A stretch of 64,000 nt of DNA, taken from positions 372,001-436,000 of the forward strand of contig NZ_JAACFS010000004.1 in NCBI RefSeq assembly GCF_029051645.1, written 5' to 3'. The notes beneath the pieces are model-generated. The model was not told where the DNA came from and searched no databases. It was given only the letters and a program-made list of their open reading frames with translations. The position numbers and the translations under genes were made by a program. This document shows positions 1-64,000 of this stretch, piece after piece. This DNA is from Bradyrhizobium sp. CSA112 (lineage in GTDB: Bacteria > Pseudomonadota > Alphaproteobacteria > Rhizobiales > Xanthobacteraceae). Position 1 is the first letter of the stretch. Every line of letters begins with the position of its first letter.

Positions 1-913
1 GCATGTGCGGCAGCTTTTCGTAAGGAGGATAGGAGAAGCGCGAGCGCACTTCCTCGACGACGGAATGATCGAGCGTCAGGGCGCCGTGGCCCATCTGCTT
101 CCATTCCTCCTCGACTTCGCGGGCGAACTTCTCGATGCCGAGCTCATGGACCAGGATCTTGATGCGCGCCTTGTAGATGTTGTCGCGGCGGCCGTACTGG
201 TTGTAGACGCGCAGGATCGCCTCGACATAGCTCAGGATATCGCGGCCGGCTACGTACGGCTTGATGGTCTTGGCGATGAACGGCGTGCGGCCCAAGCCGC
301 CGCCGACCAGCACCTCGAAGCCGGTCTCGCCGTCTGCGTTCTTGTGCAGGCGCAGGCCAATGTCGTGGACCTTGATCGCGGCACGATCATGCTCGGACGC
401 GGTGATCGCGATCTTGAACTTGCGCGGCAGAAACGAGAATTCCGGATGCAGCGTGGTGTGCTGGCGCAGGATCTCCGACCAGATGCGGGGATCCTCGACC
501 TCGCCGGGCGCGACGCCGGCCCACTGGTCCGAGGTGACGTTGCGCATGTTGTTGCCGGACGTCTGCATCGCGTGGATGCCGACCTCGGCGAGTTCGGCGA
601 GCGCATCCGGCAGTTCGGAAAGCTTGATCCAGTTGAACTGGATGTTCTGGCGCGTGGTGAAATGGCCGTAGCCGCGGTCGTAGCGCCGCGCCACATGGGC
701 GAGCCGCCGCAACTGCTTCGACGACAGCGTGCCGTAGGGAATGGCGACGCGAAACATGTAGGCGTGCAGTTGCAGATAGACGCCGTTCTGCAGTCGCAGC
801 ATCTTGAATTCGTCCTCGGTAAGCTCGCCGGAGAGGCGGCGCTTCACCTGATCGCGAAATTCAGACACGCGTTCGTTGATCAGCGTGCGATCGAGCTCGT
901 CATATGCGTACAT
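1..913 (-). CDS. cysI: nitrite/sulfite reductase hemoprotein subunit, cut by window edge
   Basis: Assimilatory sulfite (or nitrite) reductase hemoprotein, which reduces sulfite to sulfide with six electrons. The protein begins MYAYDELDRTLINERV and about 304 residues are visible; the 3' end lies left of position 1. The visible part contains the siroheme-reductase half-domain signature YDRGYGHFTTRQNIQ (minus strand near 650-695) and a TSGNNMRNVT segment. The cysteines that bind the 4Fe-4S cluster and siroheme would be in the missing C-terminal part, so sulfite versus nitrite specificity cannot be read from sequence here. Its place directly downstream of DUF2849 and cysG in a sulfur-assimilation locus argues for sulfite. 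The gap to DUF2849 is only 12 bp, so the three genes are probably one operon. Confidence 0.9.
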   Translation of the reverse strand, partial: MYAYDELDRTLINERVSEFRDQVKRRLSGELTEDEFKMLRLQNGVYLQLHAYMFRVAIPYGTLSSKQLRRLAHVARRYDRGYGHFTTRQNIQFNWIKLSELPDALAELAEVGIHAMQTSGNNMRNVTSDQWAGVAPGEVEDPRIWSEILRQHTTLHPEFSFLPRKFKIAITASEHDRAAIKVHDIGLRLHKNADGETGFEVLVGGGLGRTPFIAKTIKPYVAGRDILSYVEAILRVYNQYGRRDNIYKARIKILVHELGIEKFAREVEEEWKQMGHGALTLDHSVVEEVRSRFSYPPYEKLPHM

Positions 914-925
914 GATGGATCAGCC

Positions 926-1237
926 TCAGGCCGGAAGAAGGTCGATGGTGAGGCCCTTCGAGCGAATGCGTTCGCGAAGGTTGCCGGGCTTGATCTCCCC
1001 GCCGTCCTTGAGCTCGACCGGCGCGATATAGGCGCCGACCGCGCCGACGTCGTCGGCATTGGCTTCGGCCAGCAGCGCCCGCGCCTCATCGGAGGTGCGG
1101 ACGATCGCGGCGTCCGACAGGCTCGCCGACCAGCCTTGCTTGGCGGTGCGATAGATCACGACGCCATCCGACGTACGGTTGGCGGTAACCATCGACGGGC
1201 CCGTGATCTTGATTTTTTGTTGAAGCGGAGAGGTCAT
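926..1237 (-). CDS. DUF2849 domain-containing protein
   Basis: A 103-residue soluble protein of the DUF2849 family, without signal peptide or membrane segment. It starts MTSPLQQKIKITGPSMVTAN and has a clear VIYRTAKQGW segment typical of the family. The function is unknown. The family is found in alphaproteobacteria between siroheme synthase and sulfite reductase genes, and the same position is seen here. Its ATG overlaps the cysG stop by four bases (ATGA), implying translational coupling, and cysI follows after 12 bp. A role beside CysI (assembly or electron supply) is an inference from context only. Confidence 0.85.
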   Translation of the reverse strand: MTSPLQQKIKITGPSMVTANRTSDGVVIYRTAKQGWSASLSDAAIVRTSDEARALLAEANADDVGAVGAYIAPVELKDGGEIKPGNLRERIRSKGLTIDLLPA

Positions 1238-2670
1238 TCAGCAGCATCCAGCAGTTTGGAGATGACTTGATTGAGGTTGGACTGGCGCCACGGCGCGGAA
1301 TGCGCGACGACGTCGCCGATGATGAGGATGGCGGGACCGCCATCGATTTTCTCGACCAGCGCGGGAAGGTTTTCGAGCGTACCGACCACGGCCTGGGCGT
1401 CCGGCCGCGTCACCCGCGCGAACACACCGACGGGCGTTTGCGGCAACCGGCCCGCGGCCAAGAGCCCTGCGCGCACCGACGGTGCAGCCGTCATGCCCAT
1501 ATAGACCACGATGGTCATCTTCCTGTCGGTCAGCACCGACCAGTCGACGTTCTCGGCGTCCTTTGCCTTGTGCGCGGTCAGGAAAGTGATGCGCAGCGCT
1601 TCATGCCGATAGGTCAGCGGTGCCTCGAATTGCGCGGCGGCGCCGAGCCCTGCGGTAATGCCGGGCACCGCCGAACAGGCGACGCCGGCTGCGTGCAACA
1701 CTTCGATCTCCTCGCCGCCGCGGCCGAAGATGAAGGGATCGCCCCCCTTCAGCCGCACCGCGCGCTGTCCGGCCTTGGCAGCCTCGATCATCAGCTTGTT
1801 GATTGCATCCTGGCCGATGCCGGGCTTGCCGACGCGGCGGCCGACCGGAATGCGCGAAGCGTCGCGGCGCACGCGATCGAGAATTTCCGGCGAGACCAGT
1901 TCGTCGTAGAACACGACGTCGGCATCCTGCAGCGCGCGCAGCGCCTTGATGGTGAGCAGATCCGGGTCGCCCGGCCCGGCGCCGACCAGCGTCACCCTGC
2001 CCTCGGCCTTGCCATCCTTGCCCGCGCCGGCGAAGGCGGAGGGATCGGCGATTTCGTTCAGCGCTTTTTCGGCCTCGCTCTTGCGCCCGGCGAGGACCAA
2101 CGCGCCGATCGGGCCGTCGATCACGCGCTCCCAGAAACGGCGGCGCAACGGGAATTCGGGAATGCGCGCATGCATCGATTTACGAAAGCCGCCGATGAAG
2201 GCGGCGAGATCGCCGATGCGTGCCGGCAGCACCGCTTCGATGTGCTCGCGTACGCGGCGCGCCACCACCGGCGACGCGCCGCCGGTGCCGACGGCAACGA
2301 CGACGTCGCCGCGATCGACGATCGCGGGAAAGATGAAAGTGGAATGCGCGAGGTCATCCATCACATTGACGGGCAGGCCGACCGCTTTCGCGCGCGCCGA
2401 CATCGCAACCCCGATGTCACCGGCGCCGGCGCAGAGCACCGCGATGACGCCCGAGAGATCGGCCGTGAGCGGATCGCCGGTTGCGCATTCGATCCTGGCG
2501 GCAGCAGCCGCATCGAGCCCCGAAACGTCATGACCGCCATCGGTCGCAAACCAGCGAATGTTTGCGCCGGCCGATGCCAGCAGGCGCAGCTTCGCGCGCA
2601 CGAGATCACCGGCTCCGACGAGCAGCACCACGCCGCTTTGCAGATCGAGAAACACGGGCAGGAATCGCAT
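1234..2670 (-). CDS. cysG: siroheme synthase CysG (dehydrogenase/ferrochelatase plus uroporphyrinogen-III methyltransferase)
   Basis: Multifunctional enzyme making siroheme, the prosthetic group of CysI, from uroporphyrinogen III. The protein has 478 residues from the ATG at 2670 (MRFLPVFLDLQSG). The N-terminal half is the NAD-binding precorrin-2 dehydrogenase/ferrochelatase part, with VVLLVGAGDLVRAKLRLL near residues 13-30. The C-terminal half is the SAM-dependent methyltransferase, with VTLVGAGPGDPDLLTIKALR, RLKGGDPFIFGRGGEE and VPGITAGLGAAA. The frame stays open to 2775, but the upstream 35 codons lie in the AT-rich divergent promoter region and match no part of the family, so I use the internal ATG. 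It is first in the minus-strand unit cysG-DUF2849-cysI. Confidence 0.93.
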   Translation of the reverse strand: MRFLPVFLDLQSGVVLLVGAGDLVRAKLRLLASAGANIRWFATDGGHDVSGLDAAAAARIECATGDPLTADLSGVIAVLCAGAGDIGVAMSARAKAVGLPVNVMDDLAHSTFIFPAIVDRGDVVVAVGTGGASPVVARRVREHIEAVLPARIGDLAAFIGGFRKSMHARIPEFPLRRRFWERVIDGPIGALVLAGRKSEAEKALNEIADPSAFAGAGKDGKAEGRVTLVGAGPGDPDLLTIKALRALQDADVVFYDELVSPEILDRVRRDASRIPVGRRVGKPGIGQDAINKLMIEAAKAGQRAVRLKGGDPFIFGRGGEEIEVLHAAGVACSAVPGITAGLGAAAQFEAPLTYRHEALRITFLTAHKAKDAENVDWSVLTDRKMTIVVYMGMTAAPSVRAGLLAAGRLPQTPVGVFARVTRPDAQAVVGTLENLPALVEKIDGGPAILIIGDVVAHSAPWRQSNLNQVISKLLDAAE

Positions 2671-2813
2671 GCGAAACTCGCTTCCCCCACTTCGGGGTTG
2701 ACTGGAATTATTTTCTATATATGTCTCATTCGACGGCCGCAAAGAGAAAATTATTTCTTCTCTATTGCGTCGCAACTATAGAATTTTCGCCCCTCAAGGC
2801 CAAGGCCCAAGAG
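2671..2813. promoter_or_regulatory. divergent cysG / cysD promoter region with inverted repeat
   Basis: A 143-bp spacer between divergent sulfur-assimilation genes, much richer in A+T than its surroundings. It holds an inverted repeat, AATTATTTTCT at 2706-2716 and AGAAAATTATT at 2745-2755 (11-bp arms, one mismatch, 28 bp between), a plausible binding site for a shared regulator. The regulator is not identified. Promoters on both strands must lie here, but I cannot assign -35/-10 boxes with confidence. Confidence 0.5.
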
Positions 2814-3719
2814 ATGCATCTTCTCAACTCCGACTCTGCCAAAGACCGGTTGCGTGGCGCCGACCTCAAAAGCGGCTCCGCCGTCCCACAAATTTTTGCC
2901 GACGGACGGCTGCCGCCACCCTCGATGGATCATCTCGACGAGCTCGAGGCGCAGAGCATCTACATTCTGCGCGAAGCGTTCGCACGGTTGAAAAAACTCG
3001 CGCTGCTGTGGTCGCTGGGCAAGGATTCCAACGTGATGATCTGGCTGGCGCGCAAGGCCTTCTTCGGCCGCGTGCCGTTTCCGGCATTGCATGTCGATAC
3101 CGGCAAGAAGTTTCCGGAGATGTACACGTTCCGCGATCGCTTCGGCAAGGAGTGGGATCTCGATCTCAAGATTGAGCCCTGCCCGCCGATCGACGCGGTT
3201 GATCCGACCTTGCCGCCGGCCGCGCGCTCTGCCGCCCGCAAGACCGAGGGACTGAAGTGGGCGCTGACCAAATATGGCTTTGACGGATTGATCGCCGGCA
3301 TTCGCCGCGATGAAGAGGCGACGCGCGCCAAGGAGCGGGTGTTCTCGCCGCGCGGCCTCGAAGGCGGCTGGGACGTGCGCGATCAGCCGCCGGAGTTCTG
3401 GGACCAGTTCAATGCTTCGCCGCCTCCCGGCGCGCATCTGCGCATCCATCCGATCCTGCATTGGACCGAGGCTGACATCTGGGCCTACACCAAGCGCGAA
3501 AACATTCCGATCATCCCGCTTTATCTCTCGAAGGACGGCAAGCGCTATCGCTCGCTGGGCGACCAGGACATCACCAATCCAGTGGCTTCGACCGCCTCGA
3601 GCATCGATGAGATCCTGACCGAACTCGACGGCACCAAAGTGCCGGAGCGCGCCGGCCGCGCGCTGGATCACGAGACCGAAGACGCCTTCGAGCGGCTGCG
3701 CGTCGCCGGCTATCTCTGA
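2814..3719 (+). CDS. cysD: sulfate adenylyltransferase small subunit CysD
   Basis: ATP-sulfurylase subunit 2, which with the CysN GTPase converts sulfate and ATP to adenosine 5'-phosphosulfate. The protein has 301 residues from the ATG at 2814. The PP-loop ATPase core is visible: LLWSLGKDSNVMIWLARKAF (SxGKDS loop), LHVDTGKKFPEMYTFRDR, GLIAGIRRDEEATRAKER and HPILHWTEADIWAYTKRENI. About 37 residues precede the conserved start seen in enterobacterial CysD (MDHLDELEAQSIYILRE), so a later start is possible. CysNC begins 12 bp downstream on the same strand, making a two-gene operon divergent from cysG. Confidence 0.93.
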   Translation: MHLLNSDSAKDRLRGADLKSGSAVPQIFADGRLPPPSMDHLDELEAQSIYILREAFARLKKLALLWSLGKDSNVMIWLARKAFFGRVPFPALHVDTGKKFPEMYTFRDRFGKEWDLDLKIEPCPPIDAVDPTLPPAARSAARKTEGLKWALTKYGFDGLIAGIRRDEEATRAKERVFSPRGLEGGWDVRDQPPEFWDQFNASPPPGAHLRIHPILHWTEADIWAYTKRENIPIIPLYLSKDGKRYRSLGDQDITNPVASTASSIDEILTELDGTKVPERAGRALDHETEDAFERLRVAGYL

Positions 3720-3731
3720 CGGACATTTGGT

Positions 3732-5660
3732 GTGAGCGCTCTGATGAACATGATCCTCCCCACGGCCGTCTCGGCCACCCCCAACGGCACCACGCGCCCG
3801 CAGGTCCGCATCGTCATCGTCGGCCATGTCGATCACGGCAAATCCACTTTGGTCGGACGCCTGCTGCACGAGACCGGCAGCCTGCCCGAAGGCAAGCTGG
3901 AGATGCTGAAAGCGGTCAGCGCGCGGCGCGGCATGCCGTTCGAATGGTCGTTCCTGCTCGATGCGCTGCAGACCGAGCGCGACCAGGGCATCACCATCGA
4001 CACCACGCAAATCCGCTTTCGCACGCGCTCGCGCGACGTCGTGCTGATCGACGCGCCCGGCCATGCCGAATTCCTGCGCAACATGATCACCGGCGCCTCC
4101 CAGGCCGATGGTGCGGTGCTGATCATCGACGCGCTGGAAGGCGTGCGCGACCAGACCCGGCGCCACGGCTATCTGCTGCATCTGCTCGGCATCAAGCAGG
4201 TCGCCATCGTCGTCAACAAGATGGACCGCGTCGATTTCAGCGCCGATCGCTTCAAGGAGATCAGCGACGAGATTTCGGCGCATCTGACCGACCTCGGCGT
4301 GACGCCCTCGGCCGTGGTTCCGATTTCAGCGCGCGACGGCGACGGCGTTGCCGAACACACGGCGCGCATCGCCTGGTACCGGGGACCGACCGTGGTCGAG
4401 GCGCTCGATGCGCTCGAACCGGCCCGGCCGCTGGAGCAGCTCGCGCTGCGGCTGCCGGTACAGGCGATCTACAAGTTCGACGACCGCCGCATCGTTGCGG
4501 GCCGCATCGAGTCCGGACATTTGAGCGCAGGCGACGAAATCGTCATCATGCCCGCCGGCAAGATCGCGAAGATCAAGACCGTCGAGAGCTGGCCGGTGAC
4601 GCCGCTCAAGGGCAGCCACGGCGCCGGCCGCTCGGTCGGCATCACCCTCGACCGTGAACTGTTCATCGAACGTGGCGATGTCATTGCGCACGCCGGCGCG
4701 ACCCCGCGCGACACGCGGCGGATTCGCGCGCGGATCTTCTGGCTGCACGACAAGCCGCTGTCGAAAGGCGACCAGATCCTGATCCGCCTCGGCACGCGCG
4801 AAAGCCGCGCCAGCGTGGTCGCGATCGAAAAGGCGGTCGATCCCGGCGAGCTCTCCAACGAAGAGACCAAGGCGATCGCGCGCAATCATGTCGGCGAAAT
4901 CGATATCTCGCTGGCGCAGCCGATCGCGGCCGACCCCTATCAGGACAATCCGCGCACCGGGCGGCTGGTGATCGAGGTCAACGGCCGCATCGCCGGCGGC
5001 GGCCTCGTGCTGTCGGTCGACGCCGGGCAGCGCGCCGTTCCGATCGACATCGTGCCGGTCGAATCTGCATTGCGTCCCGAAGAACGCTCGGCGCGCTATC
5101 GCCACAACGGCGCGGTGGTCTGGCTGACCGGCCTTCCGGGCTCCGGAAAATCCACGCTCGCGCGCGCGCTTGAGCGCCGGCTGTTCTCGCGCGGCGGCTC
5201 GCCGATCCTGCTCGACGGCGACACGCTGCGCGCGGGTCTCAACGGCGATCTCGGCTTCTCGGCGCAGGACCGCACTGAAAATATCCGCAGGCTGGCGGAA
5301 GTCGCGACCCATCTGGCGCGCAACGGGCACATCGCCGTCGTCGCCGCGGTCTCGCCGTCGGCGGATGATCGCGCCGCGGCACGCCGCATCGCCGACAATT
5401 CTTTCCGCGAGATCTATGTCGCGACGCCGGCCGAAGTCTGTGAGAGCCGCGACCCCAAGGGCCACTACGCCAAGGCGCGCGCCGGCACGCTGCAGGCGTT
5501 CACCGGTATCGGCAATGACTATCAGCCGCCGGCCCGCGCTGAGCTGAGCATCGACACCTCGGCCAAGACGGTTTCGGATGCGACCGACGAGATCGAGCGG
5601 ATGCTGGCCGAGACCGGCATCCTGTTCGACGAACTGGTGGATCTGGCGGCCAATATCTAG
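3732..5660 (+). CDS. cysNC: bifunctional sulfate adenylyltransferase subunit 1 / adenylylsulfate kinase
   Basis: Fusion of the CysN GTPase with APS kinase CysC, the same architecture as rhizobial NodQ. It makes APS with CysD and phosphorylates it to PAPS. The protein has 642 residues from a GTG at 3732 (an ATG at 3744 is the alternative). The GTPase part shows [13 protein letters not shown] (G1, about residues 31-43), DAPGHAEF (G3) and NKMDRVDF (G4), followed by beta-barrel domains. The kinase part begins near residue 455, with Walker [16 protein letters not shown] and then [18 protein letters not shown]. The sulfolipid or Nod-factor role of NodQ is not implied: no nod genes are in view, and the neighbours are primary sulfate assimilation. 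Confidence 0.94.
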
Positions 5661-5696
5661 GCCTTTTGGGGCCTTCTCATCGACCCGGCTTTAGGG

Positions 5697-5736
5697 CAAA
5701 AAGGGCGGCCAACGCCGCCCCTTTGGCGCGTTTTTT
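5697..5736 (+). terminator. probable intrinsic terminator after cysNC
   Basis: Stem GGGCGGC (5703-5709) pairs with GCCGCCC (5714-5720) around a CAAC loop and is flanked by A and T runs; TTTTTT follows at 5731-5736 after a short GGCGCG spacer. It lies 43 bp after the cysNC stop. Confidence 0.55.
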
Positions 5737-5792
5737 GCTGCTTTTCGCCTGAAAGCAGCGTGTAAGCGCCATTTCTTTTGAGAAAGCCCATC

Positions 5793-7955
5793 ATGAATCG
5801 TGTCGATGCCCACGGACTGAAGATCGCCCCTGTCCTGTTCGATTTCATCGCCAAGGAGGCGACCCCGAAGACCGGGATTTCCCCCGACGCGTTCTGGGCC
5901 GGTGTCGCTGCCATCATCAAGAAGCTGGGGCCGAAAAACCGCGAGCTGCTCGCCTTTCGCGACGCACTGCAGGCCAAGATCGACGGCTGGCATCGCGCCA
6001 ACAAAGGCAAGCCGTTCGACATGAACGCCTACACGGTCTTCCTCAAGGAGATCGGTTATCTCCTCCCCGAGCCGGCGACGCAGACGGTCGAGACGTCAAA
6101 TGTCGACGAGGAAATCGGCAAGATCTGCGGACCACAGCTCGTCGTTCCCCTCACCAATGCCCGCTACGCGCTGAACGCGGCGAATGCGCGCTGGGGCAGC
6201 CTGTATGATGCCTTCTACGGCACCGACGCGATCCCGCATGATCCCGGCGAGAGCGGCAAGGGTTACAACAAGGCGCGCGGCGACAAGGTGATCGCAAAGG
6301 CAAAAGCCTTCCTCGATGCCGCCGTGCCGCTGGCGACCGGCAGCCACACCGACGTGACGTCCTATAGCATCATCGCCGGCCAGCTCGCGGTGAAGCTCAA
6401 GAGCGGCAACGCTACCGCGCTGAAATCAGCGGCGCAGTTCGCGGGCTTCCAGGGCGACGCCGCCCAGCCTTCCGCAATCCTGCTCGTCAACAACGGCATG
6501 CATATCGAGGTCAAGATCGACCGCAACCATGCGATCGGCAAGGACGATCCGGCAGGCGTTGCCGACATGATCCTGGAATCGGCGGTCTCGACCATTCTCG
6601 ACATGGAAGACTCGGTCGCCGCCGTCGACGCCGAAGACAAGGTGCTGATCTATCGCAACACGCTCGGCCTGATGAACGGCACGCTTTCGGCCGATTTCGA
6701 GAAGGGCGGCAAGACGGTTCAACGATCTCTCAACCCTGACCGCGTCTACAAGACGCCCGACGGCAAGGAGCTGACGCTGCACGGTCGCAGCCTGCTGCTG
6801 ATGCGCAATGTCGGCCATCACATGTTCACCGACGCCGTGCTCGATGAAAAGGGCGAGGAGATTCCGGAGGGCCTGCTCGACGCGGCCGTCGCTGGCCTGC
6901 TCGCAATCCACGACCTCAAGGGCAATTCCAAAACGAAGAACAGCCGCACCGGCTCGGTCTACATCGTCAAGCCGAAGATGCACGGCCCCGACGAAGTCGC
7001 GCTGACCTGCGAACTGTTCGGCGAAGTCGAGAAGCTGTTGTCGCTGCCCGAGAACACCATGAAGGTCGGCATCATGGACGAGGAGCGCCGCACCACGGTC
7101 AACCTGAAGGCCTGCATCCAGAACGCCTCGAAGCGCATCTGCTTCATCAATACCGGCTTCCTCGACCGCACCGGCGACGAGATTCACACCTCGATGGAAG
7201 CGGGTCCGATGATCCGCAAGAACGACATGAAGGCGCAGCCCTGGATCAAGGCCTACGAAGACTGGAATGTTGACATGGGTCTGATCGATGGCCTGCCCGG
7301 CCACGCCCAGATCGGCAAGGGCATGTGGGCGGCCCCTGACAAGATGGCCGACATGCTGACCCAGAAGCTCGGCCATCCGCAGGCCGGCGCGACCACGGCA
7401 TGGGTGCCCTCGCCGACCGCGGCCACGCTGCACGCGCTGCATTATCACCAGGTCAACGTGATCGCGCGCCAGCAGGAGCTCGCCAAGGGCGGACAGCGCG
7501 CCAAGCTTTCCGACATCCTCACCATCCCGGTGTCGCAGTCGAACTGGGCGCCCGACGACGTCAAGCAGGAGATCGACAACAACTGCCAGGGCATCCTCGG
7601 CTATGTCGTGCGCTGGATCGACCAGGGCGTCGGCTGCTCCAAGGTGCCCGACATCCATGACGTCGGGCTGATGGAAGATCGCGCCACTTTGCGCATCTCC
7701 AGCCAGCATCTGGCGAACTGGCTGGCGCATGGCGTCGTCACCAAGGATCAGGTGATGGAATCGCTGAAGCGCATGGCGGTCGTGGTCGATAAGCAGAACG
7801 CCGGCGATCCGCTCTACAAGCCGATGGCGCCCGCTTTCGACGGTGTCGCCTTCGAGGCCGCCTGCGACCTCATCTTCAAGGGCCGCGAGCAGCCGAACGG
7901 CTACACCGAATACATCCTCACCGCGCGCCGCCGCGAGGCGAAGGCCGCGGGCTGA
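5793..7955 (+). CDS. glcB: malate synthase G
   Basis: Cytoplasmic enzyme that condenses glyoxylate and acetyl-CoA to malate in the glyoxylate shunt. The protein has 720 residues from the ATG at 5793 ([19 protein letters not shown]), the usual length for the monomeric G isoform. Visible conserved segments are [60 protein letters not shown] and [15 protein letters not shown]. An in-frame ATG 15 bp upstream is possible but lies in a less conserved stretch. It is a single gene after the cysNC terminator; no isocitrate lyase gene is in the window. Confidence 0.95.
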
Positions 7956-7983
7956 GTCATGTCATGATGCCGCGGTTCCGATA

Positions 7984-8008
7984 GGAACGTCCGGCGCGGA
8001 TTGCCGTT
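7984..8008 (+). promoter_or_regulatory. EcfG-type promoter for csbD
   Basis: GGAAC at 7984-7988, 16 bases, then CGTT at 8005-8008: an exact match to the general-stress sigma factor consensus of alphaproteobacteria. It lies 32 bp before the CsbD start codon. The EcfG sigma factor itself is encoded at 26361. Confidence 0.8.
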
Positions 8009-8040
8009 GATCGTCATCTCAATTGCTGGAGGAGATGACG

Positions 8041-8241
8041 ATGGACTGGAACAGGGTCGAAGGAAACTGGAAACAGTTCAAGGGCTCCGCGAAGGAGAAG
8101 TGGGGCAAGCTCACCGACGACGATCTCAACGTCATCGAGGGCCGCCGCGAACAACTCGAAGGCAAGCTGCAGCAGCGCTACGGCTTTGCCAAGGACCAGA
8201 TACGCAAGGACGTGGACGACTGGTTCAAGAGCTTGAAGTAG
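8041..8241 (+). CDS. csbD: CsbD family stress protein
   Basis: A 66-residue hydrophilic protein of the CsbD/YjbJ family, MDWNRVEGNWKQFKGSAKEK and so on, with the repeated W-x-Q/K and KxKWG pattern of the family. CsbD proteins are abundant general-stress proteins of unknown biochemical role. The ATG at 8041 is preceded by a strong GGAGGAG at 8028-8034. An exact EcfG-type promoter lies just upstream, so induction by the general stress response is likely. An intrinsic terminator follows 20 bp after the stop, so it is monocistronic. Confidence 0.92.
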   Translation: MDWNRVEGNWKQFKGSAKEKWGKLTDDDLNVIEGRREQLEGKLQQRYGFAKDQIRKDVDDWFKSLK

Positions 8242-8261
8242 GGTCGCGCTTCCCGAACATC

Positions 8262-8290
8262 AAAAGCCCCGGCATCGGCCGGGGCTTTTC
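8262..8290 (+). terminator. intrinsic terminator after csbD
   Basis: AAAAGCCCCGGC pairs with GGCCGGGGCTTTT across a short loop, giving a GC-rich stem with flanking A and T tracts. It could also terminate the convergent small gene at 8306-8458. Confidence 0.85.
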
Positions 8291-8305
8291 GTTTGGGTCG
8301 TGGCC

Positions 8306-8458
8306 CTAGACCGTGATGTATCTCAACAGCGAGATCACGCCCAGAATGATCACGACGACGCGAGCGATCTGCTTGGCGCGGCCGTCGAGCGGCAGGAGGT
8401 TGATGAGATAGAGAACGAGGATAACGACCAGGAACGTGATGAGAATACTGACAAGCAT
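8306..8458 (-). CDS. 50-residue membrane protein, stress-associated
   Basis: A 50-residue hydrophobic protein starting MLVSILITFLVVILVLYLIN, with two predicted membrane segments (residues 2-18 and about 32-46) joined by a short LPLDGRAKQIAR loop. It resembles the small Thivi_2564-like membrane proteins common in proteobacteria, whose function is unknown. The frame is open 34 codons further upstream, but that stretch overlaps the promoter. The ATG at 8458 has GGAGGGGG just ahead on the minus strand. An exact EcfG-type promoter is at 8507-8531, so it is probably a general-stress gene. Confidence 0.8.
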   Translation of the reverse strand: MLVSILITFLVVILVLYLINLLPLDGRAKQIARVVVIILGVISLLRYITV

Positions 8459-8506
8459 GTGGTCCCCCTCCGGCGCTCGCCGAAAATGCGCTGTTAGTGG
8501 TTTGTT

Positions 8507-8531
8507 AACGTGAAACGGCGCCGCGGGTTCC
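8507..8531 (-). promoter_or_regulatory. EcfG-type promoter for the small membrane protein
   Basis: On the minus strand GGAAC (8531-8527), 16 bases, then CGTT (8510-8507), an exact EcfG consensus. It is 48 bp from the start codon at 8458. Confidence 0.78.
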
Positions 8532-8658
8532 AAACGGGGAACTACAAATCTCGTGGGCAAAATCGCAAGCGTTTCAATGCCCCGTAGTACTACCCGGTTG
8601 AAAACTGCCTAAGTTTTTACCGTTGTCCCTCCAAATGGCCGGGCACCTGGGGGGCATC

Positions 8659-10752
8659 ATGTTGAACCGTCTGACCGTATCCGCGCTGCTGAAGACCGTC
8701 ATCCTCGTCACCTCTTTCTGCGTGGTGGTTGGATTTTCGCTCAACGCCTGGGATTCCTGGGGCCGCCTGCAGTCGGCGAGTCGCATCGCAGTGATCGCAG
8801 ATGCCTCCGCGAACATGTTCAAGGCGATGCACAATCTGCGCACCGACCGCTCCACGACCAACCGGCTGCTCAATTCCGATGCGCCGATGGAAGCCGATAT
8901 CGAGAAATATCTGCGCAACATCCGCGACACCGAAATGCCCGCAATGGCCAACGCGCTCGGCCTGCTCAGCGGACTGGAATTCGCGCAGCAGCAGACGCTG
9001 GTGCCCGAGTTCGACCGTCTGCTCAAGTCGATGACCTCGCTGCAAAAGGAATTCTGGGAAGCGATGGGCAAGCCGAAGGCCTCGCGCCGCCCGACGCTGG
9101 CCAAAGAGTATATGGACACGACGACGACGATGCTGGGTACGCTCGACAAGCTTTCCGGGTCGGTTGCCGCCGCCATCAATCACCAGGACGCGACCATCGA
9201 CCAGTTGCTGGCGATCAAGCAGATCGCCTGGCTGTTGCGTAATACCGCGGGCGAAGCGTCGCTGATCGTCGCGATCGGGCTCAACAGCGGCAAGATCACG
9301 CCGGAGGCGAAGCTCGCCTATACGAAATATGCCGGCGGCATCGACGCCGCATGGAGCGCGCTGGAGTTGACGGCCGCGGGGATGCAGTTGCCCCCGGCGA
9401 TTTCCGCCGCCATGGCCGCGACCAAGACCGGCTATTTCGAGCCGTCATATCTCGCCCTGCGCGATCGGCTGTTGACGCAGATCGCGGCCGGCGAGAAGGC
9501 GGAGTTGACCCCGAACCAATGGACTCCGATCACGGTCGGACGTCTCGCTACCGCCGTCGGCGTGGCGGAAGCCGCCCTCGACGCCGCCAGGGACCAAGCC
9601 GCGCTGCTGCGCTCCACCGCCCGGAACTCGCTGGCGATGCAGCTCGTATTGCTGGCCGGCGCGCTGGCGCTCGCGTTCGGCGCCATGGCGATCGTCACCC
9701 GCCGCGCCATCAGGCCGTTGCACACCATGCGCGACGCCATGCTGAAGGTCGCGGCCGGCGACCTTCACGTCGATACCGGCTACGCCGCGCGTCACGACGA
9801 GATCGGCGCGCTCGCCGGCGCGCTGGAGACTTTCAAGCAGCAGGCCGCCGACAAGGCCCGCATCGAGGCGCAGGAGCGCGAGCGCAACGCCGGCGCCACG
9901 GCGCGGCAGCAGGCGATCGAGAGCTATGTCGGCGAGTTCGAGAGCATGGTGCACCAGACGCTCAACCGGCTCGGCGATGCTTCCGGCCAGATGCGGACCA
10001 CCTCGGCCGGGCTGTCGACGATTTCGCGCCAGACCAACGAGCGCGTACAGGTCGCCGAGAAGGCTTCCGGCGAGGCCTCGATGAGCGTCGAGACCGTGGC
10101 TGCGGCTTCCGAACAGCTCAGCGCTTCGATCAACGACATCAGTCAACAGGCGGCGCATGCGGCTGATATCGCCAGCCGCGCGGTCGGCCAGGCGCGCAAC
10201 ACCGACGGCACCGTCCAGGGGCTCGCCCAATCGGCCGGGCGTATCGGCGAAGTCGTCGGCCTGATCAACACCATTGCCGCCCAGACCAACCTGCTTGCGC
10301 TCAACGCGACGATCGAAGCCGCGCGCGCCGGCGAGGCCGGCCGCGGCTTCGCGGTGGTCGCCTCCGAAGTCAAATCGCTGGCGAGCCAGACGGCGAAGGC
10401 GACGGAGGAAATCTCCGAGCAGATCTCGGACATCCAGCGGGTCGCTGGCGAGGCGATCGACGCCATCAAGGGCATCGGCAGCATCATCGGCGAGGTCAAC
10501 GAGGTCGCGACCACGATTGCCGCCGCCGTGCAGCAGCAGGGTGCCGCCACCCAGGAGATCACGCGCTCGACGCAATTCGCGGCGCAGGGCACCAAAAACG
10601 TGTCCGACAACATCACCGGCGTGAAAGCCGATGCGGACGCGGCAGCAGCCGCCGCCGAAGATGTGAAGCAGGCTTCCCAGACGCTGGAAACGCAGAGCCA
10701 GCAACTTGGCAATCAGGTCACCGCGTTCCTCGGCAAGATCCGCGCGGCTTAA
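8659..10752 (+). CDS. methyl-accepting chemotaxis protein
   Basis: Membrane chemoreceptor of 697 residues from the ATG at 8659, preceded by GGGGGG. A first membrane segment lies at about residues 9-28 ([15 protein letters not shown]), followed by a long periplasmic region of roughly 300 residues with no ligand-binding family I can name. A second membrane segment is near 325-345. A HAMP linker follows ([20 protein letters not shown]), then the cytoplasmic signalling domain with the conserved hairpin tip [20 protein letters not shown], which contacts CheA/CheW. Upstream in-frame starts at 8623 (TTG) and 8635 (ATG) are possible. No che genes are nearby, so it is an orphan receptor; the signal is unknown. 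Confidence 0.93.
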
Positions 10753-10757
10753 TCTTC

Positions 10758-10890
10758 AACCTCGCCCCGCTTGCGGGGAGAGGTCGGCGCGTAGCGCCGG
10801 GTGAGGGGGTACAGGTCTCACTACTCTCACAACTCGTGGAGAGAGCCCCTTACCCCCGCCCCTCTCCCCGCAAGAGCGGGGCGAGGGAGA
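10758..10890. repeat. palindromic intergenic repeat (CTCGCCCCGC type)
   Basis: Imperfect inverted repeat: CTCGCCCCGCTTGCGGGGAG at the left end and CTCTCCCCGCAAGAGCGGGG at the right end, with GGTGAGGGGG and CCCCTTACCCCC as inner arms. It fills the gap between the convergent chemoreceptor and DUF2865 genes. Palindromes of this kind are dispersed in Bradyrhizobium genomes. Confidence 0.75.
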
Positions 10891-10930
10891 AGGGGCAATC
10901 CCTTTACCGCCGCGCATCACTCAATCCCTA

Positions 10931-11575
10931 TTACTCCCTCGCCACCACCGGCACACGCCCATACTTGGCGCGGACCTTCTCGGATGCAGGCGAGAAATTC
11001 AGTTCCGCGCCGCGCCTGTCGCCGCTGCGGCCCGCGACCAAGAGACCGTTCTCGCCGGCGACGATGTCGCCTTTGCGTAGCGTCGGATCCTCCTCGATCT
11101 TGACCGGCGCAAGCCCGACCTGGTCCTTGCCGTTGCAGGTGCAGCCAGCCACGAGTTCGTTGCGATAGCGGAAGGCGTTCGGCAATTCCGAGTAGGACTT
11201 GCCGTTGTCGGCGGCGGCGTTGTCGATGCTGCTGCCGTAGAACAAGTTGGTCTCGCTCGCAGGACACAGTTTGTTGCAGGAGGCCGCCCGGCTCGCATTA
11301 TCAGATGCAGGCACCGGGAAATAACGTCCGTCGCAGGTCCGCACGCAATACGCCTGGCTGCCGCCTCCGCCGTAGCGGCCACGCCCCTCACCTCGCGGCG
11401 CGTAAATCTGGCCGTCGTCATTGCCGAACGGCATCTGGATATAGGGCTGATGGCGCGGGCGGCCGAAGCCGCCGAACAGTTGCGAGAAAAAGTCCTGGGC
11501 CTGCGCGGCCGGCGCCAGCACCGCGGCGCACATCAGCGCGGCCGCCCCCCATGCCGTGAGTTTTCCCGATCGCAT
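10931..11575 (-). CDS. DUF2865 domain-containing secreted protein
   Basis: A 214-residue exported protein. From the ATG at 11575 (AGGAGAAG ribosome site ahead) it has a signal peptide, MRSGKLTAWGAAALMCAAVL, ending near AQAQD. The mature part has a Gly/Arg-rich stretch and a cysteine-containing core: YCVRTCDGRYFPVP, CNKLCPA and AGCTCNGKDQVGL, the DUF2865 pattern. The function is unknown; the paired cysteines suggest disulfides in the periplasm. It starts 35 bp after the L,D-transpeptidase stop on the same strand and is probably co-transcribed with it from an EcfG-type promoter. Confidence 0.85.
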   Translation of the reverse strand: MRSGKLTAWGAAALMCAAVLAPAAQAQDFFSQLFGGFGRPRHQPYIQMPFGNDDGQIYAPRGEGRGRYGGGGSQAYCVRTCDGRYFPVPASDNASRAASCNKLCPASETNLFYGSSIDNAAADNGKSYSELPNAFRYRNELVAGCTCNGKDQVGLAPVKIEEDPTLRKGDIVAGENGLLVAGRSGDRRGAELNFSPASEKVRAKYGRVPVVARE

Positions 11576-11610
11576 CAAGCTTCTCCTGTCACGCAAGGCG
11601 ACGCATCCAT

Positions 11611-12378
11611 TCAGTTCACTTGCGGCGCAAGGTTCATCGCCTGGCGGCCCGCGGGTATGGTCGCGACCGGGCGCGGATGCACGCCAACCGGACGAGCTGT
11701 GATGCCGGTCCTGGTATCCCCGCCTCGCGCCATGACCGGCGCGCGCTTCGGCAGCACCACGACCTTGGTGCCGACATCGACCCGGCTGAACAGATCGGTG
11801 ACATCCTCATTGGTCAGGCGGATGCAGCCCGACGAAACGAATTTTCCGATCGTCGAGGGATCGTTGGTGCCGTGAATGCGGTACTGGCTGGTGCCGAGAT
11901 ACATCGCCCGCGCGCCGAGCGGATTGCCGGGACCGCCGGCCATGAAGCGCGGCAAATAGGGCTGGCGCGCGATCATCTGGCTAGGTGGATGCCAGTCCGG
12001 CCATTCCGCCTTGCGGCTGATGGTCTGCACCCCGGACCAGGTAAAGCTTTCGCGGCCGACGCCGACGCCGTACCTGACGGCACGACCCTGTCCGAGCACG
12101 TAGTAGAGCGTGGTGTTGCCGGTATCGATGATGATGGTGCCCGGCGCCTCCGTCGTGCCAAAGGCGACGACGGCGCGGCGAAGCCGTTCGGGCGTTGCCC
12201 CCTCGTCGGACCCGATCACCTCATCCGCGGGATACCCATTCGGCTGGCTCGAAGCGTAGCCGATCGTCTGCGCGTTCGCAGCGCTCGATATCGCTGACGG
12301 CGTCAGCAAGACAGCGCTGACGAGGGCGAACGCGCTTGCCACGCGCGACGAAAGCCGGCGATCGGAGGACTGTGTCAT
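11611..12378 (-). CDS. L,D-transpeptidase (YkuD/ErfK family)
   Basis: Periplasmic enzyme of 255 residues likely to make 3-3 peptidoglycan cross-links or attach proteins to peptidoglycan. It begins MTQSSDRRLSSRVASAFALV with a signal sequence ending near ANAQ. The YkuD domain spans about residues 75-215: GTIIIDTGNTTLYYVLGQG, then YRIHGTNDPSTIGKFVSSGC with the catalytic cysteine in SSGCIRL. The C-terminal 40 residues are low in complexity. The frame is open upstream, but the promoter (GGAAC-N16-CGTT at 12427-12451) fixes the start to the ATG at 12378. Stress induction of cell-wall remodelling is the natural reading. Confidence 0.9.
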   Translation of the reverse strand: MTQSSDRRLSSRVASAFALVSAVLLTPSAISSAANAQTIGYASSQPNGYPADEVIGSDEGATPERLRRAVVAFGTTEAPGTIIIDTGNTTLYYVLGQGRAVRYGVGVGRESFTWSGVQTISRKAEWPDWHPPSQMIARQPYLPRFMAGGPGNPLGARAMYLGTSQYRIHGTNDPSTIGKFVSSGCIRLTNEDVTDLFSRVDVGTKVVVLPKRAPVMARGGDTRTGITARPVGVHPRPVATIPAGRQAMNLAPQVN

Positions 12379-12426
12379 GGGCCTGCCCCGCTGGATGTGT
12401 GCATCCTTGGATGCTCTGCACCAACA

Positions 12427-12451
12427 AACGCGGCTGCGGGCCGGCGGTTCC
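12427..12451 (-). promoter_or_regulatory. EcfG-type promoter for the L,D-transpeptidase
   Basis: Minus-strand GGAAC (12451-12447), 16 bases, CGTT (12430-12427). Exact consensus; the -10 edge is 48 bp from the start codon at 12378. Confidence 0.78.
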
Positions 12452-12510
12452 GTGCGGCCGACGCCGCGCCACAGCGCGCCTAATGCGACACCGCTCACGC
12501 CGGCGCGATT

Positions 12511-12535
12511 GGAACCCGCGCGTTTGCGTCACGTT
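12511..12535 (+). promoter_or_regulatory. EcfG-type promoter for the AI-2E-type permease
   Basis: GGAAC (12511-12515), 16 bases, CGTT (12532-12535). Exact consensus. Transcription would begin near 12543, which rules out the in-frame ATG at 12536 and supports the GTG start at 12605. Confidence 0.78.
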
Positions 12536-12604
12536 ATGATCGCAGTCCGGTTTGCGACGTCGCCTTTGCCGTGTCATCGCCGCTTCGGGCGAGGGAAAGC
12601 CATT

Positions 12605-13792
12605 GTGAGCGTCACTCCCACCAAGCCTTCGCCCACCAAACCTTCGCCCGCCACGCCCTTGGCCGTCAAATCCCCACCGACAAAGCCGTTGCCCCGTGAA
12701 CGCCAGTTCCCCCACGAGCAGGAAGGCACGCCGGTCCCTGACAGCAAGATCGAATTGCCGCCGGTCATCCGCCGCACGGAAGTGGTGGCCATCTGCCTCG
12801 TTGGTCTGCTGATCATCAGCATCATCGCCGTCCTCTATCTTGCCAAGGCGTTCTTTCTGCCGATCACGATGGCCTTCATCGTCGGCACCATGCTCTCGCC
12901 CGCCGCCAATTTCCTGGAGCGCTATCGTATCCCGCGCCCGGTCGCAGCCGTACTGATCGTGGCGGTCGTGAGCGCCGCCTCGGCCTTCATGGTCAGCCTG
13001 ATCGCATCGCCCGCGGTCGAATGGAGCGGCAAGCTTCCTGAGCTGGGGTCGCTGCTGAGGGAGAAGCTGCACGTGTTCGACCGGCCGCTCGCACTCTGGC
13101 AGGAGTTGCAGAGCACGCTCGGCGGCCCCGACACGCTCACGACATTGCATCTGCCGAGGATCGACTGGGTGCAGCCGACCCTGGAGTTCCTGTCGCCGAC
13201 CTTTGCCGAATTCCTGCTGTTCATTGCGACGCTGATCCTGTTCATCGCGAGCTGGCGGGACCTGCGCCGGGCCTTGATCATGAATTTCGGCGAGCGAGCG
13301 TGGCGGTTGCGGGCGCTGCGGATCCTCAACGAGATCGAGGACCGTCTCGGCGGCTACTTGCTGGTAGTGACCATGATCAATGCCGGAGTCGGCATCGCGA
13401 CCGGCCTGATCTGCGCGGTTACGGGCATGCCCAATCCGGCCAGTCTCGGCGCGCTGGCCGCGATCCTGAATTTCATCCCGATCATCGGCCCGGTGGCGAT
13501 GTTTGCCGTCCTGGTCGTGGTCGGCCTCGTCTCGTTCCCGACCTTGAGCGCCGGGCTGCTGGCCCCGGCCATGTTTGCGGTGATGACCTTCCTGGAGGGC
13601 CACTTCCTGACGCCGACGATCGTCGGGCGCCGGCTGGCGCTGAACGCGCTCGCCGTGTTCTTGGCGCTTGCGTTCTGGACCTGGCTGTGGGGGCCGATGG
13701 GCGCGTTTCTGTCGTCGCCGCTTCTGATCGTCGCGCTGATCGTGAAGGAGCATCTAATGCCGTCGGATTCGCCGCAACTGCCGGAGGACTAG
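12605..13792 (+). CDS. AI-2E family transporter (TqsA/PerM type)
   Basis: A polytopic inner-membrane protein of 395 residues in the AI-2E exporter superfamily. Members are linked to export of autoinducer-2 or, in related clades, ion/proton antiport, so the substrate here is open. I choose the GTG at 12605 because GAGGGAAAG precedes it and the promoter lies just upstream. The first 45 residues are hydrophilic and carry a small repeat (TKPSPTKPSP). The rest shows about eight membrane segments, with the family signatures FFLPITMAFIVGTMLSPAAN and, near the C terminus, LEGHFLTPTIVGRRLALN. It is divergent from the L,D-transpeptidase; both have EcfG-type promoters. Confidence 0.88.
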   Translation: MSVTPTKPSPTKPSPATPLAVKSPPTKPLPRERQFPHEQEGTPVPDSKIELPPVIRRTEVVAICLVGLLIISIIAVLYLAKAFFLPITMAFIVGTMLSPAANFLERYRIPRPVAAVLIVAVVSAASAFMVSLIASPAVEWSGKLPELGSLLREKLHVFDRPLALWQELQSTLGGPDTLTTLHLPRIDWVQPTLEFLSPTFAEFLLFIATLILFIASWRDLRRALIMNFGERAWRLRALRILNEIEDRLGGYLLVVTMINAGVGIATGLICAVTGMPNPASLGALAAILNFIPIIGPVAMFAVLVVVGLVSFPTLSAGLLAPAMFAVMTFLEGHFLTPTIVGRRLALNALAVFLALAFWTWLWGPMGAFLSSPLLIVALIVKEHLMPSDSPQLPED

Positions 13793-13809
13793 ACCCGGCA
13801 TCAGACCTG

Positions 13810-13834
13810 GGAACTTCCTATCCGACGGGGCGTT
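13810..13834 (+). promoter_or_regulatory. EcfG-type promoter for the DUF883 protein
   Basis: GGAAC (13810-13814), 16 bases, CGTT (13831-13834). Exact consensus, 36 bp before the start codon at 13871. Confidence 0.8.
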
Positions 13835-13870
13835 TGTTCCGCGAATGAACTCAGTACCCGGGAGCTTTCG

Positions 13871-14230
13871 ATGTCTGACGCCGCAATGAAGAATCTGACG
13901 GACAAAGCGACCTACGAGCGTCTGCAGAAGGACGTGACCGCTGTGAAAAACGATATCGCAGCCCTGACCGAGCAGATCACCGACGCGCTGAGCAGTTTTG
14001 CCGGCACCGCCGGCAAGCAGGCGCGGCATGGCTACAGGCAGGCGCGCGCCAATGCAGAACAGGTGGTCGACGACGTGTCGGAGCGAGGCAGCGCGATGAT
14101 GGACGCAGCCCAGGATGCCGCCTCTTCGATCGAGGAGACGCTGGAAGACGCCATCACGCAGCGTCCACTGGCAACCGTCGCCGTGGCGCTGGGGATCGGC
14201 TTTTTGATCGGTGTGACGTGGCGTAGGTAG
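13871..14230 (+). CDS. DUF883 family (YqjD/ElaB-like) membrane-anchored protein
   Basis: A 119-residue protein with a long charged helical part, likely coiled-coil (residues 5-95, for example TYERLQKDVTAVKNDIAALT), and a single C-terminal membrane anchor, PLATVAVALGIGFLIGVTWRR. This is the YqjD/ElaB layout. In E. coli such proteins are stationary-phase proteins that bind ribosomes at the inner membrane; that role is not proven here. It is directly preceded by an EcfG-type promoter. A YqjE-like gene follows 120 bp later, as in the yqjDE arrangement. Confidence 0.88.
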   Translation: MSDAAMKNLTDKATYERLQKDVTAVKNDIAALTEQITDALSSFAGTAGKQARHGYRQARANAEQVVDDVSERGSAMMDAAQDAASSIEETLEDAITQRPLATVAVALGIGFLIGVTWRR

Positions 14231-14350
14231 GTTTGGCGACGGATCTCGCTTGCGCTGGACAGCCATGCCTTGCATCGCCTCTTGCATTCCCGTGGCGACG
14301 GAGCGCTGCGGCGTGTTTCGTTGACGCGGTTTTCAGATCGAGGCGTGGCC

Positions 14351-14797
14351 ATGTTTCAGCGAATGATCGACGATTTCAAGGAATCGACCGGCACCGCGTT
14401 GCGGCTGACTTCGCTGGCGGCAGCGGCGGCGATGGCATTGCTGGTCACGGCCGCCTTTCTGTGCGCAGCGGCCTTCGTGTTCGTGCTGGAGCGGTACGGT
14501 CCCGTGCAGGCTTGCCTCACCGGTGCCGCCATCTTCTTCGTGGTCGCGCTAATCGCGGCCGGCTGGTACATGGTGCGCAAGAAGCAGATCGAGGCGCGCG
14601 CCAAACAGGCGGCGAAGGCGAAATCCACCGCGCAGGCCGTGTTGTCCGATCCGGTGCTGGTCGCGACCGGCATCCAGGTGATCCGCGCCATCGGCGTCAG
14701 GAAGCTGATTCCGATTCTCGCAATCGGCGGACTGGCGCTGGGATTTCTCGCCAGCCGCGCCAACAGCAGCAGCAGCAGCGAAGCGCCGGCGGAGTAG
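14351..14797 (+). CDS. phage-holin-superfamily III / YqjE-like membrane protein
   Basis: A 148-residue protein starting MFQRMIDDFKESTGTALRLT. Two strong membrane segments follow (about residues 20-42 and 52-74), then a basic Ala/Lys-rich stretch (RKKQIEARAKQAAKAK), a third hydrophobic segment and a Ser-rich tail encoded by an AGC run at 14763-14780. The layout matches the YqjE/holin-superfamily partner of DUF883 proteins. The function is unknown. No separate promoter is evident, so it is likely read with the DUF883 gene. Confidence 0.8.
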   Translation: MFQRMIDDFKESTGTALRLTSLAAAAAMALLVTAAFLCAAAFVFVLERYGPVQACLTGAAIFFVVALIAAGWYMVRKKQIEARAKQAAKAKSTAQAVLSDPVLVATGIQVIRAIGVRKLIPILAIGGLALGFLASRANSSSSSEAPAE

Positions 14798-14815
14798 GAC
14801 GAAGTCAATCCACTC

Positions 14816-14955
14816 GTCGTCCCTGCGAACGCAGGGACCCATAACCACCGTCGCCAATTGTTGAAGGAAAGTCGTCGACCATCGCAGCAAGACAACACAC
14901 GCCGCGGCGTATGGGTCCCGGATCGCGCTCGCTACGCTCGCTTGTCCGGGACGAC
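14816..14955. repeat. palindromic intergenic repeat (GTCGTCCCTGCG type), copy 1
   Basis: Long inverted repeat with GTCGTCCCTGCGAACGCAGG at the left and TTGTCCGGGACGAC at the right; inner CCCATAACCAC and TATGGGTCCC. The left arm and the inner CAATTGTTG are shared with the element at 29888-30009. Confidence 0.8.
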
Positions 14956-15042
14956 GGAGATGGGAGTAGCCAGCGTGCTCGATGATAGATGGTGGGGCAC
15001 GTCGCTAACGCGCCTTTTCCCACGCTACGGATCCAGGCGCGA

Positions 15043-15441
15043 TCAGGTCACGCAACGGCCGGGCTGAAGCAGTTTTGCGACTTCGGTCAACACGCTGACC
15101 GGCGGTTCGCAGGCGATCGCCGTCTTCGATTGGGTAGGCTTGGCAGGCGACGGCGCCGGCGGTGCCGGGCGGTTCCGTGCCTCCTCCTTGACGACGGGAA
15201 CTCGAACGACCACCGACGTATCGTCGAGGCCGACGCTCTTGATGGTAATCGTCTCGGTCTGGCCTGGCGCGGTTCTGAGCTCCGCGCGGTCGGCCTTGGC
15301 GGCGCGGTTGATGTCCGCTGCAGGCGCAGTCGAGGCGAGTTGTCGAAGGCTGGCGAGATCATGACCCGATGCGAACTGGACGGCGCCGAATGTCGCGGAG
15401 ATGGCGAGAGCGGCTAAAAATGCTTTGAAAATCTGTGACAT
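15043..15441 (-). CDS. hypothetical secreted protein
   Basis: A 132-residue protein that I do not recognise. It has an N-terminal signal-like segment (MSQIFKAFLAALAISATFGA, cleavage plausible near AVQFASG), a central beta-rich part (TITIKSVGLDDTSVVVRVPV), a Pro/Ala-rich linker and a C-terminal pair of cysteines (IACEPPVSVLTEVAKLLQPG, then RCVT). Periplasmic location is inferred. It is transcribed alone, facing away from the isomerase gene at 15681, and has no EcfG-type motif upstream. Confidence 0.65.
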   Translation of the reverse strand: MSQIFKAFLAALAISATFGAVQFASGHDLASLRQLASTAPAADINRAAKADRAELRTAPGQTETITIKSVGLDDTSVVVRVPVVKEEARNRPAPPAPSPAKPTQSKTAIACEPPVSVLTEVAKLLQPGRCVT

Positions 15442-15624
15442 GACGGTTTATCCCTCGCCCCATGGCGATCACGGACACAACCGAACCGAGCCGCCGGGGG
15501 TCCGGCGCTTCTCAATCACTTAACCGTGTATGAAAAAAATTTGGAGGCTGCGGGAACGAATCCGGGGGGCTTGGAGTCATCCCGGCAGCCGGTTATTCCC
15601 CCTGCCCCATTGACCGGCGACGTA

Positions 15625-15665
15625 GGGTGCGACCGTGGTGATGCCGGTCGCACCCTGCTTTTTTT
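15625..15665 (+). terminator. intrinsic terminator without an assigned gene (possible small RNA end)
   Basis: Perfect 11-bp stem GGGTGCGACCG (15625-15635) with CGGTCGCACCC (15645-15655), 9-base loop, then TGCTTTTTTT (15656-15665). It is oriented on the plus strand, but no convincing plus-strand gene ends here. The minus-strand gene ending at 15681 would read the hairpin without a T run. Confidence 0.7.
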
Positions 15666-15680
15666 GACTAAGCCACTTCT

Positions 15681-16310
15681 TCAAGATGCCAGCTTCTTCA
15701 AGGCGCGTTCCAGCAGATCGAGCCGGTCCTGGCCCCAGAAGATCTCGCCCGAAGGCAACACGTAGCTCGGCGCACCGAAGACGCCCGCCGTCAGCGCCTC
15801 CTGCGTAAATCTGTCATGCAGCTCATCGAGTTCGGTGTCCGAAGGACCGCCCGCACGCAGTTCCGCAGCGTCGAGACCGGCGCGCTCCGCGGCTGATGAA
15901 ATCGTTGCGGGATCGGCGAGCGTTTCCTCTCGTTCCCACACCGCGCGCCCAAGCTCCAGCGACAGCCGGTGGGCATTCTTGCCTTGCAGCTTGGCCGCAA
16001 TCACCAGACGGGTCGCCATGGAATCGTCGCAGGGAAAATACTCCGGCTCAAGATTGATGGGAATGCCGCGCACCTCGCGCCAGCGCTTCAACTCCATCAT
16101 CCGGTAGGCGCGCCGCTGCGGCGAGCGCTTCGGCAGCGGCAGCCCGCCGGTCTGCTCGAAGATCGGCCCGAACTTGCAGGGCTTGACGTTGACGGTCGCG
16201 TTATTTCGCTCGGCGATCTCCGCGAACAGCGCGCTGCCGAGGTAAGTAAACGGCGAGGTGAGTGACATGTAATAGTCGATGGTGACGGGCACGCTTTCAA
16301 CTCGAGGCAT
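15681..16310 (-). CDS. 2-hydroxychromene-2-carboxylate isomerase / kappa-class DsbA-fold protein
   Basis: A 209-residue thioredoxin-fold protein of the HCCA isomerase / kappa glutathione transferase family. The active-site region reads DYYMSLTSPFTYLGS, with serine where DsbA has the CxxC pair, which is normal for this family. Later signatures are NVKPCKFGPIFEQTG, SPQRRAYRMMELKRW and the C-terminal GVFGAPSYVLPSGEIFWGQD. The likely chemistry is glutathione-dependent isomerisation of an aromatic-degradation intermediate, but no naphthalene or salicylate genes are nearby, so the substrate is unknown. Its start overlaps the preceding small gene by 14 bp. Confidence 0.88.
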   Translation of the reverse strand: MPRVESVPVTIDYYMSLTSPFTYLGSALFAEIAERNNATVNVKPCKFGPIFEQTGGLPLPKRSPQRRAYRMMELKRWREVRGIPINLEPEYFPCDDSMATRLVIAAKLQGKNAHRLSLELGRAVWEREETLADPATISSAAERAGLDAAELRAGGPSDTELDELHDRFTQEALTAGVFGAPSYVLPSGEIFWGQDRLDLLERALKKLAS

Positions 16311-16539
16311 TGGTGACTTTGTGATCCAGATGGCCGGTCTTGTAGTCGCGGCGGAGCTGGCTCAGCGATGTTTCGTTGAGGTTGGCCAGGATATCGCTCA
16401 GCTTCTCGGTTGCCGGATAGCCGGCGGCAAAGCTTTGCCCGTAGATCTTGCGCAATGTGCCGATCAGGACGGCTCCGTGCTTCTGACCGATTTCGCCATC
16501 CTGGTTGTGGTGGCGGTTGTCGAGACCTGGCTTGCTCAT
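16297..16539 (-). CDS. conserved small hypothetical protein
   Basis: An 80-residue soluble protein starting MSKPGLDNRHHNQDGEIGQK with a rather conserved-looking core (GTLRKIYGQSFAAGYPATEK). The ATG at 16539 is preceded by GGGAGAG on the minus strand. The frame is open 21 codons further up. I do not know a function. It overlaps the isomerase start by 14 bp, so the two are probably translated from one message. Confidence 0.7.
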   Translation of the reverse strand: MSKPGLDNRHHNQDGEIGQKHGAVLIGTLRKIYGQSFAAGYPATEKLSDILANLNETSLSQLRRDYKTGHLDHKVTNASS

Positions 16540-16827
16540 GCCGCTCTCCCTTGGACCCAAGGTCGAACATCCTCCCACTGGGGCAAAATGGCAATCGTGC
16601 ACCGCAACCGGGAATTAGAGCGGGTTAATCGCAAAAGCCCGTTATGGGCCATCAAACAGGCAGCCGTGCATAGCACCTAACGGATATTGAACGCCTTGGT
16701 GACCCACGGAGGTAAAGCAGACAATCACGGCCACGAGCGCCAATGTCTGGCCGTGGGACACCGAAACGGACATTCGGATCAAGCGACCTGTAACGCTGAC
16801 CTGCGAGGTTCTGGTAAGTAGCGGTGG

Positions 16828-17043
16828 TCAGCGCACTGTTCCTGTGGTCGTCTCACGTCCGGTGGCCGGCGGTGGGGTCTGGTCTCGTACCGTTGATCCC
16901 GGTGTTCCGCTTGGTCCGGGATTGCTGGGAACATGCGTAGTGCTCTCCCATGCAAGGGCGGCAATCGCAAGAATGATTGCTGCAGCGACAACGACCAAAG
17001 TTCGAACGCTCATTGAGCCTTTCCGGTATTGACTATCCCGCAT
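16828..17043 (-). CDS. small single-pass membrane protein
   Basis: A 71-residue protein from the ATG at 17043 (CGGAGGG ahead): MRDSQYRKGSMSVRTLVVVA. One membrane segment (about residues 13-32) is followed by a Pro/Thr/Gly-rich tail likely outside the cytoplasm. No family is recognised. The gap between it and the small gene at 16539 (16540-16827) holds nothing I can identify. Confidence 0.55.
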   Translation of the reverse strand: MRDSQYRKGSMSVRTLVVVAAAIILAIAALAWESTTHVPSNPGPSGTPGSTVRDQTPPPATGRETTTGTVR

Positions 17044-17347
17044 GCGACCCTCCGAGTGATGGTTCCGTTGCGTGCTCACGGCAGGATGTTAGATAAGTCC
17101 TGCGGCGATCATGTGGTGGCGGTACGGCTGCGCGTCCAGAAGAAGGTTCAAGCGTGTTGTATCTAGACCTCGGGATCGCAACTTCGCCTGAGGCATTGAT
17201 GAGCGGCGCTCGGGTCGAAGGAGGTCAGGCGGTCGCCGGCGAGGTGCCCAACTACGCTTCCGGCAGCACTATGGTGCAATGACCATCGGTTGAAACCTCT
17301 TCCATGAGGAGGATGGCACGCCTGCGGATCAACCGATCATTCAGAAA
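17044..17347. other. intergenic region without recognisable content
   Basis: About 300 bp between the small membrane-protein gene and the NYN-domain gene. I find no convincing reading frame, terminator or consensus promoter here. Confidence 0.4.
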
Positions 17348-17950
17348 TCACTCCGCGAGGCCATTTCCATTGATCGTCCCGCGCGCGGCGAATTGAGGCG
17401 ATTGCTGGCGCAAGCCCGGCCGCTCCACTGGATCGCGGCCGATGGTTGGCTTCAATTCGGCAAGATCGATGAAGGCGTCGGCCTGACGTCGCAACTCGTC
17501 AGCCACCATCGGCGGCTGGCTGGTCAGGGTGGAAACGACGGTAGTGTGCACGCCGCGGCGCTGCACCGCTTCCAGCAGCGAGCGGAACTCGCCATCGCCC
17601 GAGAACAGAAACATGCGGTCGATATGGCCGGCGAGCTCCATCGCGTGGACGGCAAGCTCGACATTCATGCTGCCCTTGACCTTGCGACGGCCGCCGGCAT
17701 CGACGAACTCCTTGGTGGGCTTGGTGACGACGGTGTAGCCGTTGTAGTCGAGCCAATCGATCAGCGGCCGGATCGATGTGTATTCCTGATCCTCGATGAT
17801 GGTCGTGTAATAGAACGCCCGCAACAGCGTGCCACGGCTCTGGAATTCCTTGAGCAGGCGCCTGTAATCGATGTCGAAGCCGAGCGCCTTGGCGGTGGCG
17901 TAGAGATTGGCGCCGTCGATAAAGAGCGCGATCCTGTCAGACGGTAACAT
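17348..17950 (-). CDS. NYN domain (LabA/DUF88) protein
   Basis: A 200-residue protein with a PIN-like NYN nuclease domain. It begins MLPSDRIALFIDGANLYATA, with the acidic residue of FIDGANL, then PLIDWLDYNGYTVVTKPTKE, and FLFSGDGEFRSLLEAVQRRG with the SGDGEF motif. It ends in ELRRQADAFIDLAELKPTIG, the LabA-type C terminus. The family is predicted to be a metal-dependent RNase; the LabA branch is also linked to circadian output in cyanobacteria. The tail after about residue 170 is low-complexity. It stands alone. Confidence 0.88.
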   Translation of the reverse strand: MLPSDRIALFIDGANLYATAKALGFDIDYRRLLKEFQSRGTLLRAFYYTTIIEDQEYTSIRPLIDWLDYNGYTVVTKPTKEFVDAGGRRKVKGSMNVELAVHAMELAGHIDRMFLFSGDGEFRSLLEAVQRRGVHTTVVSTLTSQPPMVADELRRQADAFIDLAELKPTIGRDPVERPGLRQQSPQFAARGTINGNGLAE

Positions 17951-18286
17951 CAGGCACGAACCTCCCGTTCAAGCTGTGCAAGGCCCGCGAGAGCATCCGC
18001 TTCAGGCTTTGCCTGCAGGCGGGCAGATACCGATGCTGGCCGAAGTGACGAGGCAGGAGGCGCCGGCGACCGGAGCGGGAGGAGACATCGATGCGCCGGC
18101 AATTCGATCAAGTCCATCCTGCCTCGACGCGCCAACGTTAATATCCGCGCACGCCATGCTCAATTGTACTGAAGTAATTGGCCGGCATCGAAATGGATGC
18201 ACCGGTTATACAAAGGTTTGTGAGCCGGCTCGCGGTGACGGCCATGTGATTGCGGTCACGCTGTCGCGACGCATCGATCGTCCGAT
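17951..18286. other. intergenic region without recognisable content
   Basis: About 335 bp upstream of the NYN gene. Short open frames exist on both strands but lack family features and good ribosome sites. The NYN promoter should be in its left part. Confidence 0.35.
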
Positions 18287-18550
18287 CTACCGGGTCTTTT
18301 CAGGGTGCTTCCAGTGGAGACCCCTGAGAACGGCCATATGGGCCTCCAGGAAGGCAAGATAGTTTCGATGGAAAACGAGAAGACCGAGATCGAATAGTTC
18401 GAGCGCGGCTTCCCGGCCAGGCTCGCCCGGCACCGACCCCACGCCCCCGTCGATAACCAGGGGCCGGAAGCTGCGGCTATTCTGCGGCCGCTTTGCTCGC
18501 AGCGGGATGCCGTTCGAACTGTGGATCAATTGCAGGTTCGGCTTTGACAT
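18287..18550 (-). CDS. hypothetical protein, 87 residues
   Basis: Not recognised. It starts MSKPNLQLIHSSNGIPLRAK, with GCGGAGC a suitable distance ahead of the ATG, and has a hydrophobic C-terminal half (LFDLGLLVFHRNYLAFLEAH). No cysteines or obvious membrane span. It is isolated, between two regions with no gene. Confidence 0.4.
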   Translation of the reverse strand: MSKPNLQLIHSSNGIPLRAKRPQNSRSFRPLVIDGGVGSVPGEPGREAALELFDLGLLVFHRNYLAFLEAHMAVLRGLHWKHPEKTR

Positions 18551-18917
18551 ATCAATAGCTCCGCTGCTTGACGGCTAACCAGCGAGCGTAATCGCTGATA
18601 TGGCCCGGGCCATTGAACGGAGGTTGATGCGCACATTACATTCGGTTGAAGGCAACATACCCAAGTTTAGGATCGACCGCCTTTGCCGGGAATAACAAGC
18701 CTGCCGCAGCAACCTGGCGATGTCGGGCGAGGCCGTTGCTCACCAGGGCGCGTTCCGCAATGCCCAGCGCTGCGCTTGCCGCGCGACTATCGGCCGATGC
18801 AAACGCTGCGATATCGCGGCGCACAATACCCTCCGAACCTGCTAAGATGCTGTCCGTTGAAAGGGCCGCGTTGTCGCCGCCGATCATCGACAACGCAGCA
18901 CGGTCCCTGATGGCCGG
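18551..18917. other. upstream region of the sensor kinase, no gene assigned
   Basis: About 365 bp. Open frames run through on both strands, one of them antisense to the kinase gene, but no family similarity can be seen. The kinase promoter must be here; I find no GGAAC/CGTT or sigma-54 motif. Confidence 0.35.
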
Positions 18918-20306
18918 ATGTGTGCCGCCATGCGCAACCAGACACTGAAATCCTGGCCCTCGGCCGAGCTGTCGCTGCTCGGCGGCATGGCGCTGGCTTC
19001 GCTGGCCGCAGCCTGCATCTGGCTGGTGCTCGGCCCCGCGCCTGATGTCGCCGACCATTTGACTGCCATCGCGCTGCTGATCGCCTTGTTTTTCGCCGCG
19101 CTGGTCGTGCTTCACCTGGTAAGGAAAACCCGCCGGCAAATGGAAGCCGCGCTCGAGAGCCGCATTGGGGCCGAACGGCGGGCGACAGATGCGCTCCGCC
19201 AGAGCGAGGCGCAGTGGAAGGAAGTCTTCGAGCATAACCCCGTCATGTACTTCATGGTCGACGCGGAAGGCACCGTGCTGTCGGTAAACACCTTTGGCGC
19301 CGCGCAGCTCGGCTACCCCGTCAGCGAATTGCGTGGGCAATCGGTGCTGCAGGTTTTCTTTGCGGAAGACCGGGACCTGGTCCGGAAAAGCGTTGAGGTT
19401 TGCCTGAGAGATATCGGCAAGACGCATAGTTGGGAGATCCGAAAGGTTCGCAAGGACGGTTCTGCGATTTGGGTTCGTGAAAACGCCAAGGCCGTGCGGC
19501 GGCTGGATGGCCGGTTGATCGTCCTGATTGCATGCGAGGACATCACCGCGCGCAAACGGGCAGAAGAGAAGCTGCATGAAGCGCAGGCGGAACTTGCACA
19601 TGTTGCGCGCGTGACGGCGCTGGGGGAGCTGGCCGCCTCGATCGCGCATGAGGTGAACCAGCCGCTGACCGCCGTCGTCGCCAACGCCGCGGCCTGCCAG
19701 CGCTGGCTCGACCGCGATCCTCCCAACCTGGAGGAAGTGCGCCGCACGGTGCAGTCCATCGTCAAGGATGGCAACCGGGCGGGCGAAGTGATCCAGCACG
19801 TCCGTGCGCTGGTCAACAAGACAGCCGATGAGAAAGCGCCGCTCGACATCAATGAAGTCGTCCACGAGGTGATCACCCTGCTGCATTACGAACTGGCCAG
19901 CCGCCGGATATCGGTTCAGACGAAGCTCGCCCCTGCCCTGGGCCTGGTGCTCGGCGACCGCGTCCAGTTGCGGCAGGTCATCCTTAATCTCGTCATCAAC
20001 GGCATGGAAGCGATGCAACCGGTCACGGACCGGCCGCGCGAGTTGGTGATCTGGACGCACCGGGACGAGGCCGACCAAATTCTGGTCGAGGTACGCGATT
20101 GCGGAACAGGATTCGCCGCCGGGAATGCGGACCGGCTGTTCGAGGCATTCTTCACCACCAAACCAAGCGGCATGGGCATGGGCCTGTCGATCTGCCGATC
20201 GATCGTCGAATCCCACGGCGGGCGGCTATCGGCCTCCAGCCATGCCGGGACCGGCGCCACGTTCCAGCTCATCTTGCCGCGACATCAGGAGGGCAACACG
20301 CCGTGA
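18918..20306 (+). CDS. PAS-domain sensor histidine kinase
   Basis: Membrane histidine kinase of about 462 residues. Two hydrophobic segments lie at about 20-40 and 46-66. A PAS domain follows (about 92-215: WKEVFEHNPVMYFMVDAEGT, then ITARKRAEE). The H-box is ELAASIAHEVNQPLTAVVAN, with the phosphorylated histidine in AHEVNQPL. The ATPase has LGDRVQLRQVILNLVINGME (N-box), VRDCGTGF and GMGMGLSICRSIVESHGG (G-box). The kinase core is like FixL/DctB-type kinases, but the PAS lacks the FixL heme region I would expect, so oxygen sensing is not supported. It overlaps the response regulator gene by four bases (GTGA). Confidence 0.9.
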   Translation: MCAAMRNQTLKSWPSAELSLLGGMALASLAAACIWLVLGPAPDVADHLTAIALLIALFFAALVVLHLVRKTRRQMEAALESRIGAERRATDALRQSEAQWKEVFEHNPVMYFMVDAEGTVLSVNTFGAAQLGYPVSELRGQSVLQVFFAEDRDLVRKSVEVCLRDIGKTHSWEIRKVRKDGSAIWVRENAKAVRRLDGRLIVLIACEDITARKRAEEKLHEAQAELAHVARVTALGELAASIAHEVNQPLTAVVANAAACQRWLDRDPPNLEEVRRTVQSIVKDGNRAGEVIQHVRALVNKTADEKAPLDINEVVHEVITLLHYELASRRISVQTKLAPALGLVLGDRVQLRQVILNLVINGMEAMQPVTDRPRELVIWTHRDEADQILVEVRDCGTGFAAGNADRLFEAFFTTKPSGMGMGLSICRSIVESHGGRLSASSHAGTGATFQLILPRHQEGNTP

Positions 20307-20968
20307 CCGACCGTTCGACACCGCCTCGCAACGTTGCCGGCGCAGAGGAGCCAGTCGTCTACGTGGTCGACGATGACGCCTCGGTGCGAGAGGCGCTCGG
20401 GAATCTTCTCCGCTCGGTGGGCTTGCGGGTCCAAATGTTCGGCTCGGCGCCCGAGTTTCTGCAGAGCAAGCTTGCCGACGTCGCCAGTTGCCTGGTCCTC
20501 GACATCAGACTGCCTCGAGTGAGCGGCCTCGACTTTCAGGCGGACCTTGCCGACGCGGGAATCCATATCCCGATCATCTTCATGACGGGTCATGGCGATA
20601 TTCCGATGACGGTCAGGGCGATGAAAGCCGGCGCCGTCGACTTTCTGACCAAGCCGTTTCGCGATCAGGACATGCTGGACGCCGTGACGGCGGCCATTGA
20701 ACGCGATCGAAAGAGCCGCCATGAAGCAAAGATCCTGTCGGACCTGAAAGCGCGCTTCGCGACGCTGAGCGCCCGGGAGCAGGAGGTAATGGCGCTGGTC
20801 ACGGCCGGCCTCATGAACAAACAGGTCGCGGCCGAGATCGGAATTGCCGAAATCACGGTGAAGATACACCGTGGGCACATCATGCGAAAAATGGGGGCGA
20901 AATCGCTCGCAGAGCTGGTGAAGATGGCCCAGGCGCTTGGAGTAAAGCGCACGGCGCCGCAGCCGTGA
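20303..20968 (+). CDS. FixJ/NarL-type response regulator
   Basis: A 221-residue two-domain regulator from the GTG at 20303 (AGGAGGG ahead). The receiver shows VYVVDDDASVREALGNLLRS, the phospho-acceptor in LVLDIRLPRVSG, FMTGHGD and FLTKPF. The C-terminal LuxR-type helix-turn-helix begins LSAREQEVMALVTAGLMNKQ. This is the FixJ/TodT/TtrR class. It is the likely partner of the kinase just upstream, as the genes overlap. Confidence 0.92.
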   Translation: MTDRSTPPRNVAGAEEPVVYVVDDDASVREALGNLLRSVGLRVQMFGSAPEFLQSKLADVASCLVLDIRLPRVSGLDFQADLADAGIHIPIIFMTGHGDIPMTVRAMKAGAVDFLTKPFRDQDMLDAVTAAIERDRKSRHEAKILSDLKARFATLSAREQEVMALVTAGLMNKQVAAEIGIAEITVKIHRGHIMRKMGAKSLAELVKMAQALGVKRTAPQP

Positions 20969-21087
20969 ACTGGCGGATATTTGGCAATCCGCGTGCGTCT
21001 GCAAACCTAAGTATGATTTTCCACTTCCGGTCTGCGGTGCACTCTGCCGTTGAGCGGCATGCCATTGGCGCTCCAGGAAGGACCACT

Positions 21088-21456
21088 TTGTCCAGCCCAT
21101 CCGTTTCAATCATCGACGACGACAGCTCCGTTCGCGTCGCCACGGACAATCTCGTAAGGTCGCTTGGGTATTCCGTTCATACGTTCGCGTCGGCCGAGGA
21201 ATTCCTGGCGTCGCCTCATTTGAACGAAACCTCCTGCGTGATCGCGGACGTTCAGATGCCGACGATGAGCGGCCTCGATCTGCAGGCCAGCATGCTTGCC
21301 CAGGGATACCGCGTGCCGTTTATTTTCATCACGGCTTTCGCCGTCGATGACGCACGCGCGCGGGCGCTGAAGGCGGGAGCAATCTGTTTCCTGGCCAAGC
21401 CCTTCGCCGGAGAAGCCTTGATCGACTGCCTCGAAATAGCCCTGCAGGGGAAATGA
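21088..21456 (+). CDS. single-domain response regulator (receiver only)
   Basis: A 122-residue stand-alone receiver. From the TTG at 21088 (AGGAAGG ahead) it reads LSSPSVSIIDDDSSVRVATD, with acidic pocket IDDDSS, acceptor CVIADVQMPTMSG, FITAF and LAKPF. It lacks an output domain. An alternative GTG at 20965 would overlap the upstream regulator but adds 41 unconserved residues. Its sequence is FixJ-like in the receiver, so it may compete for or sink phosphate from the neighbouring kinase. Confidence 0.85.
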   Translation: MSSPSVSIIDDDSSVRVATDNLVRSLGYSVHTFASAEEFLASPHLNETSCVIADVQMPTMSGLDLQASMLAQGYRVPFIFITAFAVDDARARALKAGAICFLAKPFAGEALIDCLEIALQGK

Positions 21457-21642
21457 CCTGATCTGGCTGGTACACGGCGCGACGGCTCATACGCAGGGAT
21501 GAGTGAACCAAACATCTGGACAAGTTGAACCTGAAGGCGGACGCGACGACACTGGGGCATCGTCGCCTCCGGTATTTTTCGAAGGTGAGATAACGCAGCT
21601 CACCATGATCAGTGAATGGCAATTCCTCGGAAGGAGGCCGCC

Positions 21643-21807
21643 ATGCGTACAGACCCACGTTGTTCTGAATGCGATTGTGAAGATCCAAGGATCATATCTT
21701 TACGAAGTCCTGCGCGAGAACGTTACTGCGGACGCTCCTGTCTCGCCGAAGGTCAGGAACAGTTCACTCGCTGGGTACGGCGAACCAATGCAGAGGCCGC
21801 GTCATGA
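21643..21807 (+). CDS. small cysteine-rich (zinc-ribbon-like) protein 1
   Basis: A 54-residue protein starting MRTDPRCSECDCEDPRIISL, with CxxCxC near residue 7 and CGRSC near residue 30, a possible zinc site. GGAAGGAGG stands directly before the ATG. It overlaps the next small gene by ATGA. No family is recognised. Confidence 0.6.
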   Translation: MRTDPRCSECDCEDPRIISLRSPARERYCGRSCLAEGQEQFTRWVRRTNAEAAS

Positions 21808-22031
21808 CAAACTGTTGCGGGAATCCGGATTGCAAGCGCCCGTTCGGGCTGGTCCGCTTCAGCCTGTACTTCGAGCAATTTTGCTCGACCAGGTGCCGCG
21901 AGGTCTACAAGCGTCAGCGGGAGCGCAACAAGGCCTATTGGAGATGGCTCTACAAATGTCCTGAGCCGTCGCCGAGCAAAGATAACCCAGCGATGCTGCT
22001 CGAACTGCGGGGGGTCGATATTTGTCGATAG
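21804..22031 (+). CDS. small cysteine-rich (zinc-ribbon-like) protein 2
   Basis: A 75-residue basic protein, MTNCCGNPDCKRPFGLVRFS, with a second cysteine pair in FCSTRCREVYKRQRERNKAY. The spacing C-x4-C ... C-x3-C is like treble-clef or zinc-ribbon mini-proteins. It is translationally coupled to protein 1 by a four-base overlap, so the pair probably works together. The function is unknown. Confidence 0.62.
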   Translation: MTNCCGNPDCKRPFGLVRFSLYFEQFCSTRCREVYKRQRERNKAYWRWLYKCPEPSPSKDNPAMLLELRGVDICR

Positions 22032-22056
22032 AGTGCGTGGGCATCAAGGAGCTGTC

Positions 22057-22164
22057 ATGACAACGGCAACTGCGATGATCGTCGGAGCTTTGCTGGCGTG
22101 GGCGCCCTCGCTTCTTGTGTTCGCCTGGATCGTGCGGGACATTCGAAACACCCGCGGCAAATAG
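22057..22164 (+). CDS. 35-residue single-pass membrane miniprotein
   Basis: A very short frame, MTTATAMIVGALLAWAPSLL and on to IRNTRGK, stop at 22162-22164. It has one membrane segment (about residues 6-26) and a positively charged end. AAGGA lies 6 bp before the ATG at 22057. It follows the cysteine-rich pair by 25 bp on the same strand. Coding status is inferred from composition only. Confidence 0.5.
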   Translation: MTTATAMIVGALLAWAPSLLVFAWIVRDIRNTRGK

Positions 22165-22223
22165 CCCGGTTGGCCTGAACTCGATCCGGACCGTCGATTG
22201 TCTGACGAGGTTCCGCAGCAGCC

Positions 22224-23507
22224 TCAAGCGGGGTTACGCCCCGCCGCCCGCATTTCATCACTCGGCTTCACATCCTGCGAGCGGCTGTAAATCGCAAGCG
22301 CAACAATCAGCACCAGCGTCAGCGTGCCGAACAGCGCACGGTAAGCGTCCTCGGTGCGGGCGCCGTTCGCGAGCGGCTCGAAAGCGCCAACGATGACACC
22401 CGACAGCGTCTGCATGCAGGCGACGCCGAGCATGACTGATGTGTTCATGGTCGAGATGCCGCGCCCGATCAGCCGGTCGGGGAAGATGCTGCGGCCGTGC
22501 GTCATCACCATGGTGCTGGAGGCCGAGAAGAAGCCCATGGCAATGATGATGGCGACCGGCAGCCAGACCGGCGGGTGAGAAAACAGCGCCAGGATCGCGA
22601 GCAGAAAAATGATCACCGCCGTGCCGCCGATCGCTATACCCTTGCGGGTGTCGAGCCGGCGGTCGAGCGGGCCGAAGGCAAGCATGCCGGCCTGGTAGGC
22701 GATCACGGCGAACAACAGGACGTTGCCGGCCGCGATCGGGCTTAGGCCATGCACCTCGCGCAGGAACGGACCGCCCCACAGGCCCTGCACGGTGAAGGTG
22801 CAGGCATAGTTGCAGAAATTCAGCGCGAGGATCGGCTTCAGGCGCGGGTTGCACAGCACCTCCACCAGCCCCTTGAGCATCTCGGTGGGCGGCTCCACCT
22901 GGCGGCTCAGGAAGGGATGGCCGGGCGGCGCGTCGCGCACCACCAGCCAGATCGCGACGGTGGCGAGCGCCGTGAAGACGACGACGGCGCCGAACACCAG
23001 GCGCCAGCCGACCGCCTGCGACGCGAAGGCGAGCGGCGTGGTGGCGGCGAGATTACCGAGCAGGCCGATGGACAACACCATGGCTGTAAGTGTCGAGAAG
23101 CGGTCCGGCGGAAACCAGCGCGAGATCACCACCATGCTGCCGATCAGCATCACGCCGCAGCCGGCGCCCATCAGCACCCGGCCGGTCAAGAGCACCGGCC
23201 AGCTCGGCGCCAGCGTAAACAGGGTGCCGCCGAAGCTGGCGACGATGAGCATGCCGACCACGGTGTAGCGCGGCCCGAACCGATCGAAGAAGAAGCCGCA
23301 GGGAATCTGCATCGCCGCGAAGCCGAAGAAGAACGCGCCGGTCAGTGCCCCCAGCGCTTCCGGCCCAATGGCCAGATCGCGCATCAGGTCGAGACCGATG
23401 GTGACATTGGAAGCGCGGAAAAAATGGCTGGCGACATAGGCGGTGGCCAATGTCGCAACGATGATCAGGCCCCGGCGGTGGGGGAAAGGCCGCTCGGCAG
23501 ACCGCAT
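22224..23507 (-). CDS. MFS transporter
   Basis: Inner-membrane major facilitator protein of 427 residues with about 12 hydrophobic segments. Family signatures are FDRFGPRYTVVGMLIVASFG (loop 2-3 region) and LDRRLDTRKGIAIGGTAVII in the second half. The substrate is not predictable from sequence. It is a single gene, divergent from nothing obvious on its left and preceded on the minus strand by about 450 bp without a gene. Confidence 0.88.
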   Translation of the reverse strand: MRSAERPFPHRRGLIIVATLATAYVASHFFRASNVTIGLDLMRDLAIGPEALGALTGAFFFGFAAMQIPCGFFFDRFGPRYTVVGMLIVASFGGTLFTLAPSWPVLLTGRVLMGAGCGVMLIGSMVVISRWFPPDRFSTLTAMVLSIGLLGNLAATTPLAFASQAVGWRLVFGAVVVFTALATVAIWLVVRDAPPGHPFLSRQVEPPTEMLKGLVEVLCNPRLKPILALNFCNYACTFTVQGLWGGPFLREVHGLSPIAAGNVLLFAVIAYQAGMLAFGPLDRRLDTRKGIAIGGTAVIIFLLAILALFSHPPVWLPVAIIIAMGFFSASSTMVMTHGRSIFPDRLIGRGISTMNTSVMLGVACMQTLSGVIVGAFEPLANGARTEDAYRALFGTLTLVLIVALAIYSRSQDVKPSDEMRAAGRNPA

Positions 23508-23643
23508 CGGTAAAGGGACGTTTCCGTTTCTTTTCTTGTGGCTGCGGCGAGCCTATGCGGGCGTGGGCCGCAGTTCAACAAGCAATCCGCCGACCGCCTT
23601 CTGCAAAGCCAGCGTGACGCCGAAGGTCAACACCATTCGCAGC

Positions 23644-23677
23644 AAAAAAATCCGGCGCGCAGGTGGGGCACGCCGGA
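23644..23677 (-). terminator. intrinsic terminator, minus strand
   Basis: On the minus strand TCCGGCGTGC pairs with GCGCGCCGGA (one wobble), followed by a run of seven T. It probably ends the DUF808 transcript, whose stop is 277 bp upstream. It is very like the terminator after phyR. Confidence 0.7.
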
Positions 23678-23889
23678 TCAGTCCGACCAGCTTTGAAATC
23701 GAAGCTGGTGGCCCGAGCCAGGGGGAGAGATGCCTGGCCGCGAACTAAGTATCGCCCATCCCAAGACGTCGTCCTAAGACGTCGTCTCCGTGACGCACGG
23801 ATGATAACTCCGACTTGGCGAACCCAAGGTGAACTGGTTCACAGGGCACGCGCATAAAAAAATCTGGCACGCAGTCGGGAGCGCTCCGG

Positions 23890-23923
23890 AACTCTACGCT
23901 ACGACGCTTCGATCAGCCCGTGG
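23890..23923. repeat. 30-bp repeat shared with the 3' flank of phyR, copy 1
   Basis: ACTCTACGCTACGACGCTTC followed by GATCAGCCCGTGG; nearly the same as 25030-25063, with three or four differences. It lies 31 bp after the DUF808 stop. The surrounding 23508-23953 stretch holds no gene I can support. Confidence 0.6.
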
Positions 23924-23953
23924 CGCGGTGGTCCAATTGACGCGGGCGGTTCT

Positions 23954-24931
23954 TCAGCGTCGCAGAAGACGCTTCAACCCTGTCCATGCAGGCGCAAGGG
24001 CAAACCCGGCGATCGGAATTGATGCGGCGCCAACCAACAGCCCGATGGCACCCGAGATGGCCGCCACGACGATCCATTCAAGGACACCGGCCGCAGGCCG
24101 GAAGGCGTGAGCCGCGGCCTCCTCGATGGCCTTGACGGCTGAGCCTATGGCCGGAGGCCCGTAGACTTCGAGGCCATGCAGTATGATGCCGCCGCCAACC
24201 CAGATCATGGCGGCTGTGCCGACCACGCTGAGGAATTTCAAAAGCACGGGCATGCCACGAACAATGCCGCGGCCGACCGCCCGGCCGGTCGCCGAGGCGC
24301 GGTCGCTCCGTGCCAGCGCTACACCGACATCGTCGGCCTTCACGATCAGCGCCACCACGCCATACACGGCGGCGGTGATTCCGATTGCCACGACCGCCAG
24401 CACGAGCGCCTGCGTCAGGATGTTGCCCGCGGGGATGGCCGCCAGCGTAATCGCCATGATCTCGGCCGAGAGGATGAAGTCGGTCTTGATCGCGCTGGCG
24501 ATCTTTTCATCCTCGACCGACTGCGCGTTCAATGCGACCGTGCCGAGCTGGGCTTCGTGCTGGTGCGCCTGATGGGGCATAACCGCTTCCAGCACTTTCT
24601 CCACCCCTTCATAACAGAGGTAGGCGCCGCCCAGCATCAGCAGCGGCGTGATCGTCCAGGGAAGGAAGTAGCTGAGCACCAGCGCCGCAGGGAGCAGGAC
24701 CAGGAGCTTGTTACGCAGCGATCCTGCCGCAATCCGGCCTACAATCGGCAGCTCGCGCGCCGGCGTAAATCCGATGACGTAGCCCGGAGTGACGGCGGTG
24801 TCATCGATGACGACACCCGCCGCCTTTGCGCCCGCTTTGGCGGCCTGGCTCGCCACATCGTCGAGAGAAGCTGCGGCCACCTTGGCAATCGCCGCGATAT
24901 CGTCGAGAAGGCCGATCAGCCCGACACTCAT
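23954..24931 (-). CDS. DUF808 (YedI-type) membrane protein
   Basis: A 325-residue polytopic inner-membrane protein of the DUF808 family. The N terminus MSVGLIGLLDDIAAIAKVAA and the motif DDTAVTPGYVIGFTPARELP are the family hallmarks, followed by IKTDFILSAEIMAITLAAIP. About seven hydrophobic segments are visible. The function is unknown. It is transcribed toward the MFS gene, and phyR ends 121 bp upstream of it with a terminator in between. Confidence 0.9.
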   Translation of the reverse strand: MSVGLIGLLDDIAAIAKVAAASLDDVASQAAKAGAKAAGVVIDDTAVTPGYVIGFTPARELPIVGRIAAGSLRNKLLVLLPAALVLSYFLPWTITPLLMLGGAYLCYEGVEKVLEAVMPHQAHQHEAQLGTVALNAQSVEDEKIASAIKTDFILSAEIMAITLAAIPAGNILTQALVLAVVAIGITAAVYGVVALIVKADDVGVALARSDRASATGRAVGRGIVRGMPVLLKFLSVVGTAAMIWVGGGIILHGLEVYGPPAIGSAVKAIEEAAAHAFRPAAGVLEWIVVAAISGAIGLLVGAASIPIAGFALAPAWTGLKRLLRR

Positions 24932-24991
24932 CGATCCCTACTCCACATCATCAAGAGGTTCGTCGCCAGGACCGTAGCAGGGTGCCCCAAC

Positions 24992-25022
24992 AAAAATCCG
25001 GTGCGCACTGGGGCGCACCGGA
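24992..25022 (-). terminator. intrinsic terminator after phyR
   Basis: On the minus strand TCCGGTGCGC (25022-25013) pairs perfectly with GCGCACCGGA (25006-24997) over a 6-base loop, then TTTTTG (24996-24991). Confidence 0.85.
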
Positions 25023-25029
25023 TGATTCC

Positions 25030-25063
25030 AACTCTACGCTAGAACGCTTCGATCAGCCAGTGG
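25030..25063. repeat. 30-bp repeat at the 3' end of phyR, copy 2
   Basis: ACTCTACGCTAGAACGCTTC followed by GATCAGCCAGTGG. It covers the last codons of phyR and its 3' flank; the other copy is at 23890-23923. Confidence 0.6.
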
Positions 25064-25859
25064 CCGCCCGCGGCGCGCGATTGCGCGAGTTGCGCTGGAA
25101 GAACAGTGCCTGGCTGGCGACCGCGGAGACCATCGCGGGCTGGAACGGTTTCGAGATCAGGAACGCCGGCTCGGGGCGTTCACCGGTCAGGAAGCGCTCG
25201 GGATAGGCGGTGATGAACACCACGGGCACCTCGAACACGCGCAGCAATTCGTTGACCGCATCCAGGCCCGACGAGCCGTCGGCGAGCTGGATGTCGGCGA
25301 GGATCAGGCCGGGCTTCTTGTTCTTCGCCAGCGCGACCGCATCGGCGTGGGTGCGGGCGACGCCGATCACGTTGTGGCCGAGGTTCTTCACCAGGCTCTC
25401 GAGATCCATCGCGATGAAGGTTTCGTCCTCGATGATCAGGACATCGGTGGCGATTTCCGCCGCCATCTCGCGGCCTGCGGCATCCGTCAACTGGCGGGTC
25501 TCGGCGATGTCGGTGTTGAGAATGAACGCCACCTCCTCCTCGGAGAAGCCTTCGAGCGACAGCAGCAGGAAGGCCTGCCGCGGCAGCGGCGTGATGTTGG
25601 ACAGCCTTCGCTCCGGCGGCAGCGCCAACGTCGCGACATCAGGGTTGTCGTTGAGCGAGACCGAGTTCCAGATCTGGGTGAAGAGCTTGAACAGCCCGGC
25701 GCGCGGGCCATACCGCTCGTCGAGCAACGAGGAATCCTGCAGCAGGGCCTCCAGCATGGCGGCCACGTAGGCATCGCCCGAGGCCTGGTTTCCGGTCAGC
25801 GCACGGGCATAGCGCCGCAACAGCGGCAGATGTTCAGCAACGAGCTGTGATCGGGACAT
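25053..25859 (-). CDS. phyR: PhyR, general stress response anti-anti-sigma regulator
   Basis: A 268-residue protein from the ATG at 25859 (MSRSQLVAEHLPLLRRYARA; AAGGATGGA ahead). Residues 1 to about 130 are the sigma-factor-like domain that mimics EcfG, including TPLPRQAFLLLSLEGFSEEE. The C-terminal receiver carries VLIIEDETFIAMDLESL, the phospho-acceptor Asp in LILADIQLADGSSG, VVFITAYPER and LISKPFQP. When phosphorylated, PhyR family proteins sequester NepR and free EcfG. It is divergent from nepR-ecfG, the classic arrangement. An upstream ATG at 25892 would add 11 residues. Confidence 0.95.
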   Translation of the reverse strand: MSRSQLVAEHLPLLRRYARALTGNQASGDAYVAAMLEALLQDSSLLDERYGPRAGLFKLFTQIWNSVSLNDNPDVATLALPPERRLSNITPLPRQAFLLLSLEGFSEEEVAFILNTDIAETRQLTDAAGREMAAEIATDVLIIEDETFIAMDLESLVKNLGHNVIGVARTHADAVALAKNKKPGLILADIQLADGSSGLDAVNELLRVFEVPVVFITAYPERFLTGERPEPAFLISKPFQPAMVSAVASQALFFQRNSRNRAPRAATG

Positions 25860-26163
25860 CCCCATTCCATCCTTATCTTGGGCCGTATCCATGGCCGTAC
25901 ACTTAGGGTCTCAGCCCGGCGGACGTAACCTTAAGCGCCGCGTCGGGGCGTCAAATTTAGTTTCGGCGGGGGGACCCCGGTTCCCCTGTCACCCCGATTA
26001 CTCGCGGGGGACAAAAAAGTTCCAGAAAAAGTTCCCAGATTTCGGAACCTTCCGCAGATATTCGCATTAGCCTTTGACCTATAACGCGGCGGCCTAGGCC
26101 CAATTTCGAGGTAACCTCTTGAAACCACAGAGACTTAACTCTCGGGGAAGCGTGGATCAGACC
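25860..26163. promoter_or_regulatory. divergent phyR / nepR-ecfG control region
   Basis: About 300 bp between phyR and nepR. It contains one plus-strand GGAAC (26044-26048) and three minus-strand GGAAC motifs (26035-26031, 26023-26019, 25984-25980), the -35 element of EcfG promoters. None has CGTT at the standard 16-base spacing, the nearest on the plus strand being CATT. Self-regulation by EcfG is therefore suggested but not established. Confidence 0.45.
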
Positions 26164-26361
26164 ATGAAGGAAGTAAAAAAGCAGGGCGGGCTAAACGCCG
26201 AGATTCAATCTAGGATCGGCCATCAGCTCCGCGCCATGTACGACGACGTGGTCCGACAAGGCGTGCCGGACCGCTTTGCCGAGTTGATCCGGAAGCTCGA
26301 TGGGCCGGAGGCGGCAGCGGCCCAAATCGACGACACTGCAAAAAATGACGGGAGGGACTAA
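26164..26361 (+). CDS. nepR: NepR anti-sigma factor
   Basis: A small protein of 65 residues from the ATG at 26164 (MKEVKKQGGLNAEIQSRIGH). The conserved NepR core is IGHQLRAMYDDVVRQGVPDR, followed by FAELIRKLDG. NepR holds EcfG inactive until PhyR-P binds it. A TTG at 26119 with GAGGTAAC ahead would add 15 residues, and I cannot exclude that start. The stop overlaps the ecfG start (TAATG), so the pair is translationally coupled, which keeps the antagonists in balance. Confidence 0.88.
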   Translation: MKEVKKQGGLNAEIQSRIGHQLRAMYDDVVRQGVPDRFAELIRKLDGPEAAAAQIDDTAKNDGRD

Positions 26362-26909
26362 TGCCTCTCACAGACTCTCTTCGCGACGACATTTTGGCGT
26401 CGGTACCTAGCCTACGCGCGTTCGCGATCTCGCTCTCAGGCAATGGCGACCGTGCGGACGACCTGGTTCAGGAAACGTTGCTGCGCGCCATTGCCAACAT
26501 CGACTCGTTCCAGCCCGGCTCGAACCTGCCGGCCTGGTTGTTCACCATCCTGCGCAACCTGTTTCGCTCCGACTACAGGAAGCGGCGGCGCGAGGTAGAG
26601 GACGCCGAGGGTAATTACGCGAAAACCCTGAAGACCCAGCCGGCGCAGAATGCGCATCTGGAGTTCGAGGAATTTCGCAACGCGCTCGACAAGCTGCCGC
26701 AAGACCAGCGTGAAGCGTTGATCCTGGTCGGTGCCTCCGGCTTTTCCTACGAGGACGCCGCCGCCATCTGCGGCTGCGCGGTCGGCACCATCAAGAGCCG
26801 CGTCAACCGCGCGCGCTCGAAACTGTCAGCGCTGCTCTATGTCGATGGCGCCGAGGATTTCGGACCCGACGAGACCGTGCGCGCCGTGATCGGCGGCAAT
26901 GGCGGGTGA
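26361..26909 (+). CDS. ecfG: EcfG, general stress ECF sigma factor
   Basis: An ECF sigma-70 of 182 residues. Region 2 shows ADDLVQETLLRAIANIDSFQ and PAWLFTILRNLFRSDYRKRR; region 4 shows LDKLPQDQREALILVGASGF and CGCAVGTIKSRVNRARSKL. It lies in the phyR-nepR-ecfG locus and recognises GGAAC-N16/17-CGTT promoters; five exact matches occur at 8-14 kb in this window. A terminator follows at 26932. Confidence 0.95.
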   Translation: MPLTDSLRDDILASVPSLRAFAISLSGNGDRADDLVQETLLRAIANIDSFQPGSNLPAWLFTILRNLFRSDYRKRRREVEDAEGNYAKTLKTQPAQNAHLEFEEFRNALDKLPQDQREALILVGASGFSYEDAAAICGCAVGTIKSRVNRARSKLSALLYVDGAEDFGPDETVRAVIGGNGG

Positions 26910-26931
26910 TGACGCTACCGAAATGACATGG

Positions 26932-26959
26932 AAAAGGCGGCCCGCGTGGCCGCCTTTTT
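26932..26959 (+). terminator. intrinsic terminator after ecfG
   Basis: AAAAGGCGGCC pairs with GGCCGCC around a 5-base loop, followed by TTTTTG. Confidence 0.85.
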
Positions 26960-26970
26960 GTGGTGGTTTC

Positions 26971-27046
26971 GTAGCCCGGATGAAGCGCAGCGAAATCCGG
27001 GATCAACTGCGACGCCCCGGATTTCGCTGCGCTCCATCCGGGCTAC
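26971..27046. repeat. palindromic intergenic repeat (GTAGCCCGGAT type)
   Basis: GTAGCCCGGATGAAGCGCAG at the left is mirrored by CTGCGCTCCATCCGGGCTAC at the right, with inner CGAAATCCGGG and CCCCGGATTTCG. A long near-perfect hairpin just after the ecfG terminator. Confidence 0.85.
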
Positions 27047-27112
27047 AAGGCTCCTCCATCGTCCCTCGATGCGGGCTAACGCGTGGATACATGGTTTGAA
27101 CGGGCCACATGG

Positions 27113-27200
27113 TTCGAGACGCGCGGCTGCGCCGCGCTCCTCACCATGAGGGGATAGAGCACCTCATCCTGAGGAGCATCGCGAAGCGATGCGTCTCGAA
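27113..27200. repeat. palindromic intergenic repeat (TTCGAGACGC type), copy 1
   Basis: TTCGAGACGC at the left and GCGTCTCGAA at the right, with CTCCTCACCATGAGGGG and CACCTCATCCTGAGGAG inside. It shares the inner part with 31388-31473. It lies just after the stop of the HWE kinase gene. Confidence 0.85.
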
Positions 27201-27217
27201 GGATGTAGCCACCGTCC

Positions 27218-28948
27218 CTACTTTACCGGCCGCACGGGTGCGGAAATCTGCTCGGTGCGGTCGCGCTCGGTCATGTCGACGACGGTGACCATCGGCGCGG
27301 TGAGTTCGTAGACGTAGCTCACCTCGGTGAAGTAGCGCTTCGCGGTGCCGCCCATCGCTTCCGGCGCGACGCGGTCGAGCAGGATGAGACCGAAATCCGA
27401 GTCTTCCCGCCGCGTCGCCGCGCTGGTGTTGAACTCCTCCCAGCGGAAATGAAAAATCTCGTCCGGCGCCTCGCCGGTGACTTCCCAGTTGGCAACGATG
27501 TGCGGGTGCTTGCCGACCAGCGACAGCCCCTCGTCGGAATGCGAGGCCAGTTCGAAGAACAATAGCGACAGCGACTGCGCGGCGCGCGCGCTGACGGCGA
27601 TGTCCGGGCCGTTGACCACGATGCGGTCGGCATGCGGAATGGCGCGCGACTCGAACAGCCCCCTCAGCTTGACACCTTGCCACTGGCTTTCGCTGAGCAG
27701 CGTCACCACGTTCGACATCGCGTGGATGCGGCCGATCAGCAGTTCGCGCGACACATCCATGTCCGAGCCGTGGCGCAGCGTGCGTGTCACGATCGACTGG
27801 ATCACGGCCAGGATGTTCTTGACCCGGTGGTTGAGCTCGTCGATGACGGCGGTCAATCGCCGCTCGAAACCGATCCGGACCTGGATCTCGCGGCTGAGCC
27901 GCAGATTGTTGTACGCGACATATCCGAACAGGCCGCAGACGATGCCGGTGAGCGCCAAGCCAATGGCCGCCACGATGATCGCCGTCTGCTGCGCGCGCTG
28001 TGCGGCGTTGCTCTTGGCATAGTAGCCGAGCGACCAGTCGCGGCTGCCGAACGTCACCGTCCGCACCACCGACGGCAACGGATCGCCCTGCTTCACCGGC
28101 CGCAGGCTGATGACGCCCTGGTCGTTGGCGACATATTCGTCGCTGGCGTCATCAGGGTCCTTCAGCACCACCGCAAACAGCGAGCGGTCGTCATTGGTCA
28201 GCATCAACGGCGCCAACTCGTAGGAGAAGGTGACGAAGCCCACGGGATCCGCCGTGCCATCCTTCAGAATGGCGGAGGCAAGCACGATGCCGATCGGCCC
28301 GTCCCGCCGCTGCAGTGGAATCGGGTCCGACGCTACCGGCTTGCCGGAGGCCGCCGCCTGCGTCAGCATCGGCCCGATCACCGAATGGCGGTCGTAGGCG
28401 CGACCGGGAAAGCCCAGCGTATCCGCGCTGCGCGGCTCCTGGTCCATCAGGACGTCGAGCGGCCTGTCGATGGTCTTGATGTCGAGCGGCCGGTCGTCGA
28501 AATCGCGGATCGTCGGGTTGGTGAAGCCGGCGCTCTTCAGCTCCGCCTGCGCCGCGACCAGATCGCTCGGCTTGAGACGCGCGATCCAGGACGCGATCAC
28601 GAAATCGGTCTTGAAGGCATAGATCGCCGACCGCAGCGGCTGCAGCATGTTGGCCTTCACCACCGAAGGTGTACGAAATAATCCGGATGCAACGCGCGCG
28701 AGCAATTCACGCTCGGTCAACCGGTCCTGCACCAGGCTGGCGTGAACGTCGATGGCGCGGGACAGCGCAATGCCGTCAAGCGCCAGTTCCTGCTCGTGGA
28801 CGCGATAGGCTGCGAGACCGGAGAGCAAAACTCCGATCAGCGCAATGAAGCCGATAATGAAGCCCAGCCGAACCACTCGCTTACTCAGGAATGACGTGTT
28901 GGCGAAGACGTATTGAAAGCATCTCTGGGTCTGCCGGGGCAGAAGCAC
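27218..28948 (-). CDS. HWE/HisKA_2-type sensor histidine kinase with periplasmic domain
   Basis: A membrane kinase of 576 residues from a GTG at 28948. Hydrophobic segments lie near residues 28-48 and 322-345 and bracket a periplasmic domain that looks CHASE-like (FKTDFVIASWIARLKPSDLV, FPGRAYDRHSVIGPM). The dimerisation/H-box is ELNHRVKNILAVIQSIVTRT, typical of HWE/HisKA_2 kinases. The catalytic part includes LSLLFFELASHSDEGLSLVG. Kinases of this group feed PhyR in other alphaproteobacteria, and its place next to phyR-nepR-ecfG makes it the leading candidate for the input kinase (PhyK role). The signal is unknown. Confidence 0.85.
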   Translation of the reverse strand: MLLPRQTQRCFQYVFANTSFLSKRVVRLGFIIGFIALIGVLLSGLAAYRVHEQELALDGIALSRAIDVHASLVQDRLTERELLARVASGLFRTPSVVKANMLQPLRSAIYAFKTDFVIASWIARLKPSDLVAAQAELKSAGFTNPTIRDFDDRPLDIKTIDRPLDVLMDQEPRSADTLGFPGRAYDRHSVIGPMLTQAAASGKPVASDPIPLQRRDGPIGIVLASAILKDGTADPVGFVTFSYELAPLMLTNDDRSLFAVVLKDPDDASDEYVANDQGVISLRPVKQGDPLPSVVRTVTFGSRDWSLGYYAKSNAAQRAQQTAIIVAAIGLALTGIVCGLFGYVAYNNLRLSREIQVRIGFERRLTAVIDELNHRVKNILAVIQSIVTRTLRHGSDMDVSRELLIGRIHAMSNVVTLLSESQWQGVKLRGLFESRAIPHADRIVVNGPDIAVSARAAQSLSLLFFELASHSDEGLSLVGKHPHIVANWEVTGEAPDEIFHFRWEEFNTSAATRREDSDFGLILLDRVAPEAMGGTAKRYFTEVSYVYELTAPMVTVVDMTERDRTEQISAPVRPVK

Positions 28949-29236
28949 ATGGCAATAGCGCGAAAGCCAACCGCGGCGAATATGACGGAGCGATCATCAG
29001 CACGCAACTGACAGGTTGGCAGCGGGCAACAACACGGCCGCCGTTAACGCTGATTTGGCGGGGCCAGAAGTTAATAATCTGACGGCGCCGATTTGGTTCC
29101 GGCGAGAACGGACAATTCACCGGCACCGGCGGCGGGACCGAATGTTAACATTAACGCGCGGCTCACCCCGGCCGCTGGCCGGACCGCTTGTCCGGCCGCC
29201 TGCGCGGCCCGCCTGGCTGGGCCGTTCATCCTGGCC

Positions 29237-29866
29237 CTACCCGGCCTTGGCCGGGCGCAGGCCGCCCTTGGCCTCGATGAAGCCGATGATGCGATCGAGC
29301 CCCTCGCTCTTCTTCAGGTTGGTCATCACGAATGGCCGCTCGCCCCGCATCCGCTTCGCGTCGGTCTCCATCTTCGCCAACGACGCGCCGACATAGGGCG
29401 CGAGGTCGATCTTGTTGATCACCAGCAGATCCGACCTGACGATACCAGGCCCGCCCTTGGAGGGGATCTTGTCGCCGGCGGCGACGTCGATCACGTAAAT
29501 CGTGAGATCGGCCAGTTCGGGTGAGAATGTCGCGGCAAGATTGTCGCCGCCGGATTCGATCAGCACCAGATCGAGATCGGGAAATTTCGCGCGCATGTCG
29601 GCGACCGCCGCAAGATTCATCGAGGCGTCCTCGCGGATCGCGGTGTGCGGACAGCCGCCGGTCTCGACGCCGGCGATGCGGTCCGGCGTCAGCGAGCCCG
29701 AACGCACCAGGAACTCCGCATCCCATTTGGTGTAGATGTCGTTGGTGATCGCGGCTATGTCGTAGCGCTCGCGCATCGACTTGCACAGCAGGTCCATCAG
29801 TGCGGTCTTGCCGGAGCCGACAGGACCGCCGACGCCGATGCGGAGCGGGCCGTGAGAGGTTGCCAT
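29237..29866 (-). CDS. ureG: urease accessory GTPase UreG
   Basis: A 209-residue SIMIBI-class GTPase that drives nickel insertion into urease with UreD, UreF and UreE. It starts [20 protein letters not shown], with the P-loop [13 protein letters not shown]. Metal-binding CPH is in [20 protein letters not shown]; further motifs are [17 protein letters not shown] and [11 protein letters not shown]. The frame is open upstream into a repeat, which is not coding. It is the last gene of the urt-ure series; the minus-strand region after it (28949-29236) holds only GC-rich palindromic sequence. Confidence 0.95.
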
Positions 29867-29887
29867 GTTATGCACTCTTTCCGTTCC

Positions 29888-30009
29888 GTCGTCCCTGCGA
29901 ACGCAGGGACCCATAGCCACTGAACTCAATTGTTGTAGCAAGCTGGAGCTCCAACCCGGCATAGCCACGAACATTTGTGGTTATGGGTCCCTGCGTTCGC
30001 AGGGACGAC
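29888..30009. repeat. palindromic intergenic repeat (GTCGTCCCTGCG type), copy 2
   Basis: GTCGTCCCTGCGAACGCAGG at the left and CCTGCGTTCGCAGGGACGAC at the right, inner CCCATAGCCAC and GTGGTTATGGG. It occupies most of the gap between ureF and ureG and is related to 14816-14955. Confidence 0.88.
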
Positions 30010-30025
30010 GGGAGAGTGTGCTGCA

Positions 30026-30757
30026 TCATGACCGGAACAACCGCGTGTACTGGGTCTCGTGGCGCAGGCTGGCGAGATCGGCGCGGAAGGTGGCGCTGCC
30101 GAGATCATCGAGCGAAGCTGTGAGCGCGCGCCTGGCGGTGGCGGCGACATCGGCTTCGAGCCTGGCGAGAATGCGCTGGCTGTCGGTTTGTCCGAGCGGC
30201 ACGAGGCGAGCGCCGGCGGAAATCCAGTTCGACACCACGGCATGCAGGAAGGCATGCATCGCCGGCGCCAGCGGTACGGCATGGGCGGCGCTGACGACGC
30301 CGACTGCAACGGGATAGACCGTGCCGCCGCCGCACGCGGCGACCATGTCGTCGAGGCCGTCGCGGGCCCAGGCTGAGCGTGCGATTTCGATGAAGGCGCG
30401 GCCCTGCGTCGCCGTCTCTAGCTGTCGCTCGCGCGAGGGCACGAACGCGGCCGCGAGTTCCGCAATCTGGCGTAAGGCGGCGTCGTTTTGCGCGGCGGCC
30501 GCGCGATACGCCTGCGCCAGGAACACGGCGTCGCAGAAGCCTGAGCCCTCGGCGAGCATCGCGGCCAGCCAGTCGCGCAGCGATACGGCGTCCGTGATGT
30601 CGCCTGCCTCCACCGCCCATTCGATGCCGCTGGAATAGGAAAATGCGCCGACCGGAAAGGACGGCGACAGCCAGGTCATCAACCTGTACAGCGCCGCCGC
30701 CTCATCCGCATTCATTCCGCTGCTCGCATCGGCCTGCGCGGGCTCACTTGTGGTCAT
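30026..30757 (-). CDS. ureF: urease accessory protein UreF
   Basis: A 243-residue all-helical protein that links UreD and UreG in the urease activation complex. The conserved core is [20 protein letters not shown], followed by [12 protein letters not shown] and a C-terminal RLFRS. The start is uncertain because the frame is open back through the UreE His-rich tail region; ATGs at 30763, 30757 and 30715 are all possible. I use 30757, which overlaps ureE by 14 bp. The upstream Ile/Thr-rich frame is only the shadow of the histidine codons. Confidence 0.92.
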
Positions 30758-31322
30758 GAGCATGGGAGTGATCGTGGTGGTGATGGTCGTGGTCGCAATG
30801 CTCGTCGTGGTGATGGTGGTCGTGATCACCGTGATGGTGATGATCATCGTGATGATGGTGGCCGTGATCGTGTGCAGCATGATCATGCGCCGCCTGCGCA
30901 TACGCGCCGCCCTCGGGATCGAACGGCGCCTCGATCTCGATGACGCGCGCGCCTAATCCCCTCACCATGGCCTCGATGACGTGGTCGCGGCGGATGCGCA
31001 GGCCCTTCGGCATGATCTGGGTCGGCAGATGACGGTTGCCGAGATGCCAGGCGATGCGGACGAGATGCAGCGGGTCGGCGCCCCTGATCTCGATCAAGGG
31101 CTCGGCGGCTGCGACCACCTCGATCAGCCTGCCGTCTTCCAACACCAGTGCGTCGCCGCCGCGCAGCGCCACCGCGTTCTCGAGGTCGAGCAGGAATTCC
31201 AGCCCGCGCGTGCCGGTCATCGCCATCCGCCGCCGGTGCCGGTCGTCGAAATCGAGCACGACGGTATCGGCCGCCGATTGCGTCCAGCGATGCTGGCCCA
31301 GGACTGTTGTCGCGCGGATCAT
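30744..31322 (-). CDS. ureE: urease nickel chaperone UreE with long His-rich tail
   Basis: A 192-residue metallochaperone that binds nickel for urease. The N-terminal peptide-binding-like domain has [20 protein letters not shown]. The C-terminal domain has [14 protein letters not shown] (conserved metal histidine) and [19 protein letters not shown]. The final 50 residues are a His/Asp-rich tail with several HHHH runs ([20 protein letters not shown]), which would store many nickel ions. The tail contains one cysteine. It overlaps ureF. Confidence 0.94.
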
Positions 31323-31387
31323 GTGAGGACGCCCGGAGCAAGTTTTAACATCGTGGCCTCGTGGTTCGATCGGCGATGCAAGCCTCG

Positions 31388-31473
31388 TCCGAGGACGCGC
31401 GGCGGTGCCGCGCTCCTTACCATGAGGGTCTTAGACCTCATCCTGAGGAGCGCGCTCTTGCGCGCGTCTCGAA
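31388..31473. repeat. palindromic intergenic repeat (TTCGAGACGC type), copy 2
   Basis: Left arm GACGCGCGGCGGTGCCGCGC and right arm GCGCGCTCTTGCGCGCGTC, inner TTACCATGAGGG and CCTCATCCTGAGGAG. It is in the gap between the monooxygenase-like genes and ureE and related to 27113-27200. Confidence 0.8.
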
Positions 31474-31509
31474 GGATGAAGCCACCCAATGCGCCACGAC
31501 GCATATTCA

Positions 31510-31809
31510 CTAAAACTTCTCCACCTTGCCGTCGCTGATGATCTCGATCACCGTCGGCGCCGTCTTCATCTGCGAAGAATACTCCCGCCACACCTTCATA
31601 TGGGGCGCACGGCCATGCGCGTTGAGGTCGTCGCGGGTCTCCCAGCGCTCCACCACCACATACAGATTGGGATCGTTCACGCTGACATGGCCGTCATAGG
31701 AGATGCAGCCCTTCTCCTTGAGCGTTTCAGCGGCACAGGCCTTGTGCCCCTTGATGAAGTCGTCCTTGTTTTCCGGCTTCATCGGCGTGGTGGCGATGAC
31801 GTAGATCAT
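31510..31809 (-). CDS. antibiotic biosynthesis monooxygenase-like (YgiN/ABM) protein 1
   Basis: A 99-residue ferredoxin-like-fold protein, MIYVIATTPMKPENKDDFIK, with VVERWETRDDLNAHGRAPHM, the conserved W-E-x-x-x-x-L-x-x-H core of ABM proteins. Members include cofactor-free quinol monooxygenases, and many are of unknown function. It is 24 bp from a second gene of the same family, clearly a tandem duplication. Why it lies inside a urease operon is unknown. Confidence 0.85.
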   Translation of the reverse strand: MIYVIATTPMKPENKDDFIKGHKACAAETLKEKGCISYDGHVSVNDPNLYVVVERWETRDDLNAHGRAPHMKVWREYSSQMKTAPTVIEIISDGKVEKF

Positions 31810-31833
31810 GAGTTTATCCCTTGTTTTTCTTGA

Positions 31834-32133
31834 TTAGCGGACGTCGACCTTTTCGGGCGTGATCACTTCGATCTTCGGCGGCGCCGTCATGCACTTCACG
31901 GCGACGCGGCCAAACGTCTTCATGTGCTCGGCGCCACGATGCGGCACCAGCGCTTCGGCGTTCTCCCACTGCTCGACGAACACCATCTTGGAGGGATCGG
32001 TGACGCTTTCATGCAGGTCATAGGCGATGTTGCCCGGCTCTTTCCGGGTTTCCTTGATGCAGGCGGTGGCAGCGGCAATGAATTCGGCGCGCGTTTCGGG
32101 CTTCACGGTCAGCGTGGCAACGACGTAGATCAC
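31834..32133 (-). CDS. antibiotic biosynthesis monooxygenase-like (YgiN/ABM) protein 2
   Basis: A 99-residue paralogue of the neighbouring gene with the same length and fold: MIYVVATLTVKPETRAEFIA and FVEQWENAEALVPHRGAEHM. It has a CIKETRKEPGN segment in place of the CAAETLKEKGC of its partner. It lies between ureC and ureE in the same orientation, probably in the same transcript. Confidence 0.85.
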   Translation of the reverse strand: MIYVVATLTVKPETRAEFIAAATACIKETRKEPGNIAYDLHESVTDPSKMVFVEQWENAEALVPHRGAEHMKTFGRVAVKCMTAPPKIEVITPEKVDVR

Positions 32134-32188
32134 TAGATCCTCCCGGACTTTTGTTTTGGCTTGAGTTCCGGGACGGACCTTAACTCAG

Positions 32189-32235
32189 AAGCGCGATCGG
32201 ACGCAAAACCGGAATCCACTTTTGCTGATCGCGCT

Positions 32236-32236
<1 letters not shown>
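32189..32236. repeat. palindromic element AAGCGCGATC / GATCGCGCTT
   Basis: Ten-base perfect arms at 32189-32198 and 32227-32236 around CGGAATCCACTTTTGC, ending on the ureC stop codon. This sequence type is dispersed in Bradyrhizobium relatives. Confidence 0.75.
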
Positions 32237-33951
<1,715 letters not shown>

Positions 33952-33974
33952 GTCAGCCCCCTATTTCCCTGCGC

Positions 33975-34517
33975 TCAGAACGCAGTCTTAGCCGCACTTA
34001 CGGCTTCATCGAATTCGGCATCGAGTTTTGCATTGACGCCACGGCATCCGGCGACGACTTTTTCGGCAAATATCGTATAGGCCGCGAGATCGTTGCGTTC
34101 GTCCTGACTCGGATCGGGCACGATGCGCGCGCGGAGATTGCTGATCTTGTCGGCAATCTTAATCAGCTTTGCGTCCGGCGACTTTCCGGGCGCCTCTACG
34201 ATCTGCAGTTGATGACGAGCGCTCTTGGGCAACCTCATATCGTCGGTCACTTCTGCTACCAGACTGGCAACGCGCTCACTGAATTTTTGCGCAAGCTCTT
34301 CCTGCGTGGTGGCCGTATCCTCGATCGTATCATGAAGCCAACCAGCCGCGACTAGTTCAGCGTCACGACCTCCGGTGACTGTCGCAAGCAAATTTGCTAC
34401 CTCGGCAAGGTGATTGACGTACGGCTCGTTGCCACGCCCCTTGCGCGCCATACCCGTGTGGCGGCGCGAGGCGAACTCGGCGGCTTCGGAGACGAGGCAT
34501 ATCGGGGGCATCCACAT
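33975..34517 (-). CDS. HD-domain phosphohydrolase (RelA/SpoT/MESH1-like)
   Basis: A 180-residue protein from the ATG at 34517 (GAGAAGG seven bases ahead). HD motifs are AEFASRRHTGMARKGRGNEP, YVNHLAEVANLL and AAGWLHDTIEDTATTQEEL, with the His-Asp pair in LHDTIEDT; a further conserved segment is IKIADKISNLR. This is the stand-alone (p)ppGpp hydrolase/HD_4 fold. Hydrolysis of ppGpp or another nucleotide is an inference from the family. A GTG at 34571 overlapping the ureB stop is the alternative start. It is inserted between ureB and ureC in an otherwise standard urease operon. Confidence 0.87.
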   Translation of the reverse strand: MWMPPICLVSEAAEFASRRHTGMARKGRGNEPYVNHLAEVANLLATVTGGRDAELVAAGWLHDTIEDTATTQEELAQKFSERVASLVAEVTDDMRLPKSARHQLQIVEAPGKSPDAKLIKIADKISNLRARIVPDPSQDERNDLAAYTIFAEKVVAGCRGVNAKLDAEFDEAVSAAKTAF

Positions 34518-34567
34518 GTCACAGCCTTCTCTAGCGGTCGGCGACCTTCTGGCCAAAAGGCTAGAGA

Positions 34568-34873
34568 TCACAGCTTGCCCTGTACGTCGCCGCGGAAGCC
34601 GTAGACCGTGCGTTTGCCGGCGAGGGCGACCAGTTGCACGTCGCGGGTCTGGCCGGGCTCGAAGCGCACCGCAGTGCCGGCGGCGATGTCGAGGCGCATG
34701 CCGCGGGATTTCTTGCGATCGAATTTCAGCGCGGGGTTGGTTTCGAAGAAATGGTAGTGCGAGCCGACCTGGATTGGGCGGTCACCGGTATTGGCGACCG
34801 TGAGCGTCACGGTCTTGCGGCCGGCATTGAGTTCGATCTCGCCGTCCTTGATGAAGAGTTCGCCGGGGATCAT
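34568..34873 (-). CDS. ureB: urease beta subunit UreB
   Basis: A 101-residue structural subunit, [20 protein letters not shown], with the conserved [20 protein letters not shown] and [18 protein letters not shown]. The start at 34873 fits the family; upstream in-frame codons belong to a hairpin spacer. It assembles with UreA and UreC. Confidence 0.95.
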
Positions 34874-34898
34874 CTTCGTTACCTCACACACTTGCTGC

Positions 34899-34927
34899 GT
34901 CATGGCCGGGCTTGTCCCGGCCATGAC
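34899..34927. repeat. perfect hairpin between ureA and ureB
   Basis: GTCATGGCCGGG (34899-34910) and CCCGGCCATGAC (34916-34927), a perfect 12-bp stem with loop CTTGT. No T run follows on either strand, so it looks like an RNA-stability or REP-type element rather than a terminator. Confidence 0.8.
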
Positions 34928-34943
34928 GATAGATCCACGCACA

Positions 34944-35246
34944 TCATCGTATCGGCTCATGCACGGTGACGAGTTTTGTCCCATCGGGAAATGTTGCTTC
35001 CACCTGGATGTCGTGGATCATCTCCGCGATCCCATCCATGCACTGCGCGCGGCTGATGACCTGCGCGCCTGATTGCATCAGCTCCGCAACGGTGCGGCCG
35101 TCGCGGGCACCCTCGACGATGAAATCGGAGATGATGGCGACGGCTTCAGGATGGTTGAGCTTGACGCCGCGCTCGAGCCTGCGGCGCGCCACCATGGCCG
35201 CCATCGAGATCAAGAGCTTGTCCTTTTCGCGGGGAGACAGATTCAT
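34944..35246 (-). CDS. ureA: urease gamma subunit UreA
   Basis: A 100-residue structural subunit: [40 protein letters not shown] and [11 protein letters not shown] at the end, all as in the family. It is preceded by ureD on the same strand. Confidence 0.96.
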
Positions 35247-35291
35247 GCGAGCACTCTGGTGATTGAAGACCTAATTTAGCCAAAACCTTTA

Positions 35292-36128
<837 letters not shown>

Positions 36129-36173
36129 CCGTCCCCCAAAAACGCGTTATGGCGCAACGCTCGAAGCGCGACG

Positions 36174-36869
36174 TTACAGCGCCATCTGGCGGCTGATCTC
36201 GGCAGGATCGAGGTTGGCGCGGTCACAGGCATATTTCACCGCGCCACGGTCCATGACTGCGAAATTGTCGCCGAGCTCGCAGGCAAAGTCGAGATATTGT
36301 TCGACCAGCACGATCGCGATGTTGCCGAGACTGCGCAGATACGAGATGGCGCGGCCGATGTCCTTGATGATCGAGGGCTGGATGCCTTCAGTCGGCTCGT
36401 CCAATAGCAACAGCTTTGGACGCATCACCAAAGCGCGACCGATCGCCAATTGTTGTTGTTGCCCGCCGGAGAGGTCGCCACCACGCCGTCCGAGCATCGT
36501 ATTCAGCACCGGAAACAGCGAGAATACATCGTCGGGGATATAGCGGTCCTCGCGCTTCAGCGGCCCGAAGCCGGTCTTGAGATTTTCTTCCACCGTCAGC
36601 AGCGGAAAAATCTCGCGGCCCTGCGGCACGAAACCGATGCCGCGCCGGGCGCGCTCGTAGGGCTTCAGGCCGGTGATATCGTTGCCGTCGAGCGTGATCG
36701 ACCCGCCCGCGATCGGATACTGGCCGACCATGGCGCGGAGCAGCGAGGTTTTGCCGACGCCGTTGCGGCCGAGCACGCACGTCACCTTGCCAGGCTCGGC
36801 GGACAGCGAGACGCCGCGCAAAGCCTGGGCTGCGCCGTAGTAGAGGCTGATATTGTCGACCTTCAGCAT
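36174..36869 (-). CDS. urtE: urea ABC transporter ATP-binding protein UrtE
   Basis: A 231-residue ATPase of the LivF class. Walker A is LGRNGVGKTSLLRAMVG, the signature is LSGGQQQQLAIGRALVM and Walker B is LLLLDEPTEGIQPSI. With UrtD it powers urea import through UrtBC. A palindromic repeat fills the gap to urtD. Confidence 0.94.
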   Translation of the reverse strand: MLKVDNISLYYGAAQALRGVSLSAEPGKVTCVLGRNGVGKTSLLRAMVGQYPIAGGSITLDGNDITGLKPYERARRGIGFVPQGREIFPLLTVEENLKTGFGPLKREDRYIPDDVFSLFPVLNTMLGRRGGDLSGGQQQQLAIGRALVMRPKLLLLDEPTEGIQPSIIKDIGRAISYLRSLGNIAIVLVEQYLDFACELGDNFAVMDRGAVKYACDRANLDPAEISRQMAL

Positions 36870-36900
36870 TTCGCACTTCGCTCCGGCCGAGAGGTTGCGT

Positions 36901-36997
36901 CATACCCCGCGAAGGCGGGGTATCCAGTACGTCGAGCCTCTGCGGTACAGCTCACCGTCTCGGAGTACTGGATCGTCCGCGTTCGCGGACGATGACA
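36901..36997. repeat. palindromic intergenic repeat between urtE and urtD
   Basis: CATACCCCGCGAAGGCGGGG with GTATCCAGTACG at the left; GTACTGGATCGTCCGCGTTCG and GCGGACGATGACAG at the right. Two nested hairpins plus a GTATCCAGTAC/GTACTGGAT stem. Confidence 0.75.
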
Positions 36998-37026
36998 GCG
37001 TTCACGAGGAACCGTCAGCATATTCC

Positions 37027-37788
37027 TCACCTTCCCAAATACACTTCGATCACCCGCTCGTTCGACGAGACCTGATCGATGGTCCCCTCCGCCAGCACCG
37101 TGCCTTCATGCAGGCAGGTCACCTTGACGCCGAGTTCGCGCACGAAGGTCATGTCGTGCTCGACGACCATGACCGTCTTCTCCTTGTTGATTTCCTTGAG
37201 CAGCTCCGCGGTCTGGTGCGTCTCGACGTCGGTCATGCCGGCGACCGGCTCGTCGACCAAAAGCAGTTTTGGATCCTGCGCCAGCAGCATGCCGATTTCG
37301 AGCCACTGCTTTTGGCCGTGCGACAGGCTTCCGGCGAGCCGGCTGCGGGCATCCGTGAGCCGAATGGTTTCCAGCACGCGGTCGATCCGCTCGGCCTCGG
37401 CCTTGTTGCCACGCCAGAACAGCGTGCCCTTCACGCTGTGATCGACGTTCAGCGCCAGCAGCAAATTGTCCTCGATGGTCTGGCTCTCGAACACCGTCGG
37501 CTTCTGGAATTTGCGGCCGATGCCGAGTTCGGCGATGCGGGTTTCGTCAAGCCGCGTCAGGTCGGTGATGCCGTCGAACAGCACCGTGCCTTCGTCCGGC
37601 TTGGTCTTGCCGGTGATGATGTCCATCATCGTGGTCTTGCCGGCGCCGTTCGGGCCGATGACGGCGCGCATCTCGCCGGGCTCGAGCGTCAGCGACAGAT
37701 TGTTGATGGCGTGAAAGCCGTCGAATGAGACATGCACGCCGTCGAGATAGAGCAGCGCGGAAGTGGTCCTTCCCTCCATGACACTCAT
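37027..37788 (-). CDS. urtD: urea ABC transporter ATP-binding protein UrtD
   Basis: A 253-residue LivG-class ATPase: GPNGAGKTTMMDIITGKTKP, LSHGQKQWLEIGMLLAQDPK and LLLVDEPVAGMTDVE, then VVEHDMTFVREL. The ATG at 37788 is 4 bp after the urtC stop and has GGAGTGA ahead; a second ATG at 37779 is possible. Confidence 0.94.
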   Translation of the reverse strand: MSVMEGRTTSALLYLDGVHVSFDGFHAINNLSLTLEPGEMRAVIGPNGAGKTTMMDIITGKTKPDEGTVLFDGITDLTRLDETRIAELGIGRKFQKPTVFESQTIEDNLLLALNVDHSVKGTLFWRGNKAEAERIDRVLETIRLTDARSRLAGSLSHGQKQWLEIGMLLAQDPKLLLVDEPVAGMTDVETHQTAELLKEINKEKTVMVVEHDMTFVRELGVKVTCLHEGTVLAEGTIDQVSSNERVIEVYLGR

Positions 37789-37792
37789 GCGC

Positions 37793-38959
37793 TCACTCCG
37801 CCGGGTTCGGTTCGCCGACGCCGTCTTCACGCGCAGCGCTTTCGGCATTGGCCTTTTCCGTTGCTTTCCGGGACTCCCGCCATGCGGAGAAGGTGCCGAC
37901 GATGCCCTTCGGCAGCAGCAGCGTCACCAGGATGAACAGCGCGCCCAGCATGAACAGCCAGTACGGCGCCAGCGGGCCCGACGTAAAGAAGGTCTTGGCA
38001 TAGTTGACGACGACGGCGCCGAGCGCCGCGCCCACCAGCGTGCCGCGGCCGCCGACCGCGACCCAGATCACCGCCTCGATCGAATTGCCCGGCGCGAATT
38101 CGCTCGGGTTGATGATGCCGACCTGCGGCACGTAGAGCGCACCGGCGACGCCGGCCATGCAGGCCGACAGCGTGAACACGAACAGCTTGTAGGACTCGAC
38201 GCGGTAGCCGAGGAAGCGCGTGCGGGATTCGGCATCGCGGATCGCGATCAAGACCTTGCCGAGCTTTGAGGTCACGACCGCCCGGCAGATCAGGAAAGTC
38301 AGGATCAGCGTCAGGCAACTTAATGCAAACAACGCCGCGCGGGTGCCGTCGGCCTGCACGTTGAAGCCAAGAATGTCCTTGAAGTCGGTCAGGCCGTTAT
38401 TGCCGCCGAAGCCGAAATCGTTGCGGAAGAATGCGAGCAGCAACGCATAGGTCATCGCCTGCGTGATGATCGAGAGATAGACGCCGGTGACACGCGAGCG
38501 GAACGCCAGCCAGCCGAAGCAGAACGCGAGCAGCCCCGGGACCAGCAGAACCATCAGCGCCGCGAACCAGAACATGTCGAACCCGTACCAGTACCACGGC
38601 AGGCTTGGATAGTTCAGGAATACCATGAAATCGGGCAGGATCGGATTGCCGTAGACGCCGCGGCTGCCGATCTGGCGCATCAGGTACATGCCCATCGCGT
38701 AGCCGCCGAGCGCGAAGAACGCGCCATGGCCGAGCGAGAGAATGCCGCAATAGCCCCAGATCAGGTCGATCGAAAGCGCGAGAATGGCGTAGCAGGCGTA
38801 TTTGCCGAACAGCGCGACCAGATAGGTCGGCACCTGCAGCGTCGAGCCCGCCGGCAGCAGCAGGTTGGAGAGCGGGATCAGCACGCCGAGGCCCGCGACC
38901 ACCAGGATGAAGATGGATGCGCTACGGTCCAGCGAACGCGTCAGGACATGCGGCGTCAT
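37793..38959 (-). CDS. urtC: urea ABC transporter permease UrtC
   Basis: A 388-residue LivM-class inner-membrane permease with about ten hydrophobic segments. Typical segments are LSIDLIWGYCGILSLGHGAF, GGNNGLTDFKDILGFNVQAD and IWVAVGGRGTLVGAALGAVV. The ATG overlaps the urtB stop by four bases. The last 30 residues are charged and cytoplasmic. Confidence 0.95.
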   Translation of the reverse strand: MTPHVLTRSLDRSASIFILVVAGLGVLIPLSNLLLPAGSTLQVPTYLVALFGKYACYAILALSIDLIWGYCGILSLGHGAFFALGGYAMGMYLMRQIGSRGVYGNPILPDFMVFLNYPSLPWYWYGFDMFWFAALMVLLVPGLLAFCFGWLAFRSRVTGVYLSIITQAMTYALLLAFFRNDFGFGGNNGLTDFKDILGFNVQADGTRAALFALSCLTLILTFLICRAVVTSKLGKVLIAIRDAESRTRFLGYRVESYKLFVFTLSACMAGVAGALYVPQVGIINPSEFAPGNSIEAVIWVAVGGRGTLVGAALGAVVVNYAKTFFTSGPLAPYWLFMLGALFILVTLLLPKGIVGTFSAWRESRKATEKANAESAAREDGVGEPNPAE

Positions 38960-40569
38960 GCTTCCACCGCCCGGCCCTTGAGCGCGAACAGGCCGCGCGG
39001 CCGTTTCTGGATGAACAGGATGATCAGCACCAGAATGGCGATCTTGCCGAGCACGGCGCCGGCTACCGGCTCCAGGAACTTGTTGGCGATACCGAGCGTG
39101 AAGGCGCCGACCAGCGTGCCCCAGAGATTGCCGACGCCGCCGAACACGACGACCATGAAGGAATCGATGATGTAACTCTGGCCGAGGTTGGGGCTGACAT
39201 TGTCGATCTGCGACAGCGCCACGCCGGCGATCCCGGCGATGCCCGAGCCGAGGCCGAAGGTCAGCGCGTCAACGCGCGAAGTCGCGATGCCCATCGAGGC
39301 CGCCATGCGGCGATTCTGCGTCACCGCGCGCATCTCGAGCCCAAGGGCCGTATAGCGCAGCATGGCGAGCAGGATGACGAACACGGCGAGCGTGAAGCAG
39401 AGGATCCAGAGCCGGTTATAGGTGATGGTGATCTGCCCGACTTCAAACGCGCCGCTCATCCAGGAGGGATTGCCGACTTCGCGGTTGGTGGGACCGAACA
39501 TCGTGCGCACGGCCTGCTGCAGCACCAGCGACAGGCCCCAGGTCGCGAGCAGCGTTTCCAGCGGGCGGCCATAGAGGAAACGGATGATGCCGCGCTCGAT
39601 CAAGACGCCGATCGCGCCGGCCACCAGAAACGCCAGCGGCACCGCGATCAGCAGCGAGTAATCGAACAGGCCGGGATAGCGGGTGCGGATCACCTCCTGC
39701 ACCACGAAGGTGGTGTAGGCCCCGAGCATCACCATCTCGCCATGGGCCATGTTGATGACGCCCATGACGCCGAAGGTGATGGCCAGCCCAATCGCCGCGA
39801 GCAGCAGCACCGAGCCGAGCGACAGGCCGTACCAGGCATTCTGCACCATCGACCACGTTGCAAGATTGCTCTGGATCGAGGCGATCGCACTGGTCACGGC
39901 GCGCGCGACATTGGGCGGCAGTTCGTTGCCCAATCCGGTCAACAACGCCATCGCTTCCTGGTCGCCCTTGGCCTTGACGATGGCGACGGCTTCGAGCTTC
40001 TCGACCTCAGTCGCATCGGCCTTGTAGAGCAGGATGGCGGCGCGGGCTTCGGTGAAGGCGGCCTTGACCGCCTTGTTGGTTTCCTTCGCAAGCGCGCCGT
40101 CGATCACGGGGAGCGCGCTCTCCTCATGGCTCTTGAAGACCGACTGCGCGGCCGCGATGCGTTTGGCGGGATCGGGCGACAGCAGCGTCAGGCTGCCAAC
40201 GGCTGCCTCCACGGCGCGGCGCAGGCGGTTGTTGAGGCGGACTGCAGCCGCACTATCGGGCAGCTTGTCGACGGCGGCACCGGTAGCGGCATCGATGATC
40301 TTGCCGTCGCTCCCCGTCACGAAAACCTTCTTGGTGTCAGGATCGGCCGATAGCCTTCCTTCCTGCAGCGCGCTGATGATGGGAAACGCCAGCGGATTGC
40401 CCGAAGCCGCAACCGCGCCGATCGCTTCGTCAGTGTCGGAAAAGTCGTCATTGGCGAATTTGGCGACCGCGTCCTCGAACGGACCCGCCAGCGCCGGCAC
40501 GGCGAAGGCTGTCGTCAAAAGGATTGCGAGCAAAACCGCGCGAAGACGGTCGAGGAAATTGGCAGACAC
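38956..40569 (-). CDS. urtB: urea ABC transporter permease UrtB
   Basis: A 537-residue LivH-class permease. As in other UrtB proteins, the membrane part (from about residue 240: LLLAAIGLAITFGVMGVINM, AHGEMVMLGAYTTF) follows an exported N-terminal domain of some 200 residues with a signal-like sequence ending near PALAGP. I take the GTG at 40569, because the ATG at 40611 lies inside a strong hairpin. In E. coli-type LivH this extra domain is absent, but it is normal for urea transporters. Confidence 0.9.
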   Translation of the reverse strand: MSANFLDRLRAVLLAILLTTAFAVPALAGPFEDAVAKFANDDFSDTDEAIGAVAASGNPLAFPIISALQEGRLSADPDTKKVFVTGSDGKIIDAATGAAVDKLPDSAAAVRLNNRLRRAVEAAVGSLTLLSPDPAKRIAAAQSVFKSHEESALPVIDGALAKETNKAVKAAFTEARAAILLYKADATEVEKLEAVAIVKAKGDQEAMALLTGLGNELPPNVARAVTSAIASIQSNLATWSMVQNAWYGLSLGSVLLLAAIGLAITFGVMGVINMAHGEMVMLGAYTTFVVQEVIRTRYPGLFDYSLLIAVPLAFLVAGAIGVLIERGIIRFLYGRPLETLLATWGLSLVLQQAVRTMFGPTNREVGNPSWMSGAFEVGQITITYNRLWILCFTLAVFVILLAMLRYTALGLEMRAVTQNRRMAASMGIATSRVDALTFGLGSGIAGIAGVALSQIDNVSPNLGQSYIIDSFMVVVFGGVGNLWGTLVGAFTLGIANKFLEPVAGAVLGKIAILVLIILFIQKRPRGLFALKGRAVEA

Positions 40570-40594
40570 AATACAACCCCGGCAGGAGTAGTGG

Positions 40595-40624
40595 GGAGAA
40601 GGCGGCGGCATCGCCGCCTTCTCC
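40595..40624. repeat. perfect 13-bp hairpin between urtA and urtB
   Basis: GGAGAAGGCGGCG (40595-40607) and CGCCGCCTTCTCC (40612-40624) with a 4-base loop. It is without a T run on the minus strand, so more likely an mRNA-stabilising or attenuating structure than a full terminator. It would let urtA be expressed above the downstream genes. Confidence 0.75.
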
Positions 40625-40699
40625 GGTCTCTTGGAAGTACCTGGATAGTTTTCTTGGAAGTCTTCTTGTTTCAAGTCACGCGGTGATCAGGAGCGGTGA

Positions 40700-42016
40700 T
40701 CAGGAGCCCTGACCGCCGCACTTGTTGGTCTTGGTGTTGTAGTTACCGCACTTCTTGCCGACCCAGTCGCCGATCAGGTCCTTGGAGCCTTCGAGCTCCT
40801 TCGACCATGCATCGCCGGCCACCAGGCCCGGGGTCTTCCACACCACGTCGAACTGGCCGTTGGCTTTGATTTCGCCAATGAACACCGGCTTGGTGATGTG
40901 ATGGTTCGGCAGCATCTTGGAGGTGCCGCCGGTCAGGTTCTTGGCTTCGATGCCGGGCAGCGCGTCGATTACCTTGTCCGGATCGGTCGACTTCACCTTC
41001 TCGACCGCCTTGACCCACATTTCGAAGCCGATGACGTGCGCTTCCATCGGATCGTTGGTCACGCGCTTCGGATTCTTGGTGTAGGCCTGCCAGGCCTTGA
41101 TGAACTTTTCGTTGGCCGGGTCCTTGATCGACTGGAAGTAGTTCCAGGCGGCGAGATGGCCGAGCAGCGGCTTGGTGTCGATGCCGGCGAGCTCTTCTTC
41201 ACCGACCGAGAACGCGACAACTGGAATGTCGGTCGCCTTGATGCCCTGGTTGCCGAGCTCCTTGTAGAACGGAACGTTGGCGTCGCCGTTGATGGTGGAG
41301 ACCACGGCCGTCTTCTTGCCGGCCGAGCCGAACTTCTTGATGTCGGCCACGATCGTCTGCCAATCACTATGACCGAACGGCGTGTAGTTGATCATGATGT
41401 CTTCCTGCTTGACGCCCTTCGACTTCAAGTAGGCTTCGAGGATCTTGTTGGTGGTGCGCGGATAGACGTAGTCGGTGCCGGCCAGCACCCAGCGCTTCAC
41501 CTTCTCGTCCTTCATCAGGTAGTCGACGGCGGGGATCGCCTGCTGGTTCGGCGCCGCACCGGTGTAGAACACGTTGCGCTCGCTCTCCTCACCCTCGTAC
41601 TGCACGGGGTAGAACAGGATCGAGTTCAGCTCCTTGAACACCGGGAGCACGGACTTGCGCGACACCGAGGTCCAGCAGCCGAACACGACCGAGACCTTGT
41701 CCTTGGTGATCAGCTCGCGCGCCTTTTCCGCAAACAGCGGCCAGTTCGAAGCGGGGTCGACGACGACAGCCTCAAGCTTCTTGCCGAGCACGCCGCCCTT
41801 TTTGTTCTGCTCATCGATCAGGAAGAGGACGGTGTCCTTCAGCGTGGTTTCGCTGATGGCCATGGTGCCGGAAAGCGAGTGCAGGACGCCGACCTTGATA
41901 GTCTCCTGCGCCTTGGCGTTGGAGAACGCAGCCAAGCCCAAAACCAGGCCGGCGGTGGCCGCCAGCCAGCGACGGCGGCTCACCGTCGCTATATCGTGAG
42001 TCAATTGAGTAAGCAT
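40700..42016 (-). CDS. urtA: urea ABC transporter substrate-binding protein UrtA
   Basis: A 438-residue periplasmic binding protein. The signal peptide has a twin-arginine-like start (VSRRRWLAATAGLVLGLAAF) and ends near SNAKAQ. The mature part matches UrtA/AmiC-type binders: GVLHSLSGTMAISETTLKDT, FGCWTSVSRKSVLPVFKELN and LFYPVQYEGEESERNVFYTG. The last codons GGC TCC TGA lie in a tandem 13-bp repeat (GGTGATCAGGAGC, 40683-40708). It is first in the urt-ure series, behind a sigma-54 promoter. Confidence 0.95.
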   Translation of the reverse strand: MLTQLTHDIATVSRRRWLAATAGLVLGLAAFSNAKAQETIKVGVLHSLSGTMAISETTLKDTVLFLIDEQNKKGGVLGKKLEAVVVDPASNWPLFAEKARELITKDKVSVVFGCWTSVSRKSVLPVFKELNSILFYPVQYEGEESERNVFYTGAAPNQQAIPAVDYLMKDEKVKRWVLAGTDYVYPRTTNKILEAYLKSKGVKQEDIMINYTPFGHSDWQTIVADIKKFGSAGKKTAVVSTINGDANVPFYKELGNQGIKATDIPVVAFSVGEEELAGIDTKPLLGHLAAWNYFQSIKDPANEKFIKAWQAYTKNPKRVTNDPMEAHVIGFEMWVKAVEKVKSTDPDKVIDALPGIEAKNLTGGTSKMLPNHHITKPVFIGEIKANGQFDVVWKTPGLVAGDAWSKELEGSKDLIGDWVGKKCGNYNTKTNKCGGQGS

Positions 42017-42088
42017 GAGGTGTCATCTCCCTGACGCAGACGTTGAACGCTGCGAAACGGCCCCACGGCCGCCTGCATTAACGGAATC

Positions 42089-42103
42089 GCAAGAACCATG
42101 CCA
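42089..42103 (-). promoter_or_regulatory. sigma-54 promoter upstream of urtA
   Basis: Minus strand TGGCATGGTTCTTGC (42103-42089), against the RpoN consensus TGGCACG-N4-TTGC: one mismatch at the C/T position and the correct GG/GC spacing. Transcription would start near 42078, about 60 bp before urtA. An AT-rich stretch (42180-42290) upstream could hold NtrC sites and bending sequence. Confidence 0.8.
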
Positions 42104-42500
42104 CGGTTTGGGAAGAGAGTAAGCCCATCTAATCGCTTGGGAATCCCGCGCGCGCGGAAATCGGCGGCGCCAGACCTGCCTATTTTTTGAACTGCGAAAA
42201 TGTATGCTTTGGCGGCAAACTATCTAATTTTTGAGCAAATGTCGCAATTTGGCTAAATTTCTTGCACGATTTTTGATCGTTTTGGCTTCTAGCGGGCGTC
42301 GTTGTGCGGTCTGGCGAGCCTGTTTCCTTAACCGCGCAGACAACGTGCGCGGAATTCAGCTTGAAAGCGCAGCGCGGGTGCTCCATATGATGCGCGTGAC
42401 CTAGAGAATCATCAGGTCCTTGCGAGCCGCGTGTTCTGATCCCGTTTTGCGGTTTCTGGCTTGCCCCCTTCAGCTAGCAAAACCGACGCCCCAAACACGC

Positions 42501-42563
42501 GGGTGTCTCAGACACACTCGCGCGCTCCTGGCAGACATCGCCGGGCGCCTGCCTTTTTTTTTT
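42501..42563 (+). promoter_or_regulatory. leader hairpins and terminator-like structure before rhlE
   Basis: GTGTCTCAGACAC (42503-42515) forms a small hairpin. GGCAG (42530-42534) and CTGCC (42549-42553) close a second GC-rich one followed directly by ten T (42554-42563). This looks like an intrinsic terminator, but it lies only 18 bp before the rhlE start codon, so it may be an attenuator. The remaining upstream DNA (42104-42500) holds the urtA and rhlE promoter regions and no gene. Confidence 0.5.
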
Positions 42564-42581
42564 AATGGAAAGAACCACCTT

Positions 42582-44021
42582 TTGACCTCCTTTCAGGATT
42601 TCGGCCTTGCCGATCCCATCTCGCGTGCGCTCAAGGAAGAAAATTACCACACGCCCACGCCTATCCAGGCCCAGACCATCCCGATCGCATTGACCGGCCG
42701 TGACGTCGTCGGCATCGCCCAGACCGGCACCGGCAAGACCGCAGCCTTTGCGCTGCCGATCCTGCACCGCATTCTGGAGAACCGCATCCGGCCGCAGCCG
42801 AAGAGCTGCCGCGTGCTGGTGCTCTCGCCCACCCGCGAATTGTCGGGCCAGATCCTCGACAGCTTCAACGCCTATGGCCGCCACATCCGCCTGAGCTCGG
42901 CGCTGGCGATCGGCGGCGTGCCGATGGGCCGTCAGGTCCGCTCGGTCATGCAGGGCGTCGAAGTGATGGTAGCGACCCCCGGCCGTCTGCTCGATCTCGT
43001 CCAGAGCAACGGGCTGAAGCTCGGCCAGGTCGAGTTCCTCGTGCTCGACGAAGCCGACCGCATGCTCGACATGGGCTTCATCAACGACATCCGCAAAGTC
43101 GTCGCCAAGCTGCCGATCAAGCGTCAGACGCTGTTCTTCTCGGCCACCATGCCGAAGGACATCGCGGAACTCGCCGAATCCATGCTGCGCGACCCCGCCC
43201 GCGTGGCGGTGACGCCGGTGGCAGCAACCGCCGACCGGATCACCCAGCGCATCATCCAGGTCGATTTCTCGGCCAAACCGGCCGTGCTGGCGCAGCTTCT
43301 GAAGCAGGAACCGGTCGACCGCGCGCTGGTGTTTACTCGCACCAAGCATGGCGCGGACAAGGTGGTGAAGGTACTGGCCAAAGCCGGCATCAACGCCAAC
43401 GCCATCCACGGCAACAAGTCGCAGAACCATCGCGAGCGCGTGCTGGCGGCGTTCCGCACCGGCGAGATCCGCACCCTGGTTGCCACCGACATTGCCGCCC
43501 GCGGCATCGACGTCGACGGCATCAGCCATGTCGTGAACTACGACCTGCCCAACGTGCCGGAAACCTACGTCCACCGCATCGGCCGCACCGCCCGCGCCGG
43601 TGCCGAGGGCATCGCGATCTCGCTGATCGCGGGCGCGGAGGAAATGGGCTATCTGCGCGACATCGAGCGGTTGATTCGCATTGCACTGCCGCGGGAAGAC
43701 CGCCGCACGCCGGGCAGCCGGGACGCCGCGCCGGCAGCCTCGCAGCAGCCCGCCCAGCACCGGGGCGGACGGTCGGCGCCGCGCGCCCACACGGTCCGTT
43801 CCAATGACGGCGTACAGGCTTCAAAAGGCCCTCGCCGACGCCGCCGCGGTGGTGGTAATAATGCGCCGCCGCAGCCGAACCGGCACGAACAGCCGCGCCC
43901 GGCGCAGCAGGCCGGCAAGAGCCAAGGCGGGAAAAGTGAGGGTATGCAGGGCGTCGCCTTCTTGCATCGCGAGAGCCGTCCGAATACTCAACCCAACCGT
44001 ACCCACCGACCGCAGCGCTAA
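42582..44021 (+). CDS. rhlE: DEAD-box RNA helicase, RhlE type
   Basis: An ATP-dependent RNA helicase of 479 residues. I use the TTG at 42582, so that it begins MTSFQDFGLADPISRALKEE; the frame is open 54 codons upstream but that part is leader. Motifs: AQTGTGKTAAFALP (I), PTRELSGQ (Ia), ATPGRLLD, VLDEADRMLDMGF (II), SATMP (III), VATDIAARGIDVDG (V) and HRIGRTARAG (VI). The last 100 residues are basic and disordered (RRRRGGGNN), as in RhlE proteins that act on rRNA or cold-stabilised RNA. Confidence 0.92.
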   Translation: MTSFQDFGLADPISRALKEENYHTPTPIQAQTIPIALTGRDVVGIAQTGTGKTAAFALPILHRILENRIRPQPKSCRVLVLSPTRELSGQILDSFNAYGRHIRLSSALAIGGVPMGRQVRSVMQGVEVMVATPGRLLDLVQSNGLKLGQVEFLVLDEADRMLDMGFINDIRKVVAKLPIKRQTLFFSATMPKDIAELAESMLRDPARVAVTPVAATADRITQRIIQVDFSAKPAVLAQLLKQEPVDRALVFTRTKHGADKVVKVLAKAGINANAIHGNKSQNHRERVLAAFRTGEIRTLVATDIAARGIDVDGISHVVNYDLPNVPETYVHRIGRTARAGAEGIAISLIAGAEEMGYLRDIERLIRIALPREDRRTPGSRDAAPAASQQPAQHRGGRSAPRAHTVRSNDGVQASKGPRRRRRGGGNNAPPQPNRHEQPRPAQQAGKSQGGKSEGMQGVAFLHRESRPNTQPNRTHRPQR

Positions 44022-44045
44022 GCCTCGATCGACCTGGAGACCATC

Positions 44046-44330
44046 ATGGCTAAAGAAGAGCTGATCCAGTTCGAAGGACTGGTGACCGAAATCCTCCCCG
44101 ACGCGCGCTACCGCGTGCAGCTTGACGCCGGACACGAGATTGTTGCCTACACCGCCGGCAAGATGAAGAAGAACCGGATCAAGACGCTGGCAGGCGATCG
44201 GGTCACGATCGAAATGTCGCCCTATGATCTGGAGAAGGGACGCCTGATCTTCCGTCACAAGGACGAGCGTCCCAGTACCGGAGCCCCGCGTAGTGGGCCG
44301 CCGCGCGGCGGCCAGTTCCGCCGCCGGTAA
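44046..44330 (+). CDS. infA: translation initiation factor IF-1, extended
   Basis: A 94-residue S1/OB-fold protein: [40 protein letters not shown] and [20 protein letters not shown]. Standard IF-1 is about 72 residues; here a tail ending [11 protein letters not shown] adds around 20 basic residues. It starts 24 bp after rhlE, so it is probably co-transcribed and may be a second, specialised IF-1 copy. Confidence 0.9.
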
Positions 44331-44600
44331 CGCGCCCGCAAACGCCTCCCAAAATCGTGCCCGATACGCCATATCGTGCGCGAGCGAGGGCGGCTGGCCG
44401 GCCGAATCAAAAAATCGTGCACGTCAGGATTGTTTTGAACCCTACTATCGAATAATATTGGGCATCGATTTTCGGCCGGACGACATTAGCTATCCACCGG
44501 TACAGCCGGTTTAGACGCTGACGACCCTTCCAAAAATTCGATCTCACCAGCCCGTCGCGAGGCGGACTACGACTTGTATATCTGAGAAGGGACTACCCCC

Positions 44601-44813
44601 GTGAGCATGGGAACCGTGAAGTGGTTTAACGCAACCAAGGGCTATGGCTTCATCCAGCCGGATGACGGCGGCAATGACGTGTTCGTGCACATCAGCGCTG
44701 TCGAGCGTGCCGGCCTCGGAACGTTGCGTGAAGGCCAGAAGATCTCCTACGAAATCGTGGCAGATCGCCGCTCTGGCAAATCTTCGGCCGACAATCTGCG
44801 CGCCGCCGGATAA
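44601..44813 (+). CDS. cspA: cold-shock protein CspA family
   Basis: A 70-residue OB-fold RNA/DNA chaperone: [20 protein letters not shown], with RNP1 KGYGFI and RNP2 VFVHI. The GTG at 44601 has GAGAAGGG ahead; the ATG at 44607 is the alternative. A 270-bp gap after infA suggests its own promoter and a long leader, common in cold-regulated csp genes. Confidence 0.95.
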
Positions 44814-44856
44814 GGGATTTCCTCCGGCCTCGGCCGAGAAATCCCGTTCGAAATAT

Positions 44857-44888
44857 AAAAAGGCCGCGCTGATGCGCGGCCTTTTTTA
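44857..44888 (+). terminator. intrinsic terminator after cspA
   Basis: AAAAAGGCCGCGC pairs with GCGCGGCCTTTTTT around TGAT. Confidence 0.88.
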
Positions 44889-45116
44889 TTTGGTCGATGC
44901 GAGCGATCTGGCGATCGACGGAGAAAGCGCAGGCGTGGCGGCTTCACGAAGCCAGCCCAAGCCTTCACAGACCCAAAGTAGTAAAGAGATCGTAACCGAC
45001 GACTCCTGAAATCGATCACATCCGAGATCAGCCTGTTTTTCGGCAATCAAATTAAGGGGCACTTAGGGGGGCTGCGGCTACGATCACGCACTTTGGATAG
45101 CCAGGGGGGCGTTCTC

Positions 45117-46733
45117 GTGCCATTCCGTCTTCAGCAGTATGTTGCCCGTTTCTGCCGCGATCGACGCGGCAACGTCGCCATCATTTTTACGATCGCGGCG
45201 ATCCCCCTGATATCGGCCATTGGCTGTGCGGTGGATTACTCGATGGCGACCAGGATGAAGGCAAAACTGCAATCCGCGGCAGACGCCGCGGGCATCGCCG
45301 CGCTTTCACAGAAGTCGCCGGGCTTTCTCGCGGCTTCGGTCATGACAGGCAACGGCTCGGTCACCGCCGGCGTTACCGATGCCAACAATGTCTTTGACGC
45401 CAACATGAGCGGGATCACCGGCTACCAAAATCTGGTTCGCACCAGCACCGTTACGAAGACCGGAATCAAGCTGGATGCCAAAGTCGAGTTCACTGCCGAT
45501 GTACCGGTAACCTTCATGAAAGTGGTCGGGTTTCAGAAGCTGACGGTAACGGGCTTTTCCAGCTCGGCCGCCTCGCTGCCGCCGTATCTCGATTTTTATC
45601 TGACGCTGGACGTCTCGGGGTCGATGGGCCTGGCGTCGACGCAGGCCGAGCAGACGCGGCTTGCCCAAGTCAACCCGGATAACTATCGCCAATATCCCAC
45701 CGGCTGCGCCTTCGCCTGCCATTTTGCGCCGCAGAACAGCGCCTGCACCAATAGCGGGACCCAGGGATACCCAACGAACAACTACTGCTTGGGCTATAAA
45801 ATCTCGCGCGTGAGCCAAAGCGGATACACAAGTCTCCTCATGACAAACAACACTTATCCCAAACAGCAGCAACTGCCGACCGGCATCGCTTCAGGCCTGC
45901 CGAACTCGCTGTATGCCCCCAAGAACCCCGGGCCGAAGTCAGACCTGACTGGGGGGGGCCTGACCGCGGTTTCAAACTGCCCGACCGCTGGCACCGACGA
46001 CTGCATCCAGTTGCGCCTCGACGCGGTCGGCTACGCCTTGACCGAGTTGTTCAAAACTGCGAACGCCGAGAAGAAGGTTCCCGACCAGTTCAAGATCGGT
46101 CTCTACCCGTTCATTCGGTATCTCTACGCTTATTTTCCGCTGACCAAAGACATCAACGGCCTTCCCACCACCCCCGGCACCATCAACTACGCGGCCGCAA
46201 ACCTTGCCACGCTGCTTGACACAAATGTGAATGCAAACCTTGGCTCCGGCGGCACGCATATCAGTGCCGCGCTTACTTCGGTCAATAGCCTCATCTCCGG
46301 CGGCAGCGGCCAGGTCGGCGACGGTAGCACGCCGACCACCCCGCAGCCTTTCGTCTTCCTCGTCACCGACGGCGCACAAAACAACCAGGTGAAAGGCGTT
46401 CCCAACGGCTCCTGGTCGGGCAGCAACCACGCCACCACGATTGATCTCCAGAACACCCTGACGACCGTTCCCTCCTGCCAAGCCCTCAAGGGCCGCGGCA
46501 TCAAAGTTTCCGTGCTTTATATTCCCTATGAAAAGATCGATCCCGTGAATACGAGCTTTGCCGGCAACGAAGGCACCTATGCCAACAACAACATTCAGTA
46601 CATTCCGGCCAGCCTGCGGAAATGCGCGTCGTCGTCTGATTTCTTCCGCACCGCGAACACGCCCCAAGAAATCAAGGATGCGCTGGACGCCATGTTCAAG
46701 CACGCGCTGCGGACCGCGCATATCACGCACTGA
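45117..46733 (+). CDS. tadG: TadG-like pilus assembly protein with von Willebrand A domain
   Basis: A 538-residue envelope protein. From the GTG at 45117 (AGGGGGGCG ahead) it begins MPFRLQQYVARFCRDRRGNV, with a TadE/G-type membrane segment at about 19-42 (IIFTIAAIPLISAIGCAVDY). The vWA domain starts near residue 155 with the MIDAS motif LDVSGSM. The inserted loop is rich in cysteine (GCAFACHFAPQNSAC). A second MIDAS-like segment is FVFLVTDGAQNN. It is the first gene of the tad locus. A TTG at 45093 is the alternative start. Confidence 0.85.
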   Translation: MPFRLQQYVARFCRDRRGNVAIIFTIAAIPLISAIGCAVDYSMATRMKAKLQSAADAAGIAALSQKSPGFLAASVMTGNGSVTAGVTDANNVFDANMSGITGYQNLVRTSTVTKTGIKLDAKVEFTADVPVTFMKVVGFQKLTVTGFSSSAASLPPYLDFYLTLDVSGSMGLASTQAEQTRLAQVNPDNYRQYPTGCAFACHFAPQNSACTNSGTQGYPTNNYCLGYKISRVSQSGYTSLLMTNNTYPKQQQLPTGIASGLPNSLYAPKNPGPKSDLTGGGLTAVSNCPTAGTDDCIQLRLDAVGYALTELFKTANAEKKVPDQFKIGLYPFIRYLYAYFPLTKDINGLPTTPGTINYAAANLATLLDTNVNANLGSGGTHISAALTSVNSLISGGSGQVGDGSTPTTPQPFVFLVTDGAQNNQVKGVPNGSWSGSNHATTIDLQNTLTTVPSCQALKGRGIKVSVLYIPYEKIDPVNTSFAGNEGTYANNNIQYIPASLRKCASSSDFFRTANTPQEIKDALDAMFKHALRTAHITH

Positions 46734-47316
46734 CCTGGCAGAAGGGGCCGGCCATCAGCTCCTTAATGGGGCTGTTCGGCCGGCGAGGCCCGTCTTCAAA
46801 ATCGGCCACGACGGCGGATGGCCTTGGTCCCATGCGGCCAGCGTTTTTTCTAGCGTTCTATCCCAGACGGCAAGGCGCCCGGAACGACCACGAGGAGATT
46901 GAGGTTTGTCCGTTCGGCGGCCAGGCAAACGATAGATGCAGAAATTCTGCATTGCTGGCGCGCACTTTAGATCCTGATCCGATCAGTCGGATGAGGATCC
47001 GATGTCTTTCTTTGAGTATGACCTCCGGGCAAACGCTCCCGAGGGAAAACGGGCTTCCCCACTTTCCTGGATCATGTACCAGCCGTTGAAGTCCCACGGT
47101 GGCGTGGGCAAAGGCGCCGCGTGTCGGTCAGTGGAGGGCTGGACGCATCCGCACTGAATTGCAACGCTGCCGCACGGGGCTGCTTTCGAATGCACGGATC
47201 AGCTCCCCTTGCCGAAGCCTGAACCAATTTAGCCTCACAAAACAGCGCCGATCCTCCTCCAAGAGAAGGTCACGGTGAACAGTGCAAGTTGCGACGGTTG
47301 TCCGAGACTACTGCCG
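46734..47316. other. intergenic region between convergent tad genes, no gene assigned
   Basis: A 583-bp gap between the tadG-like gene and the minus-strand TadE-like gene. Short open frames on both strands have atypical codon use for this genome. A GGAAC near 46876 has no CGTT at 16 bases. I see no terminator consensus. Confidence 0.4.
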
Positions 47317-47952
47317 TCACACCGGCGGCGGACATTCTTTGGGAAGGCTACCCGAGGGCGTCGGATATATAACGCAAAGCACCAGGCGCGGACGCGTGAA
47401 CGCGGCATCCTTCACGGTGAGGCCAGTCTTCGCCAGCATATAACCGACGGCCGGCGTATATTTGTAGCTGACCTCGCTCCAGATCACGTATGTCCCCTTG
47501 GCCGCGGTGAGAGTTGACGGTAGCGGCACAACGTCACCCGGGTTATGAGGCGCCGTCGGCGCGATATCGACGTTGCCTGATGCATCGATCGTCAGCCCCT
47601 TGCTCCACTGAACCCGAGCAACGCCCGTCGTTTGATCGACGTAAACCTCCGTAATCGAGGATATCAACGGCGATGGCGGGTAAGGTGTCATGGTCGCCTT
47701 TGCCGCTTCACCAAAATTCTTGAGATCGACATCCGCCACACTCTTCATCTGAGACGTCAGATCGGAAAGCGTTCGCGCTGCAAGGATGGTCTTGCGATAC
47801 GCAGAAATGGCCGCCGAAAGCTCGACCACTCCGAAGAACATCACCAGCATGATCGGAAAAATCATGGCAAACTCGACCGCCGCAAGACCGCTGCGATCAT
47901 CCAACAAGCCGCGCACGCGAAGCGACATCTTCTGCATCGGGGACACCATCAT
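47317..47952 (-). CDS. TadE/TadF-like pilus assembly protein
   Basis: A 211-residue pseudopilin-like protein. The prepilin-type membrane segment is LLDDRSGLAAVEFAMIFPIM (residues 16-35) with the G/x4-E pattern cut by a prepilin peptidase. The rest is a periplasmic beta-rich domain (TGVARVQWSKGLTIDASG) with a Pro-rich end. It is encoded four bases after the second TadE-like gene. Confidence 0.8.
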   Translation of the reverse strand: MMVSPMQKMSLRVRGLLDDRSGLAAVEFAMIFPIMLVMFFGVVELSAAISAYRKTILAARTLSDLTSQMKSVADVDLKNFGEAAKATMTPYPPSPLISSITEVYVDQTTGVARVQWSKGLTIDASGNVDIAPTAPHNPGDVVPLPSTLTAAKGTYVIWSEVSYKYTPAVGYMLAKTGLTVKDAAFTRPRLVLCVIYPTPSGSLPKECPPPV

Positions 47953-47956
47953 CGCA

Positions 47957-48511
47957 TCAGGGCTCTACATGAAAAGCGGCGGTCGCAGCGAGCAGCCGCT
48001 TGCTGCCGCTGAGATTTGCGAAGTTGAAGCCGAGTCCGGTGACGAACAGCGGCCATTGATAAAAGGCGCGAACGACGATGGTATTGGGAGAGCCCGATGG
48101 CGGCAGAGAATATGAGAAAGTTCCGCTCAGGCTTCCATTGACGATCGGATCGGTAATCGTGATCTTGGTGCCCGGGGTAAAGACCTTCACATCCACGGTA
48201 ATGCTGGCCGGATTGCCGTAGCAGTTGAACAACACCTTGATGCGATTGCAGAGGTCCGTCTTGAACGCGGTTTCGTCCATGCCGCTGTCCTGGGCCTGAC
48301 GCGTCATCATCAGCCGCGCGCTTTCCGCCGTTCCCTGTTCCAGAATCTGGCCTGCAAAAAACACAATCGCCGCCTCGACAATCGCAAACAGCACGGCGAA
48401 GAACAACGGCGCAACCAGCGCGAACTCGACGGCGGCCGAGCCCCGTCGGTTGCGGCGAAATCGGCGTAATACATTTCTAACAGAGACTGTTGCAGCAGCG
48501 GGTGACGACAT
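47957..48511 (-). CDS. tadE: TadE-like pilus assembly protein
   Basis: A 184-residue protein with the TadE signature RRNRRGSAAVEFALVAPLFF (residues 19-38), where E marks the pseudopilin cleavage site, and a long hydrophobic segment to about residue 53. C-terminal domain: FYQWPLFVTGLGFNFANLSG, the typical TadE end. It forms a pair with the gene that follows. Confidence 0.85.
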   Translation of the reverse strand: MSSPAAATVSVRNVLRRFRRNRRGSAAVEFALVAPLFFAVLFAIVEAAIVFFAGQILEQGTAESARLMMTRQAQDSGMDETAFKTDLCNRIKVLFNCYGNPASITVDVKVFTPGTKITITDPIVNGSLSGTFSYSLPPSGSPNTIVVRAFYQWPLFVTGLGFNFANLSGSKRLLAATAAFHVEP

Positions 48512-48700
48512 CGAAAATCCCCAGACGGCAGCGATTATCCGCCTGCAAGAGCTACCTGAAAGTGATTGTGGAAGTGTTTCGTCGAATCGAGGCAGAGCGG
48601 CCCGGCCCGCTAACCGGACGTTAACTCTCTTCGAAACGGCCCTGTGCGGGCCGAGATCGATTCGCGGACAGGATAATGTGCCTGATACGCCGACTGCGGT

Positions 48701-48727
48701 TTCGGTTCTGATTCAATTAGAACCGAA
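48701..48727. repeat. palindromic element TTCGGTTCT / AGAACCGAA
   Basis: Nine-base perfect arms around GATTCAATT, immediately after the stop of the CpaC-N gene. It is related to the arm of the repeat at 62883-62923. Confidence 0.8.
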
Positions 48728-48731
48728 GAGC

Positions 48732-49232
48732 TCAGTTCGCCGATTTGGTCCCGGCGCTGGCGGCTTGACCGCTGAGAGTACCGGCCTGGTCGATCGCCGA
48801 TTTGAAGTAGGTCTCGCCGTCGCCCAGGGTAACCCGGCGCTGGCAGATCGGCATGCAGCTATAGGATTCGCGCTCGACGCCGCGGTAGACGGTGACGAGC
48901 TGATCGGTCGGGCCTTCGACCTGGATCTGGCGGTCGACCAGCACCTCGCCGTTGCGGTCCATGGCGATGAAATTGGTCGCACCGTAGCCCTTGCCGGTGA
49001 CAACGACGATGCCGCCGCTCTGCAGGGTCACGTCCGCGATCAGCGGGTTTCCGACCACGATGGTGGAGACCTTGGCAGGAAGCTTCACGAGCTTTGCCTG
49101 ATCGACATAGACGGCGATACGGTCGGGATCGGGCGAAGCCAGGCAGACGGCCGGCCACAGCAGGAATCCTGCGGCGAGGGAACGCAATCCAAAACGCGCG
49201 CGTGCGCGAATACGCTGAACCTTGAACGACAT
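48732..49232 (-). CDS. pilus assembly protein with CpaC N-terminal domain only
   Basis: A 166-residue exported protein: signal sequence up to about VCLAS, then VYVDQAKLVKLPAKVSTIVV and IADVTLQSGGIVVVTGKGYG, GATNFIAMDRNGEVLVDRQI, which is the N0-like domain found at the start of CpaC secretins. The secretin domain itself is absent. A C-terminal CMPICQRRVTLGDGE has two cysteines. It may be a periplasmic partner of the full-length CpaC encoded at 55722. Confidence 0.78.
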   Translation of the reverse strand: MSFKVQRIRARARFGLRSLAAGFLLWPAVCLASPDPDRIAVYVDQAKLVKLPAKVSTIVVGNPLIADVTLQSGGIVVVTGKGYGATNFIAMDRNGEVLVDRQIQVEGPTDQLVTVYRGVERESYSCMPICQRRVTLGDGETYFKSAIDQAGTLSGQAASAGTKSAN

Positions 49233-49368
49233 ACTCTACCCCGGGGCATCAACAAGCCGGCAAAGGCGATACGCAGCGGAACCGGCGCCCGACACGGGTG
49301 AATCTGACGACAATTCATGAACAAAGGGCAAATAGGCCCCGAAATGGCGTAAGAAATCCGCGACCCGT

Positions 49369-50196
49369 CTACTTGCGGAACGGATAGGCCAGTTGTCCGA
49401 TGATTTCGCGGGGAAACGAGGGCTGGTCGTCTATGCCATAATGGTCCGGCAGCGCGCCTTCCGGCATCCGGAAGGTCCCGAACAGGACGTCCCAGAGCGG
49501 AAAGGTGCCCGCGAAATTCGTATCGCCGCCCTCCTCGCGGGATGTGTGGTGCCAGCGGTGAAACACCGGTGTCGCCACGACGTATTTGAACGGGCCGAGC
49601 GTCCAGTTGAGGTTGGCGTGAACGAAGGCCGAGTGGAAGATGTTGAACGGCCCGAGCCAGAGCATCACGCCCGGCGAAATGCCAGCCATCAGCAGCACGA
49701 CATCGATCCCGATGGTACCTAACAGCAGGTTGACGGGGTGAAAGCGCGCCGCCGAGATCCAGTCCACATCTTCCGACGAATGGTGGATGGCGTGGTATTT
49801 CCAGAACCCGCCGCGATGGAACATGCGGTGCAGCCAGTACATCATGAAATCGGCTGCGACCAGGAACAGGATTGCCTGCAGCCACAATGGCAGCCTCGAC
49901 AGCGGGCCATGGCCGTTGTCGTAAAAGGCGATCAGTTCGTCGGCGTCGCGAATTCCAAACACCAGGGCGGCGCCTAGCACCAATAGCCCGACGCGAAACA
50001 CGCGTGCGAACAGCGGCACCAGGAACCAGTAGCAGACGTCGGTGACGAGTTCGCGCTTGCGCCACCACGGCTTGCCGGGATTGCAGGCCCAGAAATGCGC
50101 CAGCACCGAGAACACGAGCGCCAGCGCGATCGTGACCGGCGCCACCTTGGCCAAGGTCTGGCCGAGCATTTCGACGATTTCGGTCGGCAGGTTCAT
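49369..50196 (-). CDS. sterol desaturase / fatty acid hydroxylase family protein 2
   Basis: A membrane-bound di-iron oxygenase family protein of 275 residues from the ATG at 50196. The length then equals that of its paralogue at 52769; an ATG at 50247 is possible. Histidine clusters are HRMFHRG (H-x3-H), KYHAIHHSSE (HAIHH) and FHRWHHTSREE, the metal ligands of the family. About four membrane segments. The substrate is unknown (sterol, fatty acid, hopanoid or carotenoid-type). It is the last gene of a four-gene unit. Confidence 0.86.
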   Translation of the reverse strand: MNLPTEIVEMLGQTLAKVAPVTIALALVFSVLAHFWACNPGKPWWRKRELVTDVCYWFLVPLFARVFRVGLLVLGAALVFGIRDADELIAFYDNGHGPLSRLPLWLQAILFLVAADFMMYWLHRMFHRGGFWKYHAIHHSSEDVDWISAARFHPVNLLLGTIGIDVVLLMAGISPGVMLWLGPFNIFHSAFVHANLNWTLGPFKYVVATPVFHRWHHTSREEGGDTNFAGTFPLWDVLFGTFRMPEGALPDHYGIDDQPSFPREIIGQLAYPFRK

Positions 50197-50255
50197 TTCG
50201 ACCCGGCGTACCAGAAGCTCGGCCTCGCCGCCAGTTCGCACGTCCATCGAGGGCT

Positions 50256-51296
50256 TCAGGAGACCGCCACGACGGCTTTCGGCGCACGATCTACCGACGC
50301 CAGTGCGTGACCCAGCCGATTGAAGCGACGCTCGATCCGGGGCTCGATCAGATGATAACTGAATGCCAGCGACGCGGCGGAGACCAGCACGAACAGCGGC
50401 AGCGAGCCCATCGGGAAGAGCGTGAATATGGCGGACATCACGGCGAAATGAGCGAGATAGATGGCGTAAGAGTGCCTTCCCAACACCGTCATCCACGACA
50501 GCGAGACGTTCGAGATCAAGACACCGAAGGCGAGTGCAGCCAGCAGCGCGACTTCGGGAGACATTAGCGAAGCGCCGACCAGAAACAGCGCGCCGAATGT
50601 CGGCCTGTTCTTCAACTCGATATAGTCGTACAGCAGGATGCCGAAGCCGAAGCAGATCGCCTGGCGCGGCAGCCAGCTCGTGACGACGTCTTCAGCCAGA
50701 TGCGCTTGGCTGGCGGGCAGCGACGCCGCCAGCCGCGGAATCAGGTAGGGCTCAACGACAAATTGCCCGATGACGCTCACAAGCGCGATCAACGCGTAGC
50801 ACAGCATGGCGCCGTTACGCCGGCGGAACAGATAGACCAGAAGCGGAAACAGCAGATAGAACTGCATCTCCACCGCAATGCTCCAGCCGCCCGGAACGAC
50901 CGAATTGTAGGCGGTGACACTGCTCCAATGCAGGAAGAAGAACGTCAGCAGCACATCGCTTATGCCGACGCCGTCAGGCGCAAAATTTGTAATGCCGCGG
51001 CCTCGTGTCACCAGCATATAAAAAACAATGGCGAGCCAGAACAGCGGCGCGATCCTGAAGACGCGCCGGATATAAAACGAGCGGGCCGCGGCAAGATCGA
51101 TCCTATCGCCAAACGTCAGCATCATCGTATAGCCGCTGACGATGAAAAAGAGCTGGACGCCGAGCCTGCCATACTCATTGGCAACCCAGCTCAGGCCGGG
51201 AACGACGTCTCTGGACTCTCCCTGGCAGTGCACCAGGACGACGAGCAGGATGGCCACACCACGCAAAAGATCCAGCGATTGGTTGCGCTGTGTCAT
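50256..51296 (-). CDS. acyltransferase family 3 membrane protein
   Basis: A 346-residue polytopic membrane acyltransferase (OafA/NodX type), MTQRNQSLDLLRGVAILLVV. The conserved catalytic H of VLVHCQGESRD is near residue 25, then VQLFFIVSGYTMM, SFYIRRVFRIAPLFWLAIVF and GGWSIAVEMQFYLLFPLLVY. It acylates sugars or lipids from the membrane. The ATG overlaps the preceding stop by four bases. Confidence 0.88.
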   Translation of the reverse strand: MTQRNQSLDLLRGVAILLVVLVHCQGESRDVVPGLSWVANEYGRLGVQLFFIVSGYTMMLTFGDRIDLAAARSFYIRRVFRIAPLFWLAIVFYMLVTRGRGITNFAPDGVGISDVLLTFFFLHWSSVTAYNSVVPGGWSIAVEMQFYLLFPLLVYLFRRRNGAMLCYALIALVSVIGQFVVEPYLIPRLAASLPASQAHLAEDVVTSWLPRQAICFGFGILLYDYIELKNRPTFGALFLVGASLMSPEVALLAALAFGVLISNVSLSWMTVLGRHSYAIYLAHFAVMSAIFTLFPMGSLPLFVLVSAASLAFSYHLIEPRIERRFNRLGHALASVDRAPKAVVAVS

Positions 51297-52750
51297 GGCC
51301 TGCCGACGGTACGAACGTGCAGCACGGCGTTCTCGTCGGCGTAGGCGCGCTGCCAGCCGCCGATATGGTCGAGCAGGCCGACCGCAGGCGTAGACGGCGT
51401 CAGCAGCACGGCGTCGATGTCCCATTTCTTGAGAATGTCGAGAAGCTGGTTGACGTCCTTGAGCTGCATGGCGCGGTAGTAGGCCACGTCGAAGGCTTCG
51501 CCATAGAGCTCGGCGCGCCCGTCGACGAATACGGGGATCTGTTGCCAGATCAGATAGCCGCCGAAGGGAAGATCGTTGAGGACCCGCTTGGGACTATGCG
51601 CCTTCAGCGCATCAACGGCCATAGCGGGCGAATGGTTTTCGGGCGGTGCAAAAGTGGTGTTGGCCGCAAGCAGCCATGTCCAGCCGCCGAGCAGGACCAT
51701 CACCGCCGCCATCACGGGCATCGGGGCCCCGGAGCGGGCGAGCCAGGCCGGTCGCAGCGCGAACTGAGACGCCACCGGCGCGAGCACCACGATCGGCAGC
51801 AGCAGTGCGAAGATCTCGACATTCCTGACATGCGACAGCGCCATGTGCAGCAGGCCCAGCACCAGCGCGATCCGCGGCGGCGTGAGCTTGACGCCGCCAT
51901 AAAGCGCGCCGCCGATCAGCGTGAGAATCGCCATCTCGAACGCGCCGAATTTACTGAAGTCCGCCGGCATCCATTCATAGATCAGGTGCAAGAGTTCTCC
52001 GAGATCGAGGATCTTGCGTGCAGCGAGGATCGATCCCCACCCGTAAGGCGTGGCGCAGCAGGCTACCAGCGCGCCGATGCCGAACGCCGCCCAGCCCAGC
52101 ACCACCGACTTTCGCTGTGCGCGATCGGCATTCCACAGCGCATCGAGCGCGAACGCGCCGACCAGCACCAGGCCAAACACGAATCCGCCATGCAGGTTCG
52201 CCCACAACGCCATCAACGGCAGCAGCCATGGCGACGGCGCCTGGCCGCGCTCGCTCGCCGACAGCAGCCCGTTCGCCCACGCAAGCATGATCGGCAGCAC
52301 CAGCACATGCGGGCGCGCCAGAAAATGCCCCGTCGAAAGCGCCAGCGCCGCCGCCGCGATGGCGACCGCATAGGCCGCGGGAATACGACGGCTGAGAATA
52401 TGGGTGAACAAGGCGAAGGTCGCGGCGATGCAGCTAGCTGCGAGAGTCACCGGCCCCGTCCAGCCCGCCAGATTGTAGCTCGTCGCATACAAAACCTGCG
52501 CCAGCCAGGACGACGATGTCCACGGCTCGCCCGTCTTGGTGAAGGAATAGATGTCGACACGCGGCATCGCGTGGTGATCGAGAATCCACTGGCCCACGGC
52601 GATCTGCCAGTAGGTATCGGAATCGTTCAGAAGCGCCCGTCCGCCAATCAGCAGCAGCACGTAGACGCCAATTCCGACCCAGAGCCATGCCGGGACGTCG
52701 GCAAGGCTGAAGGCTTTCTCCCGCTGGATCGCTCCGGCTTCAGTGCTCAT
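51293..52750 (-). CDS. polytopic membrane protein, possibly glycosyltransferase-like
   Basis: A 485-residue protein with around ten hydrophobic segments. The N-terminal part (IGGRALLNDSDTYWQIAVGQ, DIYSFTKTGEPWTSSSWLAQ) has the acidic DSDTYW loop and PWTSSSW element seen in GT-C-like, dolichol-phosphate-mannose-type membrane proteins. The C-terminal soluble part is PVFVDGRAELYGEAFDVAYY. The assignment as a glycosyltransferase is tentative. It overlaps the acyltransferase gene by four bases. Confidence 0.75.
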   Translation of the reverse strand: MSTEAGAIQREKAFSLADVPAWLWVGIGVYVLLLIGGRALLNDSDTYWQIAVGQWILDHHAMPRVDIYSFTKTGEPWTSSSWLAQVLYATSYNLAGWTGPVTLAASCIAATFALFTHILSRRIPAAYAVAIAAAALALSTGHFLARPHVLVLPIMLAWANGLLSASERGQAPSPWLLPLMALWANLHGGFVFGLVLVGAFALDALWNADRAQRKSVVLGWAAFGIGALVACCATPYGWGSILAARKILDLGELLHLIYEWMPADFSKFGAFEMAILTLIGGALYGGVKLTPPRIALVLGLLHMALSHVRNVEIFALLLPIVVLAPVASQFALRPAWLARSGAPMPVMAAVMVLLGGWTWLLAANTTFAPPENHSPAMAVDALKAHSPKRVLNDLPFGGYLIWQQIPVFVDGRAELYGEAFDVAYYRAMQLKDVNQLLDILKKWDIDAVLLTPSTPAVGLLDHIGGWQRAYADENAVLHVRTVGRP

Positions 52751-52768
52751 GCGAAATTACCGGCCGGA

Positions 52769-53596
52769 CTATTGACGGAATGGATAGGCCAGTTGCCCGG
52801 CGATCTCGTTGGGGATCTCCTGATCGTCCACACCGTAATTGTCGGGCAGCCGGTTCTCCGGCATGCGGAACGTTCCGAACAGGATGTCCCAGAGCGGGAA
52901 GGTGCCCGCGAAATTGGTATTGCCGCCCTCCTCAACCGATGTGTGATGCCAGCGATGGAAGACCGGCGTGGCAAGCACATATTTGAAGGGGCCGAGCGTC
53001 CAGTTCAGGTTGGCGTGAACGAAGGCGGAGTGGAAGGTGGTGAACGGCCCAACCCATAGCATGATGTTGGGAGAAATGCCCGCGATCAGCAGGATGACGT
53101 CGACCAGGATCGTTCCGATGAACAGGTTGACGGGGTGGAAACGCGCCGCGGAGATCCACTCGAGATCTTCAGAGGAATGATGGATGGCATGGTATTTCCA
53201 GAACCCGCCGCCGTGAAACATGCGGTGCAGCCAGTACAGCATGAAGTCTGATGCAACGAGGAATAACAGCGCCTGCACCCAGAGCGGAAGCTGCGCCAGC
53301 GGCCCATGACCATTGTCGTAGAATGCGATCAGTTCGTCGGCCTCATGAATGTTGAAGAGGACGGCGGCGCCGAGCACCAGCAGCCCGATGCGGAAGATGC
53401 GCGCAAATACCGGCACGAAGAACCAGTAGCAGATGTCGGTGATGAGTTCGCGCTTGCGCCACCAGGGTTTGCCCGGATTGCAGGCCCAGAAATGCGAGAG
53501 CACCGTGAACACGAGCGCGAGCGCGATCGTGACCGGAACGACCTTCGCCATCGTCTGGCCTACGACCTCGATGACTTCCATTGGCAAGCTGGACAT
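52769..53596 (-). CDS. sterol desaturase / fatty acid hydroxylase family protein 1
   Basis: 275 residues, MSSLPMEVIEVVGQTMAKVV. His clusters HRMFHGG, KYHAIHHSSE and FHRWHHTSVEE match those of the paralogue at 49369, and long stretches are identical (for example FWACNPGKPWWRKREL and NLNWTLGPFKYV). It is the first gene of the unit, with a gap of 18 bp to the next gene. Confidence 0.87.
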   Translation of the reverse strand: MSSLPMEVIEVVGQTMAKVVPVTIALALVFTVLSHFWACNPGKPWWRKRELITDICYWFFVPVFARIFRIGLLVLGAAVLFNIHEADELIAFYDNGHGPLAQLPLWVQALLFLVASDFMLYWLHRMFHGGGFWKYHAIHHSSEDLEWISAARFHPVNLFIGTILVDVILLIAGISPNIMLWVGPFTTFHSAFVHANLNWTLGPFKYVLATPVFHRWHHTSVEEGGNTNFAGTFPLWDILFGTFRMPENRLPDNYGVDDQEIPNEIAGQLAYPFRQ

Positions 53597-53904
53597 GACG
53601 GCCTCGTTCGATCGGAGACGTCAGGGGTATCTGCTCGCGCTTAAGGAGCCGTGAATCAAAGGAGCCGACCGACACATAGCGCGACGACGAGCGATCCTTC
53701 GCAGTCCGTTTGCATTTAGTCGAACGCCTTAATGCGGTGTTTACTGTGCTCAAGAACAGCAAGTTCCAAGCATTTTTGCGCGGTCGCATTAACTGCGCCG
53801 AAATTGTCGCACCCTAGGGTGACGCCATGGTCGCGGTGCTGAGAACGCCGGCAAGACCAAACTTAAGTTCGACCAGCCACGTGTGTACACAGGAGTTATC
53901 ATCT
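53597..53904. promoter_or_regulatory. divergent region upstream of the Flp pilin gene
   Basis: About 300 bp between the desaturase unit (minus) and the pilin (plus). TTAA-N7-TTTA occurs near 53730 (TTAATGCGGTGTTTAC), one base off the full CtrA consensus TTAA-N7-TTAA. A pilin promoter is expected but no -35/-10 can be fixed. Confidence 0.4.
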
Positions 53905-54069
53905 ATGAAGAATCTCGTTTCGCGTTTCGTGAAGGATGAGTCCGGCGCCACCGCCATCGAATACGGCCTGATCGCCGCCGGCATCTCGATCGCGATCATC
54001 ACCGTCGTCAACGGCCTCGGCACCTCGCTGTCGACCAAATTCAACGAGGTCTCGTCGTCGCTGAAGTAA
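53905..54069 (+). CDS. flp: Flp-type pilin
   Basis: A 54-residue pilin: MKNLVSRFVKDESGATAIEY, with the prepilin cleavage site after ESG and the Flp motif with E at +5 followed by Y (ATAIEYGL). Then a hydrophobic helix GLIAAGISIAIITVVNGLG and a Ser-rich end. It is the major subunit of the tight-adherence pilus. A terminator follows, so the pilin can be made in excess of the assembly proteins. Confidence 0.95.
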   Translation: MKNLVSRFVKDESGATAIEYGLIAAGISIAIITVVNGLGTSLSTKFNEVSSSLK

Positions 54070-54091
54070 GCGACGGTTGCGAGCTAGCTTT

Positions 54092-54129
54092 AAAGGCCCC
54101 GGCTTGCCGGGGCCTTTATCGTTTTTTTT
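54092..54129 (+). terminator. intrinsic terminator after the pilin gene
   Basis: AAAGGCCCCGGC pairs with GCCGGGGCCTTT, then ATCGTTTTTTTT. Confidence 0.85.
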
Positions 54130-54267
54130 CAAAGCATGCAGGAACCAACTAGCCGCCATAGGATATGGTTCGAACGTGCAATTTCCGGCGTTTCCCGATT
54201 GTTCACTTCTCATGACTAGGCTCGGCCAGGGCCTCGAGCCCGGTCAACCGCAGCCCCGCGTGAATTC

Positions 54268-54792
54268 ATGATCCTCGATACCGCCCGCCTACTGCTGTTT
54301 CCGGCCCTGATGGCGTTTGCAGCCGCGAGCGACCTGTTCACGATGACGATTTCGAACCGGGTATCGCTGGCGCTGATCGCCGGGTTTGTGGCGCTCGCGG
54401 TGCTGGGCGGCATGGGCCTGCACGACATCCTCATGCATTTCGGCGCCGGCGCAGCCGTCCTGGTGGTGGCCTTTGCCTGCTTCGCGATGGGATGGGTTGG
54501 CGGCGGCGACGCCAAGGTCGCGGCCAGCGTGGCGCTCTGGTTCGGTTTCGACCATCTCCTCAATTATCTAGTCTATGCCTCGCTGCTCGGCGGGGCGCTG
54601 ACGATCCTGCTGATTCAATTCCGGCAATGGCCGCTGCCCTACCCGCTTGCGGGACAAGCCTGGCTGAACCGGCTGCACGACAAGCAGAGCGGGATTCCCT
54701 ACGGCATCGCGCTCGCCCTCGGCGCGCTGATCGTCTATCCGGAGACCCAATGGATCAAGGCGATCGACCTCGCGCACCTCGCCATGCGCTGA
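54268..54792 (+). CDS. cpaA: prepilin peptidase CpaA
   Basis: A 174-residue membrane aspartic peptidase (TadV/CpaA) that cleaves Flp prepilin. The two catalytic aspartates are in FAAASDLFTMTISNRV (near residue 22) and GWVGGGDAKVAASVALWF (near residue 77). Six hydrophobic segments. It lies 200 bp after the pilin. Confidence 0.92.
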   Translation: MILDTARLLLFPALMAFAAASDLFTMTISNRVSLALIAGFVALAVLGGMGLHDILMHFGAGAAVLVVAFACFAMGWVGGGDAKVAASVALWFGFDHLLNYLVYASLLGGALTILLIQFRQWPLPYPLAGQAWLNRLHDKQSGIPYGIALALGALIVYPETQWIKAIDLAHLAMR

Positions 54793-54837
54793 TCCAACGC
54801 CGCTAACTTTCCGTTAAGGCAATTTACACACGCCTCA

Positions 54838-54845
54838 TTAACCAT
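54838..54845 (+). promoter_or_regulatory. candidate CtrA half-site upstream of cpaB
   Basis: TTAACCAT, an exact CtrA half-site, 73 bp before the cpaB start. A second related motif, TTAAGGCAATTTACA, is nearby (54814-54828). Cell-cycle control by CtrA of pili genes is known in Caulobacter; here it is only a possibility. Confidence 0.35.
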
Positions 54846-54918
54846 GCTTTGACGAATAGCTGGTCAACTCCCATCACGGCGACGGAAGCGTCGCAGCGTA
54901 ATGTGGAAAGTGAAGCGT

Positions 54919-55704
54919 ATGAATAAGCCACGCATTGTGGTCATGGCCATCGCTCTCGGCGCCGGCGGCATTGCCGCATATCTCGCCAGCGGGGCCGGCG
55001 ACAAGCCTGCGCCGGCCCAGCCGGTCGCGCAGCTGCAGACCGTTGATATTCTCGTCGCCAAATCGGATATCGGCCTTGGCCAGTCGGTCAAGCCGGACGA
55101 TCTGCAATGGCAGACCTGGCCGGCCGCGACCGCCAGCAACTTCATCAGCCGCGCCAGCAAGGCCGACGCCATCAACGAGATCACAGGCTCCATCGCGCGC
55201 GCGCCATTCATCGCGGGCGAACCGATTCGCGAACAGAAGCTGGTGAAGGCCGACGGCTCCGGCTTCATGGCGGCGATCCTGCCCGCCGGCTACCGGGCCA
55301 TTGCCACCGAAATTTCCCCGGAAACCGGCGCCGGCGGCTTCATCCTGCCGAACGACCGCGTCGACGTGATTCTTACCAAGCGCGACAAGAATCCGGCAGC
55401 CTCGGATGTCCCGGTTTCGGAGATCATCCTCAGCAATGTCCGCGTTCTCGCAATCGACCAGGCGCCAAAAGAAAAAGAAGGCGCCAACGCGCTGGTCGGC
55501 AGGACCGTCACCCTCGAACTGAAGCCCGAGCAGGCCGAAATGCTGGCGCGATCGCGCCAGAGCGGCACGCTGACGCTGGCGCTGCGCAGCATCGCCGACA
55601 TCAAGACGGTCGAGAACCCGGACGAACAGCAACTCAACAAGCGCGGCGAAAACCTCAACGTCATTCGTTACGGCGTTGCCAGCCAGCAGACGATGCAGAA
55701 GTGA
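54919..55704 (+). CDS. cpaB: Flp pilus assembly protein CpaB
   Basis: A 261-residue inner-membrane-anchored periplasmic protein. A membrane segment lies near residues 5-25 and a SAF domain follows (DILVAKSDIGLGQSVKPDDL), then PAGYRAIATEISPETGAGGF and NDRVDVILTKRD. The ATG at 54919 has GGAAAG 9 bp ahead; an ATG at 54901 is the alternative. It starts the cpaB-tadC operon. Confidence 0.92.
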   Translation: MNKPRIVVMAIALGAGGIAAYLASGAGDKPAPAQPVAQLQTVDILVAKSDIGLGQSVKPDDLQWQTWPAATASNFISRASKADAINEITGSIARAPFIAGEPIREQKLVKADGSGFMAAILPAGYRAIATEISPETGAGGFILPNDRVDVILTKRDKNPAASDVPVSEIILSNVRVLAIDQAPKEKEGANALVGRTVTLELKPEQAEMLARSRQSGTLTLALRSIADIKTVENPDEQQLNKRGENLNVIRYGVASQQTMQK

Positions 55705-55721
55705 CCGAAAGGACGCACGAT

Positions 55722-57197
55722 ATGAAGTGCAGGGAAGTTCAGCCGATGATGCGAACGTTCATCGTCCGCGCCCTGTCGTTTTCGGCCGTGGCTGCACTCA
55801 CGCTCAATCCGGCGCTGACGCCGGTGGTGGCGAGCGACTATCGCGCTGCTGCGCCGGTCGCTGCCGACGGGCAGATGAACGCGCGGTTCGTTTCGCTCGG
55901 GATCGGCAAATCGATCGTGATCGACCTGCCGCGGGAAATCAAGGACGTGCTGGTCGCCGATCCGAAGATCGCCAACGCCGTCGTCCGCTCGACCCAGCGC
56001 GCCTATATCATCGGCGCCGCGGTCGGCCAGACCAACATCATCTTCTTCGATTCGACCGGCACTCAGATCGCGGCCTATGACATCGCCGTCAAGCGCGACC
56101 TCAACGGCGTGCGCGCCGCGCTGAAACAGTCGATGCCGAATTCGGAGATCCTGATCGATGGCGTCGGTGACGGGGTGATATTGACCGGCACCGCGGCGAG
56201 CCCGATCGAAGCGCAGCAGGCCGCCGATATTGCTGCCCGCCTCGTGGGCGGCACTGAAAAGGTCGTCAATTCGATCGCTGTCCGTGGCCGCGACCAGGTA
56301 ATGCTGAAAGTCACGGTCGCCGAAGTCGCCCGCAGCATCATCAAGCAGTTGGGTATCGATCTCACTGCCAACATGAACTACGGCACTGCGGTTGTGAATT
56401 TCAACAACTCCAACCCGTTCACCGCTCTCGGCCGTCCCGCGGTCGCGGCCAACGCGCTACAGACATCGTTTGGAAGCATGCCTTCGGTCACGGCTACGCT
56501 CCGCGCGATGGAGAGCGCCGGCGTCGTGCGCACCTTGGCTGAACCCAATCTGACCGCGATCTCCGGCGAATCCGCGACCTTCATTGCCGGCGGCGAGTTT
56601 CCCGTTCCCGCAGGCTATTCCTGCGATCCGCTCACGCGCGTCTGTCAGACCCAGATCTCGTTCAAGAAATTCGGTATTTCGCTCAACTTCACTCCGGTCG
56701 TGCTGGCCGAAGGCCGGATCAGCCTTCGCGTCATGACGGAAGTGTCGGAACTGTCGAACGACAACTCGATCACGCTGACGCAGTCTCTCAGCAATAACTC
56801 GACGAACTCGCTGACCATCCCCTCGGTCAAGACCCGCCGCGCCGAAACCACCCTGGAAATTCCCTCGGGCGGCGCGATGGCGATGGCGGGCCTGATTGCG
56901 GACCAGACCAAGCAGGCCGTCAACGGCCTCCCCGGTCTGTCGCAATTGCCGGTTCTCGGCACGCTGTTCCGCAGCCGCGATTACGTCAACAACCAGACCG
57001 AACTGATGGTTCTGGTCACGCCCTATGTGGTGCGTGCAGTAGCGCAGAAGGATCTGTCGCGTCCCGATGACGGCTTTGCCAGCGCATCCGACCCGCAGGC
57101 CGATCTGCTCGGCAGCATCAATCGCATCTACGGCGTTCCGGGCCGGGTCGAGAAGGCACGGAATTATCGCGGCACCTACGGCTTTATCACGGACTGA
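55722..57197 (+). CDS. cpaC: secretin CpaC, outer-membrane pore of the Flp pilus
   Basis: A 491-residue secretin. Signal sequence to about residue 38, an N0-like domain (ARFVSLGIGKSIVIDLPREI), BON-like part near DGVILTGTAASPIEAQQAAD, and the secretin domain with VRTLAEPNLTAISGESATFI, AGGEFPVPAGYSCD and the C-terminal LPVLGTLFRSRDYVNNQTEL. The ATG at 55722 with GAAAGGA ahead, 17 bp after cpaB, fixes the start; the frame is open much further up. Confidence 0.94.
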   Translation: MKCREVQPMMRTFIVRALSFSAVAALTLNPALTPVVASDYRAAAPVAADGQMNARFVSLGIGKSIVIDLPREIKDVLVADPKIANAVVRSTQRAYIIGAAVGQTNIIFFDSTGTQIAAYDIAVKRDLNGVRAALKQSMPNSEILIDGVGDGVILTGTAASPIEAQQAADIAARLVGGTEKVVNSIAVRGRDQVMLKVTVAEVARSIIKQLGIDLTANMNYGTAVVNFNNSNPFTALGRPAVAANALQTSFGSMPSVTATLRAMESAGVVRTLAEPNLTAISGESATFIAGGEFPVPAGYSCDPLTRVCQTQISFKKFGISLNFTPVVLAEGRISLRVMTEVSELSNDNSITLTQSLSNNSTNSLTIPSVKTRRAETTLEIPSGGAMAMAGLIADQTKQAVNGLPGLSQLPVLGTLFRSRDYVNNQTELMVLVTPYVVRAVAQKDLSRPDDGFASASDPQADLLGSINRIYGVPGRVEKARNYRGTYGFITD

Positions 57198-57206
57198 GGC
57201 GGGACG

Positions 57207-57959
57207 ATGACACCCAGGATGAAATCCATAAGACTCGCCGATCTCAGGCGCGCCCTCCGGCTAACGGGAGCGCTGATCGGTCTTTCCGTGGCGCTTGGCG
57301 CCTGCAAGCACACCACCGAGGTCGTGACGACGGCGGGCGTGCCTGACGACGTTCGCCAGCGTCATCCGATCGCGGTCCAGGAAGCCGACCGCTCGATCGT
57401 CGTTTTCGTCGGCCGCGGCCGCGGCGGCCTTTCCGCCTCGCAACGCGCCGACGTGATGGGCCTGGCTCAATCCTGGCTTCGCGAAGGCACCGGCGCGATC
57501 AGCGTCGACGTGCCCGTCAATACTCCGAACGCACGGGCGGCCGAGGATTCATTGCGCGAGATCCAGGCGACCTTCTCGGCCGCCGGCGTGCCGCCGCGCG
57601 CGGTCAATGTCCGGCAGTATCGCCCCGAGGACCCCAGGCACATGGCCGCGATCCGCCTCAACTATCCGAAGATCTCGGCGGTGGCCGGCCCATGCGGGCT
57701 GTGGCCGGAGGACATCGGACCGTCGATCCACAACAAGGGCTATTTCGACAACAAACAGTATTACAATTTCGGCTGCTCCAACCAGCGCAATCTGGCGGCG
57801 ATGGTCGACAATCCGTCTGATCTCGTGCAGCCGCGTTCCGAAACCCCAGCCTATACGCCTCGCCGTAGCGTTGCCTTCGAGAAATATCGCAAGGGCTTGT
57901 CCACGGCGACCGTCTACCCCGACAGCGACAAGGCCAAACTCAGCGATACCGGCAAATGA
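57207..57959 (+). CDS. cpaD: CpaD, Flp pilus biogenesis lipoprotein
   Basis: A 250-residue probable lipoprotein with lipobox LGAC at residue 30-33 (GLSVALGACKHTTEV). Family segments: SIVVFVGRGRGGLSASQRAD and GPCGLWPEDIGPSIHNKGYF. It likely helps anchor the secretin. It overlaps cpaE by four bases. Confidence 0.9.
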   Translation: MTPRMKSIRLADLRRALRLTGALIGLSVALGACKHTTEVVTTAGVPDDVRQRHPIAVQEADRSIVVFVGRGRGGLSASQRADVMGLAQSWLREGTGAISVDVPVNTPNARAAEDSLREIQATFSAAGVPPRAVNVRQYRPEDPRHMAAIRLNYPKISAVAGPCGLWPEDIGPSIHNKGYFDNKQYYNFGCSNQRNLAAMVDNPSDLVQPRSETPAYTPRRSVAFEKYRKGLSTATVYPDSDKAKLSDTGK

Positions 57960-59227
57960 TCACTTACGAGCGACAGAATACAGACCAGCAGCCGCATATC
58001 ACGGCGCCGTCTACCGAGGATCACATCGCGCCGGCGCCGCGGGTGTCGGTACAGGCGTTCTGCGAGACGGTGGAAACCGCGGCTGCCGTGCAGGCGGCGG
58101 GCGAAGACCGCCGCCTCGGCAAGGCTCATCTCAAGATCCAGATGGGCGGCATGGCCGCTGCCATCGAGGCCTACCGCTCGGCCCCGACCCCGAACGTCAT
58201 CATCCTGGAGACCGAAGGCCGCAACGACATTCTCAACGGCCTCGACCAGCTTGCCACCGTTTGCGACGCCGGGACCCGCGTGATCGTGATCGGCCGCATC
58301 AACGATGTCATGCTCTATCGCGAACTGGTCCGCCGCGGCGTCAGCGACTACGTCATCGCTCCGGTCAGCGCCATCGACGTCGTGCGCTCGGTCTGTAACC
58401 TGTTTTCGTCGCCGGAAGCCAAGGCCGTTGGCCGCATCATCGCCATCGTCGGCGCCAAGGGCGGCGTCGGCGCATCCACCGTCGCGCACAACGTCGCCTG
58501 GGCGATCGCACGCGATCTGGCGCTGGACTCCGTGGTCGCCGACCTCGACCTCGCTTTCGGCACCGCCGGCCTCGACTACAACCAGGACCCGCCGCAGGGC
58601 ATTGCGGACGCGGTGTTCTCGCCCGATCGGGTCGATACCGCGTTCCTCGACCGCCTGCTGTCGAAATGCACCGACCACCTCAGTCTGCTGGCCGCGCCGG
58701 CTACGCTGGACCGGGTCTACGATTTCGGCGCCGAGGCGTTCGATTCGATCTTCGATACGCTTCGCACCACGATGCCCTGCATCGTGCTCGACGTTCCCCA
58801 TCAATGGTCGGGATGGACCAAGCGTGCCCTGATTGCAGCCGACGATATTCTGATCGTCGCGGCGCCCGATCTGGCGAATCTGCGCAACACGAAGAACATC
58901 TTCGATCTCCTGAAGGCATCGCGGCCAAACGATCGCGTTCCGCTTTATTGCCTGAACCAGGTCGGTGTCCCGAAACGGCCGGAGATCCCCGCCAGCGAGT
59001 TCGCCAAGGCAATCGAAAGCCAGCCGATCGCTACCATCCCGTTCGAGCCGCAGATGTTCGGATCGGCCGCGAACAATGGCCAGATGATCGCGGAAATCTC
59101 CGCCACACATCGCACCACCGAAATGTTCCTGCAGATTGCGCAGCGGCTCACCGGCCGCGGCGAGACCAAGAAGCCCAAGAGTTCGTTGTTGTCACCTCTG
59201 ATCGAGAAGTTGCGGGCCAAGAAATAG
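57956..59227 (+). CDS. cpaE: CpaE, MinD/ParA-like ATPase of the pilus locus
   Basis: A 423-residue protein with an N-terminal receiver-like domain (about 25-140, which seems not to carry the usual acidic cluster) and a deviant Walker A ATPase: VGAKGGVGASTVAHNVAWAI, VVADLDLAFGTAGLDY and VLDVPHQWSGWTK. In Caulobacter CpaE positions the pilus machinery at the pole. Cytoplasmic or membrane-associated. Confidence 0.92.
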   Translation: MITYERQNTDQQPHITAPSTEDHIAPAPRVSVQAFCETVETAAAVQAAGEDRRLGKAHLKIQMGGMAAAIEAYRSAPTPNVIILETEGRNDILNGLDQLATVCDAGTRVIVIGRINDVMLYRELVRRGVSDYVIAPVSAIDVVRSVCNLFSSPEAKAVGRIIAIVGAKGGVGASTVAHNVAWAIARDLALDSVVADLDLAFGTAGLDYNQDPPQGIADAVFSPDRVDTAFLDRLLSKCTDHLSLLAAPATLDRVYDFGAEAFDSIFDTLRTTMPCIVLDVPHQWSGWTKRALIAADDILIVAAPDLANLRNTKNIFDLLKASRPNDRVPLYCLNQVGVPKRPEIPASEFAKAIESQPIATIPFEPQMFGSAANNGQMIAEISATHRTTEMFLQIAQRLTGRGETKKPKSSLLSPLIEKLRAKK

Positions 59228-59249
59228 GTCACCCGCATGGAGTGCCATC

Positions 59250-60716
<1,467 letters not shown>

Positions 60717-60724
60717 GGAATGCG

Positions 60725-61702
60725 ATGAGCATGCAGATACTTGCACTGGCCTTTCTCGCCGCTACTGCCATCGGCGGCCTGGCATGGGTATTCATCTATC
60801 CGTCGCTGTCGGGCGAGCGGAAGGCCGAATCCCGCCGCGCCTCGATCGCACGGACCGACGCCCCGGCGCGCCAGGTCGAAAAAACCCAGCGTTCGCGCCG
60901 CGAGCAGGTCGAAGGATCGCTGAAGGAACTCGACGCCCGCCGCAAGAAGGACAAGTCCGTGCCCCTTTCAGCCCGCCTTGCGCAGGCCGGTTTGGGATCG
61001 TGGACGCCTCAGAAATTCTGGATCATGTCAGCCGTTTCCGGCGCGGTTGGATTCGTGCTCGCCTTTGTGATCGGCGGCCACCTGCTGGGCGCCGCCGTGA
61101 TGGCTTTCGCCACCGGCCTCGGCCTGCCGCGCTGGGCCCTGAACTATCTCAAGAAACGCCGCGAGAAGGCCTTTCTGAAGGCGCTCCCCGATGCCGTCGA
61201 CGTCATCGTGCGCGGCATCAAGGCAGGTCTACCGCTGTTCGAATCCATCAAGGTGGTCGCCGCCGACTCGCCGGAGCCGCTCAAGAGCGAGTTCAGCGCC
61301 ATCATCGAAACCCAGACCATCGGAATGCCGCTCGGCGAGGCCTGCGCGCGACTGTATGACCGGATGCCGTTGCCGGAGGCGAACTTCTTCGGCATCGTAG
61401 TCGCGATCCAGCAGAAGTCCGGCGGTAACCTGTCGGAAGCGCTCGGCAACCTCTCCAAGGTGCTGCGCGACCGCAAGAAGATGGCGGAAAAGATCCAGGC
61501 GATGTCGACGGAAGCCAAGGCCTCCGCAGCCATCATCGGCTCGCTGCCGCCGGCCGTGATGCTGATGGTCTATATCTCGACGCCCGACTACATCTCGCTG
61601 CTTTGGACCCATCACATCGGCCAGTTCATGCTGGTGTGCTGCCTCGCCTGGATGACGATCGGTATCCTGGTGATGAAAAAAATGATCAATTTCGACTTCT
61701 GA
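60725..61702 (+). CDS. tadB: TadB, inner-membrane platform protein
   Basis: A 325-residue protein of the GspF family (T2SSF). Membrane segments near residues 3-22, 100-140, and the last two at the C terminus (PAVMLMVYISTPDYISLLW). The conserved soluble part is ALPDAVDVIVRGIKAGLPLF followed by FFGIVVAIQQKSGGNLSEAL. I use the ATG at 60725 (GAGGA ahead). Confidence 0.93.
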   Translation: MSMQILALAFLAATAIGGLAWVFIYPSLSGERKAESRRASIARTDAPARQVEKTQRSRREQVEGSLKELDARRKKDKSVPLSARLAQAGLGSWTPQKFWIMSAVSGAVGFVLAFVIGGHLLGAAVMAFATGLGLPRWALNYLKKRREKAFLKALPDAVDVIVRGIKAGLPLFESIKVVAADSPEPLKSEFSAIIETQTIGMPLGEACARLYDRMPLPEANFFGIVVAIQQKSGGNLSEALGNLSKVLRDRKKMAEKIQAMSTEAKASAAIIGSLPPAVMLMVYISTPDYISLLWTHHIGQFMLVCCLAWMTIGILVMKKMINFDF

Positions 61703-61712
61703 CGGTGCGGCT

Positions 61713-62687
61713 ATGATTGAGTTTCTGATCGCCAAGATGCACGACGCGCGGTTCATGACCATGCTGCTTGCCGCCGTCGCGGCGAGCGCGACCGCCTATA
61801 CGCTGATCATGCCGCTGTTTGCCGGCGAAGGTCTTTCCAAACGCATGAAGGCGGTCGCCAGCGAGCGCGAACGGCTCCGCCAGCGCGAGCGCGAGCGCCT
61901 CAACAAATCGGAGAAGGTATCGCTGCGGCAAACCCCGAAGCAGCTCGTCTCCAAAGTGGTGGAAGACTTCAACCTGACCAAATGGCTGGCGCAGGAAGCT
62001 GCGCGCGACAAGCTAGTCATGGCCGGCTATCGCGGCCACGCGCCCTATGTCACGTTCCTGTTCGCCCGCGCAGTGACGCCGATCGTGCTGTTTGTCGGCG
62101 CGGCCCTCTACGTGTTCGTGATCACGCAGATGGATAAGTCGTTGACGATCAAGCTCGGCATTTGCATTGCGGCCGCCTATCTCGGACTGCAGGCACCGAT
62201 GCTGTTCCTGAAGAACGCCATCAGCAAGCGCCAGCTCTCGATCAAGCGCGCCTTTCCCGACGCGCTCGACCTCCTGCTGATCTGCATCGAGTCCGGCATG
62301 TCGGTGGAAGTCGCCTTCCGCAAGGTCTCCACCGAGATCACGGGGCAATCGATCGCTCTGTCGGAGGAATTCGCGCTGACCACGGCGGAATTGTCCTACC
62401 TGCAGGACCGCAAGGTGGCCTACGAGAACCTCGCCAAGCGTACCGGCCTCGAGGGCGTGAAATCGGTCTGCCTGGCGCTGATGCAGTCGGAACGCTACGG
62501 CACCCCGCTCGGCCAGAGCCTGCGCGTGATGGCGCAGGAAAACCGCGACATGCGGATGACCGAGGCCGAGAAGAAGGCGGCCGCGCTGCCGCCGAAGCTG
62601 ACCGTACCGATGATCCTGTTCTTCCTGCCGTGCCTGTTCATCGTCATTCTCGGACCGACCTACATCAAGGTCCAGATGATTCAATAA
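61713..62687 (+). CDS. tadC: TadC, inner-membrane platform protein
   Basis: A 324-residue GspF-family protein; partner of TadB. Conserved AFPDALDLLLICIESGMSVE and LMQSERYGTPLGQSLRVMAQ; C-terminal LTVPMILFFLPCLFIVILGP. It begins 10 bp after tadB and ends the plus-strand operon. Confidence 0.93.
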   Translation: MIEFLIAKMHDARFMTMLLAAVAASATAYTLIMPLFAGEGLSKRMKAVASERERLRQRERERLNKSEKVSLRQTPKQLVSKVVEDFNLTKWLAQEAARDKLVMAGYRGHAPYVTFLFARAVTPIVLFVGAALYVFVITQMDKSLTIKLGICIAAAYLGLQAPMLFLKNAISKRQLSIKRAFPDALDLLLICIESGMSVEVAFRKVSTEITGQSIALSEEFALTTAELSYLQDRKVAYENLAKRTGLEGVKSVCLALMQSERYGTPLGQSLRVMAQENRDMRMTEAEKKAAALPPKLTVPMILFFLPCLFIVILGPTYIKVQMIQ

Positions 62688-62821
62688 TGCGATCGGCGCA
62701 GCCGCTGCTGCGCCGTTCGACGTCAACCTTGCCACGGCACACGCGGCGCCGGATTGACCTTAGACAGCCTTGAATATCGGGAAGTCCGCTTCGCTGGCGA
62801 TGACGGCTCGCGGCCGGCCTA

Positions 62822-62923
62822 TAGCGCTTTCGAGCGAAGTGGATACCCGGTTCGCGTGAAGAAAACGCGTCAAAACGAGAATCTAGAGCTTCCGTTCTGG
62901 TTCAACCAGAACCGAAGCTCTAG
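62822..62923. repeat. dispersed palindromic repeat before tadD
   Basis: TAGCGCTTTCGAGCGAAGTG, GATACCCGGTTCGCGTGAAG and AAAACGCGTCAAAACGAGAA lead into a near-perfect hairpin, CTAGAGCTTC (62883-62892) and GAAGCTCTAG (62914-62923) with GTTCTGGTT/CCAGAAC inside. It includes the tadD stop codon. The element type is common in Bradyrhizobium and relatives and sits here between convergent tadC and tadD. Confidence 0.82.
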
Positions 62924-63756
62924 TCCGGCCGGTTGAGCGCTGCGACCGGGACGGCCGCCTTGTTGCCCGGAGGACGCGAATTGTCCTTATCCTTGCGGCT
63001 TAGCATTTCCCGCAAGTAGGCCACGTTGGCGGCCGCCTCGTCGGCCGGCAGGTCGCCCTTGGCGATGGTCTCCGCTTCCGCGAAGCGGCCCTGCAGACCG
63101 GCCACGAGCGCCAGGTTCTGCCGCACCCTTGCGTCGGCGCGGGGATTGGAATAGGCGCGCCGAAGCGTTTCCTCAGCTTGCGGCAGCTCCCGCGTCAGCA
63201 TGTAGGAGAGACCGAGATTGGACAGCACCGACGGCTCTTCCGGCATGATCTTCAGCGCGCTCGCGTAATAGCGGCGGGCCTCGTCGTGCTTGCCCATCTT
63301 GTCAAGCGTGGTGCCCTGCGCCGAAAGAATGCGCCAGTCGGGATTGGCCGGCGAATGGGCGCGGCTCAGCACGTCGAAGGCGGCCTGCGAATTGCCATTG
63401 TCGGCGAGCGCGCGGCCGTAAGCGGCTAGCAGCGCCTTGTTGCCCGGATGGGCGATGGTGGCCTGTTCGAGCACGGCGGCGGCCTGCGCCCGCTGGCCGG
63501 TGGCGCGGAGCGCTTGGCCATAAGCCAGTGCTGCCTCGGCATCCTTGGGGTTGGCACGATATCGCTCGCCATAGACCTCGGCCGCTCGGCGCGGATCTTC
63601 GGGAACGGCTTGCGCCTTTGATGACGATGAGGTCAACGATCCCGTGATGTCGGACATGGTCTGGCAGCCGCCAAGGCCTGCGGCCAAAACCGCCGTAACG
63701 GCCGCGGTGGTCAGGAACCGGGCAAAAGACCCGGTGGGGTTGGACTGTCGACACAT
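62920..63756 (-). CDS. tadD: TadD, tetratricopeptide lipoprotein
   Basis: A 278-residue probable lipoprotein (lipobox LGGC at about residue 28-31, VLAAGLGGCQTMSD) with about five TPR units, for example AEAALAYGQALRATGQRAQA, ALLAAYGRALADNGNSQAAF and PSVLSNLGLSYMLTRELPQA. TadD family proteins help in outer-membrane secretin assembly. It is on the opposite strand to the rest of the cpa-tad operon. Confidence 0.9.
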   Translation of the reverse strand: MCRQSNPTGSFARFLTTAAVTAVLAAGLGGCQTMSDITGSLTSSSSKAQAVPEDPRRAAEVYGERYRANPKDAEAALAYGQALRATGQRAQAAAVLEQATIAHPGNKALLAAYGRALADNGNSQAAFDVLSRAHSPANPDWRILSAQGTTLDKMGKHDEARRYYASALKIMPEEPSVLSNLGLSYMLTRELPQAEETLRRAYSNPRADARVRQNLALVAGLQGRFAEAETIAKGDLPADEAAANVAYLREMLSRKDKDNSRPPGNKAAVPVAALNRPD

Positions 63757-63893
63757 GGCACTTCAACTCACGGAGATTGCGGACGAATGGAGCCGAACGA
63801 GCCAGCAATAGACTGTTAACCCTAACGGCCCGTTAATTGGCCGTGCTATGCCAGTTGCACCATCCCTGTCCCCGTCCCCTTCACGAGACAAGC

Positions 63894-64000
63894 ATGCAAT
63901 CGCCGTTCGAGACCGCGCCTACCGCCCCCGCTATTCCGATTACCTTCGCCACCAAGACGACCTGGAGCGAGATCGCCAGGGACCTTCCCGAGCAGGCCCG
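63894..64000 (+). CDS. probable leucyl aminopeptidase family protein, cut by window edge
   Basis: The frame starts MQSPFETAPTAPAIPITFAT and continues KTTWSEIARDLPEQAR to the edge. The N terminus resembles the M17 leucyl aminopeptidase-family proteins that follow tad loci in Bradyrhizobium relatives, but no catalytic residues are in view. Upstream, TTAACCCTAAC at 63815 may belong to a shared promoter with tadD. Confidence 0.5.
   Translation, partial: MQSPFETAPTAPAIPITFATKTTWSEIARDLPEQA

Follow-up and report, generated by a model that had tools for sequence, protein, structure and literature searches.

The closest described systems are the EcfG regulons of Alphaproteobacteria. In Sphingopyxis granuli TFA, the sequence GGAAC-N16-CGTT is called the 'conventional GSR promoter motif' and csbD is a direct GSR target, according to the available excerpts of the paper (PMC7083833). 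Excerpts on Bradyrhizobium diazoefficiens describe an EcfG regulon of more than 100 genes, name bll6649 as an EcfG-dependent gene, and state that the general stress response is important for soybean infection (PMC8092242). In Escherichia coli, ElaB and YqjD are absent without RpoS, and YqjD binds ribosomes (excerpts of PMC6389858). The texts on Sphingomonas (PMC6599016) and Sphingopyxis (PMC7083833) make no mention of DUF883, a transpeptidase or AI-2E, and the former does not mention CsbD either.

We compared with these systems a block of genes in a 64,000-nt stretch of DNA from Bradyrhizobium sp. CSA112, hereafter the window. A preliminary description had proposed that the window carries five exact GGAAC-N16-CGTT promoters, with no other exact match in front of a gene. 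The five matches are indeed present, at 7984 (plus strand), 8531 (minus), 12451 (minus), 12511 (plus) and 13810 (plus), spanning 5.85 kb, and the 64 kb contain no further exact match. All five have the orientation of the gene behind them and end 32–69 nt before its start codon, in agreement with the proposed 32–70 bp: 32 nt for csbD (ATG at 8041), 48 nt for both the Thivi_2564 gene (ATG at 8458) and the L,D-transpeptidase gene ldt (ATG at 12378), 69 nt for the AI-2E family gene (GTG at 12605), and 36 nt for the DUF883 gene (ATG at 13871). The sites show the features of EcfG promoters, namely a GGAAC −35 element, a CGTT −10 element, a spacer of 16–17 nt, and a promoter-like distance to a gene on the same strand. 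Scans of positions 7900–14900 detected no sigma-70 promoter, compared with 0.9 expected, and four terminators, compared with 4.9 expected.

The predicted EcfG-type csbD promoter (7984..8008, plus strand) is followed by a gene for a CsbD-like protein of 66 aa (8041..8241, plus; Pfam CsbD, 2.9e-23), which scores 97.1 bits with NCBIfam PRK10428, under the cut-off of 113. An exact site with a 16- or 17-nt spacer lies within 250 nt of csbD in 30 of the 31 relatives' loci that have the gene. On the minus strand, the promoter at 8507..8531 precedes a 50-aa small membrane protein of the Thivi_2564 family (8306..8458), which passes the cut-off of NCBIfam NF041949 (2.4e-15) and yields no family in a Pfam search; this promoter is exact in 64 of 76 loci having the gene. 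The methyl-accepting chemotaxis gene that follows (8623..10752, plus) was detected in 50 of 80 loci and is a variable passenger of the block.

The ldt promoter (12427..12451, minus) is exact in 71 of 79 loci, with a 17-nt spacer in 46 and a 16-nt spacer in 25. It precedes a YkuD-type L,D-transpeptidase gene (11611..12378, minus; Pfam YkuD, 5e-25), directly downstream of which lies a gene for a DUF2865 protein (10931..11596, minus; Pfam DUF2865, 2.2e-35). Back to back with it stands the AI-2E promoter (12511..12535, plus), the −35 elements of the two being separated by 59 nt. The AI-2E family transporter (Pfam AI-2E_transport, 3.3e-36) was assigned a GTG start in this analysis and extends over 12605..13792 on the plus strand; the ATG at 12536 would not be its start if the site is used, because this ATG adjoins the −10 element. 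The DUF883 gene promoter (13810..13834, plus) is exact in 75 of 77 loci and precedes a gene for an ElaB/YqjD-like protein of 119 aa (13871..14230, plus). The Pfam DUF883 model, the only one passed at its cut-off, matches the N-terminal domain (3.4e-7; 30.5 bits against a cut-off of 25.4), and the protein falls short of the NCBIfam ElaB model PRK10404 (1.8e-6; 28.4 bits against 139). A Holin-X-like membrane protein of uncertain start follows at 14348..14797 (plus; Pfam Phage_holin_3_6, 5.7e-4, under the cut-off). We speculate that ldt and the DUF2865 gene, and likewise the DUF883 and Holin-X-like genes, share transcripts.

Could five matches arise by chance in a GC-rich genome? Within the window, none of 100 dinucleotide shuffles reached five exact N16 matches (mean 0.53), but when spacers of 15–18 nt are pooled, the same five sites are recovered against an expectation of 2.48, and 11 of 100 shuffles have five or more. 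The genome of 8,797,651 bases contains 127 exact N16 sites, or 0.084 expected per 5,851 bases, and the Poisson probability of at least five sites in such a stretch is 3e-8 before correction for picking the stretch. The reversed pattern gives 150 matches for N16 (diverse in appearance among the matches listed), more than the motif itself; measured in this way, the motif is not enriched across the genome. Other spacers behave similarly, with 68 matches for N17 (73 reversed) and 58 for N19 (63 reversed). Moreover, a comparable group of five exact matches at four places (one counted on both strands) occupies 7.2 kb of another contig (C77:46033-53223). A simple codon model made for this analysis puts four of these in the class 'other' and calls the fifth a doubtful promoter, and since C77 also has five matches without clear promoter context, density alone is not decisive. 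The same model assigned 31 of 91 sites in this genome to 'other', a class that probably holds missed coding sequence. Its promoter call at one site, by eye the start of a nuoD gene, is doubtful. Given the reversed controls and the C77 group, we rejected genome-wide counting as decisive proof.

Conservation, rather than count, places the five sites beyond chance. In 80 loci from relatives, 292 of 347 exact N16 or N17 sites fall inside the 250-nt windows upstream of the five genes, which make up 2.9% of the strand-bases in these loci. With twelve control spacers (10–15 and 18–23 nt), only 9 of 117 sites fall in the same windows. The exact sites total 267 for N16 and 80 for N17, compared with 2–14 for spacers of 13–15 and 18–20 nt; counts of the reversed pattern in these loci swing widely with spacer (22 at N16). 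Among comparison genes, an exact site was found for glcB in 1 of 74 loci, for the chemotaxis gene in 0 of 50, for the DUF2865 gene in 1 of 77 (in its own 350-nt upstream window) and for the Holin-X-like gene in 0 of 76. Ten genomes from eight other genera keep the block and its sites, whole or in part. One relative's locus (L101) has none of the sites, and of the five genes only the AI-2E and DUF883 genes were detected there.

In alignments of the upstream regions, the motif columns average 0.97–0.99 for csbD, Thivi_2564, ldt and DUF883 and 0.77 for the AI-2E gene. The spacer columns average 0.42–0.58 across the five genes and 0.46–0.58 for the first four. The motif is thus kept while the spacer drifts, strongly so for these four genes and more weakly for the AI-2E gene. 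Motif columns account for just 5 of the 12 best-conserved positions at ldt and the AI-2E gene. Outside the motif, columns still average 0.60 for csbD, 0.58 for ldt and 0.53 for DUF883, indicating that other constraints are also at work. Upstream of the AI-2E gene, the 250-nt window contains an exact site in 34 of 80 loci; with the window widened to 350 nt, a 16-nt spacer occurs in 44 loci and a 17-nt spacer in 8. Judged by conservation, the AI-2E site is the weakest promoter candidate of the five, less secure than the other four. Despite the reversed counts, the pooled spacers and the C77 group, we reject chance matching and regard it as having next to no probability. The sites are conserved, with spacers that drift, both in the 80 loci and in the ten genomes from other genera, and the spacer controls are low. 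This holds for csbD, Thivi_2564, ldt and DUF883, the AI-2E site alone being less secure. The same conservation supports the preliminary reading of the region as a stress regulon island, and we conclude from the comparison of sequences that the stretch is very probably a conserved general-stress (EcfG) regulon island. In other parts of the genome, too, sites of the N16 or N17 form stand before CsbD, Mn catalase, phasin, DUF892 and AI-2E genes.

The sigma factor gene was said to lie in the same window, and the whole regulator locus is in fact present there. PhyR, with sigma-like domains and a receiver, was identified by domain search at 25053..25892 (minus). Between it and nepR-ecfG stands a candidate promoter with one mismatch, GGAAC-N16-CATT (26044..26068, plus), ahead of nepR and ecfG. 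Of eight stretches from relatives, all of which contain nepR and ecfG, five have this variant 107–121 nt before nepR. The NepR anti-sigma factor of 65 aa (26164..26361, plus; Pfam NepR, 4.3e-16) adjoins the EcfG sigma factor (26361..26909, plus). Nearby is a CHASE-HWE histidine kinase (27218..28948, minus; Pfam HWE_HK, 5.5e-23; CHASE, 1.5e-5), which is likely the PhyR-activating kinase. PhyR domains, NepR next to EcfG and an HWE/HisKA_2 kinase nearby together make up the core locus.

GGAAC-like −35 elements are common to several ECF groups, and the main user of the sites might be not EcfG but a different ECF sigma factor whose −35 element is related. At E ≤ 1e-5, EcfG has twelve matches in the genome; one is EcfG itself, the only match at full identity, and the next best is 39% identical. 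This nearest paralogue adjoins an ORF that, by eye in its 3.4 kb, resembles a different kind of anti-sigma factor. Moreover, CGTT at a 16-nt spacing is of the EcfG type and csbD is EcfG-controlled in the Sphingopyxis excerpts (PMC7083833), and we consider another main user very unlikely.

A further explanation concerns the clustering alone and is compatible with the island: the block may be ancestral gene order, its closeness to ecfG functionless, and its promoters gained or kept gene by gene. Of 58 genomes, 24 have the regulator locus no more than 14 kb from the block, which argues against this explanation. In 12 of the 58, phyR and the block are at least 0.95 Mb apart, and in 19 they are on different contigs. 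In the 12 unlinked genomes, exact promoters persist for csbD in all 6 in which it was detected, for Thivi_2564 in 11 of 11, for ldt in 11 of 12 and for DUF883 in 12 of 12 (for the AI-2E gene in 1 of 12). Linkage to the regulator locus is therefore not required, and we rejected a need for linkage to phyR. The site-less chemotaxis gene inside the block also points to ancestral order, which we consider a fairly probable account of the clustering.

A different possibility is that the block forms a heritable stress module. It would be an ancestral grouping of EcfG units, each with its own promoter, that sits beside the sigma locus across much of the genus; contig C140 would carry a larger sister module, drawn in part from the same families. 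That contig has a CsbD 70% identical to that of the window, an AI-2E permease fused to GAF, and genes for Mn catalase, DUF892 and phasin. A 72-aa protein of C140 was dropped as a DUF883 relative, unsupported by Pfam and BLASTP, which makes the module less likely. The module strikes us as a doubtful proposition; if it were true, CsbD and the AI-2E permease would be a recurrent functional pair in the general stress response.

For the regulon island itself, what is established about the PhyR-NepR-EcfG cascade in general leads us to infer EcfG regulation and its trigger. Stress would act through the HWE kinase to phosphorylate PhyR, phosphorylated PhyR would bind up NepR and release EcfG, and free EcfG would guide RNA polymerase to the five promoters of the block. 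The transcribed genes would be csbD, Thivi_2564, ldt (with the DUF2865 gene), the AI-2E permease and the DUF883 gene (with the Holin-X-like gene). Their products probably strengthen the envelope and quieten the cell, the individual roles being speculative: the L,D-transpeptidase would form 3-3 peptidoglycan cross-links, and the DUF883 protein would be membrane-anchored, like its E. coli counterparts in ribosome binding or membrane protection. The earlier assignment of roles to genes of unknown function stands insofar as regulation supplies a stress context; a biochemical role does not follow from it. Thivi_2564, DUF883 and the AI-2E permease are thereby tied to the general stress response of Bradyrhizobium and its relatives, and the DUF2865 and Holin-X-like genes by position, on comparative evidence beyond a lone motif match. 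The analysis also yields a set of candidate promoters whose spacer length (16 or 17 nt) differs from gene to gene, and a second candidate cluster.

The CsbD domain is shared with CsbD of Bacillus subtilis, which is linked to sigma-B, and with the CsbD-type protein YjbJ of E. coli, which is linked to RpoS; the regulator proposed here is different. As described in the excerpts, E. coli elaB and yqjD likewise encode small DUF883-type membrane proteins under a stress sigma factor (the family label comes from the NCBIfam ElaB match), but the sigma factor is RpoS there and, as proposed, EcfG here, and the ElaB model is matched weakly, far under its cut-off. The Holin-X-like neighbour of the DUF883 gene may parallel yqjDE. 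A list of EcfG targets of B. japonicum was reportedly given by Gourion in 2009; our comparison covers texts of the open PMC subset, and none of those consulted describes the block. The island is genuine, but its type is already known: the motif, the regulators and the csbD target are shared with the S. granuli regulon as excerpted. In contrast to the known EcfG regulons, five promoters are here packed into 6 kb, in a cluster that is kept across genera.

The preliminary description reported five exact matches to the EcfG-type promoter motif GGAAC-N16-CGTT in a block of about 6 kb, at 7984 (+), 8531 (−), 12451 (−), 12511 (+) and 13810 (+), and interpreted the block as an island of the EcfG stress regulon. 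Our scan returned the same positions and exactly five matches in the window. The distances from motif end to start codon are 32 nt for csbD, 48 nt for both the small membrane protein gene Thivi_2564 (Thivi) and the L,D-transpeptidase gene ldt, 69 nt for the AI-2E permease gene ai2e, and 36 nt for duf883. The ai2e distance refers to GTG 12605, which is the better start because the first in-frame ATG past the site abuts CGTT. The genes ldt and ai2e are divergent, with back-to-back sites whose −35 elements are separated by 59 nt. Dinucleotide shuffling of the window gave 0.53 expected N16 sites compared to the 5 seen, and a count of five did not occur in any of 100 shuffles. Pooling spacers 15–18 returned the identical five sites with 2.48 expected and at least five in 11 of 100 shuffles.

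The whole genome (8,797,651 b in 184 contigs) contains 127 exact sites with N16, 68 with N17 and 58 with N19. Counts of the reversed pattern are at least as high (150, 73 and 63, respectively), hence there is no genome-wide excess by that control, while comparison with the same-phase spacer N19 shows an approximately twofold excess of N16. The reversed pattern, TTGC-N16-CAAGG, is itself about twice as frequent at spacer 16 as at spacers 17 and 19. A codon model classified 91 of the 122 N16 sites outside the window as promoter-like (41, one inside a predicted gene), coding (19) or other (31); the corresponding numbers for 20 of the 58 N19 sites were 5 (4 inside a predicted gene), 12 and 3. When the count is limited to sites that avoid predicted genes and have a start 5–120 nt downstream, it is 37/91 for N16 versus 1/20 for N19.

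At the genomic density, 0.084 sites are expected per 5,851 b, and the probability of at least five is 3e-8, uncorrected for the choice of stretch. This density is not unique in the genome: five exact N16 matches, one place being counted on both strands, occupy 7.2 kb of another contig (C77:46033–53223) and lack a clear promoter context. The codon model assigned four of these to "other" and one to a doubtful promoter, open frames cross those places, and the group is probably due to chance. A further cluster on contig C140 (3887–38121) comprises eight exact N16 and two N17 sites within 34 kb (P(≥8) = 6e-8 for N16, post hoc). Its N16 sites precede a FAD-oxidoreductase-like ORF (assigned by eye), a Crp-type regulator, two CsbD genes (the first encoding a protein 70% identical to the window's CsbD), an AI-2E-GAF protein, a Mn catalase-DUF892 protein, a phasin, and a 72-aa protein that has no Pfam match and does not resemble the window's DUF883 protein in BLASTP; the N17 sites precede DUF892 and an ORF without assigned family. 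The AI-2E-GAF protein (stretch L281, from 15818) combines an AI-2E transporter domain and a C-terminal GAF domain in at least 765 aa.

Conservation was assessed in the best 80 of 237 loci found by an AI-2E protein scan, of which 76 carry the name Bradyrhizobium or Tardiphaga and the other 4, metagenome bins, a broader one. A tblastn search located ldt in 79 loci, duf2865 and duf883 in 77 each, glcB, Thivi and holinX in 76 each, mcp in 50 and csbD in 31; some of the loci are truncated at a contig end. The chemotaxis receptor gene mcp (8623–10752), inside the island, looks like a variable passenger given its detection in only 50 of 80 loci. The 350-nt upstream windows contained N16 and N17 sites, respectively, in 28 and 2 of 31 loci for csbD, 60 and 4 of 76 for Thivi, 25 and 46 of 79 for ldt, 44 and 8 of 80 for ai2e, and 72 and 4 of 77 for duf883. 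At least one exact site was present within 250 nt in 30/31, 64/76, 71/79, 34/80 and 75/77 cases. Among comparison genes the N16 and N17 counts were 0 and 1 for glcB (n = 74), 0 and 1 for duf2865 (n = 77), 1 and 1 for the gene at 15043 (n = 50), and zero for both spacers upstream of mcp (n = 50) and holinX (n = 76). The five 250-nt windows represent 2.9% of strand-bases yet hold 292 of 347 sites with spacers 16–17, compared with 9 of 117 for control spacers 10–15 or 18–23; 51 of the 347 lie outside the 350-nt windows of all ten genes. All five sites were found in 15 loci, four in 20, three in 31, two in 13 and none in 1. Downstream of the island, locus L048 has two or three further EcfG-type sites by small ORFs (17296–17887; the ORFs were read in L048 only), and similar groups occur in nine other loci, a subset of those from Bradyrhizobium.

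Upstream sequences were aligned after dereplication (24/35 kept for csbD, 63/86 for Thivi, 56/90 for ldt, 59/91 for ai2e, 58/83 for duf883). In motif, spacer and all non-motif columns, the commonest base had mean frequencies of 0.99, 0.50 and 0.60 for csbD, 0.97, 0.46 and 0.44 for Thivi, 0.97, 0.50 and 0.58 for ldt, 0.77, 0.42 and 0.37 for ai2e, and 0.97, 0.58 and 0.53 for duf883; motif columns accounted for 9, 8, 5, 5 and 9 of the 12 most conserved columns. With this conservation behind it, the interpretation of the block as a putative EcfG stress-regulon island stands.

PhyR (25053–25892), NepR (Pfam 4.3e-16), EcfG and a CHASE-HWE kinase are all encoded in the window, and a near-match to the motif, GGAAC-N16-CATT, lies upstream of nepR-ecfG at 26044. 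Both nepR and ecfG are present in all eight stretches compared from relatives; five have GGAAC-N16-CATT 107–121 nt before nepR, two have GGAAC at 107 nt but no CATT or CGTT after the 16-nt spacer, and one has neither element at that place. EcfG has a single full-identity place in the genome, and the next best match (39% identical) adjoins an ORF that, judged by eye, resembles an anti-sigma factor. Of 60 genomes of the genus, 59 have PhyR, 59 have AI-2E and 58 have both, on one contig in 39 and on different contigs in 19. Within the 39, they are at most 14 kb apart in 24 genomes, at most 72 kb in 27, and at least 0.95 Mb (linear coordinates) in 12. These 12 distant genomes retain exact sites for csbD (6/6, the gene not being found in the other six), Thivi (11/11), ldt (11/12) and duf883 (12/12), which indicates that the promoters are independent of phyR linkage; the 1/12 for ai2e indicates that its promoter is not general.

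An AI-2E relative (E ≤ 1e-50) was found in 34 of 61 family genomes, two of the 61 belonging to the window's genus. We examined 20 stretches. All ten at 57–70% AI-2E identity, from eight other genera, keep the block order in whole or in part with at least one exact site before a block gene; one of the ten (G084) may duplicate the Tardiphaga record that the 80 loci include. Five of the ten gave no DUF883 match and seven no csbD match. Some of the ten at about 35–45% identity have AI-2E adjoining a DUF883 match that has a site (e.g., L187 and L190), and others lack the DUF883 neighbour, the site, or both.

The PhyR-NepR-EcfG partner switch is established (PMC8092242), and motif and conservation suggest that it acts on the five block promoters. 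DUF2865 lies closely downstream of ldt and the Holin-X-like gene closely downstream of duf883, and since both nearly always lack sites of their own, the five promoters probably serve seven genes. By analogy, L,D-transpeptidation may reinforce the envelope and the DUF883 protein may have a role at the membrane or ribosome. PMC6389858 describes ElaB and YqjD as dependent on RpoS, with YqjD binding ribosomes, but the window's DUF883 protein falls short of the ElaB model cut-off. The literature compared, the open PMC subset, does not establish that the gene assignments are new. The island is a system of an ordinary rather than a new kind, well conserved and useful.
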